Shown: positions 1 through 59,445 of the stretch, piece after piece
Position numbering within the stretch: position 1 is the stretch's first letter
Layout of the letters: every line of letters starts with the position of its first letter
Source of the DNA: an uncultured Lachnospiraceae bacterium
Lineage (GTDB): Bacteria; Bacillota; Clostridia; Lachnospirales; Lachnospiraceae
Length of the DNA: 59,445 bases
Direction of reading: 5' to 3'
NCBI GenBank assembly: GCA_947173495.1
Contig: CAMWFQ010000027.1
Coordinates: 1-59,445 of the forward strand
Made by a program: the position numbers and the translations under genes
The notes under the pieces: generated by a model
Told to the model about the DNA's origin: nothing
What the model saw: only the letters and a program-made list of their open reading frames with translations
Databases searched by the model: none

Positions 1-60
1 TTAAAATTTTCAATCGCGAGATTTGTGTCTGCGCGTTGCTTGCCACAAACTCGTTCATCC

Positions 61-94
61 ATTTTATGGATTTAGCCATTTTATGGATTTAGCC
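61..94. repeat. 17-bp tandem repeat, two copies
   Basis: The 17-mer ATTTTATGGATTTAGCC occurs twice head to tail (61-77 and 78-94), just upstream of the first gene. Nothing else about it is recognisable. Confidence 0.9.
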
Positions 95-106
95 ATATCA
101 TGGCTT

Positions 107-128
107 TGCGCAACAAAGCAGCGCAGAA
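107..128 (+). repeat. 22-bp dispersed repeat, copy 1 (upstream of DUF2974 gene)
   Basis: A 22-bp sequence containing the inverted repeat TGCGC-N9-GCGCA is identical at 18907-18928. Here it ends about 10 bases before the start codon of the DUF2974 gene and abuts its ribosome binding site. Confidence 0.85.
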
Positions 129-138
129 GGGGACAAGT

Positions 139-1233
139 ATGGAAAATATCATTACGTATGTGAAGGACTGGGGAAAATATTCTTTCCTGGAGAGGCCGCT
201 GAATGAGGTGGACAGTCTGGTACTGTGCCAGCTGGTATACCTGAACTATGAAAAATTCGTACCAGGACCGGGAAACGGAGAGGAACCGGTGAGTATTCAG
301 ACGATTTATACACATCCGGACAGGGATAAGATCCTGGATGATTACTGGTACAGGAGAAATAACAGAGAACTGTTTTCAGAGGCAGCGGTCTCCGTAAGAT
401 TTGGCTCCCTCCTGATGAAGGACTATGTCAATATCATAGATGAGGAAAGAGAAACCCAGTTTTCGGCCATGACCTATGTTCTGGAGGATGGAAGTGTGTA
501 CCTTGCATACCGGGGAACGGATGCTACCATTGTGGGATGGAAGGAAGATCTCAACATGGCTTTTTCCAAACCCCTTCCGGGACAACATATGGCGGTAAAA
601 TATATGGATCGGGCGGCGGAGGCGTATCAAGGCTGCTTTTATGCGGGAGGACATTCCAAAGGGGGAAATCTGGCGGTTTATGCGGCGATGAATTGCCGGG
701 AGAATACAAAGGAGAGGCTTCTTAAAGTGTTTAACCATGACGGGCCGGGATTCCGGCCGGAGATCCGAAAGGAGGGAAATTACCAGTCTGTTGAAGATAA
801 AGTAATAAAATTTATTCCCCGCTCTTCTCTGGTGGGCATGATTCTGGAGGATCATGGAGAATATGAAATCGTGGAAAGCAGAAGCATCGGCATGCTTCAG
901 CATAACAGCTATACCTGGAAGATAGAGGATGGTGCATTTGTGCGCGCACGCAATATGACCAGAAGCAAGATCAGACGGGATACGGCGCTGAATGAGTGGA
1001 TTCTTTCCTTATCGGAGGAGGAGATTCATGCCTTTGTGGATACTCTTTATGAGGTGGTTTCCGCGTCAGAGGCGGCTAATGTGTTTGAATTCGGAGCAGA
1101 CTGGAAAAAGGGACTGCAGAATATTATCATGGCGGCAAAAGGAGTAGATGATGATACCCGCAGGATGATACAGAAAATGTTTCACTCACTGTTTGAAATT
1201 TTTCTGGATAACCTGAAGTCTGAAAGAAACTGA
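139..1233 (+). CDS. Mbeg1-like (DUF2974) alpha/beta-hydrolase-fold protein
   Basis: This 364-aa protein has the lipase-like nucleophile elbow GGHSKGGNLA near residue 175, preceded by YRGTDATIVGWKEDL, both typical of the Mbeg1-like/DUF2974 family. Family members are predicted serine hydrolases, but the substrate is unknown. There is no signal peptide, so a cytoplasmic location is likely. The ATG at 139 is preferred over the ATG at 100 because AGAAGGGGA precedes it and the family domain starts right after it. It stands alone, followed by a long-loop inverted repeat and a tRNA gene. Confidence 0.8.
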   Translation: MENIITYVKDWGKYSFLERPLNEVDSLVLCQLVYLNYEKFVPGPGNGEEPVSIQTIYTHPDRDKILDDYWYRRNNRELFSEAAVSVRFGSLLMKDYVNIIDEERETQFSAMTYVLEDGSVYLAYRGTDATIVGWKEDLNMAFSKPLPGQHMAVKYMDRAAEAYQGCFYAGGHSKGGNLAVYAAMNCRENTKERLLKVFNHDGPGFRPEIRKEGNYQSVEDKVIKFIPRSSLVGMILEDHGEYEIVESRSIGMLQHNSYTWKIEDGAFVRARNMTRSKIRRDTALNEWILSLSEEEIHAFVDTLYEVVSASEAANVFEFGADWKKGLQNIIMAAKGVDDDTRRMIQKMFHSLFEIFLDNLKSERN

Positions 1234-1250
1234 GACAGACATGAAATAAG

Positions 1251-1318
1251 CCGCCAGCCAATTCATGACAGTTTCAGTTATTACGCATATCTGATGACTT
1301 GTGAACGGCTGGCGGGCT
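1251..1318. other. Long-loop inverted repeat after DUF2974 gene
   Basis: CCGCCAGCC and GGCTGGCGG form a 9-bp perfect inverted repeat separated by about 45 bases. It lies just past the stop codon of the DUF2974 gene. It may be a weak transcript-end structure, because no T-run follows directly. Confidence 0.45.
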
Positions 1319-1355
1319 GCTGTTACATAATTTGTCAAAAAAAATTAAAAATTAG

Positions 1356-1384
1356 TTGACAGAAGACAATGAGGCGGTTATAAT
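1356..1384 (+). promoter_or_regulatory. Sigma-A promoter of tRNA-Leu
   Basis: A consensus TTGACA (1356-1361) and a consensus TATAAT (1379-1384) are separated by exactly 17 bp. They end 11 bp before the mature tRNA 5' end, as expected for a strong stable-RNA promoter. Confidence 0.93.
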
Positions 1385-1395
1385 AATACTTGCGT

Positions 1396-1479
1396 GCAGG
1401 AATGGCGGAATTGGCAGACGCGCACGGTTCAGGTCCGTGTGGTAGCAATACCATGAGAGTTCAAGTCTCTTTTCCTGCA
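1396..1479 (+). tRNA. tRNA-Leu (anticodon CAG)
   Basis: The acceptor stem GCAGGAA pairs with TTCCTGC, with A as discriminator base. The anticodon arm is CACGG-TTCAGGT-CCGTG, giving anticodon CAG (reads CUG). The variable arm is long, as in class II leucine tRNAs, and the T loop is GTTCAAGTC. The CCA end is not encoded. Confidence 0.96.
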
Positions 1480-1483
1480 TTAT

Positions 1484-1513
1484 AGAAGCCCATACTGTGA
1501 GGGCTTCTTTTTT
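1484..1513 (+). terminator. Terminator of tRNA-Leu
   Basis: AGAAGCCC and GGGCTTCT form an 8-bp hairpin with a 9-base loop, followed by a T-run. It starts 5 bases after the tRNA. Confidence 0.92.
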
Positions 1514-1518
1514 ATGCA

Positions 1519-1569
1519 CACGGGCACCCAGAGGAAAAATGTCAGCAGAAGCTGACGGGTGCCCGGTGC
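1519..1569. other. Compact nested stem-loop of unknown function
   Basis: The outer arms CGGGCACCC (1521-1529) and GGGTGCCCG (1557-1565) enclose a second perfect hairpin, GTCAGC-AGAA-GCTGAC (1541-1556), plus a one-sided A-rich bulge. It lies between the tRNA terminator and the kinase gene. No T-run follows, so it does not look like a simple terminator. Confidence 0.6.
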
Positions 1570-1699
1570 GCGAGTAGCAGTTGCACATTTGGGGGTAAAG
1601 TGTTATATTAAATAATGGAATATTCTAAAGAAGATTATGGTCTTTTCGGTAAAGTGACAGGCATAGAATCATTACTGTCTTATGAAGGAGGAAGTCAGC

Positions 1700-4600
1700 A
1701 TGTACCATTGCCAGGTTCGTATTTATTTGACCGGACGCCATCTGGAAGCGTTTGATATCATTCGTAAAATGTCCCCGCTTGCTCATTTTACGCACGAATG
1801 TACAGAAGGCAGTGAAATAGAGGAGACTTTGGCATCTGAAGCAGATGTGATTTTTGCAAATCTGCAGGGGCTGGAAGCAGGGAAAGCGGCGGCGCAGCTT
1901 CTCTCTGTTAAAAGAAAAGATGCGGAGCTTATTCTGTTTGCGGAGAAGGATCAGTTTCCTTTTTTGACGGATTGCCTTGCCGGGGTGGCGGATATATGGA
2001 TGCTTCCCATGTCAGAGGAAGAGGTGGGGTTCCGGTTTTTCCGATGGCAGCAGAACTGTAAGAAGGACCGGGACTTTTGGGAGACAAGGCAGTTTTTTGA
2101 GGCTACGATAGACAATATCCCGAATCTGATCTGGTATAAGGATAAAAACGGTATCCATGAAAAAGTGAATACCAGCTTCTGCAAGGTGGTCAATAAAACC
2201 AGAGAACAGGTGGAAGGGCAGGGGCATGCTTATATCTGGGATGTGGAGGAGGATGATCCTGCCTGCATTGAATCCGAACGGAAGGTCATGGAAGCAAAAA
2301 GAACCTTTATCTCTGAAGAGACGATCAAAACCGGAGAGGGTCTGCGGCTTCTGACTACTTACAAATCGCCTCTGTATGATCTGAATGGAAGCGTAATGGG
2401 AACGGTGGGAGTCGCCATTGATGTCACAAAGGAACGTGCCTATGAGCAGGAGATCAACAAGAAAAACCAGGCGCTGGAGATGATGTTTACCACCATGGAC
2501 TGCGGGGTGATGTGCCATACGCTGGATGGAAGCCGGATTTTGAGTGTCAACAGAGCGGCGCTCAGTATCCTGGGATATACCTCCCAGGAGGAGCTGTCCG
2601 CCGAAGGATTCAATCTGGTCGCTCCTTCTGTAATAGATGAAGACAAGGAGATGCTTCAGGAGCGAATCAGAAAGCTGAAAAAAGAAGGCGACAGCACCAG
2701 TGTGGAATATCGTGTACGCCACAGGGATGGAAAGATCATATATGTGATGGGGAATGTGAAGCTGATTCAGGAAAACGGAGAGTTGTTTTATCAGCGTTTT
2801 CTTCTGGATTTTTCTGCTAAAAAGCTGCAGGAGCAGAAAAATGAAAGGCGGCAGATGGAACTGATCCATGCGCTGAGTACGGACTATAATCTGGTGTGCT
2901 ATTTTGATCTGGATACCGGGAGAGGAAATTCACTCCGGCTGGAGGATGGAGGCAATCGCCTGTTCGGTTCTGTTTTTTCCGGAGAGATCTCCTATGAAAG
3001 CAGCATGAAACAGTACATACAGAAGTTTGTTCATGAAGAGGACAGAGAGGCGCTGATGCAGGCGGCCTCTCTTGAACAGGTTAAAGAGGAGCTTACGAAA
3101 ACGAATCTGTATTATGCAAATTACAGAGTATGCATTGGGGATGAAATCAGATATTTTCAAATCAGGGCAGTACGTTCAGGAGAATGGGATGGGAGTCGTG
3201 GAATTGTACTCGGGTTCCGCAATGTGGACGAGGAAATCCGTAATGAAATGGAACAGAAAAATCTGCTGGAAGACGCACTGATACAGGCAAACAGGGCAAG
3301 TAAGGCAAAGAGCGTATTTTTGTCCAACATGTCTCATGATATCCGTACGCCGATGAATGCGATTGTAGGATTTACCTCTCTTGCGATCAATCATATTGAT
3401 CACAAAGAACAGGTACGGGAATATCTGGGAAAGATTATGACTTCCGGCAATCATCTGCTCAGCCTGATCAATGATGTTCTGGATATGAGCCGCATTGAAA
3501 GCGGTAAGATGCACCTGGACGAGACGCCCTGCAGTCTTCCGGATATTCTCCACGGGCTGCGCAGTATTGTGCAGGCGGATATCCGGGCAAAGCAGCTGGA
3601 ATTTCATATTGATACGGTGGATGTTCTGGACGAGGAAATCTATTGTGATAAGCTGAGACTGAATCAGGTTTTGCTGAATCTGCTGGGCAATGCGATAAAG
3701 TATACGCAGGCAGGAGGAACGGTGGGACTTCGGATCACCGAAAAGGCGGGAGCACCGGAAGGCAGCGTAAACTATGAATTCTGTATCAGAGACAGCGGAA
3801 TTGGCATGAGCGAAGAGTTTGTGGCCCGGATCTTTGAACCTTTTGAGAGAGAAAGAACTTCTACGATCAGCGGCATTCAGGGGACCGGACTGGGAATGGC
3901 CATTACGAAGAATATTGTTGATATGATGAACGGTTCTATCGAGGTCAAAAGCGAGCAGGGAAAAGGGACAGAGGTCACAGCCGCCTTTACATTCCGCCTG
4001 TGCTCTGAGAGAAAGAAGCCGCAGGCCATAGAAAAGCTTAAAAACTGCCGGGCGCTGGTGGTGGATGATGATTTCAACACCTGCGACAGTGTATCTTATA
4101 TGCTCGGACAGATCGGACTGCGCGCGGAGTGGACCATGTCAGGAAAAGAAGCGGTGCTGCGTACCCGTCAGGCGGTTTCCAGAGAGGATAATTATTCCGT
4201 ATATATCGTCGACTGGCTTTTGCCGGATATAAACGGAATTGAGGTGATCCGGAGAATACGAAAAGAGACCGGGGAGAATGTGCCGGTGATTGTTCTGACG
4301 GCTTATGACTGGTCTGATATTGAGGAGGAAGCGAGAGAGGCCGGCGCCATGGCGTTCTGCAGCAAACCGTTGTTTGCCTCAGAACTGAGCAGCTGTCTCC
4401 GGTCGATTGTAAACGTGGAGGAAGAGAAGAAAGAAGAGGGGGGCGGAGAACCGGAAAAACTCAGAACCGGACGGATTCTTCTGGCAGAAGACAACGAACT
4501 CAACCAGGAGATCGCTGCGGCCATCTTAAACGAAGCAGGATTTTCCATAGAGATTGCCGGAAACGGACAGATTGCGGTGGATATGTTGAAGGCCTCTGAA

Positions 4601-4843
4601 GCGGGATATTATCAGATGATCCTTATGGATGTTCAGATGCCGGTAAAGGATGGGTATGAAGCGACCAGGGAGATCCGAAAACTTGAGAACCAGGCATTAG
4701 CGTCCATTCCGATCATTGCCATGACGGCCAATGCCTTTGAGGAAGACAGGCGGGAGGCATTGCGGTGCGGGATGAACGGCCATATAACCAAACCCATTGA
4801 TACGGTAAATTTATTTGATACACTGGACAAAATATTAGCATAA
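1700..4843 (+). CDS. Hybrid sensor histidine kinase with PAS domains and two receiver domains
   Basis: This is a 1047-aa cytoplasmic signalling protein with no membrane segments. In order it has an N-terminal degenerate receiver-like region (1-120), PAS domains near residues 130-250 and 260-380, a further PAS-like region to about 520, HisKA with the phosphoacceptor His in MSHDIRTPMNA (about residue 546), HATPase_c with NLLGNAIKYT and the G box GTGLGMAI, a first receiver (acceptor Asp in YIVDWLLPD, about 838) and a second receiver (MDVQMP, about 977). Hybrid kinases with paired receivers are common in gut Clostridia. The signal and the output are not visible here. The ATG at 1700 is chosen because AAGGAGG lies just upstream; the ATG at 1682 would sit on that site. 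Confidence 0.9.
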   Translation: MYHCQVRIYLTGRHLEAFDIIRKMSPLAHFTHECTEGSEIEETLASEADVIFANLQGLEAGKAAAQLLSVKRKDAELILFAEKDQFPFLTDCLAGVADIWMLPMSEEEVGFRFFRWQQNCKKDRDFWETRQFFEATIDNIPNLIWYKDKNGIHEKVNTSFCKVVNKTREQVEGQGHAYIWDVEEDDPACIESERKVMEAKRTFISEETIKTGEGLRLLTTYKSPLYDLNGSVMGTVGVAIDVTKERAYEQEINKKNQALEMMFTTMDCGVMCHTLDGSRILSVNRAALSILGYTSQEELSAEGFNLVAPSVIDEDKEMLQERIRKLKKEGDSTSVEYRVRHRDGKIIYVMGNVKLIQENGELFYQRFLLDFSAKKLQEQKNERRQMELIHALSTDYNLVCYFDLDTGRGNSLRLEDGGNRLFGSVFSGEISYESSMKQYIQKFVHEEDREALMQAASLEQVKEELTKTNLYYANYRVCIGDEIRYFQIRAVRSGEWDGSRGIVLGFRNVDEEIRNEMEQKNLLEDALIQANRASKAKSVFLSNMSHDIRTPMNAIVGFTSLAINHIDHKEQVREYLGKIMTSGNHLLSLINDVLDMSRIESGKMHLDETPCSLPDILHGLRSIVQADIRAKQLEFHIDTVDVLDEEIYCDKLRLNQVLLNLLGNAIKYTQAGGTVGLRITEKAGAPEGSVNYEFCIRDSGIGMSEEFVARIFEPFERERTSTISGIQGTGLGMAITKNIVDMMNGSIEVKSEQGKGTEVTAAFTFRLCSERKKPQAIEKLKNCRALVVDDDFNTCDSVSYMLGQIGLRAEWTMSGKEAVLRTRQAVSREDNYSVYIVDWLLPDINGIEVIRRIRKETGENVPVIVLTAYDWSDIEEEAREAGAMAFCSKPLFASELSSCLRSIVNVEEEKKEEGGGEPEKLRTGRILLAEDNELNQEIAAAILNEAGFSIEIAGNGQIAVDMLKASEAGYYQMILMDVQMPVKDGYEATREIRKLENQALASIPIIAMTANAFEEDRREALRCGMNGHITKPIDTVNLFDTLDKILA

Positions 4844-4914
4844 CAGAGGTTTCACAAGATCAGAAAACGCCAATATACTATTTATAAACAGAGTATCAGG
4901 AGAAGATCTGATCT

Positions 4915-5457
4915 ATGGAAGAACATTATTTGGAAAATAACTGCAGTTTTATGGGGGTAAAGCCGATTATGGCGGATTTGCCATATCCACCAAACAGGGT
5001 GCGGGAGCGGAACAGGACCTATGCGGAGCTGCTCAGAGTAGATTATTGCGGTATGGTGTCGGAGATGACTGCGATTGTCCAGTATATTAACAATGAAGGC
5101 AGACTGTCCCGTGAAAGATGCGCTCTGGCAGGGACGCTTCTGGGAATTGCAATGGCAGAGATGATGCATTTACAGAAACTGGGGGAACTGATTCTTTTAC
5201 TGGGAGGTAATATTAACTTTGCCTTCAGGGGATGTAATGGAAGAGAGATGTTCTGGACACCGGAGTATCTGGATATACCGGATAAAGTGGAAAACATGCT
5301 GATTGCTGATATTGAGGCTGAAAAGGCGGCTATTAAGCAATACGAAATGCACATTAACATGATAGGCGATGACTGCGTGAATGCAGTACTGGAAAGAATC
5401 ATCAGGGATGAGGAATATCATATTATGCTTCTCAGGGCGTTGAAAGATGAGTGCTGA
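4915..5457 (+). CDS. Ferritin-like di-iron domain protein
   Basis: The 180-aa protein is predicted as a four-helix bundle with metal-ligand-type motifs: MAEMMHLQKLGEL around residue 85 and RDEEYHIMLL near the C-terminus, each with the ExxH spacing of ferritin-like/rubrerythrin-related proteins. The N-terminus (residues 1-35) is extra and proline-rich. It may bind or oxidise iron, or deal with peroxide. AGGAGAAG precedes the ATG. It follows the hybrid kinase by 71 bp and nearly abuts the DUF362 gene, so they may be cotranscribed. Confidence 0.7.
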   Translation: MEEHYLENNCSFMGVKPIMADLPYPPNRVRERNRTYAELLRVDYCGMVSEMTAIVQYINNEGRLSRERCALAGTLLGIAMAEMMHLQKLGELILLLGGNINFAFRGCNGREMFWTPEYLDIPDKVENMLIADIEAEKAAIKQYEMHINMIGDDCVNAVLERIIRDEEYHIMLLRALKDEC

Positions 5458-5486
5458 GAAGGAGCGTGAGAGCAAAGGAGAAGTTT

Positions 5487-6374
5487 ATGGAGAGAGCAAA
5501 GGTTTATTTTACCCGGACACTTACACCTGAGTCGGTGCTGGAAATGTATCGGGTGCTGGAAAAGGAACTGCCGGGAAAAGTGGCTGTAAAGGTACACTCC
5601 GGAGAAAAAGGAAATCAGAATTATTTAAGGCCGGAGTTTCTCCGCCCTGTAATAGAGGCTGTACAGGGGACGGTGGTGGAATGTAATACGGCTTATGAAG
5701 GTGAAAGAAATACCACGGAAAAACACAGAAAGCTGATAGAATACCATGGATGGAGCAGATGCTTTAAGGTGGATCTTCTGGATGCGGAGGGGCCGGATAA
5801 AGTGCTGCCGGTTCCGGAAGGAAAGGTGCTGAAAGAAAACTGGGTGGGCAGGAACATTGAGGAGTATGATTCCATGCTGGTGCTGTCTCACTTTAAAGGA
5901 CATCCAATGGGAGGGTATGGCGGAGCGTTGAAGCAGCTTTCCATTGGATGTGCTTCAAGCGGAGGAAAAGCTTATATTCATTCGGGCGGATATACTACGG
6001 ATCAGGCAGTGGTATGGGAGCATGTGGCGCCTCAGGATGCATTCTGTGAAGCAATGGCGGAATCAGCGGGCTCTGTGGTGGCGTATTTCGGCGGAAACAT
6101 GGCCTTTATTAATATGATGTGCAATCTGTCTGTGGACTGCGACTGCTGTGCAGTAGCCGAGGATCCCTGTATGAAAGATATCGGAATTCTTTCTTCTCTG
6201 GATCCGGTTGCCCTGGACCAGGCGTGTATCGATCTGATCCTTCAGTCGGATGATCCGGGACGCGGCCATTTCCTGGAGAGAGTAAAGTCGCGTAATGGGA
6301 CTCATACCATTGACGCAGCTGCAGCGCTGGGGTTTGGAACAAAAGAATATGAACTGATCTGTATAGACCGATGA
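5487..6374 (+). CDS. DUF362 domain protein
   Basis: This 295-aa protein matches the DUF362 family in the motifs LSHFKGHPMGGYGGALKQLS and the Cys-rich CDCCAVAEDPCMKDIG, which could hold a metal or Fe-S centre. Many family members also have a ferredoxin domain, which is absent here. The ATG at 5487 has GCAAAGGAG upstream, and the longer reading from 5451 overlaps the previous gene. The biochemical role is unknown. The pairing with a ferritin-like protein hints at iron or redox work (inference). Confidence 0.8.
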   Translation: MERAKVYFTRTLTPESVLEMYRVLEKELPGKVAVKVHSGEKGNQNYLRPEFLRPVIEAVQGTVVECNTAYEGERNTTEKHRKLIEYHGWSRCFKVDLLDAEGPDKVLPVPEGKVLKENWVGRNIEEYDSMLVLSHFKGHPMGGYGGALKQLSIGCASSGGKAYIHSGGYTTDQAVVWEHVAPQDAFCEAMAESAGSVVAYFGGNMAFINMMCNLSVDCDCCAVAEDPCMKDIGILSSLDPVALDQACIDLILQSDDPGRGHFLERVKSRNGTHTIDAAAALGFGTKEYELICIDR

Positions 6375-6476
6375 GATAGCATGCAGGACAGGATGTATAA
6401 AAGAATTGATCTCTGACAGCCACAGGCTGCCCTGGCCTCTGGTTTCAGAGATCCGAATGGATGCGGGGGGATACAG

Positions 6477-7022
6477 ATGCTGGAGAGATTGGCGGATATA
6501 GATGGAGGAATCTTACTGTTTCTTCAGGAGGTGGTGAGAAACCCGGTGCTTGATCCTGTTATGAAGGTGATTACCACTCTGGGAAATGCAGGAATCATCT
6601 GGATTTTGATTACGCTTCTGCTCTTCCTTTCGAAAAAGACAAGAAAAGTTGGCTGGATGAGCCTCAGCGCGCTGCTTATTACACTGTTTTTGAATAACAT
6701 TCTGATCAAAAACATCGTGGCGCGGCCCAGACCCTATTATGTGATAGAGGCATTGGTGCCGCTGATCAAAAAGCCCAGAGAATTTTCCTTTCCATCCGGA
6801 CATGCCGGAAGTTCTTTTGCATCAGCCTGTATTTTGTTCCGGAAGCTTCCGAAGAAATATGGGATCTGGGCATTGGTGCTTGCAACGCTGATTTCCGTTT
6901 CAAGGATTTATGTCGGAGTGCACTATCCTACCGATATCCTTGCGGGGATGGTTACCGGAATTGTATACAGCTTTCTGGGAGAATGGCTGGTGGAAGCAGC
7001 AGGGAACGTAAAAAACAGATGA
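6477..7022 (+). CDS. PAP2-family membrane phosphatase
   Basis: This 181-aa integral membrane protein has the three PAP2 phosphatase signatures in order: KNIVARPRPY, PSGHAGSS and SRIYVGVHYPTDILAG. The two active-site His are in PSGH and GVHYPTD. It probably dephosphorylates a lipid pyrophosphate or phosphatidate (for example undecaprenyl pyrophosphate) at the outer membrane face. Several hydrophobic helices flank the motifs. A GGGGGG stretch precedes the ATG. Confidence 0.9.
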   Translation: MLERLADIDGGILLFLQEVVRNPVLDPVMKVITTLGNAGIIWILITLLLFLSKKTRKVGWMSLSALLITLFLNNILIKNIVARPRPYYVIEALVPLIKKPREFSFPSGHAGSSFASACILFRKLPKKYGIWALVLATLISVSRIYVGVHYPTDILAGMVTGIVYSFLGEWLVEAAGNVKNR

Positions 7023-7152
7023 AATATTTTACAGAATATGCTATGCTTTTTGTATCATAAACGGGCAATGCGTCCGACGAATATGAGCAGAGGACTTTTC
7101 AGGTCGGCTGCGTGTATCGTGACAGGATTGCAGAGCAGAAATGGAGGAAACT

Positions 7153-7716
7153 ATGCAGAATCAAAATTTATCTGCGGCAGAAGCAATGGAAAAATTAAAA
7201 GAAGGGAATCAGCGTTATCTGGCAGCCAGCGCAAACCCCGGGGATATATCGCCGCAGCTGCGGCAGAAGACCTGTGACGAGGGACAGGCTCCCTATGCTG
7301 TCATTGTTACCTGTTCTGATTCCAGAGTGATTCCGGAGGGAATCTTCAGTGCGGGAATCGGGGAACTGTTTGTGATTCGTGTAGCGGGAAACGTGATGGA
7401 TAAGCATCAGCTGGGAAGCGTTGAGTATGCAGCTGACCATCTGGGAACCAGGCTTGTGGTAGTTCTGGGGCATGAGCACTGCGGCGCGGTAGGAGCAGCA
7501 ATGAGCAGCACTCCGGGCGGCTTTGTGAAATACATAACAGATGAGATCTGCAAAGCCATCGGCGATGAAAAGGATGAATATCGGGCGTGCTGCCTGAATG
7601 TGGAGAGAAGCGTGAGAATGATCAAAGAAAGTCTGGCGCTTAAGGATGAGGAAAACGGAGTGAAGGTATGCGGAGCATACTATCACATTGGAAGTGGAGA
7701 AGTAGAGTTCTTATAA
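7153..7716 (+). CDS. Beta-class carbonic anhydrase
   Basis: This 187-aa zinc enzyme for CO2/bicarbonate interconversion shows the zinc ligand motifs TCSDSRV (Cys, plus the Asp-Arg dyad) and GHEHCGAV (His and Cys). The length is usual for the family. GGAGG at 7143-7147 lies 5 bases before the ATG at 7153, so this start is preferred over the ATG at 7141. Transcription probably ends at the strong inverted repeat just downstream. Confidence 0.94.
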   Translation: MQNQNLSAAEAMEKLKEGNQRYLAASANPGDISPQLRQKTCDEGQAPYAVIVTCSDSRVIPEGIFSAGIGELFVIRVAGNVMDKHQLGSVEYAADHLGTRLVVVLGHEHCGAVGAAMSSTPGGFVKYITDEICKAIGDEKDEYRACCLNVERSVRMIKESLALKDEENGVKVCGAYYHIGSGEVEFL

Positions 7717-7728
7717 AAGAAAACAGGG

Positions 7729-7775
7729 AATGATTCAGGCGGCGGACCTTTGCAGGGGATGCCGCCTGAATCATT
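7729..7775 (+). terminator. Long perfect inverted repeat after carbonic anhydrase
   Basis: AATGATTCAGGCGGC (7729-7743) and its exact reverse complement (7761-7775) form a 15-bp stem with a 17-base loop, starting 13 bases after the stop codon. It is a probable terminator, but only TTT follows the stem. Confidence 0.7.
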
Positions 7776-7866
7776 TAACATAAGGATGTCTGGCGAATCC
7801 TGCATCCGTTGGCTGAGCATAAGGAGGAAAACCTTCACAAACACGCCATCTCCTATACAAAAATGA

Positions 7867-7907
7867 CAGGTATCCTACTTACCTGATCCGCATGAATGAT
7901 GTATAAT
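7867..7907 (+). promoter_or_regulatory. Probable promoter of alcohol dehydrogenase gene with palindrome at -35
   Basis: TATAAT at 7902-7907 has a weak TTACCT -35 box 17 bp upstream. The inverted repeat CAGGTA-N7-TACCTG (7867-7885) overlaps the -35 box and could be an operator. The rest of the 7717-7981 gap shows nothing else I can name. Confidence 0.5.
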
Positions 7908-7981
7908 CAGAAGAAAGAAGTTCCGAAAGAAATAGGACCATCATGTATGGCACGAAAAATGTGCAGAAAGAGAGGAATCTT

Positions 7982-9052
7982 ATGGCAGTAAAAATGTTGA
8001 TGAAGGGTGCGATCCTGCCGGGAAACAGTACAGTGGAGCTGAAGGATTTTGAAGTGCCCAGACCGGGTTACGGACAGGTTCTGATTCAGACCAAAGCGAC
8101 TACCATCTGCGGAAGCGATATCCGCTGTATTTACCGGGAGCATACCGGAAAGGGACCGGAAGGTTATATCCCCGGAATGGTAGCGGGACATGAACCCTGC
8201 GGCGTGATTCTTGAGGAAGGCGAAGGCTTAAAGCGTTTCAAAAAAGGGGACAGAGTGATTGTCTACCATATTTCCGGCTGTGGTGTCTGCAATGACTGCC
8301 GCAGAGGCTATTATATTTCCTGTAAGAGCAGATTCCGCCAGGCATATGGCTGGCAGAGAAACGGCGGAATGGCTCCTTATATTCTTGCAGATGAAAAAGA
8401 CCTGATTGAACTGCCGGATGAACTGACATACAAAGACGGCGCGCAGGTTGCCTGCGGATTCGGAACGGTATATGAGGCGATAGAAAAGATCGGGATCTGC
8501 GGGAATGACGCGGTTCTTGTGACCGGACTGGGGCCGGTGGGACTGGCAGCTCTGATGCTTGCCAAGGCCATGGGCGCCAATCAGCTGATTGGTGTGGAGA
8601 TGAATGAGTACAGAATTGAACTTGCAAAGAAGCTGGGGCTGGCTGATTATGTGTTTAAGCCCGGAGAGGATACGCTTGAGCAGATTCTTTCTGTAACCGG
8701 CGGAAAGGGCGTGGAGAGAGCGATTGACGCTTCCGCCAATGATGCCGGAAGGCAGCTTGCCATCCGTGCAACCAGAGAATGGGGTAAGATCGCATTTGTG
8801 GGAGAGGGAGGTACCTGCACCTTTAATCCCAGCCCGGATATCATTCATGGACAAAAGACGATCTATGGATCCTGGGTAACGTCGCTGTGGAAAATGGAAG
8901 AGCTGGTGGAACGCCTGGTGCGCTGGGGGATTCATCCGGAAGACCTGATTACCCATGAATTCCCGATTGAGAAAGCGGCTGAAGCCTACAGCCTTATGGC
9001 CGGCGGCGAGTGCGGTAAAGTGGCAGTGACCTTTCCTGATCCCTGCGAGTAA
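7982..9052 (+). CDS. Zinc-dependent alcohol/polyol dehydrogenase (MDR family)
   Basis: This 356-aa medium-chain dehydrogenase has catalytic-zinc residues in TICGSD and GHEPCG, and the four structural-zinc Cys in CGVCNDCRRGYYISC. The Rossmann motif TGLGPVGLAALML is followed by an acidic residue (GVEMNE), which suggests NAD. The substrate is unknown; polyol or secondary alcohol is likely. The start at 7982 has AGAGAGGA 5-6 bases upstream, whereas the start at 7943 has none. It is followed by an aldo/keto reductase, so the pair may handle a common carbonyl/alcohol substrate (inference). Confidence 0.88.
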   Translation: MAVKMLMKGAILPGNSTVELKDFEVPRPGYGQVLIQTKATTICGSDIRCIYREHTGKGPEGYIPGMVAGHEPCGVILEEGEGLKRFKKGDRVIVYHISGCGVCNDCRRGYYISCKSRFRQAYGWQRNGGMAPYILADEKDLIELPDELTYKDGAQVACGFGTVYEAIEKIGICGNDAVLVTGLGPVGLAALMLAKAMGANQLIGVEMNEYRIELAKKLGLADYVFKPGEDTLEQILSVTGGKGVERAIDASANDAGRQLAIRATREWGKIAFVGEGGTCTFNPSPDIIHGQKTIYGSWVTSLWKMEELVERLVRWGIHPEDLITHEFPIEKAAEAYSLMAGGECGKVAVTFPDPCE

Positions 9053-9112
9053 TGAGCCGGAGCATATTTGAAAATTCATTTCCACCAATTGATTGATCAG
9101 AGAGGAAAAGAA

Positions 9113-10129
9113 ATGGAAAAAAAAATTGACCAGAATACGATTCCCTTTAAGACCCTGTACAGTGGAGAAAAAATTCCCTGCGTGGGAATTGGAACGTTCG
9201 GATCAGATAAATACGGGGCAGAGGCGATCTCGGAGGCAGTGTACGGTGCGGTCAGATACGGCTATCGTCTGATCGACTGTGCGGCGGTTTACCAGAATGA
9301 GGACAGTATCGGCGAGGTGCTGCAAAGACTCTTTGAAGAACGGACGGTAGAGCGGAAGGAGCTGTTTATCACCTCTAAAGTCTGGAACGATATGCATGGA
9401 GAGGGAAATGTTCTGAAATCATGCCGGAAGAGCCTGGCGGATTTGAAGCTGGACTATCTGGATCTGTACTTTGTACACTGGCCGTTCCCCAATTATCATG
9501 CGCCGGGCTGCAGCGGGGATTCACGGAATCCGGATTCCAGACCATTCTCAGTGGATGAGTTTATGAGCACATGGCGGCAGTGCGAGGAACTGGTGGATAA
9601 GGGACTGGTGCGCTATATCGGCATGAGCAATATGACGATCCCCAAGCTGGAGGCAGTTTTGCCCCTCTGCAGGATCAGGCCTGCGGCGCTGGAAATGGAA
9701 CTTCATCCTTCCTTCCAGCAGCAGGAATTGTTTGACTATGCCGTAGCACATGAGATTCTTCCGATCGGCTACTGCCCGATCGGATCCCCTTCCAGGCCAG
9801 AGAGGGACAGGACGGCAGAGGATGTGGCGGATACCCAGCTGCCGGCAGTGGAAGCCGCCGCCCATGCCCATCAGGTACATCCGGCTCTGATCTGCCTGAA
9901 ATGGGCGGTGCAGAGAGGACAGGTCCCGATTCCGTTTTCCGTAAAGGAACCTCAGTACATATCCAATCTGAAATGTGCCACAGAGGATCCTCTTACAGAG
10001 GATGAAATGAAAGCAATCGCATCAGAAGACAAAAACTGCCGTCTGATCAAAGGACAGGTGTTTTTGTGGGAAGGGGCGAGAGGCTGGGAAGACCTCTGGG
10101 ACCTGAATGGAGAAATCGTCACAGGATAG
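9113..10129 (+). CDS. Aldo/keto reductase
   Basis: This 338-aa NADPH-type reductase has the family tetrad visible as Asp and Tyr in DCAAVYQNE, Lys in ITSKVWN and His in YFVHWPF. The N-terminal GIGTFGSD and the C-terminal IPFSVKEPQYISNL match the cofactor pocket region. The ATG at 9113 follows GAGAGGAAAAG. It lies 60 bp after the zinc dehydrogenase and probably in the same transcript. Confidence 0.92.
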   Translation: MEKKIDQNTIPFKTLYSGEKIPCVGIGTFGSDKYGAEAISEAVYGAVRYGYRLIDCAAVYQNEDSIGEVLQRLFEERTVERKELFITSKVWNDMHGEGNVLKSCRKSLADLKLDYLDLYFVHWPFPNYHAPGCSGDSRNPDSRPFSVDEFMSTWRQCEELVDKGLVRYIGMSNMTIPKLEAVLPLCRIRPAALEMELHPSFQQQELFDYAVAHEILPIGYCPIGSPSRPERDRTAEDVADTQLPAVEAAAHAHQVHPALICLKWAVQRGQVPIPFSVKEPQYISNLKCATEDPLTEDEMKAIASEDKNCRLIKGQVFLWEGARGWEDLWDLNGEIVTG

Positions 10130-10185
10130 ACGATGGAGCGAGGATCCGGAGTATTCAGAACAATATAAGAAAGTGCGCCATATAC

Positions 10186-10212
10186 CAGGCAGGGAGAGAG
10201 CCTCCCTGCCTG
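10186..10212. terminator. Hairpin between convergent aldo/keto reductase and lipoprotein genes
   Basis: CAGGCAGGGAG and CTCCCTGCCTG form a perfect 11-bp stem with a 5-base loop. It lies in the gap between two converging genes. There is no T-run on either side, so it may act as a bidirectional barrier or mRNA-stabilising end. Confidence 0.65.
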
Positions 10213-10227
10213 CTGTGATGGAAAAGC

Positions 10228-10743
10228 TTACTTTTCACTTTGGCCGGAAACAAGGGGATGGAGATAAGCATATTGCAGTGCCTTCAGCTCAGAGGTAACC
10301 ATGGTGCTTAAAACAATATCGCCGCTCTCCAGATACCATACATTTCCATAATTGCTGGGATGATCGGCCTGATAGCCGCTTTCTCCATGGCGCTCATTGA
10401 CAGAGTCGGTAATAGATTGGTACAGAGCGGATAATTCCGATTCGTCTTCACAGCTGCAGGTCCAGGCAACACACATGAGGCGATCCTGATCATCAAACAT
10501 ATACTTAACAGTGCCCTCACGATCTTCATACTTTTTGGGGTAAGTATAACAGAGTCCGCCATATACGGAATCGTAGGTGGAAAAAGAATCTCCTTCCGCG
10601 GAAATCATATCATCTATATTGTTTTCCCAGGTTAAAGACGTAAAAGGGGCGTCTGGCAGGCTCTCCTTCGGCGTACTGCCGCAGGCGCTGAAAAGAAAAA
10701 TAAATATAAGAAAGAACACGGGTATGCATTGTTTTGGGTTCAT
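10228..10743 (-). CDS. Putative lipoprotein of unknown function
   Basis: This 171-aa protein has a lipoprotein signal ending in FLFSACGS, with Cys around residue 20 as the lipidation site. The mature part is unrecognised. It begins after AGGAG eight bases upstream of the ATG at 10743; the ATG at 10749 is too close to that site. It lies downstream of the AraC-type regulator gene on the same strand with a 17-bp gap, so the two are likely cotranscribed. It has no known link to fucose. Confidence 0.72.
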   Translation of the reverse strand: MNPKQCIPVFFLIFIFLFSACGSTPKESLPDAPFTSLTWENNIDDMISAEGDSFSTYDSVYGGLCYTYPKKYEDREGTVKYMFDDQDRLMCVAWTCSCEDESELSALYQSITDSVNERHGESGYQADHPSNYGNVWYLESGDIVLSTMVTSELKALQYAYLHPLVSGQSEK

Positions 10744-10760
10744 GATCATTGCTCCTTTTT

Positions 10761-11618
10761 TCAGAAATCCATTTTCAGATATTGTTTCGGGGTGATTCCC
10801 TTATATTTATGAAAGGTTTTGATAAAATAGCTTTCATCATTAAAACCACAGGAAATAGTGGCATTGCGGATAGAGACATTTTTGGTGGAAAGCATTTCGC
10901 AGGCGCATTCAATCCGGTAATAGTTCAGGTAATCGATGGGGGTCCTTCTGGTCATGCTGCGGAAATACCGGCAGAAATATTTTGGATTCATCCCTGCGAC
11001 TTTAGCCAGTGTGTCCAGGCTGATATCATGACTGTAATTTTCAGAGATAAAAGAGAGGACTTTTTTGAGGGAATCCAGCCGTCCCGATTGCGTCAGATTT
11101 TCCGTATTGTCTTCATAAAGCTTCTCCTGCAGGATAATGCCGAGAAGCTGATACAGACAGCCCTGCGTCATGAATTCGTAGCCTGTCCTCCTGCCTGCAA
11201 GAGCAGAGGTCAGATTCTCAATAATGGGAAGAATCAGCGGACTGTGACGGGAGAGAAGAGGCTGTATGATGATTCTGTGATCCATAATATCCTGTATGGC
11301 TTTTGCGCAGGCGTGGTTGTCCTTCATCAGGATTTGAAGATCGAAAACGATACAGTCATAGACACAGGAGTGATCCTGAGGGCTTCCGCCATGAAGAACG
11401 CCATCTGAAATAAAGATCACATCTCCTTCCTGGCAGTTTTTACATGCTCCGTTCAGGGTAAGCTGAAAGCTGCCGGAATGAATGCGGATGAGCTCATAAT
11501 GGTGGTGCCAGTGATAGGGCATATAATATCTGGGACTGTGAGGAAGCTGATGATAAAAGGCAATAGGGAAATTAAAGGTTCCCTGTTCCCTGTGCTCTTT
11601 GTAATCAAGATACTTCAT
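10761..11618 (-). CDS. AraC-family regulator, probably of the fucose operon
   Basis: This 285-aa protein has an N-terminal cupin-like sensor (MPYHWHHHYELIRIHSG around residue 35) and a C-terminal pair of helix-turn-helix motifs (LDTLAKVAGMNPKYFCRYF; SIRNATISCGFNDESYFIK). It is transcribed away from fucI across a 365-bp gap, the usual position for a local activator. I infer that it senses fucose or a pathway intermediate. Its own promoter is near consensus. Confidence 0.88.
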   Translation of the reverse strand: MKYLDYKEHREQGTFNFPIAFYHQLPHSPRYYMPYHWHHHYELIRIHSGSFQLTLNGACKNCQEGDVIFISDGVLHGGSPQDHSCVYDCIVFDLQILMKDNHACAKAIQDIMDHRIIIQPLLSRHSPLILPIIENLTSALAGRRTGYEFMTQGCLYQLLGIILQEKLYEDNTENLTQSGRLDSLKKVLSFISENYSHDISLDTLAKVAGMNPKYFCRYFRSMTRRTPIDYLNYYRIECACEMLSTKNVSIRNATISCGFNDESYFIKTFHKYKGITPKQYLKMDF

Positions 11619-11684
11619 AGATGATATTTCCTTACTAATGACAGAAAAGTATGAAACAGGTGAATATTGTACTATTTTTTTGTT

Positions 11685-11712
11685 ATTATAACACTTTTTT
11701 TTTTCGTGTCAA
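11685..11712 (-). promoter_or_regulatory. Promoter of the AraC-type regulator gene
   Basis: On the minus strand TTGACA (11712-11707) and TATAAT (11690-11685) are separated by 16 bp that include a 10-base A-run. On the plus strand a TATAAT at 11718-11723 almost abuts this promoter. Confidence 0.8.
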
Positions 11713-11834
11713 TGATTTATAATGATAAACAGAAGAAAGGGTATTCGGCAGAGTGATGTTCAGAATGCACTATATGTAACGCTGTATCGTGTTATGATGG
11801 TGCCAAAATGCTGGAATTCTCTGTTGCCTCGTCG

Positions 11835-11853
11835 ATAATTTGTTGCAAATTAT
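11835..11853. promoter_or_regulatory. Palindrome in the fucI upstream region
   Basis: ATAATTTG-TTG-CAAATTAT is a perfect 8-bp inverted repeat with a 3-base loop, 131 bp before the fucI start codon. It is a candidate operator. The 11619-11983 gap otherwise holds the regulator's promoter and no gene I can support. Confidence 0.45.
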
Positions 11854-11983
11854 ACGAATAAGAGCATCGGCCTTCAGATACGGATGCGGGTGTGAATTAT
11901 CACTGAGACAGACAGATGCCGGATATACTGACTTAAGCTTACAGGAGCGGACACATAATTTCATGATTCGAGGAGGTTTTAAA

Positions 11984-13786
11984 ATGGCAAAAAACAGATT
12001 GGTAGGAGATTATCCGGTAATTGGCATCAGGCCTACGATCGATGGGCGCAGAGGCGTATTGAAAGTCAGAGAGTCTATGGAAGAACAGACCATGAACATG
12101 GCGAAATCTGCTGCCAGATTATTTGAAGAGAACTTAAAGTATTCCAACGGTGAGCCTGTGAAAGTGGTCATCGCGGATACCACCATAGGACGTGTGGGAG
12201 AAGCGGCAGCCTGCGCGGCAAAATTTAAAAAAGAAGGCGTTGATATCACATTGACGGTAACGCCCTGCTGGTGCTACGGCGCTGAGACAATGGACATGGA
12301 TCCGATGACAATCAAGGCTGTATGGGGATTTAACGGAACGGAGCGTCCCGGCGCCGTATATCTCGCCTCTGTCCTGGCGACACATGCACAGAAGGGACTT
12401 CCTGCTTTCGGAATTTACGGACATGAGGTACAGGATGCAGACGATACAACGATTCCTGAAGATGTGAAAGAGAAACTGCTCCGCTTTGGGCGTGCGGCCG
12501 TTGCTGCTGCCACCATGAGAGGTAAGTCCTATCTGCAGATCGGCTCCGTGACCATGGGAATCGGCGGATCCATTATTGATCCTGCTTTCATAGAAGAATA
12601 TCTGGGTATGCGCGTGGAATCTGTGGATGAGGTGGAAGTGATCCGTCGGATGACAGAAGAGATCTATGACAGGGCCGAGTATGAGAAGGCTCTTGCCTGG
12701 ACCAAAGAAAAATGTAAAGAGGGATATGACAAGAATCCTGATTTCGTTAAGGTTTCAGATGAAAAGAAGGAAGAGACCTGGGAATTTGTGGTGAAGATGA
12801 TGGTCATCATCAAGGATCTGATGAACGGCAACCAGAATCTTCCGGAAGGCTGCGAGGAGGAGATGGTAGGACACAATGCCATTGCTGCCGGATTCCAGGG
12901 ACAGCGCCAGTGGACAGATTTTTATCCCAACTGTGATTTTCCGGAAGCGCTGCTTAATACTTCCTTCGACTGGAATGGAGCAAGAGAGCCCTATATTCTT
13001 GCAACTGAAAATGATGTGTTGAACGGACTCGGAATGCTGTTTATGAAGCTGCTTACCAACCGCGCGCAGATTTTTGCCGATGTGCGTACTTACTGGAGCG
13101 GCGATGCAGTTAAGAGAGTGACCGGCTATGAGATCGAAGGCCATGCAAAAGAAGCCGATGGTTTCATTCATCTGATCAATTCCGGCGCCGCCTGTCTGGA
13201 TGCCTGCGGAGAGGCAAAGGATGCCGAGGGCAACGCAGTGATCAAGCCCTGGTATGAGGTAACGCAGGAAGACCAGGATGCCATTATGAATGCAACAGAA
13301 TGGTGCGCGGCAGATTTCGGATACTTCCGAGGAGGCGGCTTCTCCTCCAGATTTGAGACAAAAGCGGAGATGCCGGTGACCATGATTCGTCTGAACCTGG
13401 TGAAGAATCTGGGTCCTGTGCTTCAGATTGCAGAGGGATGGACCGTACATCTTCCGGAGAAGGTTTCCGATACCCTCTGGAAACGTACCGATTATACATG
13501 GCCCTGTACATGGTTTGCACCCAGATGTACAGGAGAAGGATATTTTAAGACAGCCTATGATGTGATGAATAACTGGGGAGCCAATCACGGCGCGATCAGC
13601 TATGGTCATATCGGTGCGGATCTGATCACATTTGCTTCTATTTTAAGAATACCGGTATGTATGCATAACGTTCCGGAAGAAAAGATTTTCCGTCCTTCTG
13701 CATGGAATGCGTTTGGCGCTGACAGAGAGGGTCAGGATTACAGAGCATGCGATGCATACGGACCGCTGTACAAGACAATTAAATAA
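11984..13786 (+). CDS. fucI: L-fucose isomerase
   Basis: This 600-aa enzyme converts L-fucose to L-fuculose, the first step of the isomerase pathway. The N-terminus [20 protein letters not shown] and the internal blocks [13 protein letters not shown] and [18 protein letters not shown] are characteristic of FucI, which is usually about 590 aa and uses Mn2+. The ATG at 11984 has AGGAGG seven bases upstream; an open frame reaching back to 11840 is just leader. It is the first gene of the fucose operon. Confidence 0.96.
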
Positions 13787-13802
13787 AGGTTTTGATGCAG
13801 GT

Positions 13803-13840
13803 ATCAGACTGGGGCCGTTAAAGACCGGCTCCGGTCTGAT
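13803..13840 (+). other. Hairpin between fucI and the ABC transporter genes
   Basis: The arms at 13803-13817 and 13826-13840 pair over 15 bp with two mismatches or wobbles around an 8-base loop. No T-run follows. It could tune expression between fucI and the transporter genes by attenuation or mRNA processing. Confidence 0.55.
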
Positions 13841-13904
13841 GCTGTGGGGTGCCTCCTTTGGGTGATACTAAAGGAGACATTTTCTGTATTTGGGAGGAAA
13901 AAAA

Positions 13905-14876
13905 TTGGAAAAATTAAAGCAAAATCCAATTGTGGTAAAACTGGGATTTAACAGGATCGTATTGTGCGGCGTACTCCTTCTGATGTATCTGCTGTTCTCC
14001 GTTCTGGGTGAGAATTTCGCGGGGATTCCAAGAATTTTAAGCGCACTGAATTATGCCTATTTCCTTGGATTTCTGTCATTGGGCGTGACCTTTGTCATCG
14101 CTACGGGCGGCATCGATTTTTCTATAGGACCGGTGATGTTCTGCTCGGCGCTTGTGTCAGGATACTGCCTGACCTCATATGGCGTGCCGATGGCCTTAAG
14201 CCTTGTGATCAGTATTCTGGTAGGTGCACTGTTCGGCACCTTTAACGGCTATCTGGTGTCCCACTGGTCAGTACCGCCCTTTATTGTTTCCATGGCAAGC
14301 ATGAATATTGCCAAGGGCGTGGCATCTGTTTTTACAAAGACCCAGTCCGTGAGCTGGCCTCAGGGTACCTCAGAGCAGGGTTGGTTTCGCAGCCTGATTA
14401 AGGTGGGGAATTTCCCGGTAGGGCTTGTGATCTTTCTTGCTTTTGCAGTGATCTGTTCCGTGATCCTGAACAAGACCAGGGCAGGACGTTACATATTGAG
14501 TCTTGGAAGCAACAGAGAAGCGGTAAGGCTCTCTGGCGTCAATGTTAAAAAGTGGGAAATGCTTGCTTACATAATCTGCGGAACCATGGCAGGAATCGCA
14601 GCGATCTTCTTTGTGGCGGCGTATACCACGGTTCAGCCCGGATATGGCGACCAGTATAATAATGAAGCGATTGCCGGATGCGTTATGGGAGGTACTTCCA
14701 TGGCGGGAGGACTGGCATCTATTGGCGGTACGGTAATCGGCGTATTCATTATAGCCCTTCTGCAGGAGGGGATTCTGGCGCTTCACTTTACCAAGGACTA
14801 TCAGCTTATCATTACAGGTATCATTGTTATCGTGGCAGTATATGCAGACGTTGTTGCCAGACGCAGAAAGAACTAA
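13905..14876 (+). CDS. Sugar ABC transporter permease (RbsC/MglC family), first copy
   Basis: This 323-aa protein has about nine hydrophobic helices and the family motif GVTFVIATGGIDFSIGP in its first third. It forms the membrane channel of a monosaccharide importer, by context for L-fucose. The likely start is TTG at 13905, with GGGAGG seven bases upstream. The frame also permits a TTG at 13890, but that overlaps the ribosome binding site. It is one of two permease genes flanking the ATPase gene, so the channel is probably a heterodimer. Confidence 0.88.
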   Translation: MEKLKQNPIVVKLGFNRIVLCGVLLLMYLLFSVLGENFAGIPRILSALNYAYFLGFLSLGVTFVIATGGIDFSIGPVMFCSALVSGYCLTSYGVPMALSLVISILVGALFGTFNGYLVSHWSVPPFIVSMASMNIAKGVASVFTKTQSVSWPQGTSEQGWFRSLIKVGNFPVGLVIFLAFAVICSVILNKTRAGRYILSLGSNREAVRLSGVNVKKWEMLAYIICGTMAGIAAIFFVAAYTTVQPGYGDQYNNEAIAGCVMGGTSMAGGLASIGGTVIGVFIIALLQEGILALHFTKDYQLIITGIIVIVAVYADVVARRRKN

Positions 14877-14947
14877 ATACAGGTAAAGAGCGGAAAAGCC
14901 GGCGGTAGAATTACCGGTCCGGCAGATAGAAAGGTAAGGTAGAGGGT

Positions 14948-16444
14948 ATGGGCGAAGTAATCTTAACAATGAAAGAAATAGACAAGTCGTTTCCCGGCGT
15001 GCACGCCCTGGATCATGTGAGCTTTGAGGTGAGAAAAGGCGAAGTGCATGCGTTGATGGGGGAAAACGGCGCCGGAAAGTCCACGCTGATGAAGGTGCTC
15101 ACGGGCATCTACAAGAAGGATTCCGGAACCATCGTATATGAAGGAAAAGAAGTTGAGTTCCATAATACGAGAGAGGCGCAGGATGCAGGCGTCGTGATTG
15201 TGCACCAGGAACTGAATATGCTGGGGCATCTGACGGTTGCCCAGAATATTTTTATCGGTCGCGAGTTTAAAAAAGGGATTGCAATTGACGATAAGAAGAT
15301 GAATGAAGAAGCTGCCAAACTTTTTGACATGCTTCATATCGATATAGACCCGTCAGAGACCATGAGTAATCTTACGGTGGGAAAGCAGCAGATGTGCGAG
15401 ATCGCCAAGGCGATTTCCCATAAGGCCAAGGTGATTGTGTTTGACGAGCCATCGGCGGCGCTGACGGAGGCGGAAATAGATGAGCTGTTTAAGATTATCA
15501 GAGACCTGCGAAAACAGCAGCTGGGCATCGTATACATTTCCCACCGTATGGATGAGATCAAGGTGATCACGGACCGTGTAACGGTCATGAGAGACGGTAC
15601 CTACGTGGGAACCCTGATTACGGAGGAGTGCACCAAGGATGACATCATCAACATGATGGTGGGGCGTGTGATTTATGAGGATCCCAAGCAGCACAGCATG
15701 GTTCCGGAGAATGCGCCGGTGGTTTTGAAGGTGGAGCATCTGAATGCGGGGAGAATGGTGCAGGATGTGAGCTTCGAGCTGCGTAAGGGTGAAATTCTGG
15801 GATTTTCAGGTCTGATGGGAGCAGGGCGTACCGAGACGGCGAGGGCCATCTTCGGCGCGGATCCCAAGGAAAGTGGAGATATTTACATAAACGGAACGAA
15901 GGTTACCATCAATTCTCCGGAGGATGCGGTAAAATGCGGCATCGGCTATCTCTCGGAGGACAGGAAGCGTTACGGGATTGTGGTACAGAAGACCATTGCT
16001 GAGAATTCTACTATGGCAACCCTGGAAAAATATATGAAAGGGCTGTTTATTAATAAGAGAGCAGAACGGGGCATAGCTCAGGAATATGTCGATTCCCTCG
16101 CAACCAAAACGCCCAGCGTAGATCAGCTGGTTGTAAATCTTTCAGGCGGAAATCAGCAGAAAGTAGTTATAGCAAAATGGCTGGTGCGTAATTGTGACAT
16201 TTTGATTTTCGACGAACCTACAAGGGGCATCGATGTAGGAGCCAAAAACGAAATTTACAAGCTGATGAACAAACTGGCGGAAGAAGGAAAGTCAATTATC
16301 ATGATCTCTTCTGAGATGACTGAAATATTGAGAATGAGCGACCGTATTATCGTGATGTGTGAAGGGAAGAAGACGGGAGAAGTCGATATAGAGGAAGCTT
16401 CACAGGAAACAATTATGAATATGGCGACACGTGAAATAAGTTAG
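14948..16444 (+). CDS. Sugar ABC transporter ATP-binding protein (two ATPase domains)
   Basis: This 498-aa RbsA/MglA-type protein has two fused ATPase domains. Domain 1 has Walker A GENGAGKST, signature LTVGKQQM and Walker B VIVFDEPSAAL. Domain 2 has the degenerate Walker A GLMGAGRTE usual for this family, signature LSGGNQQK and Walker B ILIFDEPTRGID. It energises the importer made with the flanking permeases. It is 12 bp from the next gene. Confidence 0.95.
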   Translation: MGEVILTMKEIDKSFPGVHALDHVSFEVRKGEVHALMGENGAGKSTLMKVLTGIYKKDSGTIVYEGKEVEFHNTREAQDAGVVIVHQELNMLGHLTVAQNIFIGREFKKGIAIDDKKMNEEAAKLFDMLHIDIDPSETMSNLTVGKQQMCEIAKAISHKAKVIVFDEPSAALTEAEIDELFKIIRDLRKQQLGIVYISHRMDEIKVITDRVTVMRDGTYVGTLITEECTKDDIINMMVGRVIYEDPKQHSMVPENAPVVLKVEHLNAGRMVQDVSFELRKGEILGFSGLMGAGRTETARAIFGADPKESGDIYINGTKVTINSPEDAVKCGIGYLSEDRKRYGIVVQKTIAENSTMATLEKYMKGLFINKRAERGIAQEYVDSLATKTPSVDQLVVNLSGGNQQKVVIAKWLVRNCDILIFDEPTRGIDVGAKNEIYKLMNKLAEEGKSIIMISSEMTEILRMSDRIIVMCEGKKTGEVDIEEASQETIMNMATREIS

Positions 16445-16456
16445 GAGGAAGAGAGC

Positions 16457-17458
16457 ATGAGTAAAAGTAGTGCAGCGGGCACACAAAATAAATCAGTAAT
16501 TTCGAGGCTGGGCGGCCAGAAGTTTATCGTGCTGCTGGTAGTGATCGGCCTGATCATCTTTTTTGGCGCCGCCAGTCCTGACTTCAGAAAATATTCCACG
16601 GCAATGAGTATTCTGGATTACTCCTACTATATTGCCCTGATGGCCATAGGCGTTACCTTTCCGCTGATCACAGGCGGGGTGGATCTTTCCATTGGTACCG
16701 GGCTGATCTGCTATTCCCTGACGGGAGGCTTTCTGATCGTTCAGAAGGGCTGGCCTGTAGGAGCCGGAATGCTGGTGGCGCTCCTTCTGGGGATTATCAT
16801 GGGCCTGTTTAATGGTGTGCTGGTGGCCGTTATGAACCTGCCGCCTTTCCTGGCAACGCTGTGTACCTGTATGATCACCCGGGGACTGGGCTCCATATTT
16901 GCAAACAGATTGGGCATTTCCTGGCCCACCTCCGGAACGGAGGGAAGCTGGTTCAGAAATATCTTTAAGATTACGGTGAACGGAACGAAGATTCCGTTGG
17001 GTTTTCTGTGGGTGCTCCTTCTGGTGGCGCTCATGGCATTTGTGCTGAATCATACTAAGATCGGACGTTATACCATAGCCATTGGAAGCAATAAGGAAGC
17101 TACGATTCTTTCCGGCATCAATGTGAAGTTTTATCATATTATGGCCTATGTGATCTCGGGATTCTTTGCCGGTCTTGCCGCCATTGCATATTCGGCGGTG
17201 TTTTCAACCGTACAGCCGGGAACGGGAGCGGGATTCGAACTGGAGGCTATCGGCGGTGCCATCATCGGCGGTGTATCTGCCAGCGGCGGTGTGGGAAGTG
17301 TGGAGGGATCATTGATTGGTGTCTTCGTAATCTGTCTGCTGAAAACAGGACTTCCCTATATCGGACTGCAGGCAAACTGGCAGCAGATTATTACGGGTCT
17401 TGTGCTGATAGGCGCGGTACTGATTGATATTATGAAGAAGAAAAAGGAAAAGGACTGA
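16457..17458 (+). CDS. Sugar ABC transporter permease (RbsC/MglC family), second copy
   Basis: The 333-aa multi-helix permease carries GVTFPLITGGVDLSIGTG and a C-terminal GGVSASGGVGSVEGSLIG loop. It is clearly a paralogue of the permease at 13905 but only moderately similar, which supports a two-permease channel. AGGAGGAAG precedes the ATG. It lies in the fucose operon. Confidence 0.92.
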   Translation: MSKSSAAGTQNKSVISRLGGQKFIVLLVVIGLIIFFGAASPDFRKYSTAMSILDYSYYIALMAIGVTFPLITGGVDLSIGTGLICYSLTGGFLIVQKGWPVGAGMLVALLLGIIMGLFNGVLVAVMNLPPFLATLCTCMITRGLGSIFANRLGISWPTSGTEGSWFRNIFKITVNGTKIPLGFLWVLLLVALMAFVLNHTKIGRYTIAIGSNKEATILSGINVKFYHIMAYVISGFFAGLAAIAYSAVFSTVQPGTGAGFELEAIGGAIIGGVSASGGVGSVEGSLIGVFVICLLKTGLPYIGLQANWQQIITGLVLIGAVLIDIMKKKKEKD

Positions 17459-17597
17459 TACCATAAGAGGGAAGACTTTTGGAGGCTTATGGTGTATAAT
17501 GTCAGATATGAAACCGCACAGGGCTGCGGGTGGATCCGTCGACTCAAAAGCGGTTACATATAAAATTATTTTATCAAACCTTAAAAGGAGGAAAAAA

Positions 17598-18800
17598 ATG
17601 AAAAAGAAAATTTTAGCAACGCTGCTGTGCGCAAGCCTGGCAGCAACACTTCTGGCCGGATGCGGCGGTTCAGGCAATGATGCGTCATCTGCCTCAAGCG
17701 ATGCGGCAACCACAGATGAATCAAAACCTGCCGAGGACAACACAGCAGACGATGCTGACGCTGCGACAGAAGCAGAGGAGGACACAACTGCAGTGGCAAC
17801 TACCGGAGGAGATTACAAATTCGAGATCATCGTTAAGAGCTATCAGTCATCCTACTGGCAGGCAGCCGTAACAGGCGTAAACCAGAAAGCAGAGGAATTA
17901 GGCGTTACTGTAAACTGTACAGGACCTAACGCAGAGAGCGATATCGCAGATCAGGTAAACATGCTGAACAATGCTATCAACAATGCGCCCACCGGAATCG
18001 GTCTTGCAGCCTGCGACCAGGAGGCATGTCTGGATTCCCTGCAGACAGCAATGGACAAGGGAATCCCGGTAGTATGCTTTGACTCCGGTATCCCCAGCGC
18101 TCCCGAAGGCTCCGTGCTTGCTACGATTGCAACAGACAACTATGCAGCCGGCGCAACTGCAGCAGAGAACCTTTATCCTGCACTGAAGGACAAGATCGCA
18201 GCGGCTTCCGCACCGGTAAGAATCGGTGAGGTTAACCAGGAAGCTACTTCCGAGTCCATCACAAGCCGTGGCCTTGGCTTCATCGACAAGATCATCGAGC
18301 TGGCAAAGGCTGACAGCAAGAGCGTAGCCGTTATCGGTAATGAGTACTATGTAAACAACTGCAGCGACAAGGGTGACGAGGCAAGCGCAGACATCATCAT
18401 CGAAGTTGCAGTGCCTGCACAGACAACCGTTGAGCTGTGTGCAACAGAGGCATCCGCTATCCTGAACAAGGCTGACACCATTGGTATGTTCGGCTCCAAC
18501 CAGGTTGCGGCAGAAGGTATCCTGACAGCTAACGAGAACCTTGACGTACTGGGAACAGACCCTGAGACCTCCATCCTGGCAGCAGGCTTCGATGCAGGTT
18601 CCGTTATCAAGGGCGCTATCACCAGCGGCAAGATGTTTGGTGCCGTTACACAGTCTCCTCTGGCAATGGGACAGACAACCGTAGAAGTTCTCACCAAGAT
18701 CGCCAACGGAGAATCCGTATCAGACGTTCCTACACAGGGTTACTGGTATGATTCCACCAATATGGAGGATGCTTCTATCGCTCCTAACCTGTATGATTAA
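17598..18800 (+). CDS. Sugar-binding lipoprotein of the ABC transporter
   Basis: This 400-aa protein has a lipoprotein signal (lipobox LLAGCGG, Cys about residue 22), an Asp/Glu/Ala-rich linker to about residue 70, and then a periplasmic-binding-protein type 1 fold with repeated alternating motifs such as GIPVVCFDSGIP. It captures the sugar outside the cell for the two permeases. The start at 17598 follows AGGAGG; the frame reaching back to 17499 is leader. Codon choice (GCA, AAC, ATC) is more biased than that of its neighbours, consistent with high expression. Confidence 0.92.
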   Translation: MKKKILATLLCASLAATLLAGCGGSGNDASSASSDAATTDESKPAEDNTADDADAATEAEEDTTAVATTGGDYKFEIIVKSYQSSYWQAAVTGVNQKAEELGVTVNCTGPNAESDIADQVNMLNNAINNAPTGIGLAACDQEACLDSLQTAMDKGIPVVCFDSGIPSAPEGSVLATIATDNYAAGATAAENLYPALKDKIAAASAPVRIGEVNQEATSESITSRGLGFIDKIIELAKADSKSVAVIGNEYYVNNCSDKGDEASADIIIEVAVPAQTTVELCATEASAILNKADTIGMFGSNQVAAEGILTANENLDVLGTDPETSILAAGFDAGSVIKGAITSGKMFGAVTQSPLAMGQTTVEVLTKIANGESVSDVPTQGYWYDSTNMEDASIAPNLYD

Positions 18801-18844
18801 TCGGCAGCAATGCAGATAAGCAGTATCAGAGCTCTGATATAAGG

Positions 18845-18890
18845 AAAGGGGACAGGATATTTCCGCACAGGGATATTCTGATCCCCTTTT
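18845..18890 (+). terminator. Terminator-like hairpin after the binding-protein gene
   Basis: AAAGGGGA..AGGATAT pairs with ATATTCT..TCCCCTTTT around a 12-base loop, ending in TTTT. In this position it could partly end transcription, so that the binding protein is made in excess over the downstream enzymes (inference). Confidence 0.65.
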
Positions 18891-18906
18891 CAAAAATATA
18901 AAAACA

Positions 18907-18928
18907 TGCGCAACAAAGCAGCGCAGAA
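18907..18928 (+). repeat. 22-bp dispersed repeat, copy 2 (upstream of fucU)
   Basis: It is identical over 22 bp to 107-128, and again sits immediately before the ribosome binding region (ATGAGGAAAAA) of a gene. Confidence 0.85.
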
Positions 18929-18939
18929 ATGAGGAAAAA

Positions 18940-19380
18940 ATGTTAAAAGGAATACCGAAAATTCTTTCGCCGGAACTTTTAAAGGTACTGGCTGAAATGG
19001 GGCACAGTGACAGACTGGTGATTTCTGATGGAAATTTTCCGGCGGAGTCTATGGGGAAAAATGCAATTGTGATCCGCTGTGACGGACATGGGGTTCCGGA
19101 ACTTCTGGATGCTATTTTGAAAGTGTTTCCTTTGGATACCTATGTGGAACATCCGGTGAATTTGATGGAAGTGATGCCTGGTGATCCTGTGGAGACACCC
19201 ATCTGGGATACCTATAAGGAAATCGTAGGAAGGTATGACGAGCGCGGGGCTGACGCGGTTGGAAATATTGAGCGTTTTGCGTTTTATGAGGAAGCCCAAA
19301 CGGCTTACGCGATTATTGCGACAGGGGAATCGGCTCTTTATGCCAATATTATGCTTCAAAAAGGAGTCGTTACGGACTAG
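18940..19380 (+). CDS. fucU: L-fucose mutarotase (RbsD/FucU family)
   Basis: The 146-aa protein shows the family blocks MLKGIPKILSPELLKVL, MGHSDRLVISDGNFPAES and ESALYANIMLQKG. It interconverts alpha and beta L-fucose so that the isomerase gets its preferred anomer. The length is usual. It follows the transporter genes after a terminator-like hairpin. Confidence 0.94.
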   Translation: MLKGIPKILSPELLKVLAEMGHSDRLVISDGNFPAESMGKNAIVIRCDGHGVPELLDAILKVFPLDTYVEHPVNLMEVMPGDPVETPIWDTYKEIVGRYDERGADAVGNIERFAFYEEAQTAYAIIATGESALYANIMLQKGVVTD

Positions 19381-19440
19381 TACAATAAATATTAATGTTC
19401 GCTGTGGACTAGCCTCCGGATTCAGGAAAGGGGAGTACAA

Positions 19441-19878
19441 ATGCTGAATCATGCAGAGACCATATTCGATAATATGACGGATATGATGAAAAAACTGAAA
19501 AAATCGTCTTATGAAAAGAATATGAAAGTGTTTCGGGAGAGAAACGGGCACTTTTTTCAGGAAATGACCCGGTATGTGGAAGAGGCGCAGGAGAAGGAAA
19601 AAGCGGCCCGGGAACTGGCGGATGTCTTTACGGAGACGGTGAAAAACCATTTTTCTGTAAAGGGCAGGATCAGATCCCGCACACAGGCAGATTTAAATTT
19701 TTTTATGATTTACTATGTATTCCCCGCTATTTTGCTGACGGAAAGCGATGAGAAGGAGCTGATTGCGAAATGTATTCAAAAGCAGTGGGGAGAGAAATTT
19801 AAGGACAGCAAGATCGGATATGCAGATTATGATAAAATATACGGCGCATTCCGGGAAAAAATATTTGGTATTTTTTAA
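19441..19878 (+). CDS. Unknown conserved-looking protein in the fucose operon
   Basis: I do not recognise this 145-aa protein. It is charged and predicted mostly alpha-helical, with a Lys-rich N-terminal third, one hydrophobic patch (LNFFMIYYVFPAILLT, around residue 82) and no signal peptide. The ATG at 19441 follows AGGAAAGGGGAG. It is 60 bp after fucU and 16 bp before the sugar kinase gene on the same strand, so it is almost certainly cotranscribed with them. A structural, regulatory or accessory role in fucose use is inferred from context only. Confidence 0.8.
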   Translation: MLNHAETIFDNMTDMMKKLKKSSYEKNMKVFRERNGHFFQEMTRYVEEAQEKEKAARELADVFTETVKNHFSVKGRIRSRTQADLNFFMIYYVFPAILLTESDEKELIAKCIQKQWGEKFKDSKIGYADYDKIYGAFREKIFGIF

Positions 19879-19894
19879 GGAGGGTTAACGGAAA

Positions 19895-21292
19895 ATGGGA
19901 AAATATTTTCTGGCGATTGACATTGGGGCATCCAGCGGAAGACATATACTTGGAAGTCAGGAAAATGGAAAAATCGTACTGGAGGAAGTGTACCGTTTCT
20001 GGAACGGGATGGAAGAGACAGAGGGCGAACTCTGCTGGGATGTGGAGCGGCTGTTCAGAGAGATCATAGCGGGAATGAAGAAATGCGCAGAGCTGGGTAA
20101 AATTCCGGAGAGCGTGGGAATTGATACCTGGGGAGTGGACTTTGTGCTTCTTGATGAAAAGGACAATATGATCGGGAGGCCGGTGGGCTACAGAGACCAC
20201 AGAACAGATGGAATGGATGAGGAAGTATACCGGATCATCAAAGAAGAGGAATTGTATGCAAGGACTGGTATCCAGAAGGCGATTTACAACACGATTTATC
20301 AGCTGATGGCTGTCAGAAAGCAGCATCCGGAATATCTGGAGAGGGCGGAGGCCATGCTGATGATTCCGGATTATTTTCACTACAGACTCTGCGGGAAAAA
20401 GGTACAGGAATATTCGGAGGCAACCACAAGCCAGCTGGTATCGCCGGCAACCAGGGACTGGGATTATGAACTGATCGAAAGACTGGGGTTCCCTGCAAAG
20501 ATGTTTCAGAAAATCTACATGCCCGGAACAGCAATTGGCCGGCTTACGGATGAAGTGAAGAAAATGGTGGGATATGACTGTCAGGTGGTATTGCCGCCGA
20601 CGCATGATACGGCTTCCGCAGTCATGGCGGTTCCTTCCAATGATGAGGATGTATGCTATATCAGTTCCGGTACATGGTCCCTTATGGGGGTTGAGAGAGC
20701 AGATGCGGATTGTTCGCCCAGAAGTAAAGAAGCGAATTTTACCAATGAAGGCGGCTATCAGGGCAGGATCACCTATCTTGCCAATATTATGGGACTGTGG
20801 ATGATCCAATCGGTGAGGAATAAGCTGGCTCCTGATATGTCCTATGGAGAATTGTGCAGTCAGGCTTCCGGAGAATCCATTGAAACCATAGTTGACTGTC
20901 AGGATGAGAGCTTTTTGTCACCGGACGATATGGTTACCGCCATTCAGGATTACTGCCGAAAGACTTCCCAGACCGTGCCCGAGACGCTTCCTGAATTGGC
21001 CTGTGTGATTTATAACAGCCTGGCAAAGTGCTATGCGGAAAAGCTCACAGAGATCGAAAAGCTGGTGGGTACGAAATATGACAGAATCCATATAATTGGA
21101 GGCGGCTCCAATGCGGTTTATTTAAATGAACTGACAGCCAAATATACCGGTATTCCTGTGTATGCAGGACCTGGAGAGGCGACGGCTATCGGAAATATTC
21201 TGGCGCAGATGATTCAGAACGGGATATTCGATACTCTTTCGCAGGCCAGAGAATGTGTGGCTCAATCCTTTGAAATTGAGATTTATCATTAA
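19895..21292 (+). CDS. FGGY sugar kinase, rhamnulokinase type (probable L-fuculokinase)
   Basis: This 465-aa kinase begins LAIDIGASSGRH, the ATP-phosphate loop of FGGY kinases, and has GIDTWGVDFVLLD, the catalytic-Asp region DTASAVMAVP, and the adenosine motif IIGGGSNAVYLNEL. The sequence pattern is that of RhaB, not classical FucK. Because it lies in a fucI-fucU operon, I infer L-fuculose as the substrate, giving L-fuculose-1-phosphate. GGAGGGTTAACGGAAA precedes the ATG. Confidence 0.88.
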   Translation: MGKYFLAIDIGASSGRHILGSQENGKIVLEEVYRFWNGMEETEGELCWDVERLFREIIAGMKKCAELGKIPESVGIDTWGVDFVLLDEKDNMIGRPVGYRDHRTDGMDEEVYRIIKEEELYARTGIQKAIYNTIYQLMAVRKQHPEYLERAEAMLMIPDYFHYRLCGKKVQEYSEATTSQLVSPATRDWDYELIERLGFPAKMFQKIYMPGTAIGRLTDEVKKMVGYDCQVVLPPTHDTASAVMAVPSNDEDVCYISSGTWSLMGVERADADCSPRSKEANFTNEGGYQGRITYLANIMGLWMIQSVRNKLAPDMSYGELCSQASGESIETIVDCQDESFLSPDDMVTAIQDYCRKTSQTVPETLPELACVIYNSLAKCYAEKLTEIEKLVGTKYDRIHIIGGGSNAVYLNELTAKYTGIPVYAGPGEATAIGNILAQMIQNGIFDTLSQARECVAQSFEIEIYH

Positions 21293-21502
21293 AAGCTATT
21301 ATTAAAATCTGTCATTAAGTTTTATCCTTGAGATTTACGATCAAGTTTAAGATTTCTTATTAAGATATCTTTCATGGTCTTTTTGTATAAGAAAGATGTA
21401 TGATACGTCCGATCTTTGAAATAATAATCCAGATAAGCGGGTGAGTCTGACAACAGAATTTTTCCAACACCCGGGAAAATCAGGAAAGAGAGGACGTAAA
21501 GA

Positions 21503-21937
21503 ATGGATAGAGCTGATACCATAAAATTATTAAAGGAATGCGATTCCGGCACTAAAATGGCTGTATCTTCGATTGACGAGGTACTGGAAAAGGGCTGCGG
21601 ACATGAGCTGAAACAGCTTCTTCAGGAAAGTAAGAATCATCATGAAAAGCTGGGGAATGAGATTCATTCTCTTCTGAATGAGCATGGATCGGAGGAGAAA
21701 GATCCGGCTCCTGTGGCAAAGGGAATGTCATGGATGAAGACCAATATGAAAATGAGCATGGACAACAGTGACGCCATGGTGGCGGATCTGATTACAGATG
21801 GCTGTAATATGGGAATCAAATCCCTGAACAAATACCTGAATCAGTATAAGCAGGCGGACCATGAGTCAAAAAAGCTCTGCTCCAGTCTGATCGAAATAGA
21901 AGAGGAACTGTGTGAAGGGCTGAAAAAGTATCTGTAA
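21503..21937 (+). CDS. Four-helix-bundle protein (DUF2383/PA2169-like)
   Basis: This 144-aa helical protein resembles the ferritin-like DUF2383 group: SIDEVLEKGCGHELKQLLQE in helix 2 and LITDGCNMGIKSLNKYLNQY in helix 3. Its function is unknown. AGAGAGGACG precedes the ATG. It stands between the fucose operon and the alarmone synthetase gene. Confidence 0.65.
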   Translation: MDRADTIKLLKECDSGTKMAVSSIDEVLEKGCGHELKQLLQESKNHHEKLGNEIHSLLNEHGSEEKDPAPVAKGMSWMKTNMKMSMDNSDAMVADLITDGCNMGIKSLNKYLNQYKQADHESKKLCSSLIEIEEELCEGLKKYL

Positions 21938-22020
21938 GCGCATTGTTGAAAGAGCGACGGAGAAATGATATACTGGATATTGGTGGGAAACAAGAAAGTA
22001 CCGGAGAGAAGGAAGCAGAA

Positions 22021-22722
22021 ATGGAATCGGGAAAAAACCAGGAAGACAAGATTCGGGAGGGACAGCACCTCCTGCCGCCAGAGGCACAGGAGGTCTCTCA
22101 GACAATTCTGGAGGATGCGAAACCCTTTATCAATCTCATGATGCAGTATAAATGCGCCATCATGGAGGTGGAAACGAAGCTGAAGGTATTGGATGCGGAA
22201 TTTTCGCTGGCATACAACAGAAATCCATTTGAAGACATCAGAAGCAGATTGAAAAGCCCTGTGAGCATTCATGAAAAGCTGGTGCGCAAGGGCTATGAAG
22301 TCACGGTTGAAAATATTGAGGCATATCTGAACGATGTGGCCGGAATACGGGTGATATGCTCTTTCCCGGATGATATTTACCGGCTGGCCGATATGCTCAG
22401 CAGACAGGATGACATTGCTGTGGTGAAAAGAAAGGACTATATCCGGAATCCCAAACCGAATGGTTATCGCAGTCTTCATCTGATTCTGAATGTGCCGATT
22501 TACCTCTCCAATGAAAAAAAATATATGAGAGCCGAGGTACAGTTCCGTACCATAGCCATGAATTTCTGGGCCAGCCTGGAGCATAAACTGAAATACAAAA
22601 AGGATGTGGAAAATGAAGAGAGCATCGTAAAGGAATTAAAGAATTGCGCGGACTTTATAGAAGCGCTTGATTATCAGATGCAGGGAATCAGAAACAGAAT
22701 TGACAGATCGAGAGACAAGTAG
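22021..22722 (+). CDS. Small alarmone synthetase (RelQ/SasB-type GTP pyrophosphokinase)
   Basis: This 233-aa protein contains only the RelA/SpoT synthetase domain, with no HD hydrolase or TGS/ACT domains. Motifs include SIHEKLVRKGYEVT, DVAGIRVICSFPDDIY, NPKPNGYRSLHL and the catalytic/G-loop Glu region AEVQFRTIAMNFWASLEH. It would make (p)ppGpp from ATP and GTP or GDP under stress. The ATG at 22021 follows GAGAAGGAAG. The full-length Rel enzyme of this organism is at 47179. Confidence 0.92.
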   Translation: MESGKNQEDKIREGQHLLPPEAQEVSQTILEDAKPFINLMMQYKCAIMEVETKLKVLDAEFSLAYNRNPFEDIRSRLKSPVSIHEKLVRKGYEVTVENIEAYLNDVAGIRVICSFPDDIYRLADMLSRQDDIAVVKRKDYIRNPKPNGYRSLHLILNVPIYLSNEKKYMRAEVQFRTIAMNFWASLEHKLKYKKDVENEESIVKELKNCADFIEALDYQMQGIRNRIDRSRDK

Positions 22723-22744
22723 GGGACTGAAATATCAGTCCCCT
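22721..22744. terminator. Bidirectional hairpin shared by two convergent genes
   Basis: AGGGGACTGA-AATA-TCAGTCCCCT is a perfect 10-bp hairpin. The stop codon of the synthetase gene (22720-22722) and that of kdpE on the other strand (22735-22737) both lie inside it. Confidence 0.75.
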
Positions 22745-23448
22745 TCTGCCATCCGGTATCCAATACCGATTTCTGTGAAAACATATTCCGGTGTGGCCGG
22801 ATTCTTCTCTATCTTTCGCCGGATGTTGGCCATATTCACCCGCAGGATCTGATTGTTGCTGTCTGTATAGGGACCCCATATTTTTTCCATAAGAAAGGTG
22901 TAGGTGAGCACCTTGCCGGAGTTTTTGGCCAGAAGGGTCAGAAGCTTATATTCGATCTGGGTCAGGTGGATAATCTGCTCGTTGAGTGTTACTACATGAT
23001 TTTCAAAATTGATCGTCAGATTTCCACAGTGATAAGGTTTCTGACGGGTCAGGGACATATCCTGCATCTGGCTGCTGTGGCGCAGGGAGGTGCGGATTCT
23101 GGCAAGAAGCTCTATGCTGCCGAAGGGCTTGGTAATATAGTCGTCAGCCCCGCCATCCAGGGCGCGGGCCTTTTCGTGTTCATTGCTTCGCGCGGAAATC
23201 ACGATCACGGGAACTGCCGTCCATTCGCGCAGCTTTTTAATCACATTCATGCCGTCCATGTCCGGCAGGCCCAGATCCAGAAGAATCAGATCGGGACAGA
23301 AGGAGGCTGCCAGGTGCAGGCCCTCTTGACCGCCGGAGGCGGTTGTAATCTTATAATTTTGATTTTTAAGCGTAGTGGAGATAAAAGAGCGTATATTTTC
23401 TTCATCTTCTATCAGCAGAATGCTGTTTCGGCAACCGTTTTTATTCAT
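22735..23448 (-). CDS. kdpE: KdpE-like OmpR-family response regulator
   Basis: This 237-aa response regulator has a receiver domain (acceptor Asp in LILLDLGLPDMDG, Lys in DDYITKPFG) and a winged-helix domain ending WGPYTDSNNQILRVNMANIR, the KdpE pattern. GGAGGAAACTA precedes the ATG. Its first 8 bases overlap the kinase gene, so translation is probably coupled. KdpE normally controls high-affinity K+ uptake; no kdpFABC genes are in this window. Confidence 0.88.
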   Translation of the reverse strand: MNKNGCRNSILLIEDEENIRSFISTTLKNQNYKITTASGGQEGLHLAASFCPDLILLDLGLPDMDGMNVIKKLREWTAVPVIVISARSNEHEKARALDGGADDYITKPFGSIELLARIRTSLRHSSQMQDMSLTRQKPYHCGNLTINFENHVVTLNEQIIHLTQIEYKLLTLLAKNSGKVLTYTFLMEKIWGPYTDSNNQILRVNMANIRRKIEKNPATPEYVFTEIGIGYRMAEGD

Positions 23449-24673
23449 TAGTTTCCTCCTTTTTTATAGATATCAGAGATTCTGCAGAATTTTCCTGTAC
23501 CACGGACTCTGCATTTACCAGAGATCCTGCCTGACTTGCAGGCAATACCTGATTTGCAGGCCCTGCCTGCATGGCAGGCAGGGTAAAAACAAATTGACAC
23601 CCTTTGGAATGATTGTCTGCGTGGATGGTACCGTTATGTGCGGTAATGATCGTTTTACATATGGAGAGACCGATTCCCATACCCCGATGGCCGTCCGTAC
23701 TGCTTTCAGGATGGAAATAGGAGCCATCAAAAAGATTTTCCAATCTTTCCGGGGGAATGCCCTTGCCGTAATCACGGACACAGAAGAAAACCTGCGTTCC
23801 ATCACAGGTGACCGTCAGCTCTACCGGAAGATTGCTGCCGGAATGGACAACGGCATTTTCCAGGAGGTTGATAATAACCTGCTCGATCAAAATGGCGTCC
23901 ATTGGTATCATCAGAAAATCTTCCGGAACCTGTACAGAAAGTTCCGTTTGGGGATAGCGCTTCCGGAAACGGATAATCGCTTCGGATACCATTTCTTCCA
24001 CCGATTCCATAGAGGTGGCAATTTTCATGGAATTCTGGTGGATTCTGGTGACAGAGAGAAGATTTTCCACCATATTGAGCAGCCAGTTGGAATCCTCTCT
24101 TATGTGGCTGACCAGATCCATTTTTTCTTCTTCAGTCAGAGACTGATAATTGTCAATATAAGTGGAACTGTTTCCGATAATCCCGGTCAGCGGCGTGCGC
24201 AGGTCATGGGAGACGGAACGCAGAAGATTGGCCCGCATTTTTTCCTTTTCCGCATCCATGAGCAGTTTTTCCCGTTCCACCAGGGCGTCCGCCTGCTCCT
24301 TGATTCTTGAAGTCATGGTACTGACGACCAGGGAAATGATCAGGGTAAATAAAAAGGTCACAGGATAACCGGTAAGGGTGAAATTAACCTGAAAGTAGGG
24401 ATAGGTGAACAGATAATTGATTCCCACAACACTTACCAGGGAAGCGGCGATCCCGTAAAGATATCCGTCCGTAAAGCGGGCAGTCAGTACCAGGGCGGTA
24501 ATATATACCAGAGCAACATTGGCCGAATTTTCAGGAACCATTCTGAAAAACCAGAACGCAATTACAGTGGCAATGATCAGGATGAGCGCTGTGAGAAGCG
24601 CGTTTTTTATGAAAGAGCCCGGGGCCTCTCTCCCGGGGAAATGACTCTTTAAATGCTGCAGTGAAAGATGCAT
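23441..24673 (-). CDS. kdpD: KdpD-like sensor kinase lacking the N-terminal KdpD/USP domains
   Basis: This 410-aa kinase starts with the four-helix DUF4118 membrane module (residues about 20-125), then HisKA (SVSHDLRTPLTGIIG, His about residue 183) and HATPase_c (GMGIGLSICKTI). Full-length KdpD is about 900 aa with N-terminal osmosensory and USP domains, which are absent here, as in many Clostridia. The C-terminal tail after the ATPase domain is made of three 6-residue repeats (18-bp units at 23530-23583). The start at 24673 follows AGAGGAG. Confidence 0.88.
   Translation of the reverse strand: MHLSLQHLKSHFPGREAPGSFIKNALLTALILIIATVIAFWFFRMVPENSANVALVYITALVLTARFTDGYLYGIAASLVSVVGINYLFTYPYFQVNFTLTGYPVTFLFTLIISLVVSTMTSRIKEQADALVEREKLLMDAEKEKMRANLLRSVSHDLRTPLTGIIGNSSTYIDNYQSLTEEEKMDLVSHIREDSNWLLNMVENLLSVTRIHQNSMKIATSMESVEEMVSEAIIRFRKRYPQTELSVQVPEDFLMIPMDAILIEQVIINLLENAVVHSGSNLPVELTVTCDGTQVFFCVRDYGKGIPPERLENLFDGSYFHPESSTDGHRGMGIGLSICKTIITAHNGTIHADNHSKGCQFVFTLPAMQAGPANQVLPASQAGSLVNAESVVQENSAESLISIKKEETNE
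23530..23583. repeat. Three 18-bp tandem repeats in the 3' end of the kdpD-like gene
   Basis: The units at 23530, 23548 and 23566 share CCTG-N4-GCAGG. The last two also create a perfect 10-bp hairpin, CCCTGCCTGC-ATG-GCAGGCAGGG (23561-23583). They encode Pro-Ala-x-Gln repeats in a non-conserved tail. Confidence 0.8.
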
Positions 24674-24760
24674 GGCGTTTCTCCTCTGGCAGATAAATAC
24701 TTTCAGTGAGATTATACCCTTAAAAAGGGGAAGAGAGCAAATTTTAATCATAAAAAATGC

Positions 24761-24793
24761 GTTAAGATCATGTTAAGATTGAATGTAATCTTA
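24761..24793. promoter_or_regulatory. GTTAAGAT direct repeats between kdpD and the lysozyme gene
   Basis: GTTAAGAT occurs at 24761 and 24772, an 11-bp period, followed by an inverted ATCTTA at 24788-24793. Tandem hexamer-type sites one helical turn apart are typical of OmpR/PhoB-family regulators. A TATACT (-10-like) at 24829-24834 points to the lysozyme gene. Confidence 0.55.
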
Positions 24794-24904
24794 AGGAAAT
24801 ATTCATGGAATTCAAAACAAAGATAAGGTATACTGTTTAAAAAGGGCGGTGACGGGCAGTATGGATGCCCGCCGCAGAGAGAACAGCAAGAGGAATACGG
24901 GCAG

Positions 24905-26602
24905 ATGAAAAAGAGCAGAAACAGAGAAGCGCGTTATAAGGAGCCGGTTTTTGATGACGAAATAGATTTTGATGATGAAGAGGACGATATTTCCGGCGGT
25001 GAGGAGGAAAGCGGTTTCGGACCGGCAGGCGACAGAAAGCTGCTGATTTTGCTGGCAGTTGTGGGTGTTTTGATACTGACTGCGGTCATAGCGGTTCTTG
25101 CGGTGTATCTGAAAAACAGCAAAAGCAGCCGGGAGACGGTGAAGGAGCAGATCGGATCAGAGGCATTGGAACCATTCCCTGAGAAAGGGGAGGAGCCGGA
25201 TTTGCCAGAGGATTTCGGAAAACAGGAAAAAGCAGAACAAGAGGAGATAGCGCAGAAAGCGCCGGAGGGCGGGACAGAGACCTCCGCGGATCCGTCGGAA
25301 GGGAAAAAGGAGACGGCTCAGAGCGAGGTTCAGGTAGGAGCGTTGGACGACGCCCAGGATCCTCAGGGGTCTTCTGCCTCGGGAAACGAAAACAGCGGGG
25401 CCCAGGTGACGGTATCTCCTGTCAGTTTGGATGAGGTATCGGGCCTTACTATGGGGATAGATGTTTCCAAGTATCAGGGAACCATTGACTGGGGGAAGGT
25501 GAAGGAATCGGGCGTGGAGTTTGCCATGGTTCGTGTGGGCTACAGGGCAAAATCCACAGGAGAAATATTTGAGGATCCCACAGCCCGGTATAACATGCAG
25601 GAGGCGCAGGCGGCAGGAATCAAGATTGGAGCTTACTTTTTTTCTTCTGCGATTACACCGGAGGAGGCCAGAGAGGAGGCGGCCTTTACCAGAGATATTA
25701 TTGCAAAATACAGGATTACTTATCCGGTGGCTTATAACTGTGAGGATTTTCAGTCTTCCGACAGCAGGCAGTATGGTCTGGACAAAGGGACAAGAACTTC
25801 TCTTGCAACAGCGTTTTTGGACGAGATTGCAGCGGCTGGTTATACCCCCATGTTTTATGCCGCAAAGGGTGAGCTTGAGGCAAACGCTCAGTGGAATACG
25901 GATGAGCTGGCGGCAAAATACAAAATATGGGTGGCTCAGTACCCGGCCCAGCCATACCCTCAGACCAATGCCTCCAGCTATTCGGGAACCCACGCCATGT
26001 GGCAGTATACCAGTCAGGGAACAGTAGCCGGGATTTCAAAAAAGACAGATGTCAATCTTGCCTATTTCGGATATACAAAAGAAGCGGAGGCCAGGGATGA
26101 GACTCCTGCGGAAACGGTGGCTGCCAATCCGGAGGTCGGGATTATTTTTACGGAAGTAAACGAGACGGTGACGGCCAAGCAGGAAATTAATCTGCGTTCG
26201 GAGCCCAGTACGCTGGATGATGCTTCTGTAGTGTGTAAGCTGACGCATGGGGACACGGCTACCCGGACAGGAATCGGACATAATGGATGGTCGAGAGTAA
26301 TCTATAACGGCCAGACGCTGTATGCGGTGACCAACTACCTCACGACGGATATGAATGATGTGGGACAGCAGGCACCGGCCCAGGGGCCGGTTTACACGCC
26401 GGTCAGTGAGCAGGTGACGGCAAAAATCGAGACAAACTTAAGAACAGAGCCCAGCACCTTAAATCCGGATACAATAGTGGGGCTCCTCCATAACGGAGAG
26501 GTGCTTACCCGTACTGCCATCGGCGACAACGGCTGGTCTCAGTTGGATTTTAACGGTCAGACGGTGTATGCGGTGAGCAGCTATCTGACAGCAGCCCAGT
26601 AG
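24905..26602 (+). CDS. Membrane-anchored GH25 lysozyme with two SH3b-like domains
   Basis: This 565-aa protein has an acidic cytoplasmic N-terminus (1-43), one membrane helix (about 45-69), a Glu/Ser-rich spacer to about 180, a GH25 muramidase domain (GIDVSKYQG with catalytic-type Asp186; the usual DxE strand reads YPVAYNCEDF) and two related SH3-like repeats (about 420-480 and 500-563) with the shared core INLRSEPSTL/TNLRTEPSTL. It probably cuts or remodels peptidoglycan from the outer membrane face. It starts a two-gene unit with 26616. Confidence 0.9.
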   Translation: MKKSRNREARYKEPVFDDEIDFDDEEDDISGGEEESGFGPAGDRKLLILLAVVGVLILTAVIAVLAVYLKNSKSSRETVKEQIGSEALEPFPEKGEEPDLPEDFGKQEKAEQEEIAQKAPEGGTETSADPSEGKKETAQSEVQVGALDDAQDPQGSSASGNENSGAQVTVSPVSLDEVSGLTMGIDVSKYQGTIDWGKVKESGVEFAMVRVGYRAKSTGEIFEDPTARYNMQEAQAAGIKIGAYFFSSAITPEEAREEAAFTRDIIAKYRITYPVAYNCEDFQSSDSRQYGLDKGTRTSLATAFLDEIAAAGYTPMFYAAKGELEANAQWNTDELAAKYKIWVAQYPAQPYPQTNASSYSGTHAMWQYTSQGTVAGISKKTDVNLAYFGYTKEAEARDETPAETVAANPEVGIIFTEVNETVTAKQEINLRSEPSTLDDASVVCKLTHGDTATRTGIGHNGWSRVIYNGQTLYAVTNYLTTDMNDVGQQAPAQGPVYTPVSEQVTAKIETNLRTEPSTLNPDTIVGLLHNGEVLTRTAIGDNGWSQLDFNGQTVYAVSSYLTAAQ

Positions 26603-26615
26603 AAGGAGAGTTTTT

Positions 26616-27242
26616 ATGCAGATACAGAATCATTTTACCTCTTATTCCGGTGGGAAATATGCCTATTCTCATTCCGGCCATATTCCCAGAAGCCGGATGG
26701 AGGAGGAACAGAAAAAGCAGGAAAAAAGCAGCGGTGTTTCCATAAAGGAAGAGACGGGGAAGGCTGAACCGGGCGTCAGCCGGGAATACGGTACGGATAT
26801 CGGGAAAAAGCGCGGATTTTTCCGGGAATTCTGGGATTCTATGGGCGATTCTCCGGAGAGTGGGAAAACGGAAAAGATACCGGGCAAAGAGGCTGCGGAC
26901 AGCATTACGCCAAACGGAATAAGCGCGGCAGCTACAGCGCTGAAACAGCGGATTTCACATTATATTTTGAACAAATGGGAAGCTGTGAGAGAAAAAATTC
27001 AGGTGAATGTGAGCGCATCTCTGAAACGTTTTGGGAAGAGAAAAGATACGTTTACCGCACTTTCGGATCCCGGCCGGCGCTTTTCGGGCAGGCGCGGCGA
27101 ACAGCGTTCCTCTGAAAAAGCGGTAAAAGGAGCCGGGCGGGCTCCCGGGCCGGAAATCCGGGGTGCAGTGATGGAAGATAATCATTTGCTGGACTCTTAC
27201 AGTAAAAAGGGAGAGTACTGTCGTTTAAAAGATCATTTGTAA
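26616..27242 (+). CDS. Hydrophilic protein of unknown function
   Basis: I do not recognise this 208-aa protein. It is rich in Lys, Glu, Arg, Ser and Gly with little hydrophobic core, so it is probably largely disordered apart from one amphipathic helix (ALKQRISHYILNKWEAVREK, around residue 110). It has no signal peptide or membrane segment. AAGGAGAG precedes the ATG, 14 bp after the lysozyme gene, suggesting cotranscription. Confidence 0.65.
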   Translation: MQIQNHFTSYSGGKYAYSHSGHIPRSRMEEEQKKQEKSSGVSIKEETGKAEPGVSREYGTDIGKKRGFFREFWDSMGDSPESGKTEKIPGKEAADSITPNGISAAATALKQRISHYILNKWEAVREKIQVNVSASLKRFGKRKDTFTALSDPGRRFSGRRGEQRSSEKAVKGAGRAPGPEIRGAVMEDNHLLDSYSKKGEYCRLKDHL

Positions 27243-27265
27243 GTGTATTTGGTCCAGAATCCCGG

Positions 27266-27289
27266 GGAAACGCGTTGATCAGCGTTTCC
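27266..27289. terminator. Hairpin after the lysozyme operon
   Basis: GGAAACGC-N8-GCGTTTCC is a perfect 8-bp hairpin, followed by ATCATTTTTC, between two convergent genes. Confidence 0.6.
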
Positions 27290-27314
27290 AACGATCATTT
27301 TTCAAACACCGGTA

Positions 27315-28142
27315 TTACAGGTGTTCCACCCATGTGCGGGCCAGTCTGATCCAGGACTGGCATTCCTCCTGAACGCCGCCGCCATCCGGAGCGGCAGTGA
27401 GACGGTTTGCCAGAGAAAGTCCGTGTTCGCCCCTGGGATACATATGGAATTCAACAGGAATACCGGCTCTTCTCATGGCGCTGACCAGAAGCAGAGAGTT
27501 CTCTACAGGAACCGCATTATCGGCAAAAGTATGCCAGATAAAGGCTCTGGGTGTGTTTTCTGTCACCTGTTTTTCCAGGGATACCTTTTCTAAAAGCGCC
27601 TGCATTTCCGGCCGGTTGGAATCATTCAGCCCCAGAAGATTGTCAAATGAGCCCCGGTGGGCGAATTCGCCCGACGTAATGACGGGATAGCACAGGATCA
27701 TTCCATTGGGACGAAACAACTCATTTCTTTCAGAGAGACCTTCAGAGATGAAATCCTCTTTCCAGAACATTCCCAGACTGGCGGCAAGATGTCCTCCGGC
27801 GGAACAGCCGGCGACCAGAATTCTGTCAGAATCCACATGCCACTCTCCGGCATGCTTTCTGATCAGCGCAACGCTGTAGGAGAGCTCCAAAAGAGCGGTG
27901 GGAAAAACGGCCGGCGCGCAGGAATAGTACAATACTGCGGCATGGCAGCCCATAGCCAGAAACTGCAGGGCGATACTTTCGCCTTCTCTTTCTGAGGTGA
28001 AAGAATATCCGCCTCCGGGGCAGATCAGGATCAGAGGGCGTTGGTTAATCCCAATGGTTTCAGAATGATCCTGTATATAAGTCACAAGGCGGGTGTCGGG
28101 CCCTGATCCGGCAAGGCGGACAGGATAAGTGTTATAAAGCAT
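27315..28142 (-). CDS. Alpha/beta-hydrolase esterase (acetyl-xylan esterase/BD-FAE-like)
   Basis: This 275-aa serine esterase has the oxyanion-hole motif CPGGGYSF, nucleophile GCSAGGHLAAS, and the Asp and His regions in HTFADNAVPV and RGEHGLSLA. Such enzymes deacylate plant or host glycans or small esters. There is no signal peptide, so it acts in the cytoplasm. The ATG at 28142 is chosen because GGAGGA lies eight bases upstream; the frame is open to 28211. It is a single-gene unit. Confidence 0.87.
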   Translation of the reverse strand: MLYNTYPVRLAGSGPDTRLVTYIQDHSETIGINQRPLILICPGGGYSFTSEREGESIALQFLAMGCHAAVLYYSCAPAVFPTALLELSYSVALIRKHAGEWHVDSDRILVAGCSAGGHLAASLGMFWKEDFISEGLSERNELFRPNGMILCYPVITSGEFAHRGSFDNLLGLNDSNRPEMQALLEKVSLEKQVTENTPRAFIWHTFADNAVPVENSLLLVSAMRRAGIPVEFHMYPRGEHGLSLANRLTAAPDGGGVQEECQSWIRLARTWVEHL

Positions 28143-28351
28143 GGCAGGTTCCTCCGTGTCAGTAAAAATTTGTGCTGCTCTTACTGTATCATAAGATAGA
28201 CAGCAGGTCAAAGGCAGAGTAACGAACGGTTATGTTATAGAGAGCAAGATTTTCAAAAAAGCTTGATAAACACGCCTGAAAACGATATACTAAGACCGGG
28301 CTGTGCCGCAGGCAGAAGCAAAAAATTAGGAAAAATCCGGGAGAGACGAGT

Positions 28352-29293
28352 ATGGGTTACGATGCGATACCTTATGAGAAAAGAATCAAAGAAAATATTA
28401 AGAATTACACATTATCCAATCTCTATGATATGGAGATCGTCAAACGATATCTTGCAGGACTGGCTGAAGTGCTGAAGGTAAATCTTCTTCTTACAGACCG
28501 TCATGGAGAAAAGGAAATCGTTGCAGGGGATGGCTTTGCAGGCTTTCATCCGGATGTGGTAAATGAACCGGGACGTAAGATCCGCGTCTGCGGCCGGACC
28601 ATAGGCCATCTTTATCTCAGAGGGCCGGAGCCGGCGGGAATGGATCCTCTTGCGGCCGAGCTGGTGGATGGAACAGTGGCGCTTCTGGCGAGGCTCGGTG
28701 AGGAAGGATATCTTCACAGAGAGAGCAGTATTTATCTGGAAGAGCTGGAAAAACAGCTTGAGACCAGGAAGCACAGGATGTCCGGAAACGAGAAGGAGGA
28801 TATTCTCACAGGTGTTCTCAACGAGATTTATTTTGAGGATAAGATGAAATTAATTGACCGTTCCGGGGTGATACCGGTAGCGGTGATTAATGTGAATATC
28901 AATGACTGGAAATATGTGAATGATCATTTTGGAGATGAAGAGAGCGATCGCCTGATCAGGACAGTAGCAGAGATTTTGAAGGAGGAGGCCAAGCCCGACT
29001 ATGTGCTGGGGCGGATTGACGGGGATGTATTTGGCGTCCTGATTCCCATGGCGGAGGAAGAGGAAGCGGAAGGCTATGGAGAGCGGGTACAGAATAAATG
29101 CCTTGCATATGAAGATCCGGTACTGGCGCCTTCAGTGGCAGTGGGTATTGTGTACAAAACGAATATAGAAGAAGCGCTGGAAGAAAAGCTTTCGGATGCG
29201 GAATATGAAATGTTCAATAATAAGTTCGAGGTTAAGAATGCTCCCGGGTATCGGGAACGGCTTGAAAAGGGAAGAATTATAAAAGAAAAATGA
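28352..29293 (+). CDS. Protein with N-terminal sensor region and degenerate GGDEF domain
   Basis: This 313-aa protein has an N-terminal region (1-125) of GAF-like composition, a coiled-coil linker (SSIYLEELEKQLETRKHRM) and a GGDEF-fold domain recognisable by DILTGVLNEIYFED and INDWKYVNDHFGDEESDRLI. The signature loop reads GRIDGDVFGVLIP, so GGDEF has become DGDVF and the catalytic Glu is lost. Diguanylate cyclase activity is therefore unlikely; a binding or regulatory role is inferred. GGGAGAGACGAGT precedes the ATG. Confidence 0.78.
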   Translation: MGYDAIPYEKRIKENIKNYTLSNLYDMEIVKRYLAGLAEVLKVNLLLTDRHGEKEIVAGDGFAGFHPDVVNEPGRKIRVCGRTIGHLYLRGPEPAGMDPLAAELVDGTVALLARLGEEGYLHRESSIYLEELEKQLETRKHRMSGNEKEDILTGVLNEIYFEDKMKLIDRSGVIPVAVINVNINDWKYVNDHFGDEESDRLIRTVAEILKEEAKPDYVLGRIDGDVFGVLIPMAEEEEAEGYGERVQNKCLAYEDPVLAPSVAVGIVYKTNIEEALEEKLSDAEYEMFNNKFEVKNAPGYRERLEKGRIIKEK

Positions 29294-29408
29294 AAATCTA
29301 AACTATTTATTAAATCATCTTTTTGATATGAAAATGAGAAAAACAAAGAAAATGGAAGAAAACGGAAGATAAAAAGAGATATGGATTTAAATGCGGCTGT
29401 AACAGCGT

Positions 29409-29437
29409 TTGCAAAGGAAAGCATATGAAATTAATAT
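29409..29437 (+). promoter_or_regulatory. groESL promoter
   Basis: TTGCAA (29409-29414) and TAATAT (29432-29437) are spaced by 17 bp, and the CIRCE operator begins 12 bp downstream, over the expected transcription start. Confidence 0.7.
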
Positions 29438-29449
29438 ATGGGTTAGTGA

Positions 29450-29476
29450 TTAGCACTCGATATAAATGAGTGCTAA
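29450..29476 (+). promoter_or_regulatory. CIRCE operator (HrcA site)
   Basis: TTAGCACTC-N9-GAGTGCTAA is an exact match to the CIRCE consensus. HrcA binding here should repress groES-groEL until heat stress. Confidence 0.98.
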
Positions 29477-29538
29477 CAATGAAAAGGAACAAATCTTTAA
29501 AGAAAGCAAAGGAACTATAATTTAAGGAGGCAGTTAAA

Positions 29539-29823
29539 ATGAAATTAGTACCATTAGCAGACAGAGTCGTATTAAAGCAGTTGGTTGCAGAAGAAACCAC
29601 CAAATCAGGCATCGTTCTGCCGGGACAGAATAAAGAGAAACCCCAGCAGGCGGAAGTAATCGCGGTAGGACCTGGCGGTGTGGTAGACGGTAAGGAAGTT
29701 AAGATGGAAGTTAAGGTCGGCGATCAGGTGATCTACTCCAAATATGCAGGAACAGATGTCAAGGTTGAGGAAGAAGAATACATCATCGTAAAACAGAGCG
29801 ATATTCTGGCAGTAATTCAGTAA
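29539..29823 (+). CDS. groES: Co-chaperonin GroES
   Basis: The 94-aa protein starts MKLVPLADRVVLKQL and has the mobile loop TKSGIVLPG around residue 24, as in all GroES. It caps the GroEL ring during protein folding. AAGGAGG precedes the ATG. It is 68 bp before groEL and controlled by CIRCE. Confidence 0.98.
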   Translation: MKLVPLADRVVLKQLVAEETTKSGIVLPGQNKEKPQQAEVIAVGPGGVVDGKEVKMEVKVGDQVIYSKYAGTDVKVEEEEYIIVKQSDILAVIQ

Positions 29824-29840
29824 GATGGATCCGGTTTTGA

Positions 29841-31514
<1,674 letters not shown>

Positions 31515-31589
31515 TACCGGAAAAGAAATAAAAATTTCCGATACAGCATGAATCTTTGCCACATGGAAGATTAAAAATTCAGAAAAAAA

Positions 31590-31621
31590 CGGGCCGGGAG
31601 GATTTCTTCCCGGCTCGATTT
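31590..31621 (+). terminator. Terminator of groES-groEL
   Basis: CGGGCCGGGA pairs with TCCCGGCTCG (10 bp, one G-U) around an 8-base loop, followed by ATTTG. An A-run precedes it. Confidence 0.75.
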
Positions 31622-31674
31622 GCTTCCGGTCATTCATAAAATGGACATAGAAGCAACTGTGCAGGTGAATAGAT

Positions 31675-32586
31675 ATGAAAAATATCCATAGCATTGAATT
31701 CTATACTGGAAGCAAAGAAGAATTACTTCCTGATTTTAAAAATGATTTTCCCTATATCGCGTCGAGAGCAGAACTGGACAAATATGCAGGGCGTTATGTA
31801 CCGTGGCACTGGCACAAGACGGTAGAGCTCTTTTACATGGAAAGCGGCAGCCTTGCATATGATACGCCGGGAGGAAAACTGTTGTTTCCTGCCGGAAGCG
31901 GCGGCATGGTAAATTCGAACGTACTCCATATGACAAAAGCCATATCACAGAGAGAAAAAAATATACAGCTGCTTCATATTTTTGATGTTTCTCTGCTTGC
32001 CGGGGAACAGGGAAGCAGGATCTGGCAAAAATATATTGCGCCTGTTATAACAGCCCCACAGATTGAGATTATCCCTTTTTTCCCGGGTAATGCGGCAGAC
32101 GAAAAGATTTTGAAACTAATTGCCACATCGTTTCGTTTGTCCGGTGATGAATTTGGGTATGAAATGAAACTGAGGGAAACCCTGTCGGAAATATGGTTAA
32201 TGCTTTTTGAACGCTCCTGCTCTATGCGTGAAAAAAAGGGAGAATATAACAAAAACAATGATAAAATAAAGTTAATGATGATATACATTCATGAGCATTA
32301 CCGAGAGAAGATTTCGATCCCGGAGCTTGCGGCGTCAGCATACCTGAGCGAACGGGAATGTTATAGAGTGTTCCATGACTGCCTGCATATGACACCTGTC
32401 GATTATATAAAGTCTTACCGTCTGCAGGTCGCCTGCCAGATGTTGGCAGGAGGACAGGAATCTGTTACGACTGTCAGCCATGACTGCGGTTTGGGGAGCA
32501 GCAGCTATTTTGGAAAAGTTTTTCGGGAATACGCACATTGCTCGCCGACAGAATATCGGCGAAAATGGCAGAATAGTGATAGATAA
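31675..32586 (+). CDS. AraC-family transcriptional regulator
   Basis: This 303-aa protein has an N-terminal cupin-like sensor (RYVPWHWHKTVELFYMESG, around residue 41) and the two-helix-turn-helix AraC domain at the C-terminus (IPELAASAYLSERECYRVF; TVSHDCGLGSSSYFGKVF). The effector is unknown. It stands alone and may control the downstream acetyltransferase or lysozyme genes (inference). Confidence 0.9.
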   Translation: MKNIHSIEFYTGSKEELLPDFKNDFPYIASRAELDKYAGRYVPWHWHKTVELFYMESGSLAYDTPGGKLLFPAGSGGMVNSNVLHMTKAISQREKNIQLLHIFDVSLLAGEQGSRIWQKYIAPVITAPQIEIIPFFPGNAADEKILKLIATSFRLSGDEFGYEMKLRETLSEIWLMLFERSCSMREKKGEYNKNNDKIKLMMIYIHEHYREKISIPELAASAYLSERECYRVFHDCLHMTPVDYIKSYRLQVACQMLAGGQESVTTVSHDCGLGSSSYFGKVFREYAHCSPTEYRRKWQNSDR

Positions 32587-32674
32587 AGGCAGAAATGAAA
32601 TATTTTTCCTGTTCTGGCCGCATTATAATGATACCTGTAAAGTCAATCAGTTGTTTACAGGAGGTAAATGCAAG

Positions 32675-32914
32675 GTGGTAAAACTGAATATTCTGAACAT
32701 GAAAAATTTTTTAGATGCGGTCGATGCCTGTACCGGAAAAGTAAATATGCTCTGTCCGGATGGTAAAAAAATGAACATCAATGGAGGAAAAAAGATACAG
32801 GACAGTTTGTGGCGGCAATACCGCCAAAACAAAAACTGCCTGCGGCTTGTTTTGGAAATCCCTGATCCGGCGGACTATATGAGCATTGTTTCGTATTATG
32901 CCGGAGATTGCTGA
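32675..32914 (+). CDS. Small conserved-looking protein, function unknown
   Basis: The likely product is a 79-aa protein translated from GTG at 32675, ten bases after AGGAGG. The frame is open further upstream, but that part overlaps the AraC gene and has no ribosome binding site. It is a mixed alpha/beta-looking sequence with ACTGKVNMLCPDGKKMNING in the middle and a C-terminal DYMSIVSYYAGDC. I do not know a function. Confidence 0.6.
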   Translation: MVKLNILNMKNFLDAVDACTGKVNMLCPDGKKMNINGGKKIQDSLWRQYRQNKNCLRLVLEIPDPADYMSIVSYYAGDC

Positions 32915-32951
32915 AGTGATTTGCAGATGTGACAGGAGGAGTACAACAAAT

Positions 32952-33002
32952 TTGTGCTGACGTCCAAATTTGCAAGTGTTGGAAGCATGGAGGATTATCA
33001 TG
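32952..33002 (+). repeat. 51-bp leader module, copy 1
   Basis: 44 of 51 positions, ending at the ATG, match 39973-40023 upstream of the racemase gene, with no gaps. It includes the ribosome binding site (ATGGAGG) and a CAAATTTG block repeated twice in this copy (32948 and 32964). Confidence 0.8.
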
Positions 33003-33626
33003 TATTATGAAACAAGCGATTTTCTGGAGACTGCGGACAGCGATACATTAAAGGTGATCGCCCGCTCAAGAGAATTAACAAGGGAATATTATTTTTCTGA
33101 TTATGGAGATACGGAAAAAAGGACTGCCATTCTCCGCGAGCTTCTGGGTGGAATAGGGGAAAATGTGGCAATCGACACGCCTTTTCACTGTGATTATGGG
33201 AAAAATATTTTTTTGGGAAATGACGTGATCATCAACATGAACTGTACGTTTGTAGATAACAGACCGATCCGGATTGGCGACAGGGTCCTGATTGCGTCAA
33301 ATGTGCAGCTTTATACCTCTTCTCACCCGGTTTTGCCGCAGGAAAGGCTTGTGCCGGACTGGAGAGAACGCCGGACAACATTTTTTAGAACTTATGCACG
33401 ACCAATAGAGATAGAGAGTAATGTCTGGATTGGCGGCGGCTGTATTCTCCTGCCGGGAGTCACCATAGGGGAAAACAGCGTGATAGGGGCCGGGAGCGTG
33501 GTAAACCGCTCCATCCCATCAAATTGTGTAGCAGTGGGGAATCCCTGCAGGGTGATACGTTATTTCGATACAGACAGAGAAAGCCGGAAATATAAGGCAC
33601 AAGTATCACTACAGGAGAAAGCATGA
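33000..33626 (+). CDS. Sugar O-acetyltransferase (LacA/Maa, hexapeptide-repeat family)
   Basis: The 208-aa acetyl-CoA-dependent enzyme has a left-handed beta-helix built from hexapeptide repeats (IFLGNDVIINMNCTFVDN; IRIGDRVLIASNVQL; VTIGENSVIGAGSVV) and the catalytic His in TSSHPV, as in maltose or galactoside acetyltransferases. The ATG at 33000 follows GGAGGATTATC. The stop overlaps the start of the next gene (ATGA), so it is translated together with the GH25 lysozyme. Confidence 0.93.
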   Translation: MYYETSDFLETADSDTLKVIARSRELTREYYFSDYGDTEKRTAILRELLGGIGENVAIDTPFHCDYGKNIFLGNDVIINMNCTFVDNRPIRIGDRVLIASNVQLYTSSHPVLPQERLVPDWRERRTTFFRTYARPIEIESNVWIGGGCILLPGVTIGENSVIGAGSVVNRSIPSNCVAVGNPCRVIRYFDTDRESRKYKAQVSLQEKA

Positions 33627-34387
33627 AAAAGAAGATTTTAGCAGTTGCAATAACAGTCGTTCTTTTACTGGGCGTCAGTTTTATTCCGGCAGTTTATTAT
33701 GGATATATCCATGTCAATGGCTGGAAGGCCGGCAAATACCCGGTACGGGGAGTGGATGTTTCTCACTATCAGGGGGAGATCGACTGGGAGGTGCTTTCAG
33801 GCGAGAATATTATGTTTGCCTATATCAAGGCGACAGAGGGCAGTTCTCATATTGATGAAAAGTTTGAAGTAAACTGCAGAGAGGCGGGAAAGACGGAGCT
33901 GAAGGTGGGAGCTTATCACTTTTTCAGCTTTGACAGCCCGGGGCTTACTCAGGCGGAGAATTTCATCGGGACGGTAGATGCGTTTGAGGGAATGCTTCCT
34001 CCCGTGGTGGATGTGGAATTTTATGGAAATAAAAAGGAAAATCCGACTGCTCCTGATCTTGTAGAGACAGAATTACAGGTGTTTTTGAATCTCCTTGAGG
34101 AGACATACGGCAGGAAGCCGGTGATCTATGCCACTGAAGAAGCGTGGGAGCTTTATATCCGGGGAAGATTTGACGAATATCCCTTATGGATCAGGGACAT
34201 CTGGAAGAAGCCTGTATTGAAATCAGGGCAAAAGGAGAGCCGGGAACAGGAATGGCTTTTCTGGCAGTATACCAATCGTGGGAGGCTGAAAGGCTTTTCC
34301 GGGGAAGAGAAATTTGTGGATCTGAATGTTTTCGGCGGGACAAAAGAGCAGTGGCAGGCGTGGTCGGAGATGCCTGCCACTGCCTGA
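33623..34387 (+). CDS. GH25 lysozyme with N-terminal membrane anchor
   Basis: This 254-aa protein has one N-terminal hydrophobic helix (about residues 4-28, anchor or signal) followed by a complete GH25 domain: GVDVSHYQG (Asp45), ATEGSSHID, VGAYHFFSFD and the catalytic strand PPVVDVEFYG. It hydrolyses peptidoglycan between MurNAc and GlcNAc. It is distinct from the lysozyme at 24905, having no SH3b domains. Coupling to an acetyltransferase gene suggests cell-wall modification, but that is inference. Confidence 0.93.
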   Translation: MKKKILAVAITVVLLLGVSFIPAVYYGYIHVNGWKAGKYPVRGVDVSHYQGEIDWEVLSGENIMFAYIKATEGSSHIDEKFEVNCREAGKTELKVGAYHFFSFDSPGLTQAENFIGTVDAFEGMLPPVVDVEFYGNKKENPTAPDLVETELQVFLNLLEETYGRKPVIYATEEAWELYIRGRFDEYPLWIRDIWKKPVLKSGQKESREQEWLFWQYTNRGRLKGFSGEEKFVDLNVFGGTKEQWQAWSEMPATA

Positions 34388-34448
34388 TCCGGCTGAACCG
34401 CAGAGAATCAGCTTAATGGCTCTGTCGGAAAGGCCACAAGAAAAATAT

Positions 34449-34886
34449 TTATGACGTTTCCGGTAAATCTGACATCAGGAAGCTTTTGGTCTTCAATGCA
34501 CAATAATGCCTGCCCTTTACGGCCGTAAATTTCAGAACGCAATAGTCGGGATCTGTAACACCCTTTGCATAATATATCGTATCTCCGGGCTGCCATATTT
34601 CTTCTTTGATTTCTGCATTCTGCATCACTTCCATAGTACCTGTGAGCATGACACCTTCATATTTAAAACGCCCTTTATTGTAAAAATAAATGCTTGCCCT
34701 GGGATTTTTCATATATTGCCGGGTGCGCATGGATGATGTATTTGTGGTGAAATAAAAGCAGTTTCCATCGATTTTGCGTGGAGCAAACATTGCTTTCAGG
34801 TTGGGATAACCCTCTTCATCTACCGACGCGATAAAGGCTGTCTTTTGATTCCGGATAAAATCGATAAGCTGTGTCCTTGTTTTCAT
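34449..34886 (-). CDS. Pyridoxamine 5'-phosphate oxidase-family (FMN-binding split barrel) protein
   Basis: This 145-aa protein has the split-barrel pattern IRNQKTAFIASVDEEGYPNL near the N-terminus, then FYFTTNTSSMRTRQYMKNPR and IYFYNKGRFKYEGVMLTGTM. Such proteins bind FMN, F420 or haem. A general redox role is likely. The ATG at 34886 follows AGGAGG. It is 40 bp downstream of the MarR gene on the same strand, so it is probably regulated by it. Confidence 0.88.
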   Translation of the reverse strand: MKTRTQLIDFIRNQKTAFIASVDEEGYPNLKAMFAPRKIDGNCFYFTTNTSSMRTRQYMKNPRASIYFYNKGRFKYEGVMLTGTMEVMQNAEIKEEIWQPGDTIYYAKGVTDPDYCVLKFTAVKGRHYCALKTKSFLMSDLPETS

Positions 34887-34926
34887 GGAAAGTCCTCCTG
34901 TCCTGGTGTGTTGGTTTTGAAAGTTT

Positions 34927-35385
34927 TTATATCTTTCCGCCGGGGCTTTTGAGTCTGAGTTCAGCATCTTTCAGAGTGTTCAGTATCCGTCTGAGACAGG
35001 CCTCAAAATCTGTCCGCTCCTGAGGCGAAAATCCCTGGTAAAACAGCGTATTCATCTGCTGTGATACGGCTTCATATTTATCCTGAAGTGACCTGGCATA
35101 ATCGGTGAGAGATATAATGGTCTCCCGCCGGTTTTCAGGATTGACATCTCTCTCTACGATCCCTTTTCTGACCATCCCATCGATGATAAGAGATACCGTA
35201 TTTTTGGCGAGAGAGGTCTGTCTGCTGATCTCGCTGATGGTAAGTCGATCTGTCTTCCACAGAACAAAAAGGATACTGCCCTGACCACTGCTGAGAGAAA
35301 TGCCGTTTTCAACCAGGAGACGCTCAAAAATGCGTGCCTGAAGCTGCTTGATCTGTGTGATGTAAAATCCGCCTTTGGTTTCCAA
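34927..35385 (-). CDS. MarR-family transcriptional regulator
   Basis: This 152-aa winged-helix protein has LTISEISRQTSLAKNTVSLI as recognition region and RDVNPENRRETIISLTDYA as the wing. It probably autoregulates itself and the FMN-binding protein gene. An AT-rich stretch with partial repeats of TATAT (about 35490-35525) upstream is a candidate operator region. Confidence 0.9.
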   Translation of the reverse strand: METKGGFYITQIKQLQARIFERLLVENGISLSSGQGSILFVLWKTDRLTISEISRQTSLAKNTVSLIIDGMVRKGIVERDVNPENRRETIISLTDYARSLQDKYEAVSQQMNTLFYQGFSPQERTDFEACLRRILNTLKDAELRLKSPGGKI

Positions 35386-35584
35386 TCTGTCACCTCAAAT
35401 TGTATGACCTTTTTGAATGTCATGATAAAAAATTGTATTAGAGCGTGTTTTTCGCGCCTGTTTCCTGGACGATGTCTATAATGATTCATATTAGAATATA
35501 TCTATATAGAACTATTTGGATATAGGATACCCTGATCGTAAAGTAAAGTCAACATATAATTTCCGGGGGTGCGGCGGCTATCCG

Positions 35585-35647
35585 TTACTTCTCACGGCCA
35601 ATGTCAGTAAGTTCATACCTGAACCAGCCCCGCGGCAGTGGCCACAT
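35585..35647 (-). CDS. 20-codon ORF or gene-tail remnant
   Basis: The minus strand encodes a 20-aa peptide containing WPLPRGWFRYELTD and ending in a stop. It reads like the C-terminal end of a larger protein, but the frame upstream runs into the dispersed repeat. No ribosome binding site is obvious. It could be a remnant brought in with the repeat. Confidence 0.3.
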   Translation of the reverse strand: MWPLPRGWFRYELTDIGREK

Positions 35648-35649
35648 GA

Positions 35650-35696
35650 ATGGACATGCAAGCATGTCCGCTTGGCTCGTTGCTCGCGGGAATAAA
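35650..35696 (+). repeat. 47-bp dispersed repeat, copy 1
   Basis: It matches 51414-51460 at 46 of 47 positions. It begins with the perfect hairpin GGACATGC-AA-GCATGTCC and continues CGCTTGGCTCGTTGCTCGC. It lies in an intergenic gap. Confidence 0.9.
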
Positions 35697-35777
35697 AATC
35701 TTCGTCTTCATTGTAGTCTGGCGTGCGGTGTGCTATAGTTTAAGTTATAAAATATTCTTAGAGAGAGGAGAATTCTG

Positions 35778-36539
35778 ATGCAGAAAAAGAAAAGATGCAA
35801 AGCCATGGTTTCCATTCTGTGCGCAGCATGCCTGCTTGCAGGAATGACAGCGCTTCCGGCCAAGGCGGCGCCGGCGGAGGCACAGAGTGCACCCGCACAA
35901 AGTGCGGGGAGGTTTGACCCGGCTTATTATGCGGCGACTTATCCGGATGTGGTTGCAGCTCTTGGAACGGACAGCCAGGCACTGCTGAATCACTATCTTG
36001 AACATGGGATGAAGGAGGGACGGCGTCCCTACAGAGGATCCAATCCCGGAGCGGCTGTGGAGGGTGTGGCGGATACCACAGTCAGCGTGGAAGATGTTTT
36101 TGTTCCGGTTGCCATGAAAGATCTTGCCAATCTGAAGAGCCTGCGGAAGAAAGCGAATGACGAGGAGCTTACCCAGGCCTATAATGTGGCGCTTGGAATC
36201 GTAACGCCTTATGCGGACTTAAGCCGGCAGGAGCAGTTATATGGAATAGCTTCGTCTCTGCGGGCGATCTTTGACAGCGGCATGGGCTATTCCATGTCCA
36301 CACCTCATTACAATGATCCTTATGGATATTTCGTGCTGGGAACAGCCTCCTGCGCAGGGTGCGCCAGGGCCACAGGACTGTGCCTGAATATCCTGGGGAT
36401 TCCCTATGAGCATGTAAATGAGAATCAATATTCACATCAGTGGTGCCGCGTGAACATTGACGGCGAGTACTGGATCTGCGACGCATTCGGACTGTACTGC
36501 GGACCGGAACCGGCGCCTTACGCGCATCCGTATCTGTAA
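35778..36539 (+). CDS. Secreted transglutaminase-like protein
   Basis: This 253-aa protein has a signal peptide (about 1-30, cleavage near AKAAPA), then a short module FDPAYYAATYPDVVAALG...HYLEHGMKEGR found in extracellular proteins of gut Clostridia, and a transglutaminase/protease-like domain with the triad visible as Cys192 or Cys195 (TASCAGCARATG), His220 (YSHQWCRV) and Asp235 (WICDAFG). It could act on surface proteins or peptides. A clear terminator follows. Confidence 0.82.
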   Translation: MQKKKRCKAMVSILCAACLLAGMTALPAKAAPAEAQSAPAQSAGRFDPAYYAATYPDVVAALGTDSQALLNHYLEHGMKEGRRPYRGSNPGAAVEGVADTTVSVEDVFVPVAMKDLANLKSLRKKANDEELTQAYNVALGIVTPYADLSRQEQLYGIASSLRAIFDSGMGYSMSTPHYNDPYGYFVLGTASCAGCARATGLCLNILGIPYEHVNENQYSHQWCRVNIDGEYWICDAFGLYCGPEPAPYAHPYL

Positions 36540-36551
36540 GTAACGGCAGCG

Positions 36552-36593
36552 ATCGAGTAGGGGAGAAGTACATTCCTCTACTCGATTAATTTT
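36552..36593 (+). terminator. Terminator after the secreted transglutaminase-like gene
   Basis: ATCGAGTAGGGG pairs with CCTCTACTCGAT (12 bp, one G-U) around an 11-base loop, followed by TAATTTTA. Confidence 0.8.
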
Positions 36594-36670
36594 AGGGTAT
36601 CATTTGTTTATACTGGGAGATAACATCACGAGGAATAATAAAGGCATTACAGTTTCTTTTAAAAAATGAA

Positions 36671-36700
36671 TTGTGTGCATGGCGTTTTGCAGCGTATAAT
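36671..36700 (+). promoter_or_regulatory. Probable promoter of the VapBC-type pair
   Basis: TTGTGT (36671-36676) and a consensus TATAAT (36695-36700) are separated by 18 bp and lie about 95 bp before the antitoxin start. Confidence 0.5.
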
Positions 36701-36793
36701 ATAAAAACAAGGCGTTTGACACATAACAAGGGCAGTAATGCGGGAAGCAGGAAGAATGATTCGCTTCATTGTTAGTGTTACAGGAGGGCAAAA

Positions 36794-37039
36794 ATGGAAG
36801 TAGTACGGAAATATATTGATGCGGATAGTTTGATGACAGTAATGAAACTGCCTGAAAAATTTAGAAATCGTATGCTGGAAGTGATTATACTTCCTGCAGA
36901 AGAGCAGGAAAAATCTTCTAAGAAAGCAGCAGAGATTGATCAGGCATTACAATCACTGGTTGGCTCAATCCCTTATACAGATATGACCGTAAAAGAATTA
37001 AGAGAGGAACGGTTAAGAAAGTATGAAAATATTGGTTGA
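36794..37039 (+). CDS. Antitoxin-like protein of a VapBC-type pair
   Basis: The 81-aa protein has an N-terminal part YIDADSLMTVMKLPEKFRNR and a C-terminal helix MTVKELREERLRKYE, matching small antitoxins that pair with PIN toxins. It would bind its promoter and neutralise the toxin. Its last 17 bp overlap the toxin gene, typical of translational coupling. AGGAGGGCAAAA precedes the ATG. Confidence 0.8.
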   Translation: MEVVRKYIDADSLMTVMKLPEKFRNRMLEVIILPAEEQEKSSKKAAEIDQALQSLVGSIPYTDMTVKELREERLRKYENIG

Positions 37040-37427
37040 TACAAATATCGTGCTTGATGTTATGCTAAAAAGAGAACCGTTTTACAGATTATCGTTGGAA
37101 ATCCTAGGTTTGACGAAAAGAGATGAAGTAGAGGAATATGTATCTGCATCTGCGATTACAGATATTTATTATCTTGCATATCGTCAGATTAGGGATAAAG
37201 GCAGTGTAAAAAAGCTGATGAAAGAATTGCTTACGGTTGTATCTGTTGCGAGTGTATCAGGGCAGGAAATAGAAAATGCCCTGGCTTTAGAATGGAATGA
37301 TTTTGAAGACTCCGTACAATATTCGGTGGCGTATTTGCAGGAGATGGATGGGATTGTAACGCGCAATCCGAATGATTATAAAGGAGCAAAAATAAAAGTC
37401 TGGAAACCGGAAGAAGTATTGTTATAA
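37023..37427 (+). CDS. PIN-domain toxin (VapC-like)
   Basis: The 134-aa predicted ribonuclease has the PIN-domain acidic residues at the start (MKILVDTNIVLDVML, Asp6), mid-protein (SASAITDIYYLAY) and near the end (DFEDSVQYSVAY; IVTRNPNDY). Its target RNA is unknown. It is directly downstream of its antitoxin and adjacent to a decayed transposase. The pair is more AT-rich than its neighbours, suggesting acquisition. Confidence 0.88.
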   Translation: MKILVDTNIVLDVMLKREPFYRLSLEILGLTKRDEVEEYVSASAITDIYYLAYRQIRDKGSVKKLMKELLTVVSVASVSGQEIENALALEWNDFEDSVQYSVAYLQEMDGIVTRNPNDYKGAKIKVWKPEEVLL

Positions 37428-37628
37428 TGTGATGGAATGAGGAATTCGTAAGTAATAGGCGGAGCCGGTTTTATATCTCTACAGATTTATATAAATGTCT
37501 ATAAACCTCGGTGCTTTCAATACTTTGATAGATTTGAAGATAAATAAAAATTCATGCAGATTTCTATAGTTTCATAATTGGAAATCCATTTTAAGCGGCC
37601 CCAGTAACAAAAGGAACGGTTTGCCAGA

Positions 37629-37709
37629 CCGCCTTCAGGCGGAACCACAACGAGCCCTGGAAGGGCAAGACCAGACCACCAGCAGAGCTGGTGGTTGAGC
37701 CCGACGGGC
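37629..37709. repeat. Cluster of four GC-rich hairpins
   Basis: There are four perfect stem-loops in 81 bp: CCGCCT-TC-AGGCGG (37629-37642), GCCCT-GGA-AGGGC (37654-37666), CCACCAGC-AGA-GCTGGTGG (37676-37694) and GCCCG-A-CGGGC (37699-37709). They interrupt a transposase remnant. Such arrays resemble the subterminal ends of small insertion elements or a structured RNA; the family is not determined. Confidence 0.75.
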
Positions 37710-37712
37710 CGT

Positions 37713-38020
37713 GATTTAAGTACATCCTCATGTTTTCCATCCTCAAGCTGATCACAGATTTCTTTTGCCCATGATTTAGCCATGCTTTCATCTGTTTTGT
37801 AGAGGAATTTCGCGAAGGCATGTGTGTTTTCACACAAATGGAAGAAGTCCAATATTTGCTGTGCGTCTGGAAAGAGTTCTTCCTTAAGGCTTCTTATCCA
37901 CGCGGCGCCATCGCTAAGCAGCACGGTCTCTTTGTAGCGTCCATAGCCATTACGCTGTGCAAGGGCGAAAAAGTGCTTTTTGAATTCTGAGACACTGCCT
38001 ATATAGCTGATATATTCACA
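37713..38020 (-). pseudogene. Transposase fragment
   Basis: About 100 codons on the minus strand keep a transposase core, including FKKHFFALAQRNGYGRYKET, VLLSDGAAWIRSLKEELFPD and ILDFFHLCENTHAF, with a DDE-type Asp in SDGA. Both ends are missing: the upstream side has no start or inverted repeat, and the downstream side breaks off at the hairpin cluster. The pattern resembles ISKra4/UPF0236-type transposases, but I am not sure of the family. The rest of the 37428-38223 gap holds no intact gene that I can see. Confidence 0.75.
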
Positions 38021-38223
38021 TTTCTACACCCACAAAATCCCCCGGAAGTTGACAATCTCACCGAAAAAACCTATAATAGCCATCAGTTAAGAGCAAATTA
38101 GAAAAACAACAGCCAGAGCGGGTATCTTTGTGGAGTTTTCAACGGCGAAAACTGCGCAGGGATATTTTTGTGAGCCCGGAGCAGCAGGGGCTGTTATATT
38201 TTTACGAATCGAGGCGAGGCGGA

Positions 38224-39921
38224 ATGCGGGAGCAGATTCCGGAGGAAGAGAAAAAAGCCCGGGAGGAAGAAAAGAAAATGCAGGAAGAAGAGGAAACCCG
38301 GGAGGAAGGAGCCGCAGGCGGCAAAAGCAGGAAAAGGCTGTTTTGGCTGGCACTTCCGGCGGTGATTCTCATCGGATGTGCGGCGGCATTTGTGTTGTAT
38401 GAAAACAACAGAGTCTACAGGGAATGCTATGTTGAGGCGGGTGTGGAGGTTATGCCACGGGATTTCCTGAAGGATCCGGAGGGGGAGGCGGCGTTTGCAC
38501 CGGAGAGTGACGCTATTGATCCTTCCTGGCCGGGGGAATATCATGTGCGGATCAAGGCCGGATATTTTACGCATAACAGCACGCTTTACATAACGGACAG
38601 TATTGCGCCGCAGGGAACACCGGTCAGGGTTAATCTTGAGCTGGGCGAGGAGTGTGAGGCGGATGCCTTTGTGAAGGATATTGTGGATGCCACCCGGGTG
38701 GAGGTGTCCTATGGGGAAAAACCGGATTTTGCAAAGCCGGGAGAACAGAAGGTGTGTCTTGTACTCACGGATCAGGGGGACAACCGGTCAGAGCTGGAGG
38801 CGGAACTTTATATCTCTCAGGTGGTGGAGGAGCTGTTCGTGGAGGCAGGGAGTGCGCCGCCGGAGATTTCGGATTTTGTGATCGAGGGAGAAGACGCGAG
38901 GTTCCGCACAGATATTGCTTCTGTGGATTACACCCGGCCGGGGGATAAGAAGGTTTCCCTGCAGGTGGATGGGGTAGATTATCAGGTGACCATGCACATT
39001 GTGGATACGGTTCCGCCCGCCCTGGAGGTGAAGGATCTTGAGAGCTTTACGCTCCTTCCCAGGCAGGCGGAGGACTTTGTGGTTTCGGCGGAGGATGTGA
39101 CGGATGTGACTTTTTCGTTTCGGCAGGAACCGGATGTGACGCTTCCCGGAGAACAGACGGTGGAGATTATCGCTTCTGATCAGGGAGGCAATGAAACGGT
39201 AAAGGAAGCGAGGCTGACCCTGCAGACGGACGAGGAAGCGCCGGTGATCAGCGGCGTGAGCGATTTGAGCGTGCTGGTGGGAAGCTCCATTTCCTACAAA
39301 AAGAATGTCACTGTTACAGACAACTGTCCGGAAAGACTGAGCTTTACAGTGGATAACAGTGCAGTAAACTTAAGTGTGGAGGGTGTTTATCCGATTACCT
39401 ATATTGCAAGGGATTACGCGGGAAATGAGACTACTGCGGAAGCAAATGTCACGGTCCGCCCCCGGGTGTATGATGAGAATGAGGTTTATGCCATGGCGGA
39501 CGCCGTGCTGGCAAGGATCATTACCCCTGAAATGTCTCCTTTGGATAAGGTGCATGCAATTTATAACTATAATAGGAGCCATATTTCCTATCTCAGTCAT
39601 TCTGAAAAGGGAAACTGGGTGAGGGCGGCCTATGAGGGGCTGGCGGACGGTAAGGGAGACTGCTATGTTTACGCCTGTACGGCCAAGGCGCTTCTTACCC
39701 GGGCGGGTATCGCCAATATGGACATTGCCAAGATCCCTTCCAGAACCAGTCATTTCTGGAATCTGGTGGATATCGGGGAGGGGTGGTATCATTTTGACAC
39801 CACGCCCAGAAAGGATCATCCCACCATCATTATGTGGTCGGAAGCACAGCTCATGGAATATTCGGCGATCCATTACGGATCCCATAATTATGACCACTCT
39901 CTGTATCCACAGGTAAACTGA
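38224..39921 (+). CDS. Membrane-anchored transglutaminase-like protein with Ig-like repeats
   Basis: This protein is about 565 aa. It has a Glu/Lys-rich cytoplasmic N-terminus, one membrane helix (LFWLALPAVILIGCAAAFVL), three to four Ig-like beta domains (repeated GEQxVxLxxxDxGGN-type ends, for example VTVTDNCPERLSF) and a C-terminal transglutaminase-like domain with Cys in GKGDCYVYACTAKALL, His in TSHFWNLVDI and Asp in WYHFDTTP. It probably cross-links or cleaves surface or wall peptides. The start is uncertain: ATG 38224 (GAGGCGAGG upstream) is preferred, but a TTG at 38128 in the same frame is possible. Confidence 0.82.
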   Translation: MREQIPEEEKKAREEEKKMQEEEETREEGAAGGKSRKRLFWLALPAVILIGCAAAFVLYENNRVYRECYVEAGVEVMPRDFLKDPEGEAAFAPESDAIDPSWPGEYHVRIKAGYFTHNSTLYITDSIAPQGTPVRVNLELGEECEADAFVKDIVDATRVEVSYGEKPDFAKPGEQKVCLVLTDQGDNRSELEAELYISQVVEELFVEAGSAPPEISDFVIEGEDARFRTDIASVDYTRPGDKKVSLQVDGVDYQVTMHIVDTVPPALEVKDLESFTLLPRQAEDFVVSAEDVTDVTFSFRQEPDVTLPGEQTVEIIASDQGGNETVKEARLTLQTDEEAPVISGVSDLSVLVGSSISYKKNVTVTDNCPERLSFTVDNSAVNLSVEGVYPITYIARDYAGNETTAEANVTVRPRVYDENEVYAMADAVLARIITPEMSPLDKVHAIYNYNRSHISYLSHSEKGNWVRAAYEGLADGKGDCYVYACTAKALLTRAGIANMDIAKIPSRTSHFWNLVDIGEGWYHFDTTPRKDHPTIIMWSEAQLMEYSAIHYGSHNYDHSLYPQVN

Positions 39922-39972
39922 AAACCAGGGACAGTGCATATGAAAAGGCGCGGAAATGGGAAGCGTGTAAAA

Positions 39973-40023
39973 TTGTTCTGACGCCCCAATTTGCAAGTGT
40001 CGGCAGCATGGAGGGTTATTATG
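39973..40023 (+). repeat. 51-bp leader module, copy 2
   Basis: It aligns without gaps to 32952-33002 at 44 of 51 positions and, as there, ends at the start codon of the gene. It includes the ribosome binding site. Confidence 0.8.
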
Positions 40024-40737
40024 AAAATTTTAGGGGTGATCGGCGGCCTGGGACCGGAGGCAACGGCGTATTTTCTGCGGCTTCTGACTGCTATGAGCGA
40101 TGCCGGGACAGATCAGGAGCATATGGAGACTATCATATACAGTAAGCCCTCTATCCCTGACAGAACGAGATATATTCTGGGAGAAAGCAGCCAGAGCCCG
40201 GTGCCTGCCATGATGCAGGCAGGGGAGAGGCTCAGGGGAGCGGGCGCTCAGGTGCTGGCGATTCCCTGTGTGACAGCTCATTATTTCAGAAGAGAGCTGG
40301 AGGAGAAGCTGCAGATTCCCATTCTCGATGGGATAGAGGAGACGGCCTGCTATCTGGAGAAGGAGAAAATCCGGCGGGCGGGCATACTGGCCACTGATGG
40401 TACGATACAGGGAAGGGTGGTACAGAATGCATTGGAGGCTCACGGCATTTCCTGTGCCGTACCCTCTCCGGTGAATCAGAAAAAGATCATGTATCTGATC
40501 TACGACCAGATGAAGGCGGGGAAAAAAGCGGATCTGGAGCTTTTGCGGCAGGCGGGTGACGATCTGAAAGAGCAGAAAGCGGAGGTGATTCTCCTTGCAT
40601 GCACAGAGCTCTCTCTTCTGAAGCGGGATTTTCCGCTGCAGGCAGGATATCTGGATATCCTGGATGTTCTGGCGCGAAATGCAGTACAGACCTGTCACAG
40701 ACTTCGAAAGGAATACGAAAGACTGATTACCACATAA
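40021..40737 (+). CDS. Aspartate/glutamate racemase-family protein
   Basis: This 238-aa cofactor-independent racemase has ILGVIGGLGPEATAYFLR at the N-terminus and the two catalytic Cys in IPCVTAHYF (about residue 86) and LLACTELSLL (about residue 195), as in aspartate racemase (RacD type). It would interconvert L- and D-Asp or a related amino acid in the cytoplasm. The ATG at 40021 follows ATGGAGGGTTATT. It is the first gene of a Dlt-like cluster, 74 bp before the adenylation gene. Confidence 0.9.
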   Translation: MKILGVIGGLGPEATAYFLRLLTAMSDAGTDQEHMETIIYSKPSIPDRTRYILGESSQSPVPAMMQAGERLRGAGAQVLAIPCVTAHYFRRELEEKLQIPILDGIEETACYLEKEKIRRAGILATDGTIQGRVVQNALEAHGISCAVPSPVNQKKIMYLIYDQMKAGKKADLELLRQAGDDLKEQKAEVILLACTELSLLKRDFPLQAGYLDILDVLARNAVQTCHRLRKEYERLITT

Positions 40738-40811
40738 AGAGATCTTCGGATCGGACAAAAGATAAAAAGAGATCGGCTGATAAGCAGAGCAGAAGGAAAG
40801 AGGGAAAAGAA

Positions 40812-42344
40812 ATGCGGAACCATGTGTTGGATTATCTGACAGAAGCAGCCAGGCGTGCGCCGGAGCGGATAGCTTTTTCAGATGGAAAAGAAGAGATGAC
40901 CTTCGGGGAGATTTATGAGCAGAGCAGGAGGGTGGGGACCTATCTTCACAACTGCGGCATTTATAAAGAGCCGGTGATCATTTTTATGAACAGGCATCCC
41001 AGGACAATTGCCGCCTTTTTTGGTGTGATTGCCGGAGGAAACTACTATGTGCCGGTGGATGTGGAAATGCCGGAGGTCAGGATCCGCCTGATCATGGAAA
41101 ATGTAAAGGCATCGGCAGTGATCTGCGACGAGGATACCCTTGCTGTGGTGCGGCAATATGATTTTGCCGGACAATATGACGCAGCCGGTCAGATCGTAAG
41201 CTATGATGAGGTCTGCAGGACGGAAGTGAACGAAGAAGCACTGGCGGACATTTATGACAGAGCCATCGATACGGATCCGGTCTATATCGTATTTACTTCA
41301 GGCTCCACAGGGATTCCAAAGGGAGTGACAGCCTGCCACAGGTCGGTGATCGATTACGTGGAGAGCTTTTCAGAGGCAATGAAATTTGATGAGCATACGG
41401 TATTTGGCAACCAGGCGCCGCTGTACATGGACGCCTGCTTAAAAGAACTGTATCCCACCCTGAAGTTCTGCGCCTGTACTTACCTGATTCCCAAGGAGCT
41501 TTTCATGTTCCCCGTAAAGCTGGTGGAATTTCTGAACGAGCACCGTATCAATACCATCTGCTGGGTGGCCCCGGCGCTGACCACGATTTCAGCTTTCGGC
41601 ACCTTTGACAAGATCGTACCTGCGTATCTGAAGCTGATCGCATTTGTCAGTGAGATCTTCCCTGTAAAGCAGCTGAACAAATGGAAAGCGGTTCTTCCCC
41701 ATGCCAGGTACATAAACCTCTACGGACCCACAGAAGGAACCGGCGTGTGTTGTTACTATGAGGTGGACAGGGAATTTGAGGAAAATGAGGTTATCCCGAT
41801 AGGAAGACCTTTCAGAAATACGGATATTATTCTGCTCAATGCCCGGGATGAGAGAGCTGCCGAGGGAGAAAGCGGAGAGATCTGCATCAGAGGGACTTCG
41901 CTGACGCTGGGGTATTACAATAACTTTGACAGAACCAGGGAATCCTTTGTACAAAATCCTTTGAACCCGTTTTATCCGGAACTGATCTACCGGACGGGAG
42001 ATATCGGCCAGTATAATGAAAGAGGGGAGCTGGAATTCATCAGCCGCAGGGATTACCAGATCAAGCATATGGGCCACAGGATCGAGCTGGGAGAGATTGA
42101 GATCAATGTAAATATGATGGATGAGATTAAGATGGCAGGCTGCATTTATGACGATGTTAAAAGCCGGATCGTGCTTTATTATGTGGGTGCAGTCACTGAG
42201 AAGGAGCTCGCGGCAGGATTAAAAACAAAGCTGCCCCGCTATATGATACCCAACAATATCATCAGACTGGAGCAGATGCCTCTCACCATGAACGGAAAGA
42301 TCGACCGCATTGCGCTTAAGAAAAGCTATCAGAAAAAAGGCTGA
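40812..42344 (+). CDS. DltA/NRPS-like amino-acid adenylation enzyme
   Basis: This 510-aa AMP-forming ligase has core motifs A3 VFTSGSTGIPKGV, A5 NLYGPTEGTG, A7 YRTGDIGQ, A8 RRDYQIKHMGHRIELGEIE and A10 MNGKIDRIALKK. It should activate an amino acid as aminoacyl-AMP and load it on the carrier protein of the next gene. Overall it resembles DltA, and keeps an Asp in PLYMDACLKELYP (amino-group binder). The pocket segment that is FCGE-like in DltA reads AFVSEIFP, so the substrate may differ from D-alanine. AAGAGGGAAAAGAA precedes the ATG at 40812. Confidence 0.9.
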   Translation: MRNHVLDYLTEAARRAPERIAFSDGKEEMTFGEIYEQSRRVGTYLHNCGIYKEPVIIFMNRHPRTIAAFFGVIAGGNYYVPVDVEMPEVRIRLIMENVKASAVICDEDTLAVVRQYDFAGQYDAAGQIVSYDEVCRTEVNEEALADIYDRAIDTDPVYIVFTSGSTGIPKGVTACHRSVIDYVESFSEAMKFDEHTVFGNQAPLYMDACLKELYPTLKFCACTYLIPKELFMFPVKLVEFLNEHRINTICWVAPALTTISAFGTFDKIVPAYLKLIAFVSEIFPVKQLNKWKAVLPHARYINLYGPTEGTGVCCYYEVDREFEENEVIPIGRPFRNTDIILLNARDERAAEGESGEICIRGTSLTLGYYNNFDRTRESFVQNPLNPFYPELIYRTGDIGQYNERGELEFISRRDYQIKHMGHRIELGEIEINVNMMDEIKMAGCIYDDVKSRIVLYYVGAVTEKELAAGLKTKLPRYMIPNNIIRLEQMPLTMNGKIDRIALKKSYQKKG

Positions 42345-42427
42345 AAAATACAGAAGCTTTGCAGCAAGTGCAAAGTCCTGGCTGAATAGTTATGGAGAAA
42401 GTACGTAAAGAGAAAAGGAGGGAAACT

Positions 42428-42658
42428 ATGGAAGACTTACTGGAAATTTTAAGAGACCTGCACCCGGAGGTGGATTTTGAGAGCTGCGAGACGCTGATTG
42501 ATGATAAGATACTGGATTCCTTTGATATTGTATCTATCATTGCGGAGGTAAACGACCAGTTTGAGGTGACGATTTCTGCAGAGCATATTATACCGGAAAA
42601 CTTTAATTCCGCCAGAGCGCTTTATGAACTGATTCAGAGGCTGGAGGATGAAGACTAG
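42428..42658 (+). CDS. Stand-alone acyl/peptidyl carrier protein
   Basis: The 76-aa helical protein carries the phosphopantetheine-attachment Ser in ILDSFDIVSI, the DltC/ACP-type motif. It should carry the activated amino acid as a thioester. GGAGGGAAACT precedes the ATG. It lies 83 bp after the adenylation gene and 2 bp before the MBOAT gene, exactly the DltA-C-B logic in a rearranged order. Confidence 0.94.
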   Translation: MEDLLEILRDLHPEVDFESCETLIDDKILDSFDIVSIIAEVNDQFEVTISAEHIIPENFNSARALYELIQRLEDED

Positions 42659-42660
42659 AC

Positions 42661-44271
42661 ATGTTGTTTACATCCTATGAGTTTCTGGGCTTCATTCTGA
42701 TCCTGTTTGTGCTTTATTATCTGATCCCAACGAAATTCCAGTGGCCGTTGCTTCTGGCCGCCAGCTATGTTTTTTATTTTCTGGCGGATCCTTTTTATCT
42801 GATCTACATACTGACCACTACCGTAACCGTTTATTTCCTGGGCTGCAGAATCGAAAGGTACAGAGAGGAACAGAGCGGCTATTTAAAAGATCATAAGGAG
42901 GAACTGAGCAGGGAGGAAAAGAAAGCTTATAAGAGCGGAATCAAAAAGCGCCAGTGGCGGTTACTACTTCTGGGACTTTTGATCAATCTGGGAATTCTGG
43001 CAGTGGTCAAGTATACCAATTTTGCCATAGCCAATGTGAACTTTGTGCTTCATTGTTTTGGAAGCAGCCGGGAGTTTGGGCTGGTAGATCTGGTGTTGCC
43101 CATGGGCATTTCCTTTTATACCTTTCAGGCGCTGGGGTATATCATCGATGTGTACCGGGGAACCGTTAAGGCGCAGAAGAATCCCTTTCAATTTGCATTG
43201 TTTGTTTCCTTTTTTCCTCAGCTGGTTCAGGGACCTATCAGCAGATACCAGGATCTGTCCGAAACGCTGTTCGGCGGTCATAAGTTTCATGCAGAAACGG
43301 TTTGTTTCGGCCTTGAGCGGATTCTGTGGGGCTTTTTTAAGAAGCTTGTGATTGCCGACAGAATCCTCGTGGGAGTCAATACCATTGTGAGAAACCCGGA
43401 GGAGTATGGCGGAGCGTATGTTCTGGCAGGCATGCTCTTCTATGCGCTGGAGTTGTATGCGGATTTTACCGGGGGGATAGATATCACCATCGGTGTTGCC
43501 CAGGTGCTGGGTATCACGGTCACAGAAAACTTCAACCGGCCCTATTTTTCCAAATCGATTAAGGAATACTGGCGCAGATGGCATATCACCATGGGTACCT
43601 GGTTTACGGACTATATTTTTTATCCCATATCGGTCTGTAAACCGATGCTGAAGTTTTCCCGGTTTGCAAGAGAGCATTTCGGAGAGGCCATAGGGAAGAG
43701 AATGCCGGTGTATCTCTCCTCCTTTGCGGTATGGCTCGCCACCGGTATCTGGCATGGAGCCAGCTGGAATTTTGTGGTCTGGGGGCTGGGTAACTGGGTG
43801 GTGATCATGATCTCCCAGGAACTGGAACCGCTTTACAAAAAATTTCATGAATGGGCGGGAAGACGCTTTGGAAGGGAAATAGGAGAAAATGTTCTGTTTC
43901 GGTGTTTTCAGGTGATCAGGACCATCCTTTTAATGAGCGTGCTCAGAACCTTTGACTGCTACCGGGATGTGCCCCTCACCTTCCGGATGCTGGGATCAGC
44001 GGTAAGAGGAGGAAACTGGCAGATTTTCTGGGATGGTTCTTTGCTGGGACTGGGACTTGACATGGCAGATTACGGGATCCTGGCGGCGGGACTTGTGCTT
44101 CTGCTTGTGGTAAGCCTTCTGCAAAGGAGCGGCAGCGTGAGGGAAAAAATTGCACGGAGGCCTTATCCCGTCCGTTTTATGATCTGGTATGGACTGTTCC
44201 TTGCAGTGCTTCTTATGGGAGCTTATGGAATTGGATATGATGCAAGCCAGTTTATCTATAATCAATTTTAG
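42661..44271 (+). CDS. MBOAT-family O-acyltransferase (AlgI/DltB-like)
   Basis: This 536-aa polytopic membrane protein has the MBOAT signatures DLVLPMGISFYTFQALGYIID, FPQLVQGPISR, EYWRRWHITMGTWF and the catalytic His in TGIWHGASWNFVVWG. It would take the acyl or aminoacyl group from the carrier protein and pass it across the membrane. The sequence is closer in style to AlgI than to the shorter DltB. Its ATG lies 2 bp after the carrier gene stop, so translation is coupled. Confidence 0.94.
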   Translation: MLFTSYEFLGFILILFVLYYLIPTKFQWPLLLAASYVFYFLADPFYLIYILTTTVTVYFLGCRIERYREEQSGYLKDHKEELSREEKKAYKSGIKKRQWRLLLLGLLINLGILAVVKYTNFAIANVNFVLHCFGSSREFGLVDLVLPMGISFYTFQALGYIIDVYRGTVKAQKNPFQFALFVSFFPQLVQGPISRYQDLSETLFGGHKFHAETVCFGLERILWGFFKKLVIADRILVGVNTIVRNPEEYGGAYVLAGMLFYALELYADFTGGIDITIGVAQVLGITVTENFNRPYFSKSIKEYWRRWHITMGTWFTDYIFYPISVCKPMLKFSRFAREHFGEAIGKRMPVYLSSFAVWLATGIWHGASWNFVVWGLGNWVVIMISQELEPLYKKFHEWAGRRFGREIGENVLFRCFQVIRTILLMSVLRTFDCYRDVPLTFRMLGSAVRGGNWQIFWDGSLLGLGLDMADYGILAAGLVLLLVVSLLQRSGSVREKIARRPYPVRFMIWYGLFLAVLLMGAYGIGYDASQFIYNQF

Positions 44272-44287
44272 GAAAGATGAAGAAAAG

Positions 44288-45322
44288 GTGAAAAGAAAGA
44301 AAATCATGAAAGCTGCGGTCACGGCTGCGCTGGTGCTGACGAGTCTTTTCCTGCTCCAGTGTCTGCTGGTGCCCAAATATGCCACGGATGTGGTGGAGGG
44401 GTCGCTGATTGCGGAATATTATCAGGAAGAGAAGGATCATGATGTGGTCTTTATCGGAGACTGCGAGGTATATGAAAATTTTTCTCCCAGGGTACTCTGG
44501 GAGGAGTACGGGATCAACAGTTATATCAGAGGCAGTGCCCAGCAGCTGATCTGGCAGTCTTATTATCTTCTGGAGGACACCCTTCGCTATGAAAAGCCTG
44601 AGGTGGTGATCTTCAACGTGCTTGCCATGCAGTATGACAGACCCCAGAAGGAGGCCTATAATCGTATGAGCCTGGAGGGAATGAAATGGTCCGGGGCCAA
44701 GGTGAAGGCAATCCGGGCGTCCATGACGGAAAGAGAGGAATTCCTGGACTATGTGTTTCCCATTTTGCGGTACCATTCCCGATGGGAGGAATTGAAAAGT
44801 GAGGATGTGCAGTATCTCTTTGACCGCAAAAAGGTTTCCCACAACGGTTATTACATGCGGGTGGATGTAAAACCGGCGGAAAATGTGCCGGAGGGAAATA
44901 TCCTGGCGGATTATCAGTTCGGTGAAAATGCATATGATTATCTTGACAGGATGACCCGCCTGTGCAGAGAAAATGACATTCAACTGATTTTGATCAAGGC
45001 GCCCTCCCTTTATCCCTTCTGGTATGAAGAGTGGGAGCAGCAGATAGAAGACTATGCGGAAAAAAACGATTTGCTTTATCTGAATTTCCTGGAGATGACA
45101 GAAGAGACAGGAATCGATTTTTCCACAGACACCTATGACGGAGGCCTTCACATGAATCTTTCGGGGGCGGAGAAGCTCTCTGCCTGCCTGGGCAGGATTT
45201 TGCAGGAGGATGTGGGACTGAAGGACAGAAGAGGAGAAAAAGAGCTCTCGGAGAAATGGCAGGAGAAGATCATTGCCTACGAGGCGGAAAAAGAAAGACA
45301 ATACAAGGAGAATATGGGATGA
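44288..45322 (+). CDS. Membrane-anchored SGNH/AlgJ-DltD-like protein with Cys in the nucleophile motif
   Basis: This protein is about 344 aa, with an N-terminal membrane helix (residues 8-27) and an extracytoplasmic SGNH-like domain. Block I reads VVFIGDCEVYENFSP, so the usual nucleophilic Ser of GDS is Cys59; block V DGGLHMNLSGAEKL keeps an Asp-x-x-x-His arrangement. DltD and AlgJ/AlgX proteins work with MBOATs to place acyl groups on extracellular polymers. The likely start is GTG at 44288, 16 bp after the MBOAT gene; an ATG at 44306 is possible. Confidence 0.82.
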   Translation: MKRKKIMKAAVTAALVLTSLFLLQCLLVPKYATDVVEGSLIAEYYQEEKDHDVVFIGDCEVYENFSPRVLWEEYGINSYIRGSAQQLIWQSYYLLEDTLRYEKPEVVIFNVLAMQYDRPQKEAYNRMSLEGMKWSGAKVKAIRASMTEREEFLDYVFPILRYHSRWEELKSEDVQYLFDRKKVSHNGYYMRVDVKPAENVPEGNILADYQFGENAYDYLDRMTRLCRENDIQLILIKAPSLYPFWYEEWEQQIEDYAEKNDLLYLNFLEMTEETGIDFSTDTYDGGLHMNLSGAEKLSACLGRILQEDVGLKDRRGEKELSEKWQEKIIAYEAEKERQYKENMG

Positions 45323-45918
45323 GAACGAAAGCAAAGATGATGTTATTGACAGCAATTCTTACTGCAGCCCTGCTTGGATGCGGTCAGGATGCAAAGGTGA
45401 TTGAAGGGGAGGTAAAAAACGCATCAGACGAGGCAAAAGAGAATCCGGAAGCAGAAGATACTCAGGATGCCGCGGATGCGGAGACAGAAAAGGAATCGGA
45501 AGAAGCCGCGGAATATAAGGGATACGCGTTTATTTACCAGGATGTAGTGATTGAGATGGATGCAGATGCGGCTCCCATTGTGGAAAAGCTGGGAGAAGCC
45601 AATTCCTATTTTGAGGCTCCCAGCTGTGCGTTTGAAGGGATTGACAAGATGTATACTTATGGTAGTTTTGAACTGGACACCTACCCAATGGAAAATAAGG
45701 ATTATGTCTCGGCAGTAATCTTTAAGGATGATGCCATCGCCACCCCGGAGGGTGTGGGAGTTGGAGATACGGCAGAAAAAATGACAGAAATCTACGGAGA
45801 AGGTACGCTGGAAAACGGAATGACCGTTTATGAAAAGGATGGTATGAAGCTGTGCTTTATCCTCCAGGAGGAAAGTATTGTATCGATTGAATATCGTTCC
45901 ACAGTACTGGATGAGTAA
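45319..45918 (+). CDS. Lipoprotein of the Dlt-like cluster, unknown function
   Basis: This 199-aa protein has a lipobox LLGCGQ (Cys about residue 18), an acidic Glu/Asp/Ala linker to about 60, then a compact domain with a repeated motif (GMTVYEKDGMKLCF; EKLGEANSYFEAPSCAFEG) of PepSY/DUF-like appearance that I cannot name. Its ATG overlaps the previous stop (ATGA), so it is translationally coupled to the SGNH gene. Confidence 0.82.
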   Translation: MRTKAKMMLLTAILTAALLGCGQDAKVIEGEVKNASDEAKENPEAEDTQDAADAETEKESEEAAEYKGYAFIYQDVVIEMDADAAPIVEKLGEANSYFEAPSCAFEGIDKMYTYGSFELDTYPMENKDYVSAVIFKDDAIATPEGVGVGDTAEKMTEIYGEGTLENGMTVYEKDGMKLCFILQEESIVSIEYRSTVLDE

Positions 45919-45953
45919 GTAAGAACAATAAAAGGTAAAAAACGGGGGAGGCT

Positions 45954-47051
45954 ATGAAAAGAAAAAGAAGATCCCATTTCTTATGGATAACAGCGCTGAT
46001 TTTTTTCATCGGCTTTGGAACAGGAAGCCCGGCACAGGAAACACTGGCAAAAGAGACAGCCGCAGGAGAAAATCCGGCGGATGAAAGGCAGCCGGATAAA
46101 GCGCAGGCACAGGGAGTGACAATCACCCTGGCAGGAGACTGCTCTTTGGGAAAACTTTCGATCCATGGCTATGAAGGAACCTTTTACGAAATGTATGACA
46201 AATACGGACCTTCTTATTTTTTTAAAAATGTAAAAAGTATTTTTGAAGACGATGATATGACGCTGGTCAATTTTGAGGGAGTGCTGACCCGGTCCAATCA
46301 TATTGTGGAAAAACAGTATAATATCAAGGGAGAGCCGGAGTTTAACCAGATTCTGGTGGAGGCCGGGATTGATGCGGTAAGCTTTGGCAATAATCACCGG
46401 ATCGATTATGGAGAAGAGGGAGTTACGGACACCATTGAAGCCTTCAGGGAGATCCATATGCCGTATGCCTATGACGAGCATGTGGGAATCTATGTGACAA
46501 ATGGAATCAGAATCGGATTTGTGTCAGTGAATGAAGTATATGACGGAATCAGAGTGGAAGAATACTTACAGCAGGGAATCATCCGGCTGAAGGAGGCAGG
46601 CGCAAACCTGATTCTGGCCTGCTGCCACTGGGGCATCGAGGGAGATCATTATCCCAATGACTATCAGAAAGAGCTGGGCCGCAAATGTATCGACTGGGGC
46701 GCCGATCTGGTGGTGGGAAGTCATCCCCACGTACTCCAGGGAATCGATTATTATAATGGAAAATATATCATCTACAGTCTGGGGAATTTTTGTTTCGGCG
46801 GAAACCGGAATCCCAAAAACAAAGATTCTATGATGATCCGGGCCTTTTTTCCTGTGACGGAAGGAGCAGTAAAGGGAGAAGCGTTACTGAGTGTGATTCC
46901 CTGTACCATCAGTTCCGTAGAGTCACGGAATGATTACTGTCCCACGGTGGCGGAGGAAGGAAGGCGTGGAGAGATTTTCAAAAAGCTGAACCGGTATTGC
47001 AGGGATTTCCCTGTCTCTGTGGGCGATGATGGAAGAGTTACTCATCATTGA
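45954..47051 (+). CDS. CapA-family (poly-gamma-glutamate-type) metallophosphatase-like protein
   Basis: This 365-aa secreted protein has an N-terminal hydrophobic segment (signal or anchor, about 9-25) and a CapA domain: TLAGDCSLGK, LVNFEGVLT, VSFGNNHRIDYGEEGVTDTI, CCHWGIEGDHYP and VGSHPHVLQGIDYYNGKYIIYSLGNF. CapA/PgsA proteins take part in anionic polymer assembly or anchoring. It is 35 bp after the lipoprotein gene and probably the last gene of the cluster. Confidence 0.92.
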   Translation: MKRKRRSHFLWITALIFFIGFGTGSPAQETLAKETAAGENPADERQPDKAQAQGVTITLAGDCSLGKLSIHGYEGTFYEMYDKYGPSYFFKNVKSIFEDDDMTLVNFEGVLTRSNHIVEKQYNIKGEPEFNQILVEAGIDAVSFGNNHRIDYGEEGVTDTIEAFREIHMPYAYDEHVGIYVTNGIRIGFVSVNEVYDGIRVEEYLQQGIIRLKEAGANLILACCHWGIEGDHYPNDYQKELGRKCIDWGADLVVGSHPHVLQGIDYYNGKYIIYSLGNFCFGGNRNPKNKDSMMIRAFFPVTEGAVKGEALLSVIPCTISSVESRNDYCPTVAEEGRRGEIFKKLNRYCRDFPVSVGDDGRVTHH

Positions 47052-47076
47052 CGAATTCCGGAAAACCATATATAAT
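47048..47076 (+). promoter_or_regulatory. Promoter of the rel gene
   Basis: TTGACG (47048-47053) and TATAAT (47071-47076) have a 17-bp spacer. The -35 box overlaps the capA stop codon. Confidence 0.78.
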
Positions 47077-47178
47077 AGCTTCAATCGGGCATAATAGCAG
47101 ATGCAGCGCGCATGATCAATATGTCTGACACAGCATATTAATAATGTAGTTTGATGATGCATCTGAGGGTATGAGGTT

Positions 47179-49503
47179 ATGACGGAAGAAAAAGACAAAA
47201 GCCAGACCAGAAATGAAATAGTGATAGACGATGGCCGTATTGAGGCGATCCAGGAATTCCAAAGTCCCGACCAGCTTTACAGGGACTTGATTTTGCATGT
47301 CCAGAAATATCACCCGTCTGATGATATATCACTGATAGAGAAGGCCTACAACCTGGCGGCGGAGGCTCATAAGAGCCAGGTGCGCAAGTCGGGAGAGCCG
47401 TACATCATCCATCCCTTATGTGTGGCCATCATACTGGCGGATCTGGAGATGGATAAGGAGACCATAGCAGCAGGGCTTCTGCACGATGTGATCGAGGATA
47501 CCATCTTGACAGAGGAGGAGCTGACAGAGCAGTTCGGCAGTGATGTGGCGCTTCTGGTGGATGGCGTGACCAAATTAGAGCAGCTGAAGTTTACCAGAGA
47601 AAACGGGGATAAGACCGTTGACAGGCTGGAGATGCAGGCGGAAAATCTGCGTAAGATGTTCCTGGCCATGGCAAGGGATATACGGGTCATCATCATCAAG
47701 CTTGCCGACCGGCTGCATAATATGCGGACGCTGAAATATAAGAGTCAGGAAAGTCAGCAGAGGATCGCGCGCGAGACCATGGAAATCTATGCGCCCATTG
47801 CCCAGCGGCTGGGTATTTCCAAGATCAAGGTGGAGCTGGACGATCTTTCTTTAAAATATCTGGAGCCGGAGGCCTACTATGATCTGGTGGATAAGATCGC
47901 CGTCCGCAAGAGCGAGCGTGAAAAATATATTCAGAGGATCGTGGACGAGGTCAGCGAGCATATCAAAAAGGCCGGGATTAAAGCGCAGATCGACGGCCGT
48001 GTGAAACATTTTTTCAGTATCTACAAGAAAATGAAGAACCAGAGCAAAACCATTGATCAGATTTATGATCTGTTTGCAGTACGCATTATTGTGGATACAG
48101 TGAAGGACTGTTATGCCGCCCTGGGAGTGATTCATGAGATGTATAAGCCTATACCGGGACGGTTCAAGGACTATATCGCCATGCCCAAGGAGAATATGTA
48201 TCAGTCTCTGCATACCACACTGATCGGCAACAGCGGGCAGCCCTTTGAGATTCAGATTCGCACTTATGAGATGCATAAGGCGGCGGAATACGGAATCGCT
48301 GCGCACTGGAAATATAAAGTGGCATCGGATGGGAAAAAGATAGAAGATTCAGAGGAAGAAAAGCTTTCCTGGCTTCGTCAGATTCTGGAATGGCAGCAGG
48401 ATATGTCGGATAACAGGGAGTTTATGAATCTGCTGAAAAGCGATCTGGATCTGTTTTCTGACAGTGTCTATTGCTTCACGCCAAAGGGGGAAGTGAAAAA
48501 TCTTCCTGCAGGTTCCACGCCCATTGACTTTGCTTACAGCATTCACAGTGCAGTGGGCAACAAAATGATCGGCGCCAGAGTAAACGGACGGCTGGTGACC
48601 ATCGATTATGAAATTAAAAACGGCGATCAGCTGGATATTCTTACCTCCCAGAATTCCAAAGGCCCAAGCCGGGACTGGCTGAATCTGGTAAAAAGCACCC
48701 AGGCGAAAAGTAAGATCAATCAATGGTTTAAAAACCAGTTTAAAGAAGATAATATCATCAAGGGCCGCGAGCTTTTAAACACATATTGCAAGGCCAAAAG
48801 CGTGAACATCACCGAGATTATGAAGCCGGAATATATGGACGCCATTATGCGCAAGTACGGGTTCCGGGACTGGGATTCTGTGCTGGCCGCGGTAGGGCAC
48901 GGCGGACTGAAAGAAGGCCAGATCATTAATAAGATGCTGGAGGTCTACGACAAGAACCATAAGAAGGAGATCACCAACGAGGAAGTTCTGGCTGCAGTGG
49001 CGGAGAGCGGCTTTTCCAGAAAACCGGTTCATGTGAAATCTAAAAGTGGAATTACCGTGAAGGGAATCCATGATGTGGCTGTCCGTTTTTCCAAATGCTG
49101 CTCACCTGTTCCTGGAGACGAGATCATCGGTTTTGTTACCCGGGGGAGAGGTGTTTCCATACACAGAACGGACTGTATCAATGTGATCAACCTTCCGGAA
49201 ATAGAAAGAGCACGTCTGATTGATGCAGAGTGGGAAAGCTCTGCCGACCAGGCGGGGGATGAAAAATATTTTGCTGAGATTAAAATCTATGCAAACAACA
49301 GAAGCGGACTTCTGGCGGATATTTCCCGGGCACTGACGGAGAAGAATATTGATATTCTCTCCATGAATACCAGAGTGAACAAACAGGGCGTTGCCACGCT
49401 GGCAACCTCCTTTGAGATCAGCAGCAGGGAGGAGCTGAATCATATTATCGATAAGCTCTCTTCCATAGAAAGCGTGCTGGATATTGAGAGAACAACAGGA
49501 TGA
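47179..49503 (+). CDS. rel: Bifunctional (p)ppGpp synthetase/hydrolase (RelA/SpoT, Rel)
   Basis: This 774-aa stringent-response enzyme has, in order, an HD hydrolase domain (YIIHPLCVAIILADL; GLLHDVIEDT), the synthetase domain (GRVKHFFSIYKKM; RFKDYIAMPKENMYQSLHTT), TGS (VYCFTPKGEVKNLPAGSTPI), a Cys-rich helical region (KCCSPVPGDEIIGF) and a C-terminal ACT domain (NRSGLLADISRAL). Both active sites look intact. It makes and degrades the alarmone in response to amino-acid starvation. It is 11 bp before the MBL gene. Confidence 0.97.
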   Translation: MTEEKDKSQTRNEIVIDDGRIEAIQEFQSPDQLYRDLILHVQKYHPSDDISLIEKAYNLAAEAHKSQVRKSGEPYIIHPLCVAIILADLEMDKETIAAGLLHDVIEDTILTEEELTEQFGSDVALLVDGVTKLEQLKFTRENGDKTVDRLEMQAENLRKMFLAMARDIRVIIIKLADRLHNMRTLKYKSQESQQRIARETMEIYAPIAQRLGISKIKVELDDLSLKYLEPEAYYDLVDKIAVRKSEREKYIQRIVDEVSEHIKKAGIKAQIDGRVKHFFSIYKKMKNQSKTIDQIYDLFAVRIIVDTVKDCYAALGVIHEMYKPIPGRFKDYIAMPKENMYQSLHTTLIGNSGQPFEIQIRTYEMHKAAEYGIAAHWKYKVASDGKKIEDSEEEKLSWLRQILEWQQDMSDNREFMNLLKSDLDLFSDSVYCFTPKGEVKNLPAGSTPIDFAYSIHSAVGNKMIGARVNGRLVTIDYEIKNGDQLDILTSQNSKGPSRDWLNLVKSTQAKSKINQWFKNQFKEDNIIKGRELLNTYCKAKSVNITEIMKPEYMDAIMRKYGFRDWDSVLAAVGHGGLKEGQIINKMLEVYDKNHKKEITNEEVLAAVAESGFSRKPVHVKSKSGITVKGIHDVAVRFSKCCSPVPGDEIIGFVTRGRGVSIHRTDCINVINLPEIERARLIDAEWESSADQAGDEKYFAEIKIYANNRSGLLADISRALTEKNIDILSMNTRVNKQGVATLATSFEISSREELNHIIDKLSSIESVLDIERTTG

Positions 49504-49514
49504 GGGAATAAGCT

Positions 49515-50144
49515 ATGGCAGATTTGAAAATCGGAAGAATTGTGCTGGGAATGTGCCAGACAAATTGTTATTTTGTATATGAAGATGGAAAAAATGAGGC
49601 GATTGTCTTTGATCCTGCTGACAGAGGGGATTATATCTATAACGGATTAAAAGAGAAAGGGTTTTCGGTGGCGGCGATCCTTTTGACACATGGACATTTC
49701 GATCATATCTGGGGAGTGGAGGCCTTAAAGGAGCTTTCCGGCGCCAGGGTGTATGCCTGCGAGGCGGAAAAGGAAGTTTGTGAAAATGCATCGGTAAATG
49801 TTTCCAAAGGGGCGGGAAGGCCATGCGCCATTGTGGCGGATGTATATGTAAAGGATGGAGAAGAAATTTCCATTCAGGGGATGAAATGTACGCTGATCGC
49901 CACACCGGGCCATACGAAAGGGAGCTGCTGTTATTATTTTGAGGATGATAAAATACTGATAAGCGGAGATACTCTATTTCAGGAGTCGGTGGGAAGAACG
50001 GATCTTCCCACAGGCAGTATGGGGCAGCTGATCCGTTCCGTGAAAGAGAGGCTGCTGACGCTTCCAGATGAGGTAAAGGTGTATCCGGGACATGGCGAGG
50101 CAACTTCCATAGGACATGAAAAACAGTACAATCCATTTCTGTAG
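49515..50144 (+). CDS. MBL-fold metallo-hydrolase (glyoxalase II-like)
   Basis: The 209-aa enzyme has the metal-binding motif THGHFDHIWG, later ligands in TPGHTKGS and SGDTLF, and the C-terminal YPGHGEATS. It is typical of the YcbL/glyoxalase II-like group that follows rel in many Bacillota. The exact thioester or ester substrate is unknown. Confidence 0.92.
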   Translation: MADLKIGRIVLGMCQTNCYFVYEDGKNEAIVFDPADRGDYIYNGLKEKGFSVAAILLTHGHFDHIWGVEALKELSGARVYACEAEKEVCENASVNVSKGAGRPCAIVADVYVKDGEEISIQGMKCTLIATPGHTKGSCCYYFEDDKILISGDTLFQESVGRTDLPTGSMGQLIRSVKERLLTLPDEVKVYPGHGEATSIGHEKQYNPFL

Positions 50145-50181
50145 GAAGGAATATGATAAAGTACAGCGGAAAGGGAAAACG

Positions 50182-51363
50182 ATGATGATAAAAAGAGGAA
50201 AATTATGGTGTAAGCAGTCGGTTATACTGCTGGCTGCATCAGCTTTGTTACTGACAGGATGCGGCGGGGAGCCGGATAAAGTACCGGAGCCCGTTGTGGA
50301 GAAAGTGGAAGTACCCACGGCTGCTCCAACGCAGGAGCCGGAACCCACCCCGGACGCTTCTGTGATTGGCGAGCGGGAGTCGGTTGATGGAAAAATGCAG
50401 AGTTATCTTACCGGTGAGTGGAAGGATGAAGCGGTGGTGACAAGGCGTCCTATTGCAGTGATGATCCCCAACAACTCCCCGGCAATGCCCCAGTATGGAA
50501 TATCCAAAGCCAGCATCATTTATGAGGCGCCGGTGGAAGGACGGATCACCAGACTTATGGCGGTAGTGGAAGACTTTGACGATCTGGAGAGGATCGGGCC
50601 GGTCAGAAGCAGCAGGGATTATTTTCTGTATGTGGCTATGGGATATGAAGCGATTTACTGTAACTGGGGACTTGCAAGGCCTTATGTGGAGGAACTGATC
50701 AACCGGGATACAGTGCAGAATATCAGCGCGGCTGTGGAAGGAATCTATCATCCGGCGCATGAAGCGTTCGACAGGGTGAGCCGTCCGGGCTATGCTACGG
50801 AATTTACCGGTTATCTGTTCATTGAGGGCATGAAGAAGGCTGCCGAGCGGTTATCCTATGACTGGGAATATGATCAGGACTATGTCCCGCCCTTTATCTT
50901 TGCCGCCGATGGGACACGGGCGGAGCAAAATTATGAGACGGCAGAGAGTGCGTCTATGATTTATCCCGGCGGGCAGAGCGGTAATAAAGGAGGATATGGC
51001 GCTTACAATCCTTACTTTGAGTATCATGAGCAGGATCACCTGTATTACAGATACCAGAACGGCGATGAGCAGATAGATGAACTTGATGGCAGCCAGCTTG
51101 CCGTGTCCAACGTGGTATTTCAGTTCTGCCATGGAGAAGTGCGGGACGCCCATGATTATCTGGCATTTGCCGTTCATGGAGAAGGAGATGCCATCGTCTT
51201 TACGGGCGGGAAGGTGATCAAAGGCACCTGGAAGAGATATGACGGTGACGCCACGCCGGCTAAGTTTTTCGATCAAGATGGGGAAGAGATCATTTTCAAC
51301 CAGGGAAAAACATGGATTTGTAATATCTGGGAAGAATATGGAGAGTTTGTGGAATACAAATAA
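50182..51363 (+). CDS. DUF3048-family lipoprotein (YerB-like)
   Basis: The 393-aa protein has a lipoprotein signal with lipobox LLLTGCGG (Cys about residue 24), a Pro/Glu-rich linker, and two DUF3048 parts: RPIAVMIPNNSPAMPQYGIS, FDDLERIGPVRSSRDYFL and, at the C-terminus, IIFNQGKTWICNI. The function is unknown; it lies at the outer membrane face. The start at 50182 follows GGAAAGGG; the upstream frame overlaps the MBL gene. Confidence 0.9.
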   Translation: MMIKRGKLWCKQSVILLAASALLLTGCGGEPDKVPEPVVEKVEVPTAAPTQEPEPTPDASVIGERESVDGKMQSYLTGEWKDEAVVTRRPIAVMIPNNSPAMPQYGISKASIIYEAPVEGRITRLMAVVEDFDDLERIGPVRSSRDYFLYVAMGYEAIYCNWGLARPYVEELINRDTVQNISAAVEGIYHPAHEAFDRVSRPGYATEFTGYLFIEGMKKAAERLSYDWEYDQDYVPPFIFAADGTRAEQNYETAESASMIYPGGQSGNKGGYGAYNPYFEYHEQDHLYYRYQNGDEQIDELDGSQLAVSNVVFQFCHGEVRDAHDYLAFAVHGEGDAIVFTGGKVIKGTWKRYDGDATPAKFFDQDGEEIIFNQGKTWICNIWEEYGEFVEYK

Positions 51364-51413
51364 GGCGGATGGCAGGCTGCTTTTCAGAGGCTGGCAGCCG
51401 AAATGCAAGTCAA

Positions 51414-51460
51414 ATGGACATGCAAGCATGTCCGCTTGGCTCGTTGCTCGCAGGAATAAA
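51414..51460 (+). repeat. 47-bp dispersed repeat, copy 2
   Basis: It matches 35650-35696 with a single difference. It starts with the GGACATGC-AA-GCATGTCC hairpin and lies just downstream of the DUF3048 gene and upstream of the glmS promoter. Confidence 0.9.
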
Positions 51461-51471
51461 CCATTCTGCGG

Positions 51472-51500
51472 TTTACATTCACAGCGGTTTTGTGTATAAT
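51472..51500 (+). promoter_or_regulatory. Promoter of the glmS leader
   Basis: TTTACA (51472-51477) and TATAAT (51495-51500) have a 17-bp spacer and lie 86 bp before the ribozyme cleavage site. Confidence 0.8.
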
Positions 51501-51534
51501 AGTCTCCGGAGTCTTTGACTTCGGAGACTTTTTG
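51501..51534 (+). terminator. Terminator of the DUF3048 gene, abutting the glmS promoter
   Basis: AGTCTCCG-N13-CGGAGACT followed by TTTTT starts on the base after the glmS -10 box. A transcript initiated from that promoter would begin inside the left arm and lack the full hairpin, so it should stop only read-through from upstream (inference). Confidence 0.75.
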
Positions 51535-51585
51535 CCTCTTTTTGCACCTTGATAATCGAATAGATGTCATTGTTTCCCGATTCTA

Positions 51586-51785
51586 GCGCCAGACCTTTGG
51601 TGAACCGATCAAAGGTTGACGAGGCAGGGAGTGATCGAAAATTCGGCGGATGCTCCCTCGTACCTCTCCGGTGCGGATATACCGGCAAATATGCGGGTAA
51701 CTGCAAAACAAATACGGTATAACGGAGAAGCTGCGGCCGGATCCTGGTATTTTGAACCATACGGACGAAAATGCAGGATGCGGCA
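51586..51785 (+). ncRNA. glmS ribozyme (GlcN6P-activated)
   Basis: The sequence has the conserved core: cleavage site A|GCGCC at 51585/51586, GTTGACGAGG at 51616-51625, then ATCGAAAATTCGGCGGATGC and the paired GGGAG/CTCCC. Downstream, TATACCG/CGGTATA and CTCCG/CGGAG give P3, and ATCCTG/CAGGAT gives P4. It lies 97 bp before glmS. Glucosamine-6-phosphate should trigger self-cleavage and loss of the glmS mRNA. Confidence 0.95.
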
Positions 51786-51882
51786 CAGAACCATATAAGA
51801 TGAATGAGAATATCTTAGAAGAAGAGCTGTTTCAGGCAGCCCTGGGGATATTCTGAAAATAGAGAAAGATGAGGGAAACAAT

Positions 51883-53700
51883 ATGTGTGGAATTATTGGA
51901 TATACAGGAAAATCTCATGCGGAGAAGATCATGCTGGACGCGCTGGAGCTTTTGGAGTACAGAGGCTATGACAGCGCGGGGATTGCACTGCTGCATCAGG
52001 GCGGGACGGAGATCCTGAAATGTACGGGAAGAGTGAAGGATCTCCGGAATCTGTGCGCCCTCAAAAAGCCGGAAGGCTTCTGCGGGATCGGACATACCAG
52101 ATGGGCAACTCATGGGGGTGTCTGCGATGCGAATGCCCATCCCCACAGATTTGGACGCATCACACTGATCCACAACGGCATCATTGAAAATTACAGAGAG
52201 CTGACGGAGAAGTATGCCCTGGAGGGACATCTTCGATCGGAAACCGACAGCGAAGTGGTGGCGGCCGTGGTGGAGCATTTTTATGCGGGGGATCCCTATT
52301 CGGCGATCCGCAGGACGGTGCTGAAGCTGAAAGGAACCTTTGCCCTGGCGATTATGTTTGATGATCAGCCGGGGAAGATTTATGCGGTTCGCAATGTAAG
52401 TCCCATTGTGGCGGCCCTCACAGGAGACGGCGCCATCTTATCATCTGACGTGGCGGCTATTGTTCCGTTCACGACAGATTATTTTGTGGTGCCGGAATTT
52501 CATGTGGCATGCTTAAAGCCGGATGGAATTGAGCTTTATGATCTCTCCGGAGATCAGGCGAAGATCGACTGGCTGAAGGTGGACTGGGATGTAAGTCGCA
52601 GCGGAAAAGGCGGATATCCCTTTTACATGGAAAAAGAGATCATGGAGCAGCCGGAGGTGATCCGGGAGACCATTCAGCCCAGGATCAGGGATGGCAGGCC
52701 GGATTTTTCACAGGAGCAGATCCCCGATGAGATTCTCTCCGGGTGCAGAAGAATCTGCGTCATTGCCTGCGGGACTGCCATGCATGCGGGTCTGGTGGGA
52801 AAAAGTCTGATTCAGGCCATGATCGGCATTCATGTGGATGTGGTGATGGCGTCCGAGTTTATGTATAATGATCCGGTGGTGGATAAAAACACCCTGGTGA
52901 TCGCCATCTCTCAGTCAGGGGAGACCATAGATACCCTAGAGGCGCTTAAATTTGCGCGCAAATGCGGCTCCCCCAGCATTTCCATTGTGAATGTAAAAGG
53001 GGCTTCCATCGCCCGCGCCAGTGAGTATGTGATTTACACCAACGCAGGGCCGGAGATCGCAGTGGCCAGCACGAAGGCTTATACGACTCAGCTTGCCGTG
53101 TTATATCTTCTCACGGCCAGAATGGCCATGGCGAGAGGACTCTGGAGCGATGAAAAGCTTTCGGATTTTATGAAGGAGCTGCAGAGGGTTCCGGAGGTTT
53201 TGGAGAGAGTACTGGAGACAAAGGAGGAAATACACCGTCTTTCCGGCACCATTCTGAATGCAAGGGATGTGTTTATGATTGGAAGAGGACTGGATTACTC
53301 CATCCTGCTGGAAGGCTCTCTGAAGCTGAAGGAGGTTTCTTATATACATTCCGAGGCCCATGCTTCCGGAGAATTAAAGCACGGAACCATCGCCCTGATC
53401 ACCGAGGATACGCCGGTGATTGCAGTAGTGACCCAGGAGAAGCTCAAGAGCAAGGAGCTCTCCAATATCAGGGAGGTTCAGTCCCGGGGGGCAAGGGTGT
53501 TGCTTCTGATCAAGGAGAACGAGACCCTGGACGAGGGGGAGAAGTGGAGCTGTGTCTACCGCCTGCCGAAAATGGAGGATCCTTTCATGGTAATGCCGGC
53601 TTCGGTGGTGCTGCAGCTGATCGCCTACTATGTGTCTCTGGATAAGGGACTGGATGTGGATAAGCCGCGGAATCTGGCCAAGGTGGTTACAGTGGAATAG
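51883..53700 (+). CDS. glmS: Glutamine-fructose-6-phosphate aminotransferase
   Basis: The 605-aa enzyme makes glucosamine-6-phosphate for peptidoglycan. It starts MCGIIGY with the nucleophilic Cys2 after Met removal, has GHTRWATHGG in the glutaminase domain and two SIS domains (CGTAMHAG; SQSGETIDTLEAL), and ends KPRNLAKVVTVE, the conserved C-tail. Expression is under the ribozyme in its leader. Confidence 0.99.
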   Translation: MCGIIGYTGKSHAEKIMLDALELLEYRGYDSAGIALLHQGGTEILKCTGRVKDLRNLCALKKPEGFCGIGHTRWATHGGVCDANAHPHRFGRITLIHNGIIENYRELTEKYALEGHLRSETDSEVVAAVVEHFYAGDPYSAIRRTVLKLKGTFALAIMFDDQPGKIYAVRNVSPIVAALTGDGAILSSDVAAIVPFTTDYFVVPEFHVACLKPDGIELYDLSGDQAKIDWLKVDWDVSRSGKGGYPFYMEKEIMEQPEVIRETIQPRIRDGRPDFSQEQIPDEILSGCRRICVIACGTAMHAGLVGKSLIQAMIGIHVDVVMASEFMYNDPVVDKNTLVIAISQSGETIDTLEALKFARKCGSPSISIVNVKGASIARASEYVIYTNAGPEIAVASTKAYTTQLAVLYLLTARMAMARGLWSDEKLSDFMKELQRVPEVLERVLETKEEIHRLSGTILNARDVFMIGRGLDYSILLEGSLKLKEVSYIHSEAHASGELKHGTIALITEDTPVIAVVTQEKLKSKELSNIREVQSRGARVLLLIKENETLDEGEKWSCVYRLPKMEDPFMVMPASVVLQLIAYYVSLDKGLDVDKPRNLAKVVTVE

Positions 53701-53777
53701 AAAGCGGAAATCCCGCGGAGCGCTTTGGGGCAGTACGAGACTGCCTGAAGAAACATACAGGAAAGATAAGGGAAACA

Positions 53778-55412
53778 GTGACAGCTATGAAAAAGGAAAA
53801 AGACAATTTTTTAAAAGTAGTGGTGAATCAGTCAGGCTTTGAATATGATATCCATTCTCTGGTAAAAGCCTTCTATCCGGCCTTTGATGTGAAGGTTCTT
53901 GCCGAACCGGATTCTGCACAGAACAGGGGCGGAGAGGAGTATGATGCCGGAGCGGAGAGAAAGGATCAAAGAAAGAACATGGAGCCGCCTACATTGCGGA
54001 TTTTGTTTACCCGGGAGCGTGTCCTGGCCGCAGTGGAGCCGGGATTCGGCAAGGAGCCTCCGGCCCCGGGGCAGGATGTGCCGGACATAAAGGAGCGGGA
54101 TGTACCGGATACAAAGGAGTGGGAAGACAACCGGAGAGAAGGGCAGGCGGAGCTATTGGAAAAATCAGCAGCCCTTTCTGAGGATATGCCCCGGAGCGAA
54201 GTGAAAAACCGGCTGAAGCAGACCATATACGGCGTGCTCTCCGAGTATACCGGCAAATGCCTTCCCTGGGGATCTCTTACGGGGATACGTCCTACCAGGA
54301 TCGCCATGATGATGCTGGAGGAGGGGAAAGGAGAGGATGAAATTCTGGACACCTTGAGCAGGGTTTACCTGGTCAGCGATGAAAAGGGAAAGCTTGCCCT
54401 GGATATCGCCCAAAGGGAAAAGGCGCTTCTGGATACCATCCATTATGAGGATGGATACAGCCTCTACATTGGTATTCCCTTTTGTCCCACTACCTGTCTC
54501 TACTGCTCCTTTACCTCCTATCCGATTGTTTCCTGGAAAAAGCGGGTGGGAGAGTATCTGGATGCCCTGGAGAAGGAAATTGACGCCGCTGCGGCTATCA
54601 GCAGAGAAAAGGTGCTGGACTCCATTTACATCGGCGGCGGTACGCCCACTACCCTGGAGCCTGAGGAGCTTCAAAGGCTTCTTGCCAAAATAAGGGCAAG
54701 CCTGGATCTTTCGCATCTGAAAGAGTTTACGGTGGAGGCGGGACGCCCGGACAGCATTACGCCGGAAAAGCTTAAGGCTTTGAAAGAGGGGGGAGTCACC
54801 AGAATTTCCGTCAATCCCCAGACCATGAATCAGGAGACCCTGGACTTCATAGGGAGAAGGCATACGGTGGAGCAAGTGAAGGAAGCCTTTGCCATGGCGA
54901 GAGATGCCGGGTTTACCAATATCAATATGGATATTATTCTGGGGCTTCCGGGAGAGAAGGCGGGTCATGTGTGCCGGACCATGGAGGAGATTGAAAAGCT
55001 GGAACCGGACAGCCTTACCGTGCATTCACTGGCCATCAAACGGGCGTCAAAGCTCAGCCAGTGGATCGCAGAGAACGGGATCAGGGCGCTGAACAATACC
55101 GATGAGATGATGCAGATCGCTGCGAAGGGGGCGGAGAGAATGGGGATGCTGCCCTATTATCTGTACCGCCAGAAGAATATGTCAGGTAACTTTGAGAATG
55201 TGGGTTACGCCAGAGAGGGGAAGTACGGCATCTACAACATTCTTATGATGGAGGAGAAACAGACCATAGTCGCCTGCGGAGCCGGTAGCGTATCAAAGAG
55301 GGTATACCCTGACGGGCTGATCAAGCGAAGCGAAAATGTGAAAGATGTTTCCCAATATATCGAGAGAATCGGGGAAATGATAGAAAGAAAACGTGTGTTA
55401 TTAGAAGATTAA
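53778..55412 (+). CDS. hemZ: Radical SAM coproporphyrinogen-oxidase-like protein (HemZ)
   Basis: This 544-aa protein has the 4Fe-4S radical SAM motif IPFCPTTCLYCSF (CxxxCxxC, about residue 240), IYIGGGTPT, and the HemN-like blocks NINMDIILGLPGE and SLAIKRASKL. HemZ-type proteins resemble anaerobic coproporphyrinogen dehydrogenase; in Clostridia the true role is unclear. The N-terminal 60-130 region is low-complexity and contains a 24-bp tandem duplication (54075-54122). The start is GTG at 53778 (AAGGG upstream) or ATG at 53787. Confidence 0.9.
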   Translation: MTAMKKEKDNFLKVVVNQSGFEYDIHSLVKAFYPAFDVKVLAEPDSAQNRGGEEYDAGAERKDQRKNMEPPTLRILFTRERVLAAVEPGFGKEPPAPGQDVPDIKERDVPDTKEWEDNRREGQAELLEKSAALSEDMPRSEVKNRLKQTIYGVLSEYTGKCLPWGSLTGIRPTRIAMMMLEEGKGEDEILDTLSRVYLVSDEKGKLALDIAQREKALLDTIHYEDGYSLYIGIPFCPTTCLYCSFTSYPIVSWKKRVGEYLDALEKEIDAAAAISREKVLDSIYIGGGTPTTLEPEELQRLLAKIRASLDLSHLKEFTVEAGRPDSITPEKLKALKEGGVTRISVNPQTMNQETLDFIGRRHTVEQVKEAFAMARDAGFTNINMDIILGLPGEKAGHVCRTMEEIEKLEPDSLTVHSLAIKRASKLSQWIAENGIRALNNTDEMMQIAAKGAERMGMLPYYLYRQKNMSGNFENVGYAREGKYGIYNILMMEEKQTIVACGAGSVSKRVYPDGLIKRSENVKDVSQYIERIGEMIERKRVLLED

Positions 55413-55479
55413 CAATTCAAAATTCAGAGTAAAATTGCCCCGTGTGATGCGGATTTTGGGTACAACAAAAATACCGGAA

Positions 55480-55563
55480 GTCCAACAAAAGTCCAACAAA
55501 ATTTTTTGCGTTGGTACATCATAATACGCCATAATGCAATTTTCATCTCGGAGTCCAACAAAA
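55480..55563 (+). repeat. Three direct repeats GTCCAACAAAA at the element boundary
   Basis: The 11-mer occurs at 55480-55490, 55491-55501 and 55553-55563, between hemZ and the first element-derived gene. Direct repeats like these flank or bind integrases in many integrative elements; here no integrase gene is seen. The rest of 55413-55645 holds only the hemZ-side terminator. Confidence 0.65.
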
Positions 55564-55590
55564 TCAGTGTAAATCCACAGATTCCTAAGG

Positions 55591-55623
55591 AGCGTTTCGG
55601 AAATAATCGAAACGCTCTTTTTT
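55591..55623 (+). terminator. Terminator at the hemZ/element junction
   Basis: AGCGTTTCG-N8-CGAAACGCT followed by CTTTTTT is a strong intrinsic terminator. Element-derived coding sequence begins within about 10 bases after it. Confidence 0.9.
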
Positions 55624-55645
55624 ACGCCTTTCAAAGAGGATTTTA

Positions 55646-55936
55646 GTGCTTATCCTTGACGATTTCGGCATGGAGCGCGGCACGGAATACGGGCTTGAAC
55701 AGGTTTACAACGTGGTTGACAGCCGATACCGAAGCCGGAAGCCGCTGATTGTCACAACGAATTTGACGCTGGAGGAATTGCAGCACCCGGAGGACACCGC
55801 CCATGCCCGGATTTATGACCGTCTGCTTGAAATGTGCTGCCCGGTATTCTTCACCGGGGAGAATATCAGAAAATCCACGGCACAGGGGAAAATGGAACGG
55901 TTAAAAGGACTGATGAACGGAAAGGAGAGCCTATGA
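55646..55936 (+). pseudogene. C-terminal fragment of a DnaC/IstB-like ATP-binding protein
   Basis: The 96-aa reading contains Walker B LILDDFGMERGTEYGLEQV, sensor region PLIVTTNLTLEEL and the C-terminus. The N-terminal part with Walker A is missing, so it cannot be active. Intact relatives of about 270 aa occur in Tn1549/Tn916-type elements. The coding frame begins right at the terminator at 55623, marking a deletion endpoint. Confidence 0.85.
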
Positions 55937-56118
55937 ACAATGACACCAGCAAGACCAGCCGCACCGCCGCCCCTCTGGACGCGAAGCCCGACCTTGTGAA
56001 GCGGATAGGGAATACCACCTTTGACATTCATATCCATTTCAGCGAAACGAGCCGGGAAACCTTTACGGACAAGGTAGTGCGGCTTATCGAGAACGACAAG
56101 GACAGTGTAACCGATTGA
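55933..56118 (+). CDS. Transposon-encoded TnpW-like protein
   Basis: This is a 61-aa protein with RTAAPLDAKPDLVKRIGNTT and FDIHIHFSETSRETFTDKV, typical of the small TnpW proteins of clostridial conjugative elements, where it follows the DnaC-like gene. Its function is unknown. Its ATG overlaps the preceding stop. Confidence 0.82.
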   Translation: MNNDTSKTSRTAAPLDAKPDLVKRIGNTTFDIHIHFSETSRETFTDKVVRLIENDKDSVTD

Positions 56119-56153
56119 AAAAAGATACATTTTTTCTTTTTCCCTATTGACTA

Positions 56154-56432
56154 ATGCCGAAAGGCACGGTTTTAGTCGAATGCGGAAAGATGCTGAAACG
56201 GGGAAAATATAAGATAAAAGTCCTCAATACCATAAACTTCGCAAAGTCCATGCACTACAATCCTTTCGCTTATACAATGGGGAATGGAGGGCTGAGAGTT
56301 GCTGCGGCAATGGCTGACAAACCTGCGCAGAGGGCATCGTTAAAGGAAAAGCTGGAAGCCTTCAAAGTGAAAGTAGCGGGGAAGGAGAAACCGGAGAACC
56401 ATAAGGAAAAGGGAAAGGAGGTAACGATGTAG
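56154..56432 (+). pseudogene. Chimeric remnant starting with a VirD4/TraG coupling-protein fragment
   Basis: Residues 1-37 (PKGTVLVECGKMLKRG... NTINFAKSMHYNPFAY) match the region after Walker A of VirD4/TraG-type coupling proteins; the rest (KPAQRASLKEKLEAFKVKV) is a Lys-rich tail of another protein. Fusion by internal deletion is the simplest reading. After it, GGAGGTAACGATGTAG gives a ribosome binding site, a start and an immediate stop, another sign of decay. Confidence 0.7.
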
Positions 56433-56542
56433 GAAAAAATTCATAAATATTTTGTTGCAAAAGCGGCGATAAAACCGTACAATATAAGCAGGAAAGTATG
56501 TATGCTGTAAAATGAGCCATACTGATAAAGGAGGTGTTTCTT

Positions 56543-56737
56543 ATGGCAACTTCAAGCATTACAAAGAATTTTGTTATATCAGGCCAGAAGCAGGTGGAGA
56601 TGTTTGCTGATGCGATTGAGGCATCGGCTAATAATCCTACACCTCCTATCAATGTCAGCGCTACTTTTTTAACTGACCCAAAAGATATAGCGAAATTTAT
56701 GGAGAAAAGGAAGAAAGCGAATGCAGGAAACAAGTAA
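56543..56737 (+). CDS. Small protein paired with a GNAT enzyme (antitoxin-like)
   Basis: This 64-aa protein (ATSSITKNFVISGQKQVEMF at the start) ends in a Lys-rich helix. AAAGGAGGTG precedes the ATG at 56543. It overlaps the GNAT gene by 17 bp. The arrangement of a small basic protein plus a GNAT enzyme is that of TacA-TacT-like toxin-antitoxin pairs, but this partner does not look like a DUF1778 antitoxin, so the role is inferred. Confidence 0.7.
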   Translation: MATSSITKNFVISGQKQVEMFADAIEASANNPTPPINVSATFLTDPKDIAKFMEKRKKANAGNK

Positions 56738-57332
56738 ATATACAGTTTTCAACATTCGTGAGTATTTGGGCGATGGAAGTCATGGACTCGGAGAGGACAC
56801 GCTGCTTCAGGTTCTTTCCGAGTTTTCATGTAAGATAAACCCGGATGTTGAAAGATTCATAAAGAAGCAATCCGTTGAGTTCGCAAAAAAACAGCAGTCG
56901 GTTACATATCTGGTATTTTCAACGGAAGATGCGGAGCTGGTTGGATATTTTGCGCTCACGATTAAGCCGATCACTGTAAATGCGGAACCATTCAGTAATA
57001 CCATAAAAAGAAAGCTGTCAAGAGTAAGCACGTTGAATGAACAGGATCAGACCTATAATCTTGCGGCGTACCTGATCGCCCAGCTTGGGAAAAATTATAA
57101 TAACGGCGCAAATGAACGCATTTCAGGTAAAGAATTGCTGGGGCTTGCGATACGGCAGATACAGCAGTTACAGTATTTAGCGGGCGGCATGGTTATCTTT
57201 TTGGAGGCGGCGGACGAGGAAAGGCTTTTGTCTTTCTATCGTGAGAATGGTTTCCAACAGTTCGATACAAGGCTGACAGATTCCTCCAGAGGGGAGCCGC
57301 ATGAGCTGATACAGTTATTAAAGCTGCTGTAA
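56721..57332 (+). CDS. GNAT-family N-acetyltransferase (possible toxin)
   Basis: This 203-aa protein has the GNAT fold ending: a core strand TYLVFSTEDAELVGYFALTI, a helix GKELLGLAIRQIQQLQYLAGG and the C-terminal SFYRENGFQQF. The FYxxxGF ending is shared with TacT-type toxins that acetylate aminoacyl-tRNA. Length is slightly above those (about 160-180 aa). It could instead be an ordinary acetyltransferase carried by the element. Confidence 0.8.
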   Translation: MQETSKYTVFNIREYLGDGSHGLGEDTLLQVLSEFSCKINPDVERFIKKQSVEFAKKQQSVTYLVFSTEDAELVGYFALTIKPITVNAEPFSNTIKRKLSRVSTLNEQDQTYNLAAYLIAQLGKNYNNGANERISGKELLGLAIRQIQQLQYLAGGMVIFLEAADEERLLSFYRENGFQQFDTRLTDSSRGEPHELIQLLKLL

Positions 57333-57357
57333 CGAAAAATTTTATTAATAAAAGTTT

Positions 57358-57389
57358 AGGGTGAGGAGCCGATGCTCCTCACCCTATTT
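57358..57389 (+). terminator. Terminator of the GNAT pair
   Basis: AGGGTGAGGAGC-CGAT-GCTCCTCACCCT is a perfect 12-bp hairpin followed by ATTTT. Confidence 0.92.
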
Positions 57390-57499
57390 TGAACTGTCTA
57401 TTTCCCGACAGCCCCCTATTTTATTGTAAAGGAGCAGATTTATGAGCAAAGACAGCAACACACAGCATAGAGCCACCCGACAGCACCCATACGTTAGAA

Positions 57500-57568
57500 G
57501 TGCTTACGTTGGTGCTGGTGATTTTTGCAGCCTTGACATACATAGACAATAAACACAACCGCAAGTAA
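57500..57568 (+). pseudogene. Possible remnant of a small hydrophobic holin-like toxin ORF
   Basis: In this frame the peptide VLTLVLVIFAALTYIDNKHN is a short hydrophobic helix with a basic tail, like the small holin-like toxin ORFs of clostridial mobile elements. The usual start region is not in frame: an ATG with a ribosome binding site (AAAGGAGCAG) at 57442 reads a different frame and stops early. A one-base shift would join them. Confidence 0.4.
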
Positions 57569-57735
57569 CGGAAAAGGCTATCCTCTACTGCGAATAGAGA
57601 ATAGCCAGTGATCCGTTTTTTCTAAAATTGATTACTCGTTTCCGATTGAACAACCGTCGGACGTGCTTGAATCCTTCGGCTTCTATGATGATTATAAACC
57701 AACACTGCGAATTTTGCAAAAAGGTTTAGGAAATG

Positions 57736-57762
57736 GGGGTGCTTCGGCACTCCTATTTTTTT
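57736..57762 (+). terminator. Terminator inside the element
   Basis: GGGGTGC-TTCG-GCACTCC followed by TA and seven T is a strong terminator with a UUCG tetraloop. It shows that the open frame spanning 57663-58016 is not a real gene over its length; the upstream part (from about 57630, FGFYDDYKPTL) may be the tail of a lost gene. Confidence 0.85.
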
Positions 57763-57846
57763 GTGGATTTGTAGACTATATTACAGGAATATGGTCTTGT
57801 CTGCAAGGATTTTTTCAGGTTTATAATAAGGCAGGAAGGGATGGGG

Positions 57847-57954
57847 GGGATTCCGCCGCAGTCGGCATTGTGCGTAATGTGTATAAAACTCCCCGCCTTA
57901 TGGAAAAATCCAAAAGTTTAGATTTTTCCACGATGCCGACTACTACGGAATCCC
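57847..57954. other. Large nested inverted-repeat structure
   Basis: The outer arms GGGATTCCG/CGGAATCCC and then AGTCGGCAT/ATGCCGACT (9 bp each, perfect) are separated by a 4x4 internal loop. Inside lies another perfect 10-bp hairpin, TGGAAAAATC-N10-GATTTTTCCA. No open frame explains it. It lies in the 57333-58123 gap before the tetR promoter. Confidence 0.8.
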
Positions 57955-58030
57955 TCTCACTCATTCTATCTTTAATAAAAAAACTTATTTTTTGTCGAGA
58001 AATACGGCATTGCTAAATCAAGTTCCCTAC

Positions 58031-58059
58031 TTGACAACAGCTATCAATTGTGCTATTAT
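58031..58059 (+). promoter_or_regulatory. Promoter of the tetR-ABC operon
   Basis: TTGACA (58031-58036) and TATTAT (58054-58059) are separated by 17 bp. Confidence 0.85.
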
Positions 58060-58062
58060 TTG

Positions 58063-58093
58063 TTTGTGAATATTTATTACGAATATTCGCAAA
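58063..58093 (+). promoter_or_regulatory. Probable TetR operator
   Basis: TTTGTGAATATT and AATATTCGCAAA form a 12-bp inverted repeat with one mismatch and a 7-base spacer, placed directly after the -10 box and before the tetR start. Confidence 0.7.
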
Positions 58094-58123
58094 TACAATT
58101 CAGAAGAAAGGAGAAGTGAAACT

Positions 58124-58714
58124 ATGCCGTCAAAGCCAGTCCTTTCGGACGCTGATAAAAAAGCAATCCGCAAAAAGCTGGAAGAACTATGCGAGGAATG
58201 TTGGATAGCGCAAGGGTACAAAAAGACAAGCATTAAGAATCTATGCGACAAGGCAGTTATATCTATCGGTACTTTTTATACGCTCTACCCGACAAAGGAA
58301 GATTTATTCCTTGAAACAATCACAGACATACAAAGGAGGTTGACAGAAAAGATTATCGACATAAACAGGAACAGCCGGACGAAAGAGGGCTTTGCACAGT
58401 CCATGAAAAGGCTTTTCCGGGAATACGACAGCAAGCCGTTCCTCTACAATGTCAATACGCCGGATTTTCAGTCTTTTGTGACAAAGCTGCCGGAAGAAAC
58501 GATTAAGAAAATCAAGTTTGACAGTTTCGATTTTTTCAGACAGGTTATCCATGCCGCAGACCTCAATCTGAAAATGGAGGAAGCACAGGCGTATGGAATT
58601 TTGAGTGCGCTGCTGTCAACAATCAATGCAAAAGAAACGCTTTCCGTCACTTGTGATTATTTCGCTGTTTTTGATTTTATGGTGGATAGCCTTGTGGCAG
58701 ATATTTTTGAGTAA
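58124..58714 (+). CDS. TetR/AcrR-family transcriptional regulator
   Basis: This 196-aa protein has an N-terminal helix-turn-helix (TSIKNLCDKAVISIGTFYTL, then YPTKEDLFLETI) and an all-helical ligand domain. It is the first gene of an operon with a DUF4177 protein and an ABC transporter, so it probably represses export genes until the ligand is bound. AAGGAGAAGTG precedes the ATG. Confidence 0.92.
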   Translation: MPSKPVLSDADKKAIRKKLEELCEECWIAQGYKKTSIKNLCDKAVISIGTFYTLYPTKEDLFLETITDIQRRLTEKIIDINRNSRTKEGFAQSMKRLFREYDSKPFLYNVNTPDFQSFVTKLPEETIKKIKFDSFDFFRQVIHAADLNLKMEEAQAYGILSALLSTINAKETLSVTCDYFAVFDFMVDSLVADIFE

Positions 58715-58725
58715 AGGAGATTTTT

Positions 58726-58956
58726 ATGACAGAATTTGAGTACAAAACGATAGTAATTGACAGCAAGGAAACAGAACATTCCGAAAAGTCGCTGTCTGAT
58801 AAACTGAATCATTACGGTAAGGACGGTTGGGAACTGGTTACTTGTTTTTCTTATCCATGTATAGGCAGCTCCCAATATTCACTTATCGGAATCGCACAGA
58901 AAGCAACTCTGATATTCAAAAGGCGGCTATGCCCCGAAAAGGGGGCGAGCGAATGA
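58726..58956 (+). CDS. DUF4177-like small protein
   Basis: The 76-aa protein begins FEYKTIVI and has LSDKLNHYGKDGWELVTCF, the DUF4177 signature, with a C-terminal ATLIFKRRL strand. Its function is unknown. AAAGGAGATTTTT precedes the ATG, and the last codons overlap the ABC gene start. Confidence 0.82.
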   Translation: MTEFEYKTIVIDSKETEHSEKSLSDKLNHYGKDGWELVTCFSYPCIGSSQYSLIGIAQKATLIFKRRLCPEKGASE

Positions 58957-59445
58957 CAAATGCGGTTGAAGTCCGGCATTTATCAAAATCCATAGAGGGC
59001 AGCCCCATACTGAATGATATTTGCATGAATGTAAGGCAAGGGGAAGTATACGGATTTCTGGGCGCAAACGGCGCAGGAAAAACTTCGCTGATGAAAACAC
59101 TGTACCACATCATTTTCCCCGATACAGGTACGGTATGTTTATTAGGCGAAACGATCAACAAGGGGAACAATCCCGTTTTCTCCCGTATCGGCAGCATTAT
59201 TGAAAGCCCTGTTTTTTACAGCCATTTAAGCGCATACGAGAACATGGAACTCCATTGCCGGTACATGGGCGCAGGCCACGAATGCTGCGCTTCGGAAAAC
59301 ATCGTGGAAACGCTGTCATTGTTGGGGATTGCAGAAACGGGCAATAAAGCCGTAGGGAAATTCTCTTTGGGAATGAAACAGCGGCTTGCGCTTGCAAGGG
59401 CAATGCTCACAAAGCCGGATTTGCTCATTTTAGACGAACCTATAA
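58953..59445 (+). CDS. ABC transporter ATP-binding protein (BcrA/lantibiotic-immunity type), partial
   Basis: The reading frame is open from the ATG at 58953 to the end of the window (164 codons). It has Walker A GANGAGKTSL, Q-loop region IGSIIESPVF, signature FSLGMKQRLALARAM and Walker B LLILDEP. This pattern is that of exporters for bacitracin/lantibiotic immunity or multidrug ABC systems. The permease gene should lie just beyond the window. ATGA overlap with the DUF4177 gene indicates coupling. Confidence 0.92.
   Translation, partial: MTNAVEVRHLSKSIEGSPILNDICMNVRQGEVYGFLGANGAGKTSLMKTLYHIIFPDTGTVCLLGETINKGNNPVFSRIGSIIESPVFYSHLSAYENMELHCRYMGAGHECCASENIVETLSLLGIAETGNKAVGKFSLGMKQRLALARAMLTKPDLLILDEPI

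Follow-up and report, generated by a model that had tools for sequence, protein, structure and literature searches.

Genes and signals of the locus

The window, i.e., the whole stretch of DNA that was analysed (59,445 nt; contig CAMWFQ010000027.1 of GCA_947173495.1, uncultured Lachnospiraceae bacterium), harbors a unit of genes starting with a transglutaminase-Ig protein, with a CapA-family gene downstream (Table 1). Seven genes, from the racemase to the CapA-family gene, had originally been predicted to form a cluster, and all of them were found on the + strand at the predicted positions. The 2 bp joint between CAR and MBO and the ATGA overlap of the SGN stop with the LIP start were present as described. 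The gaps further upstream are wider, with 74 bp between RAC and LIG and 83 bp between LIG and CAR.

Table 1. Features of the locus (positions refer to the window)
Feature	Position	Strand	Basis
Promoter-like site TTGACA-17-TATAAT, upstream of TGL	38049..38077	+	sigma-70-like consensus match only
TGL, transglutaminase-Ig protein (first gene of the unit)	38128..39921	+	Pfam Transglut_core
RAC, Asp/Glu-type PLP-independent racemase, both catalytic Cys	40021..40737	+	TIGR00035
LIG, stand-alone amino-acid adenylation enzyme	40812..42344	+	PF00501, TIGR01733
CAR, stand-alone carrier protein, LDSFDI phosphopantetheine site	42428..42658	+	PF00550, 20.5 bits (cut-off 20.8)
MBO, MBOAT acyltransferase, WHG His and C-terminal FIYNQF	42661..44271	+	PF03062
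SGN, SGNH-fold protein, block I GDC instead of GDS	44288..45322	+	predicted structure
LIP, lipoprotein, two small alpha/beta repeats, invariant Ser-Cys	45319..45918	+	without family match
CapA-family (PGA_cap) protein, downstream, codirectional	45954..47051	+	PF09587

The start of TGL is uncertain (TTG 38128 or ATG 38224). The promoter-like site upstream of TGL showed 12 of 12 matches to the consensus; the window contained 17 promoter-like sites compared to 10.4 ± 3.6 in shuffled sequences. A terminator-like site is located at 38180-38195, upstream of the alternative ATG of TGL, and no terminator-like site was found between the genes from TGL to CapA on the + strand. RNA structure in three intergenic stretches was no better than in shuffles.

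A membrane segment of TGL was recognized by eye; the protein also has Ig-like/Rib domains and a transglutaminase-like domain that contains the Cys-His-Asp residues. The match to Pfam Transglut_core was 4.1e-11, and the Cys, His and Asp were kept in 34 of 34 rows; a search of PDB sequences with the TGL profile gave no match at 0.01. LIP had no family match in Pfam or NCBIfam, and its fold gave weak matches only, the best one to YjgB (4ygt; E 1.6e-3, TM 0.36-0.46). LIP and SGN form one ORF in two relatives (L045 and L100).

Conservation of the gene set

The conserved set consists of TGL, racemase, ligase, carrier, MBOAT, SGNH-fold protein and lipoprotein. TGL, ligase, MBOAT and the SGNH-fold protein were each present in all 53 complete relative loci, the lipoprotein in 52 and the carrier in 50. 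The racemase was present in 46 and missing from 7 of these loci, which favor close relatives of the window; wider censuses gave lower racemase figures. A wider sample, in which some loci were cut by contig ends and from which the G249 and G272 loci and five weaker places were left out, had the racemase in 27 of 56 loci, and among 20 loci from other families of the class it was found in 13. The core genes were codirectional in 51/53 complete loci and had exactly the same order in 27/53, an arrangement beyond chance. At the six main joints the median gaps were 6-18 bp (120 loci; the two sets of 120 loci share eight duplicate loci).

SGN relatives were found in 61 of 299 genomes of the family (E 1e-60, including forms without racemase or ligase), and a close racemase lay beside the cluster in about 30 of the 299. 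In a class-wide search the system was detected in 35 of 291 genomes, 30 of them outside the family. One genome of the same genus (G264) was without a match. Eight of 63 SGN places were flagged for a stop inside the match, but ORFs of 310-407 aa are present there and we therefore claim no decay.

Six of the seven genes originally assigned to the cluster thus belong to a conserved set, while CapA is peripheral and TGL, the eighth gene, had been overlooked. The CapA protein scored 182.1 bits against PF09587. CapA-like proteins occurred in 4 of the 53 complete loci, and two of these were only 25-27% identical; CapA was therefore rejected as a core part. It had also been taken as a pointer to the acceptor, which would be an anionic, poly-gamma-glutamate-like polymer made with CapA. 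CapA comes directly after the cluster here and in two further, distinct genomes (L041 = L152; L043 = L113), but the cluster is intact without it in nearly all complete relatives, and we regard such an acceptor as very improbable.

Racemase, ligase and the predicted amino acid

RAC scored 197.9 bits against the aspartate racemase family TIGR00035 (cut-off 93.1), and its best PDB match was aspartate racemase 1jfl (E 3.2e-45). The catalytic C83 and C194 were invariant in 27 of 27 rows. The same was true for R48 and K165, which aligned to R48 and K164 of 1jfl, residues that we take to bind the distal carboxylate. The PCNT motif of the aspartate racemase family is lacking: the first-Cys motif reads PCVT in the window, and PC[IV]T prevails among the cluster copies. 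Of 99 rows, 94 have Ile, Val, Phe or Met in place of the Asn, 4 retain it and 1 is gapped. All 6 racemase copies checked from other loci had PCNT. RAC also reached 195.8 bits against the NCBIfam model for cysteate racemase CuyB (cut-off 190), a predicted family match only, with the general model scoring as high.

At E <=1e-52 the 299 genomes held 33 racemase places. Twenty-seven belonged to the cluster, 3 adjoined LIG or TGL on split contigs, and the other three were cluster-type racemases outside any cluster. Distances between racemases correlated with those between MBOATs (0.64; 0 of 1000 permutations as high), as is expected of any gene inherited with the cluster. When 13 SGN-bearing genomes were searched (10 with a locus seen without racemase, 3 from the same genera with the locus unseen), a racemase relative at E 1e-20 was present in only 7. 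The presence in 46 of 53 complete loci supported the view that the racemase is a genuine cluster member.

LIG scored 303.4 bits against TIGR01733 (cut-off 317.4) and 210.3 against PF00501, and highest against the general adenylation-domain model. Its pocket reads DAKWIFLGVK in the window. To our knowledge, the ligase code DAKW[IV]FLG[MV]K matches no known NRPS code. The published Asp code DLTKVGHVGK, as given in an excerpt of PMC12283262, has its Lys elsewhere. One pocket position carried Lys or Arg in all 88 distinct ligases linked to a racemase, compared with 24 of the 35 without this linkage (kinship ignored). All 7 racemase-less complete loci also kept K or R, so the pocket needs no such racemase beside it. 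Some related ligases have lost the amino-binding Asp.

Of 120 loci, 25 had an asparagine synthase gene, which adjoined the cluster in the same direction in 24; five of the loci with this gene lacked a racemase. All 4 proteins scanned scored 433-443 bits against TIGR01536 (cut-off 267.1). The basic pocket residue and the adjacent asparagine synthase agree with the originally suggested acidic side chain. Together with the enzyme of the aspartate racemase type they point to D-aspartate, which is probably the amino acid that is made and attached to the cell surface.

The same machine might instead use another acidic amino acid, namely D-glutamate or cysteate, or else L-Asp in loci lacking the racemase. 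Any acidic side chain is compatible with a Lys or Arg in the pocket, the score for CuyB lies above its cut-off, the racemase-less loci keep the basic residue, and 3 related loci carry a glutamate 2,3-aminomutase-like gene. The linkage to asparagine synthase, however, favors Asp, as does the best PDB match of the racemase. Almost all bacteria already obtain D-Glu through MurI, so that a dedicated racemase for it would be superfluous. We consider a different acidic amino acid a lesser possibility, though one to be kept in mind.

The putative donor module varies between loci: besides the racemase (predicted D-Asp), a PLP enzyme was seen, once fused to TGL. A sister type has a Ser-SGNH protein, lacks TGL and LIP, and carries a glutamate 2,3-aminomutase-like enzyme (predicted beta-amino acid).

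Acyl transfer and comparison with known systems

MBO scored 57.3 bits against PF03062, and the His of WHG was present in 41 of 41 rows. The C-terminal motif FIYxxF was found in 118 of 120 loci. According to an excerpt of PMC12148441, FXYXXF is an acyl-shuttle motif, and MBOAT-SGNH pairs bearing it are described for envelope polymers. At E 0.01 the MBOAT matched only DltB (8jem, 6bug) in the PDB. SGN gave a weak match to Lipase_GDSL_2 (20.5 bits, cut-off 32.9), and a search of PDB sequences with its profile yielded nothing meaningful (best E 0.05). The fold of its structure model (pLDDT 83.1) matched SGNH hydrolases, DltD (6pfx) and PatB (7tlv/7trr) in Foldseek and VIA-align.

Among 39 relatives selected solely by their MBOAT, 37 had Cys at the position of the SGNH nucleophile, as did 20 of 20 in the class-profile set and 13 of 16 in the extra family-profile set. 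We consider these three sets as fair; the 80/80 Cys in the loci closest to the window are no test, since GDCE was one of the two search patterns. With all sets pooled, 141 of 146 distinct sequences had the Cys. From its position, we infer that this residue, Cys59, acts as the nucleophile of SGN. Neither the Cys nor the built-in acyl-shuttle motif had been noticed in the original prediction.

We lean towards a carrier-dependent surface aminoacylation system, with D-aspartate as the most likely donor. The racemase would supply an acidic D-amino acid, D-aspartate being the best candidate, and the ligase, judged by its family, would adenylate it and load it onto the phosphopantetheine arm of the carrier. 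By analogy to DltX and PatA, the MBOAT may carry the aminoacyl group through the membrane to the Tyr in its C-terminal FIYNQF tail, from which the group would pass to the SGNH-fold protein and then on to an envelope polymer. With Cys in place of Ser, SGN would carry the group as a thioester. LIP and TGL are candidate extracellular partners of the last step, as their linkage and the SGN-LIP fusions suggest. Where an asparagine synthase adjoins the cluster, as in some lineages, it would convert the aspartyl group to its amide, the reaction that AsnH carries out on D-Asp in Lactococcus peptidoglycan. The envelope would likely end up with a different charge or with a site for cross-linking.

The target could also be a lipid, a lipoprotein or a secreted small molecule, a reading that we consider improbable. 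The lipoprotein is conserved (52/53), LIG scores best as a general adenylation domain, and the best NCBIfam match of CAR was the cispentacin carrier AmcB (34.2 bits, below the cut-off of 80). A wall polymer is favored by the envelope targets described in the same excerpt for FXYXXF-bearing MBOAT-SGNH pairs (PMC12148441) and by the neighborhood: beyond the core and asparagine synthase, even the commonest neighbor family, an ABC-transporter ATPase, was limited to 9 of 120 loci, and most rarer families were unannotated.

Beyond aspartylation, the presence of different amino-acid enzymes at some related loci suggests a platform with exchangeable donors. Tentatively, this might be a modular surface-acylation platform of the Clostridia with fixed TGL, MBOAT, Cys-SGNH and lipoprotein and with donor modules that differ between lineages, some of them including an enzyme for a non-standard amino acid of their own. 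The Cys-SGNH of such a platform would carry an activated thioester and, with TGL, form amides or cross-links rather than simple esters.

A literature search for envelope aspartylation yielded nothing relevant among the matches listed, and full-text searches aimed at such a cluster listed no description of one. A precedent is the D-Asp/D-Asn cross-bridge of peptidoglycan in Lactococcus lactis, for which an excerpt of PMC4155827 describes the racD-aslA operon and AsnH, with amidation by an asparagine synthase. AslA, however, is a cytoplasmic ATP-grasp ligase acting on precursors, whereas the cluster is predicted to use adenylation, a carrier and membrane transfer.

D-alanylation by Dlt is the textbook Gram-positive route to tune surface charge and to resist cationic peptides. 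The cluster shares with it the adenylating ligase, stand-alone carrier, MBOAT, SGNH-fold protein and acyl-shuttle hexapeptide with Tyr, and the gene families support the originally proposed Dlt-like logic. As had also been noted, the order LIG-CAR-MBO-SGN differs from dltABCD. The hexapeptide of Dlt is located on the separate microprotein DltX, whereas here it is fused to the MBOAT; further differences to Dlt are the Cys for Ser in the SGNH protein, the own racemase and the two extra extracellular members. A standard Dlt operon was rejected, since the scores for the equivalogs of DltA (TIGR01734; 271.8 bits, cut-off 559.85), DltB (TIGR04091; 152 bits, cut-off 375) and DltC (24.9 bits, cut-off 68) were too low and SGN, which resembles DltD in fold only, matched no DltD model of Pfam or NCBIfam at E 0.001. 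According to the original prediction, missing linkage of racemase and CapA to the other genes in relatives would have made the cluster no more than a standard Dlt variant; CapA was indeed unlinked, but the racemase was linked.

A divergent Dlt system might still load D-alanine on a teichoic-acid-like polymer, with the racemase being incidental. The enzyme types are the same, the MBOAT matches DltB, CAR weakly matches DltC and the SGN model resembles DltD. Few genomes of the family encode a canonical DltA: at E 1e-130 there were hits in 13 of the 299, of which 8 passed the cut-off, and the source genome had none. The cluster could thus stand in for it. Mutual exclusion of DltA and the cluster was unsupported, with an SGN relative in 2 of 13 DltA genomes (G249, G262) versus 61 of 299. 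The low equivalog scores, missing DltD match, basic pocket residue, linked racemase and fused hexapeptide all argue against D-alanine, which we regard as unlikely. If D-aspartate is indeed added, a carrier-dependent MBOAT would here perform an envelope modification that is new, and this may be relevant to the way in which gut Clostridia, many of which carry the gene set, cope with host peptides and immunity.

With O-acetylation of the PatA/PatB type, the cluster shares an MBOAT with C-terminal FXYXXF and an SGNH-fold partner. As in MBOAT-SGNH systems, the MBOAT contains WHG, while the Ser of block I is absent. Unlike PatA/PatB, the cluster has a ligase, which also differs from that of Dlt, a carrier, and Cys at the nucleophile position. 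According to the excerpt of PMC12148441, O-acetylation systems of this type use acyl-CoA, and MBOAT-SGNH pathways other than Dlt lack a carrier, a view from which the cluster departs. The cluster is a variant of MBOAT-SGNH acyl transfer, and it offers for study an SGNH-fold transfer protein predicted to be Cys-based.

Layout and conservation of the gene set

Reading of the window sequence bore out seven codirectional genes at 40021–47051, together with the predicted 2-bp joint between the carrier (CAR) and MBOAT (MBO) genes and the ATGA overlap between SGN and LIP. A further gene, TGL, lies upstream and is preceded by a promoter-like site (12/12 match). No intergenic terminator-like sites were found on the + strand from TGL through CapA. 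Across 120 loci, the six main joints had median gaps of 6–18 bp; wider gaps in the window were seen for TGL-RAC (99 bp), RAC-LIG (74 bp) and LIG-CAR (83 bp).

Features of the cluster and its upstream flank
Feature	Coordinates	Remarks
Secreted-looking 253-aa protein	35778-36539	on visual inspection, Cys, His and Asp patches resemble those of a transglutaminase; Pfam gave no hit at E 0.01; possible second transglutaminase-like protein near TGL
Small gene, then PIN-domain gene (PF13470)	36794-37427	toxin-antitoxin-like pair immediately upstream of the unit
Transposase fragment	37517-37924	- strand; aligns with 262-333 of the 422 positions in the ISKra4 family transposase model
TGL	38128-39921	upstream of RAC; Ig-like/Rib domains and transglutaminase-like domain
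RAC (racemase)	40021-40737	
LIG (ligase)	40812-42344	
CAR (carrier)	42428-42658	
MBO (MBOAT)	42661-44271	
SGN (SGNH-fold protein)	44288-45322	GTG start
LIP (lipoprotein)	45319-45918	
CapA	45954-47051	

An alignment of SGN, searched against the named genome collection, yielded at least 596 pattern-matching stretches, 583 of which encode a relative. The best 80 were retained, and 53 of these were complete (SGN flanked by ≥7.5 kb on its upstream side and ≥2.5 kb on its downstream side). TGL, LIG and MBO were present in 53/53 complete loci, as was SGN by selection, LIP in 52 and CAR in 50. RAC was present in 46, and its predicted linkage to the other genes thus holds in relatives. The assignment of CapA to the cluster did not hold, since CapA-like genes occurred in only 4/53 loci, two of them 25–27% identical. 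A search for the MBOAT in 299 genomes from the host's family gave matches at E 1e-60 in 174, mostly to more distant MBOATs, and the best 40 neighborhoods were retrieved and compared. The core genes were all codirectional in 51/53 complete loci and in 37/39 MBOAT-chosen loci, with the exact order TGL-RAC-LIG-CAR-MBO-SGN-LIP in 27/53 and 13/39, respectively. By these counts, the gene set is conserved and the gene order is partly conserved. In two loci (L045 and L100), SGN and LIP are fused into one ORF.

In a wider family census of 56 loci, several of which end at contig ends, we found MBO in 55, SGN in 55, TGL in 46, LIG in 44, CAR in 44, LIP in 43 and RAC in 27; all seven core genes were present in 22. 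Outside the family but within the class, twenty loci harbored TGL, CAR, MBO and LIP in 18 each, LIG in 17, RAC in 13, and SGN in all 20 by selection. Relatives of SGN, including forms without racemase or ligase, were detected in 61/299 family genomes (E 1e-60), in 35/291 class genomes (1e-90; 30 of the 35 outside the family) and in 5/398 genomes of a thin phylum sample (1e-40). The cluster was not found in G264, a genome of the same genus as the host. At another locus of the host genome (L228, G000:C7:170000-180000), a second, distant MBOAT-SGNH pair (29–31% identical) had neither a ligase nor a carrier within the 10 kb examined.

Probable identity of the amino acid

The closest PDB match of RAC was the aspartate racemase 1jfl. 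RAC conserves the two catalytic Cys as well as the residues that align with Arg48 and Lys164 of 1jfl, which bind the distal carboxylate in that enzyme. It also scored above the cut-off for the cysteate racemase CuyB (195.8 vs 190). Most cluster copies carry PC[IV]T in place of PCNT, with Ile, Val, Phe or Met at the Asn position in 94/99 cluster rows, and PCNT was present in all six checked racemase copies from other loci, one of them in the host genome. Of the best 33 places for RAC in the 299 genomes, 27 fell within the cluster and 3 next to LIG or TGL on split contigs; the other 3 (L217, L218 and L219 in G245, G249 and G272) had racemases of the cluster type with PCIT (PCITAH) outside any complete cluster.

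Placed by alignment with GrsA numbering, the ligase pocket reads DAKW[IV]FLG[MV]K in most members. Lys or Arg occupied the position equivalent to 239 in 88/88 distinct racemase-linked ligases versus 24/35 unlinked ones, counts that ignore ancestry. The Lys/Arg exchange suggests that the pocket would bind an acid; it supports this short of proof, since a known Asp code differs from that of LIG. The next most frequent neighbor family after the core was a glutamine-hydrolysing asparagine synthase (25/120 loci; 23/112 distinct), adjacent and codirectional in 24 of the 25. In the available excerpt of PMC4155827, racD and aslA of L. lactis lie in one operon and attached D-Asp is amidated by AsnH. 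Because of the ligase pocket, the RAC features, the asparagine synthase linkage and this precedent taken together, we favor aspartate, probably in the D form. A strict requirement for the D form is argued against by the 7/7 complete loci that lack RAC and retain the basic pocket residue, and by 6 of 13 SGN-bearing genomes without a racemase relative at E 1e-20.

Other possible donor enzymes in related loci

Directly downstream of LIG-CAR-MBO-SGN(Ser), locus L070 encodes a radical SAM protein resembling glutamate 2,3-aminomutase (591.5 bits against a cut-off of 650), and homologs are directly downstream in the ligase-carrier-MBOAT-SGNH loci L076 and L245. A beta-amino-acid surface modification is possible for these three. 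A PLP enzyme with the Orn/DAP decarboxylase fold was present in L067 and adjoins the ligase in L250, and in the RAC-less locus L065 a single 1114-aa ORF (L065:10713-14057) joins a PLP decarboxylase/racemase-type fold to TGL. The ligases of L072, L074, L231 and L233 have lost the Asp that binds the amino group. TGL, MBO, SGN and LIP occurred without a nearby ligase in 8/56 census loci; in one of these genomes, G257, a ligase is encoded elsewhere. We read these locus contents as suggesting a constant outer machinery into which different donors can be plugged.

Putative route and comparison with Dlt and PatA-type systems

From the observed genes, linkage and motifs and the predicted fold, we infer a route whose individual reactions, amino acid and acceptor are all putative. 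RAC would provide a D-amino acid, which LIG would load on CAR. MBO would then carry the aminoacyl group through the membrane and place it on the Tyr of its own tail. Next, SGN would accept the group, possibly in thioester linkage to Cys59, after which it would be transferred to an envelope acceptor with the assistance of LIP and TGL.

No paper on such a cluster or modification was among the matches listed for the open full-text literature, subscription papers and preprints being mostly outside its scope. In the available part of the eLife lipocone paper, SGNH and MBOAT appear only as neighbors of another gene family.

The cluster resembles Dlt in its enzyme types. Identity with Dlt was rejected by the scores for DltA (271.8 vs 559.85 bits), DltB (152 vs 375) and DltC (24.9 vs 68) and by the lack of a DltD match. 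Canonical DltA was present in 13/299 family genomes (8 above the cut-off) and was not found in the host genome. The window MBOAT ends in FIYNQF, an FXYXXF acyl-shuttle motif, and FIYxxF was terminal in 118/120 MBOATs. According to the accessible portion of PMC12148441, Dlt has this motif on the microprotein DltX and PatA-type systems have it on their MBOAT; the latter systems are described as having no carrier, evidently because acyl-CoA is used. While the cluster thus differs from Dlt in the fusion of the motif to the MBOAT, it shares this fusion with the PatA-type systems as that source describes them and differs from them by its carrier. Here, a carrier occurs together with an MBOAT-fused acyl-shuttle motif.
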